A stretch of DNA of 6,519 nt from a bacterium (GTDB lineage Bacteria; B130-G9), in the NCBI GenBank assembly GCA_021160245.1, contig JAGHCW010000113.1, positions 1-6,519 of the forward strand, read 5' to 3'. Within the stretch, counting starts at the first letter, position 1, and every line of letters starts with the position of its first letter. The position numbers and the translations under genes were made by a program. Shown piece by piece: positions 1 through 6,519 of this stretch. Under the pieces are notes generated by a model. The model was not told the DNA's origin. It made no database searches and saw only the letters and a program-made list of their open reading frames with translations.

Positions 1-782
1 GACCCAGGTGGTACGAGCGTGAGAGGCCGAGGCGGCATATCGGCAGCATGCTCGTTGTCGCGTCGTTACTTCTCGGACTAACTGGAGTTTTGCTCGTTCC
101 CTCAGCGAGAGCAAGGGTCTCCGGTCTCTTCACGTCGCAATTCAGCATCAGGCAGATAATCCTTGTCGGGAAAGACGGATTCGATATGAGCGAGGTCACA
201 AGCTGCTGCCTCAGCAATATGGGTCGCTCGCTCATCACGTCTTCGTCCGATGAGATACTTGAGAGGGTGGGTCGGTTGCCCTCGGTAAAGGGAGTGAGTT
301 TAAGGAAGCAGCTGCCCTCAACAATGATCATCTATTTGCAGCCAAGAGAGCCCAGGTTCAAGACGATGCGTGAGGATAAATTGTGTGGTATTTCCGAGGA
401 CGGCTATATTCTGAGCGCGCAAGATCGAGGCCAGTTTGAGAGCTTGCCGGCTCTCTCCGGGCTTACCTACTCGCACACAGATAATATCACAAGGGTACGC
501 AATGAGTACTTCTCGGACATTGTCAGACTCTGCAACATGTTTAATGACGCAAGCTCCGAGAGCCGACTTGGACCCGAGGCGGTGATCGAGGCGGTTGACA
601 AATTGGAGGTGCGCGTGCGACCCACGAAGGCCGGACCAGTTCTAATCTTTTCTCTGGACGATTGCGATCGGCAAATGAAGAAGTACAGAAAAGCGATTCC
701 CACACTAGCGGAATACACGAGCAAATCTAAGATAGTGGACCTTAGATTTCGGGGTCAGATAGTATTGAGTAACAAGAATTGA
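1..782 (+). CDS. ftsQ: Cell division protein FtsQ (5' end cut by window)
   Basis: FtsQ is a bitopic membrane protein that scaffolds the divisome, bridging early proteins and the septal synthase complex through a periplasmic POTRA domain. The frame is open from the left edge. Codons before the ATG at 48 encode a strongly basic stretch (PRWYERERPRRHIGS), followed at once by a membrane segment (MLVVASLLLGLTGVLLV). This cytoplasmic-tail-then-anchor layout suggests the true start lies upstream of the window, with the ATG at 48 internal; GAGG at 29-32 is too far from that ATG to be convincing. Numbering from that Met, a POTRA-like region spans about residues 33-100 (GRSLIT, then LPSVKGVSLRKQLP, typical of FtsQ/DivIB), followed by the beta domain with SEDGYIL, ending in VDLRFRGQIVLSNKN, the usual FtsQ finish. 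The stop is 21 bases before ftsA, so the genes are probably cotranscribed. Family assignment is strong from motifs and neighbours; the exact start is unknown. Confidence 0.88.
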   Translation, partial: PRWYERERPRRHIGSMLVVASLLLGLTGVLLVPSARARVSGLFTSQFSIRQIILVGKDGFDMSEVTSCCLSNMGRSLITSSSDEILERVGRLPSVKGVSLRKQLPSTMIIYLQPREPRFKTMREDKLCGISEDGYILSAQDRGQFESLPALSGLTYSHTDNITRVRNEYFSDIVRLCNMFNDASSESRLGPEAVIEAVDKLEVRVRPTKAGPVLIFSLDDCDRQMKKYRKAIPTLAEYTSKSKIVDLRFRGQIVLSNKN

Positions 783-792
783 TGTCGGTTTC

Positions 793-800
793 AAGGAGAG
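793..800 (+). promoter_or_regulatory. Shine-Dalgarno site of ftsA
   Basis: AAGGAGAG lies within the 21-base ftsQ-ftsA gap, with its core about 5-7 bases before the ATG at 804. This supports that start and independent translation initiation of ftsA on a shared transcript. Confidence 0.75.
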
Positions 801-803
801 CGT

Positions 804-2102
804 ATGTTTCATAGAAGAGTGCCCCTAATCTGTGCCCTTGACATCGGCTCGTCCAAGATACGTGCGGTGATTGCGGAGCTAATCGAGAGCGATCAGGACG
901 CCGACTCGGCCAATGACAGCAAGTCCCAAGCGCCGCTCAAGGTCGTTGGGCGGGCGGAGAAACCGTCGAGTGGCATAGTAGGAGGGGAAATAGTCAATGT
1001 GGAGCAGGCGGCTAGTTCGATAAGGGACGCTGTGGACGCCGCATCGGTCATGGCATCCGTTGACATAAGGGAGGTTGTGGTCTCATTCAATGGCCGCCAT
1101 CTAAGGTCAGTCAACAGCGATGGTAGAATCTCACTCACCAGCACATCGGCATCTGATGACGTCCAACCGGTGAGGGAGATTTCCGAAGCGGATATCCAGC
1201 GAGCGCTCAATAGCGCAAGGTCTGTTACCGTCCGCTCAGACGAGAACATGCTCCATACTATACCACTAGATTTCTCTGTGGATGAGACGCGTCACATCAA
1301 GGACCCACGAGGCAAGACGGCGGCGCGGCTGGCGGCCAATGTTAGGTCCATCATTGCGCCGCAGAGCGCGGTTTCAGACCTAGATAGGGCGCTTGATGGC
1401 GCGCGGCTCGAGTCGAGAGATAGAGTTTTGCAGTCTCTTGCCGCGGCCAAAGCGTGCTTGAAGCAGGATGAAATGGAGGAGGGAACTCTCCTAATAGATA
1501 TCGGCAAGGGCACAACCCACTCCGTTATCGTTTGGGGCGGAGTCCCGAGATACACAAGCTGTGTAGCAATGGCCGGCGATTTCGTAACGGCAGATGTAGC
1601 TCACGCAGCCAAGTGCAATAACGACAAAGCCGAGAAGATCAAAATCATGACCGGCTGTGGCAGTGACGACGCACAACCTGTGGAAGGCCGTCTGGAGTCG
1701 CTTGTGGCCCAGGATGACCAGCCCGGGCCGGACCCAAAAGTCATGCTGGCAATTGCCGCTCGTTATTCAGAGCTTTTCCTGACGATTAGGGATGACATCC
1801 GTCGAGCAAAGGCGGAGCACTTCATCAAGCTAGGCGTCGTCCTGACGGGGGGCGGTTCTTGCTGTTTCGGCATCGAGCGGTTGGCCGCGAGGATTTTTGG
1901 CGTTTCCGCCAAGAGGGACCTGTGCATGGGAGCAGGTTGCTTTGACGCCTCGTTGCGGCATCCGCGATTCTCTACGGTTACAGGGCTGCTTCTCCATACA
2001 CTGGACCCATTTACAAGGTCGGACCTCTTGCCCAATGAAGCGCCTTCGTTCATCAGACGGGCATGGAATGCAATTACTTGCAGGGATTTTGTTCTTACTT
2101 AG
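804..2102 (+). CDS. ftsA: Cell division protein FtsA, divergent
   Basis: FtsA is an actin-family ATP-binding protein that anchors FtsZ to the cytoplasmic membrane and recruits later divisome proteins. The 432 residues match the usual length. The phosphate-1 motif is LDIGSSK (residues 12-18). Domain 1C covers roughly residues 85-165 (EVVVSFNGRHLRSVNSDG, then ISEADIQRAL and the LHTIPLDF segment). IKDPRGKTAARLAANV (165-180) is typical FtsA. The phosphate-2 motif is DIGKGTTH (232-239), where most FtsA have DIGGGTTD or similar. The adenosine motif is VVLTGGGS (345-352). The C terminus, SFIRRAWNAITCRDF, resembles the amphipathic membrane-targeting helix. It lies between ftsQ and the ftsZ-family gene in the standard dcw order, with a good ribosome binding site. 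MreB or a pilus-type PilM are alternatives, but the 1C domain, C-terminal helix and neighbours favour FtsA. The altered phosphate-2 motif may affect nucleotide handling; this is inference. Confidence 0.92.
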   Translation: MFHRRVPLICALDIGSSKIRAVIAELIESDQDADSANDSKSQAPLKVVGRAEKPSSGIVGGEIVNVEQAASSIRDAVDAASVMASVDIREVVVSFNGRHLRSVNSDGRISLTSTSASDDVQPVREISEADIQRALNSARSVTVRSDENMLHTIPLDFSVDETRHIKDPRGKTAARLAANVRSIIAPQSAVSDLDRALDGARLESRDRVLQSLAAAKACLKQDEMEEGTLLIDIGKGTTHSVIVWGGVPRYTSCVAMAGDFVTADVAHAAKCNNDKAEKIKIMTGCGSDDAQPVEGRLESLVAQDDQPGPDPKVMLAIAARYSELFLTIRDDIRRAKAEHFIKLGVVLTGGGSCCFGIERLAARIFGVSAKRDLCMGAGCFDASLRHPRFSTVTGLLLHTLDPFTRSDLLPNEAPSFIRRAWNAITCRDFVLT

Positions 2103-2104
2103 CA

Positions 2105-2135
2105 GGAGTCGGGGCTATCCTAACGGGACTCCCCG
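2105..2135 (+). repeat. Inverted repeats just after ftsA
   Basis: GGAGTC (2105-2110) can pair with GACTCC (2127-2132) across a 16-base loop. CGGG (2124-2127) can alternatively pair with CCCG (2132-2135) around the loop ACTC. The two pairings share bases and exclude each other. No clear U-tract follows directly, so I do not call a terminator. It begins three bases after the ftsA stop, and its role, if any, is unknown. Confidence 0.3.
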
Positions 2136-2163
2136 GTCAAATACTTTTCTCAGTGATTTATTG

Positions 2164-2179
2164 AATATGGAAACATATT
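2164..2179 (+). promoter_or_regulatory. Perfect hairpin with GAAA loop before ftsZ RBS
   Basis: AATATG (2164-2169) pairs perfectly with CATATT (2174-2179) around the loop GAAA, a GNRA-type tetraloop. The stem ends two bases before the ftsZ Shine-Dalgarno sequence. In RNA it would place a compact structure at the edge of the ribosome footprint, so a translational or mRNA-stability role is plausible. As DNA it could also be a palindromic protein-binding site. The stem is AU-rich and only moderately stable. Confidence 0.4.
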
Positions 2180-2181
2180 GC

Positions 2182-2189
2182 GGAGGTGA
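2182..2189 (+). promoter_or_regulatory. Strong Shine-Dalgarno site of ftsZ-like gene
   Basis: GGAGGTGA is an extended match to the 16S rRNA tail, nine bases before the ATG at 2199. It fixes the start of the ftsZ-like gene, and hence its roughly 40-residue N-terminal extension. It is the strongest ribosome binding site in the cluster, consistent with FtsZ normally being more abundant than FtsA and FtsQ. Confidence 0.8.
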
Positions 2190-2198
2190 AAGACGACG

Positions 2199-3380
2199 AT
2201 GAACACAACAGAAGTGGTTCCATCCACACCCCCGAGCGGGCCTCTTGTCATAGGCGGCCAGCTTGAGCAGCTCAGCAGAACAATGCCATTCGTCCAGTTT
2301 GCGACGTCCAGACCAAAGCCAGCCGTTGCAGGAGTGCTTGTCGCCGGTGTAGGCGGCGATGGCTGCATGCTTATCGAGCAGATGCAGGAGCAATGCGACG
2401 ACGCCCTCGACTTCGTTGCTTTGGATACGGACAATATGTCGCTTGAGCGACTTAGAATGACCAATAAGATACTGCTAGGAAGCGACGCCGGCGATAAGAT
2501 AGGCACAGGCGGAGACAGGGCAAAGGGGAAAGCCGCTGCCGAAGAGGCCTTAGAGGAATGGCAGAAGCTGGTTCGGGACTATGGGATGGTGCTGATCGTA
2601 GCCGGAATGGGTGGCGGAACGGCCTCCGGCGCGGCCGGATATCTGGCCCTGCTGGCGAGGCAGGCGGGCGCCTTAACGATAGCCATTGTCTCATCGCCCT
2701 TTGAATACGAATGCCAGCAGAAGGCCGAGAATGCCGCATTGGGCATCGCCGAGCTTGAAAAAAGCGCAGATAGCATCATCGTCCTGCCGAACGATAGGAT
2801 ATTCTCACAGGATACTAAGATCACCTATTATGACGCGCTGAGGCGCCGCGACCAGTATTTGATAGACATCGTTTTGGGCATGACAGACCTCGTGTTTCTG
2901 CCGGCGAAGATGAAGATCGATTTCGGCTCCATCAAGACCGTGATAGAGGGCGGCGGAACAATGGTGGTCGCCACTGCCGAGGCTTCTGGAGAGAATAGAG
3001 TTGATGAGCTCGTCGAGAGCTTGATGAACAATGGCATAGTGGACCATCCCCCGATGTCGAGCGCAAGAGCGCTGCTACTCGTAACAACAATAGGCTACAA
3101 CGTAACTGCCTATGACGGACTCAAGGTCAAGTCAAGAATTACAGCGACCGTCCATCCAAATGCAAAGGTATTCTGCAGCACTAGGCTGGTTGAGAACCCC
3201 AGTGATGGCATCTCCGCAACTCTGATCGCAACCCACTTCGATGTGGAAGTGAAGTCCAATGCGGACACCATGGAGTTCAACAAGATATTCACAATCGAGC
3301 AGATCAACAGCGCTGACCTAACCCATGGGGTCCACGTTCCAGCATACAAGCGAATAAAACTTGAGTGCAAAGAACAGTGA
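2199..3380 (+). CDS. ftsZ: FtsZ-family GTPase with degenerate T7 and T1 loops
   Basis: This is a tubulin/FtsZ-family protein of 393 residues, normally the polymer-forming GTPase of the division ring. A roughly 40-residue extension precedes the first strand. Motifs in order are T1 AGVGGDG (49-55, canonical GVGGGGGN, here missing the Gly run and Asn), T2 DTDNMSL (76-82), T3 IGTGGDR (101-107), T4 GMGGGTASG (136-144, canonical GGGTGTG or GGGTGSG), T5 SSPFEYE (165-171) and T6 LPNDR (196-200). The T7 loop reads KIDFGS (239-244), against canonical NxDFxD. The first catalytic-loop residue is Lys and the last Asp is Ser; only the middle Asp241 remains. The C-terminal domain runs to about residue 350. 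After a linker of only about 25 residues comes HVPAYKRIKL (379-388), resembling the conserved C-terminal peptide that binds FtsA. Position after ftsQ-ftsA supports a role in division. It could be the sole FtsZ of a divergent lineage or a specialised paralogue (FtsZ-like). Confidence 0.88.
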   Translation: MNTTEVVPSTPPSGPLVIGGQLEQLSRTMPFVQFATSRPKPAVAGVLVAGVGGDGCMLIEQMQEQCDDALDFVALDTDNMSLERLRMTNKILLGSDAGDKIGTGGDRAKGKAAAEEALEEWQKLVRDYGMVLIVAGMGGGTASGAAGYLALLARQAGALTIAIVSSPFEYECQQKAENAALGIAELEKSADSIIVLPNDRIFSQDTKITYYDALRRRDQYLIDIVLGMTDLVFLPAKMKIDFGSIKTVIEGGGTMVVATAEASGENRVDELVESLMNNGIVDHPPMSSARALLLVTTIGYNVTAYDGLKVKSRITATVHPNAKVFCSTRLVENPSDGISATLIATHFDVEVKSNADTMEFNKIFTIEQINSADLTHGVHVPAYKRIKLECKEQ

Positions 3381-3402
3381 GGCCAGCGCCTCGAGCAAAT
3401 CA

Positions 3403-4350
3403 ATGTCACCTCCAGAAGCACTGAAGCCAAGAGCTCTTCGGCCGGGGGCAACTGTTGGACTAGTTGCCCCATCGGGCCCGGTTGATGCGATGGCGATCAA
3501 GAGCGCGGCCGAGTTCATTCGGAGCCGGGGCTTTCACGTCACGTTCGCAGACCACATTCTCTGCTCCAAAGGCTACCTCGCCGGAACTGACGAGGAACGG
3601 GCGGCGGACCTAAACGCCATGCTGGGCGACCCGAAAATCGACGCGATATTCCTTGCCAAAGGTGGCTTTGGCTCCGCGAGATTGCTGAACCTCATAGACT
3701 ATGACGCAGTGAGGCGCGATCCCAAGCCGCTCGTTGGATTCAGCGACGCGACGGCGCTGCAGCTCGCGCTTCTTAATCGCTGCCGGTTAATTTCATTTTA
3801 CGGACCACTCGCGACAATCGACTTCACTCATAGCCGCGCCTCGTTCTGTTTCAAGGCCCTCTTGAGCGCGTTGAACGCCGAAAGGGGGTGGCAACTTATT
3901 CCGCGTCCCTGGCCAAAGACCATGAAGGCGCTTTCCGAGGGCCGCACCGAGGGACGGCTCATTGGTGGTTGCCTCTCCGTCCTCGCCTCGCTCTTAGGCA
4001 CGCCATTTATGCCCAATATGGATGGCGCCATCCTCTTCCTCGAGGACGTGGACGAGCCACCCTACAGGATAGACCGTTATCTAACCCAGCTTGAACTCGC
4101 CGGCGCCCTATCCTCAATCGCAGGGGTCCTGCTCGGCGCGTTCACCAGATGCCGTCCCCGCCGGAGCCGCCCGTCATGCTCAGCGCATGATGTTCTTGCC
4201 GAGAAGTTCGTTGGCCGAGGCTATCCCGTCATCGCAGGCCTACCATTTGGGCACATTGCGAGAAAAATAACGCTGCCTCAGGGATTGCGCCTCAAAATCG
4301 ACACCGAATCCCAGGATATGCTGGCCCTCGACCCCTCCTGCAGGTTATAG
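3403..4350 (+). CDS. ldcA: Muramoyltetrapeptide LD-carboxypeptidase (peptidase S66)
   Basis: S66 enzymes are serine peptidases that remove the terminal D-Ala from murein tetrapeptides at an L,D bond in cytoplasmic peptidoglycan recycling; MccF relatives instead cleave microcin C-type compounds. From the ATG at 3403 the protein has 315 residues, typical of the family. It opens with LRPGATVGLVAPSGPVD. The motif AKGGFGSARLL (85-95) is followed by the nucleophile elbow GFSDATAL (Ser114). Glu214 lies in LFLEDVDEPPYRIDRYLTQL, and His284 in GLPFGHIARK. Together these form the Ser-Glu-His triad of LdcA. An in-frame TTG at 3361 would overlap ftsZ by 20 bases and add 14 Ser/Ala-rich residues; I prefer the ATG, 22 bases after the ftsZ stop, although neither start has a strong ribosome binding site. 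It is probably cotranscribed with the division genes, which fits a wall-peptide role better than microcin immunity. Confidence 0.88.
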   Translation: MSPPEALKPRALRPGATVGLVAPSGPVDAMAIKSAAEFIRSRGFHVTFADHILCSKGYLAGTDEERAADLNAMLGDPKIDAIFLAKGGFGSARLLNLIDYDAVRRDPKPLVGFSDATALQLALLNRCRLISFYGPLATIDFTHSRASFCFKALLSALNAERGWQLIPRPWPKTMKALSEGRTEGRLIGGCLSVLASLLGTPFMPNMDGAILFLEDVDEPPYRIDRYLTQLELAGALSSIAGVLLGAFTRCRPRRSRPSCSAHDVLAEKFVGRGYPVIAGLPFGHIARKITLPQGLRLKIDTESQDMLALDPSCRL

Positions 4351-4734
4351 TCTCTTGCCAGTTATCTGCACTTAGCACGCGCTAGGCTCCCCGTTTCTAT
4401 TCCGCCATAGACAATATCAAAGCCTGCTCGCGCCAATGATGAACTCACTCCACGAGAGCGGACGACGACTTCATGTCTGCCGCTTCCAAAATCGAACAAG
4501 TACTCATGCACAAAGACAGAATAGCAGAGTAACAACACCGATTCCAATGATCCGCAGATCACACGCAGAATCAGATCGGCTTAACCGGGGCATGCGTTTT
4601 TCAAACAAATGATGTAGTGTACGTTGAAATCAAGAAAAGGCTGTGTCTAGTTTGGCAACATACTGTGTACCAACATGCAACATCCAGGGCGTATTATATC
4701 TAGTTAGCAAGGCAGGATGCCCTACGCCGATCGT
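4351..4734. other. Intergenic gap with no convincing gene
   Basis: About 380 bases separate the LD-carboxypeptidase stop from the next ribosome binding site. I see no tRNA-like fold and no clear intrinsic terminator. A weak inverted repeat (CTTAGC 4371-4376 with GCTAGG 4381-4386, one G-U pair, loop ACGC) sits 20 bases after the stop but lacks a U-tract. TTTCAA at 4599-4604 is inverted as TTGAAA at 4624-4629. CAACAT occurs three times between about 4655 and 4685. TATTAT and TATATC at 4692-4700 look like -10 elements, but no matching -35 is placed properly. The MBL gene's promoter probably lies here; I cannot place it. Confidence 0.5.
4362..4562 (-). pseudogene. Weak 66-residue ORF, possibly a gene remnant
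   Basis: A GTG at 4562 opens a 66-residue frame on the minus strand with no recognisable ribosome binding site. Its second half contains SLARAGFDIVYGGI, which faintly recalls the AxRALRDAGFEVIYTGL segment of the cobalamin-binding domain in methylmalonyl-CoA mutases. The HDRG-type upstream context is not intact (SRGV follows several unrelated residues) and nothing homologous-looking continues beyond the stop. It may be a decayed fragment or chance. I include it because it is the only protein-like signal in this gap, not because I believe it is expressed. Confidence 0.13.
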
Positions 4735-4741
4735 GGAGGAG
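4735..4741 (+). promoter_or_regulatory. Shine-Dalgarno site of MBL gene
   Basis: GGAGGAG ends eight bases before the ATG at 4750, ideal spacing. It favours that start over the in-frame ATG at 4717, which would place this site inside the coding sequence and has no comparable site of its own. Confidence 0.75.
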
Positions 4742-4749
4742 ACCTCATA

Positions 4750-5490
4750 ATGAAAAATCACGCGCAGAGCGAGATTCAAATAACGACTGTATTCGACAAC
4801 TACGCCTTCCAAGCCCCGCTCAAGACAGCATGGGGATACGCATGTGTCGTAACGGGGCTTGACAAGACAGTGCTTTTCGACACGGGCGGAGACGGCGCCG
4901 TGCTTTTGGCAAACATGAAAGCGCTCAATATCGATCCGAGTTCGATTGACTATGTCTTTTTGTCCCACATAGACGGCGATCACACGGATGGCCTTGCGCA
5001 CTTCTTGGCCGTCAATCCGAATGTTACGGTTCATCTACTTGACTCGTTCCCAAGTGATTTCATGGCCGAGACCCGTCGCCTCGGCGCGAAGGTGCATCCT
5101 GTCGATGGGCCGGAACAGATTTTCGAGACTGCATTTACAACCGGAGTAATTGGACAACTTCGGAGTGAGCATTCTTTAATAGTAGATTTGGGAGAGATCG
5201 CTGCGATCATAACGGGATGTGCCCATCCGGGGATCGCCACGATCGTCGCCCGGGCAAGAGAGATCGTGGATGCTAAGCCCTTCTTAATAACCGGGGGATT
5301 TCACCTCTTTCGATCGAACAAGAGTGAGATCAACGATGTGATCGCCGACCTCAAGGGCCTAGGCGTTAAATGGGCCGGGCCTTGCCACTGCACTGGCGAT
5401 TTGGGGATACATCTCTTCAAGGAAGCGTTTGGCGAGAACTTCATAAAAGTTGGAGTCGGCAAGACGATCAATCTCTCAACGCTCAAGTAG
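4750..5490 (+). CDS. Metallo-beta-lactamase-fold hydrolase, MJ0301/COG1237 type
   Basis: This is a 246-residue MBL-fold protein resembling the family that includes the archaeal enzyme annotated as dihydropterin-6-yl-methyl-aminobenzene ribofuranosyl phosphate synthase (MJ0301); most bacterial members have no assigned substrate. Early strands carry TVLFDTGGDGAVLLANM (40-56), typical of the fold. The metal motif reads SHIDGDHTDG (72-81): His73, Asp77 and His78 of HxHxDH are kept, but the second His is Asp75 (codon GAC, one base from CAC). Further expected ligands are His159 in TGCAHPG, with GGFHL (His185) and PCHCTG (His213), the signature of this subfamily. No signal peptide is visible, so it is probably cytoplasmic. 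It stands alone on the + strand after a long gap and ends overlapping the convergent radical SAM gene by eight bases. The fold is certain; the substrate is unknown, and the Asp substitution could change metal binding. Confidence 0.85.
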   Translation: MKNHAQSEIQITTVFDNYAFQAPLKTAWGYACVVTGLDKTVLFDTGGDGAVLLANMKALNIDPSSIDYVFLSHIDGDHTDGLAHFLAVNPNVTVHLLDSFPSDFMAETRRLGAKVHPVDGPEQIFETAFTTGVIGQLRSEHSLIVDLGEIAAIITGCAHPGIATIVARAREIVDAKPFLITGGFHLFRSNKSEINDVIADLKGLGVKWAGPCHCTGDLGIHLFKEAFGENFIKVGVGKTINLSTLK

Positions 5491-6499
5491 ATCGCACAAG
5501 GCCCACACTTTCTATGCCGACTTCAAGACTTATCTCTCTTGAGGGAACACACGTCTGGCACATCGAAGCGCCTCGATTATGCAGGAGATTGCGCTTCGTT
5601 TTCGATAGTCCGCGCATTTTCCAAACCGTCCTCCAGTCGTCAACCAGCAGGTTCCCGAAGGGCTTGCTCTCAGCCTCCGCAAAGAGGCACGGATGGACGT
5701 CGCCATCAACCGTTACGAAGATGTTCTCCTCTTGCGGACAGGCGCCCAAGTGTTTGAGGACTGGCCGCCCTTGCTTATTGAGCTCGTAGTTGCAGACCTC
5801 ATGCCTCATCGGCAGATCGTCGATATGCAGCGTGCGATACTCATCGTCCTCAAATCGGGAATTATCCACCCGCATCGGCTTCACGTACGCCGCGTCGCAT
5901 CCAATCTGCCGGACGACTCGCTCAAACTGCTCAATCTGCTTGACACTCGTCTTCGTAGCAATCAACTGCGCCTCAACTATCGGAAAATGCCTCCGCAGCT
6001 TGCGCTTCTCAGCGCAGATTGTGGCGATATTGGAAAGCGTCTGCTCGAATACCGCACCCACCTGCTTCGCCTCGTATTCCTGCGGCTCCGCGGAGATTAG
6101 CGTGCAGACAATTCGATGAGGCGCGATTTGGGCCAGGGCCTTTGCCTTCTCACGGGTGATTGTCGCCAGGTTGGAGTTGAGAGTTACCATCAAATTACGT
6201 CTGCGGGCTGCCGCAAGCATCTCGAGTATATCTGGGTTTACGAGCGGCTCGCCTGTGCGGATGAATGTCAGGGCGGTGATTCGACCGCTCACCTTCTTGA
6301 GTATCCTGGTGAAATCCGACAGGGGCATACTCTCCCGTCTTTTGCGCGAGACGTCGAGTATCAAGTTGCACCAGGGACAGCGGAGGTTGCACCTCGTCTC
6401 GACCTCGATCAGAACACAGCGAGGCCATCTTGCCAGCCGGCGGACGGTCTCTTTGGCCGCAATCGCGACTAGCCATGACGGCTTTGACGCGGAGACCAC
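5483..6499 (-). CDS. Radical SAM enzyme with SPASM-like C-terminal cluster domain
   Basis: This is a 338-residue radical S-adenosylmethionine protein. The [4Fe-4S] motif CNLRCPWC (Cys37, Cys41, Cys44) follows the first strand CVLIEVETR, and TGEP (82-85) matches the GGEP region that contacts SAM. Strands LMVTLNSN (103-110) and VEAQLIATK (175-183) fit the partial TIM barrel. The C terminus has Cys254, Cys271 and a CQTC pair (Cys314, Cys317), with FVTVDGDVHPC and GNLLVDDWRTVW, a SPASM-like auxiliary cluster domain. The cysteine count suggests one auxiliary cluster rather than two. Relatives include sulfatase-maturing enzymes and peptide or cofactor modifiers; the substrate cannot be deduced, and no precursor peptide or sulfatase is visible in the window. 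The start is a GTG at 6499 with AAGGA (minus strand, 6511-6515) eleven bases upstream. The frame stays open to the window edge, so an upstream start is possible. Confidence 0.85.
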   Translation of the reverse strand: MVSASKPSWLVAIAAKETVRRLARWPRCVLIEVETRCNLRCPWCNLILDVSRKRRESMPLSDFTRILKKVSGRITALTFIRTGEPLVNPDILEMLAAARRRNLMVTLNSNLATITREKAKALAQIAPHRIVCTLISAEPQEYEAKQVGAVFEQTLSNIATICAEKRKLRRHFPIVEAQLIATKTSVKQIEQFERVVRQIGCDAAYVKPMRVDNSRFEDDEYRTLHIDDLPMRHEVCNYELNKQGRPVLKHLGACPQEENIFVTVDGDVHPCLFAEAESKPFGNLLVDDWRTVWKMRGLSKTKRNLLHNRGASMCQTCVPSREISLEVGIESVGLVRST

Positions 6500-6519
6500 C
6501 CGCGCTAAAGTCCTTATGC

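Follow-up and report, generated by a model that had tools for sequence, protein, structure and literature searches.

The dcw cluster of this bacterial lineage encodes an FtsZ in which the last aspartate of the T7 loop (E. coli D212) is replaced by serine, as part of a wider remodelling of the GTPase site. We consider it probable that this is the genuine division FtsZ of the lineage, i.e., a GTP-dependent, FtsA-anchored polymer whose hydrolysis would be remodelled and probably slow or differently organized. The window, by which we mean the whole stretch of DNA analyzed (6519 bases), is an entire contig of a metagenome-assembled genome (G000) of 3.43 Mb and 94.8% completeness.

The domain matches in the window (Table 1) place ftsZ third in an ftsQ-ftsA-ftsZ array, as the initial annotation had it, and this order is kept in two relatives from the same phylum (G001 and G003). 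Across all four genomes of the phylum (G000-G003) ftsA adjoins ftsZ, and the dcw position is held throughout. The LD-carboxypeptidase gene is likewise found shortly 3' of ftsZ in G001 and G003, where the two genes are separated by an ORF for a Cys-containing protein of 184-188 aa (L038:9990-10556 and L039:4118-4672, respectively) that is missing from the window. Most dcw clusters have murG between ftsW and murC; in G001, murC directly follows ftsW (L038:4150), leaving no room for murG.

Table 1. Genes of the window and motifs of its FtsZ (window positions; substitutions in E. coli numbering unless stated).
Feature	Coordinates	Strand	Remarks
ftsQ/divIB	3..782	+	POTRA; PF08478 26.5 bits, cut-off 23; open at the contig 5' end
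ftsA	804..2102	+	TIGR01174 281 bits, cut-off 176
ftsZ	2199..3380	+	393 aa; third in ftsQ-ftsA-ftsZ; PF00091 E 1.1e-32, PF12327 E 2.2e-8
T1 GVGGDGCM	2346..2369	+	N24M; window genome only, G001 and G003 keep N
T2/H2 stretch DTDNM	2424..2438	+	N43D, D45 kept, Q47M; Q47 = S. aureus Q48
Tubulin signature GGGTASG, not GGGTGTG	2610..2630	+	G109A; window genome only, relatives GGGTGSG
T5/H5 stretch FEYECQQK	2700..2723	+	R142K; R142 = S. aureus R143
T7 loop KIDFGS	2913..2930	+	bases AAGATCGATTTCGGCTCC; K239-I-D241-F-G-S244
C-terminal peptide VHVPAYKRIK	3330..3359	+	putative FtsA-binding role, from resemblance to DIPAFLRKQ
LD-carboxypeptidase (S66)	3361..4350	+	PF02016/PF17676; start uncertain, TTG at 3361 being a mechanical choice
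Metallo-beta-lactamase-fold protein	to 5490	+	
Radical SAM/SPASM protein	5483-6499	-	nearest tungsten-cofactor maturases, score far under their cut-off

The base reading, a phmmer comparison and MAFFT alignments agree on the T7 loop as it was initially annotated, with K239 corresponding to N207K, D241 to a retained D209 and S244 to D212S. In the phmmer alignment to M. tuberculosis FtsZ structures the loop is free of gaps (tdlvflpakmKIDFGSiktvi against tdlittpgliNVDFADvkgim), and the MAFFT alignments, the first with about 85 FtsZ sequences and the second with 146, match K, D and S to E. coli N207, D209 and D212. The four phylum genomes examined belong to one family; the loop is readable in three of them, representing two genera, as the ftsZ of G002 is interrupted by a contig end ahead of it. 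All three carry D212S: G001, whose FtsZ protein is 53-56% identical, and G003 both read SIDFGS, and since they were separately assembled a sequencing error at this position is very unlikely. Thus, of the two replacements that had been singled out, the serine is conserved among close homologs and the lysine is not, position 207 being Ser in both relatives. The ftsZ of G003 is split by a frameshift (L039/L099, about 3431-3464) that is probably an assembly error.

By descent, fold and place, the window protein is an FtsZ. It passes the curated Pfam cut-offs for both the Tubulin (GTPase) domain (114.3 vs 33 bits) and FtsZ_C (34.7 vs 27 bits), and the 50 best Foldseek matches are all FtsZ structures (best E 6e-32, TM about 0.8-0.93 by target). 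The AlphaFold2 model used for this, built from a six-row alignment with a moderate mean pLDDT of 63, sets the T7 loop where helix H8 begins, with low confidence, most of the loop having a pLDDT below 50; the model therefore supports FtsZ identity only and carries no side-chain argument. The peptides VHVPAYKRIK and YTPSYLRLK resemble the FtsA/ZipA-binding DIPAFLRKQ. FtsZ C-terminal linkers are usually not conserved; the linker here contains a stretch, FTIEQIN (window 3288-3308; L038:9888-9908), that is kept between genera and is possibly a binding motif. We class the protein as an FtsZ variant and not as canonical because three standard marks are lacking: only D209 remains of the NxDxxD motif of T7, the tubulin signature GGGTGTG/GGGTGSG is absent from the window (it is present in G001 and G003), and the score against NCBIfam TIGR00065 falls below the equivalog cut-off (223.5 vs 295.2 bits), with an alignment that still spans residues 44-357.

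The changes extend well beyond T7. Crystal structures of S. aureus FtsZ (SaFtsZ; PMC8936486) define eight residues of the composite GTPase site, N44, D46, Q48, G72, R143, N208, D210 and D213 (subtract one for E. coli numbering). These read D, D, M, G, K, K, D and S in the window and D, D, M, G, K, S, D and S in G001. Five of the eight are thus altered (N43D, Q47M, R142K, N207K/S and D212S), at the same positions in both genomes, and the window retains the T7 aspartate D241 (D209), the T3 glycine G104 (G71) and the T2 aspartate D78 (D45). In SaFtsZ, Q48 locks K+ into the T7 loop, R143 is water-bridged to D213, and the water is placed by D210, which swings (PMC8936486); the altered set includes both ends of that bridge and, in Q48, the lock on the potassium site of T7. 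Among 146 surveyed FtsZ, a biased sample in which, from the matches in 386 genomes, those with the highest scores and most of those with the lowest were combined with about 60 from the mid-range, 112 match E. coli at all eight positions, and five or more are changed in only five sequences, two of them from the phylum clade. A further four substitutions, N24M, G109A, G139C and G295S, are confined to the window genome and absent from G001; they may represent further drift, or decay beginning in one species. As such decay in the window genome they could weigh against the reading that we prefer, and G109S is a temperature-sensitive, low-GTPase allele in E. coli (PMC8953583). The initial annotation, correct on T7, had described the protein as well preserved elsewhere, overlooking N43D, Q47M and R142K as well as these four.

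This variant appears to be the only FtsZ of the lineage. G000 and G001 contain one PF00091 and one PF12327 match each, and searches with PF00091, PF12327 and PF13809 (Tubulin_2, without any match) found no second FtsZ in either; each is about 95% complete, which leaves a small chance of a missed second copy. A contig scan with the window FtsZ protein gave no match, nor did a scan of viral contigs with that of G001. ZapA scores above its cut-off in all four phylum genomes, in which no SepF was found as an alternative anchor. Between G001 and G003, dN/dS is 0.08 for the C part and 0.15 for the N part of ftsZ, and 0.16 for ftsA (the window-G001 comparison is saturated and was left out), values indicating that ftsZ is under purifying selection. 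The sole copy, the synteny, the selection and the ZapA genes together favor the first of the two explanations originally offered, namely that the lineage uses a catalytically unusual FtsZ for division.

Loss of D212 is also wider than first annotated, the loop of this lineage having been recognized as unusual and six other lineages missed. D212 is replaced in 8 of the 145 surveyed FtsZ with a readable position: two are rows of the phylum clade, and the others carry Ser (G131, L075), Ala (G116, L082; G136, L089), Glu (G273, L087), Thr (G380, L092) or His (G225, L094). In G131, G116, G136, G273 and G380 ftsZ lies directly after ftsA and the genome has a single PF00091 match; the cleanest case is the 100%-complete G131, with D212S and the remaining seven residues canonical. 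With these five ftsA-adjacent sole copies, the absence of D212 from the only, dcw-encoded FtsZ of a genome is a state that recurs in nature. Parsimony on a quick tree computed without the T7 columns requires at least six D212 changes; the tree has long branches that leave the finer placing unsure, and the stem of the phylum clade is 4.65 changes per column long, the median end branch 0.83. Our literature search, which covered mainly open-access papers, found no report of natural D212 loss in such an FtsZ for bacteria. The dcw FtsZ of G225 (L168; G225:C8:480-1559) is very divergent, and no relative of ftsA was detected next to it; an open frame of 1071 aa in that genome matches Tubulin_2. PF00091 has no match in G138 and G275 (family f136), which are single-contig genomes of 6.4-7.4 Mb and 99% completeness.

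Under the favored explanation, GTP binding would drive end-to-end assembly, FtsA would anchor the filaments via the C-terminal peptide, and ZapA would bundle them. Within the site, K175 and S244 would stand in for the R142-water-D212 bridge, M80 and K239 (Ser at 207 in the relatives) for the hold of Q47 and N207 on the T7 loop and its K+ site, and the D209 equivalent, D241, would still place the water. With bridge and K+ site both replaced, hydrolysis would be slow or otherwise organized, and filament turnover would be slow or proceed via partner proteins and not by fast treadmilling. As had been stated at the outset, loss of the last aspartate cripples E. coli FtsZ: D212A has about 7% GTPase activity (PMC8142252), and D212G, with a GTPase about ten-fold lower, forms static rings on membranes in vitro (PMC7320174) and supports division only after one suppressor mutation elsewhere (PMC5405962). 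In SaFtsZ, R143K assembles with reduced GTPase, and D213N and N208L do not assemble (PMC8936486), so that assembly of the window FtsZ is not assured.

Alternatively, the rebuilt site (Lys 142, Lys 207, Ser 212, Met 47) might hydrolyze GTP at an ordinary rate with D209 placing the water, the role of D210 in SaFtsZ (PMC8936486). The joint alteration of several interacting positions common to two genera speaks for such compensation, as do the repeated losses of D212 and the otherwise canonical site of G131. We nevertheless regard it as unlikely, since the difference at position 207 between the window and its relatives indicates no fixed replacement chemistry there, and the laboratory D212 mutants of the cited papers are all strongly reduced in GTPase or assembly. 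Less likely again is a decaying or repurposed FtsZ that forms no dynamic ring, with division mainly by other means, as proposed for Nitrosopumilus maritimus, whose non-polymerizing FtsZ has no T7 motif (PMC3684127). The degraded T1, tubulin signature and position 295 of the window and the long clade stem would fit it; against it stand the low dN/dS of ftsZ, the unbroken ftsQ-ftsA-ftsZ order, the retention of ZapA and the intact T1 Asn and GGGTGSG of G001 and G003. We assign a very small probability to the other explanation first offered, a specialized paralog capping or modulating a second, canonical FtsZ: some bacterial genomes do carry two FtsZ, and the T7 face is the one that a cap would lose, but this gene sits at the dcw position in each of the four genomes, and a cap or modulator would here be without a partner, no second FtsZ having been found in G000 or G001. 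An error of sequencing or assembly, or a shift of alignment or frame, was rejected as having a negligible chance, for all that the sequences come from metagenome-assembled genomes and one ftsZ is frameshifted: the near relatives show D212S and not NxDFxD, and the gap-free alignment with solved FtsZ allows no shift that would restore canonical residues.

The GTPase of FtsZ sets the speed of treadmilling, and the extent to which division needs it is debated. We raise, tentatively and as the less probable case, the proposal that one phylum-level lineage and, independently, five or more others rely for division on a single FtsZ from which the catalytic last T7 aspartate is gone, GTPase treadmilling of the E. 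coli/B. subtilis type being dispensable in nature. If so, ring turnover in them would be slow, would rely on partners to disassemble the ring, or would use another chemistry of hydrolysis. In the laboratory, mutants of D212 grow poorly or need a suppressor, whereas here the replacement is fixed in the apparent only FtsZ of a phylum-level lineage. These FtsZ would hence be natural test material for the minimum hydrolysis that a Z-ring needs, and for whether division needs fast GTP hydrolysis; moreover, NxDxxD in T7 is an unsafe marker of a working FtsZ.

Compared with known systems, the window protein shares with the canonical FtsZ of E. coli, S. aureus and M. tuberculosis the fold, loop order, D209, T3 glycine, PND loop and place after ftsA, and has a C-terminal peptide resembling theirs. 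It differs from them in N207K, D212S, R142K, Q47M and N43D, in scoring under the TIGR00065 equivalog cut-off, in an N-terminal extension of about 35 residues and in a post-core tail of 45 residues (67 in E. coli). In beta-tubulin, the equivalent of D212 is K254, which as in the window is not acidic, and the GTP facing it in tubulin dimers is not hydrolyzed; whereas tubulin alternates two subunits, the window FtsZ would carry the change at all interfaces. The same T7 aspartate is gone from the laboratory mutants E. coli D212G and D212A and B. subtilis D213A; their sites are otherwise intact and D212G needs a suppressor (PMC5405962), whereas in the window the loss arose naturally, is fixed and comes with further substitutions. 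The FtsZ of N. maritimus is likewise a natural FtsZ without the normal T7 motif; however, that organism is thought to divide by Cdv and its FtsZ does not polymerize (PMC3684127), whereas the window lineage has FtsA, FtsQ and ZapA, and no other FtsZ was found in it. Finally, the FtsZ of Ca. Thiosymbion oneisti is also natural and has a low GTPase activity, measured in that case (PMC8953583) and only predicted for the window protein; unlike the latter, it keeps its T7 loop and catalytic residues.
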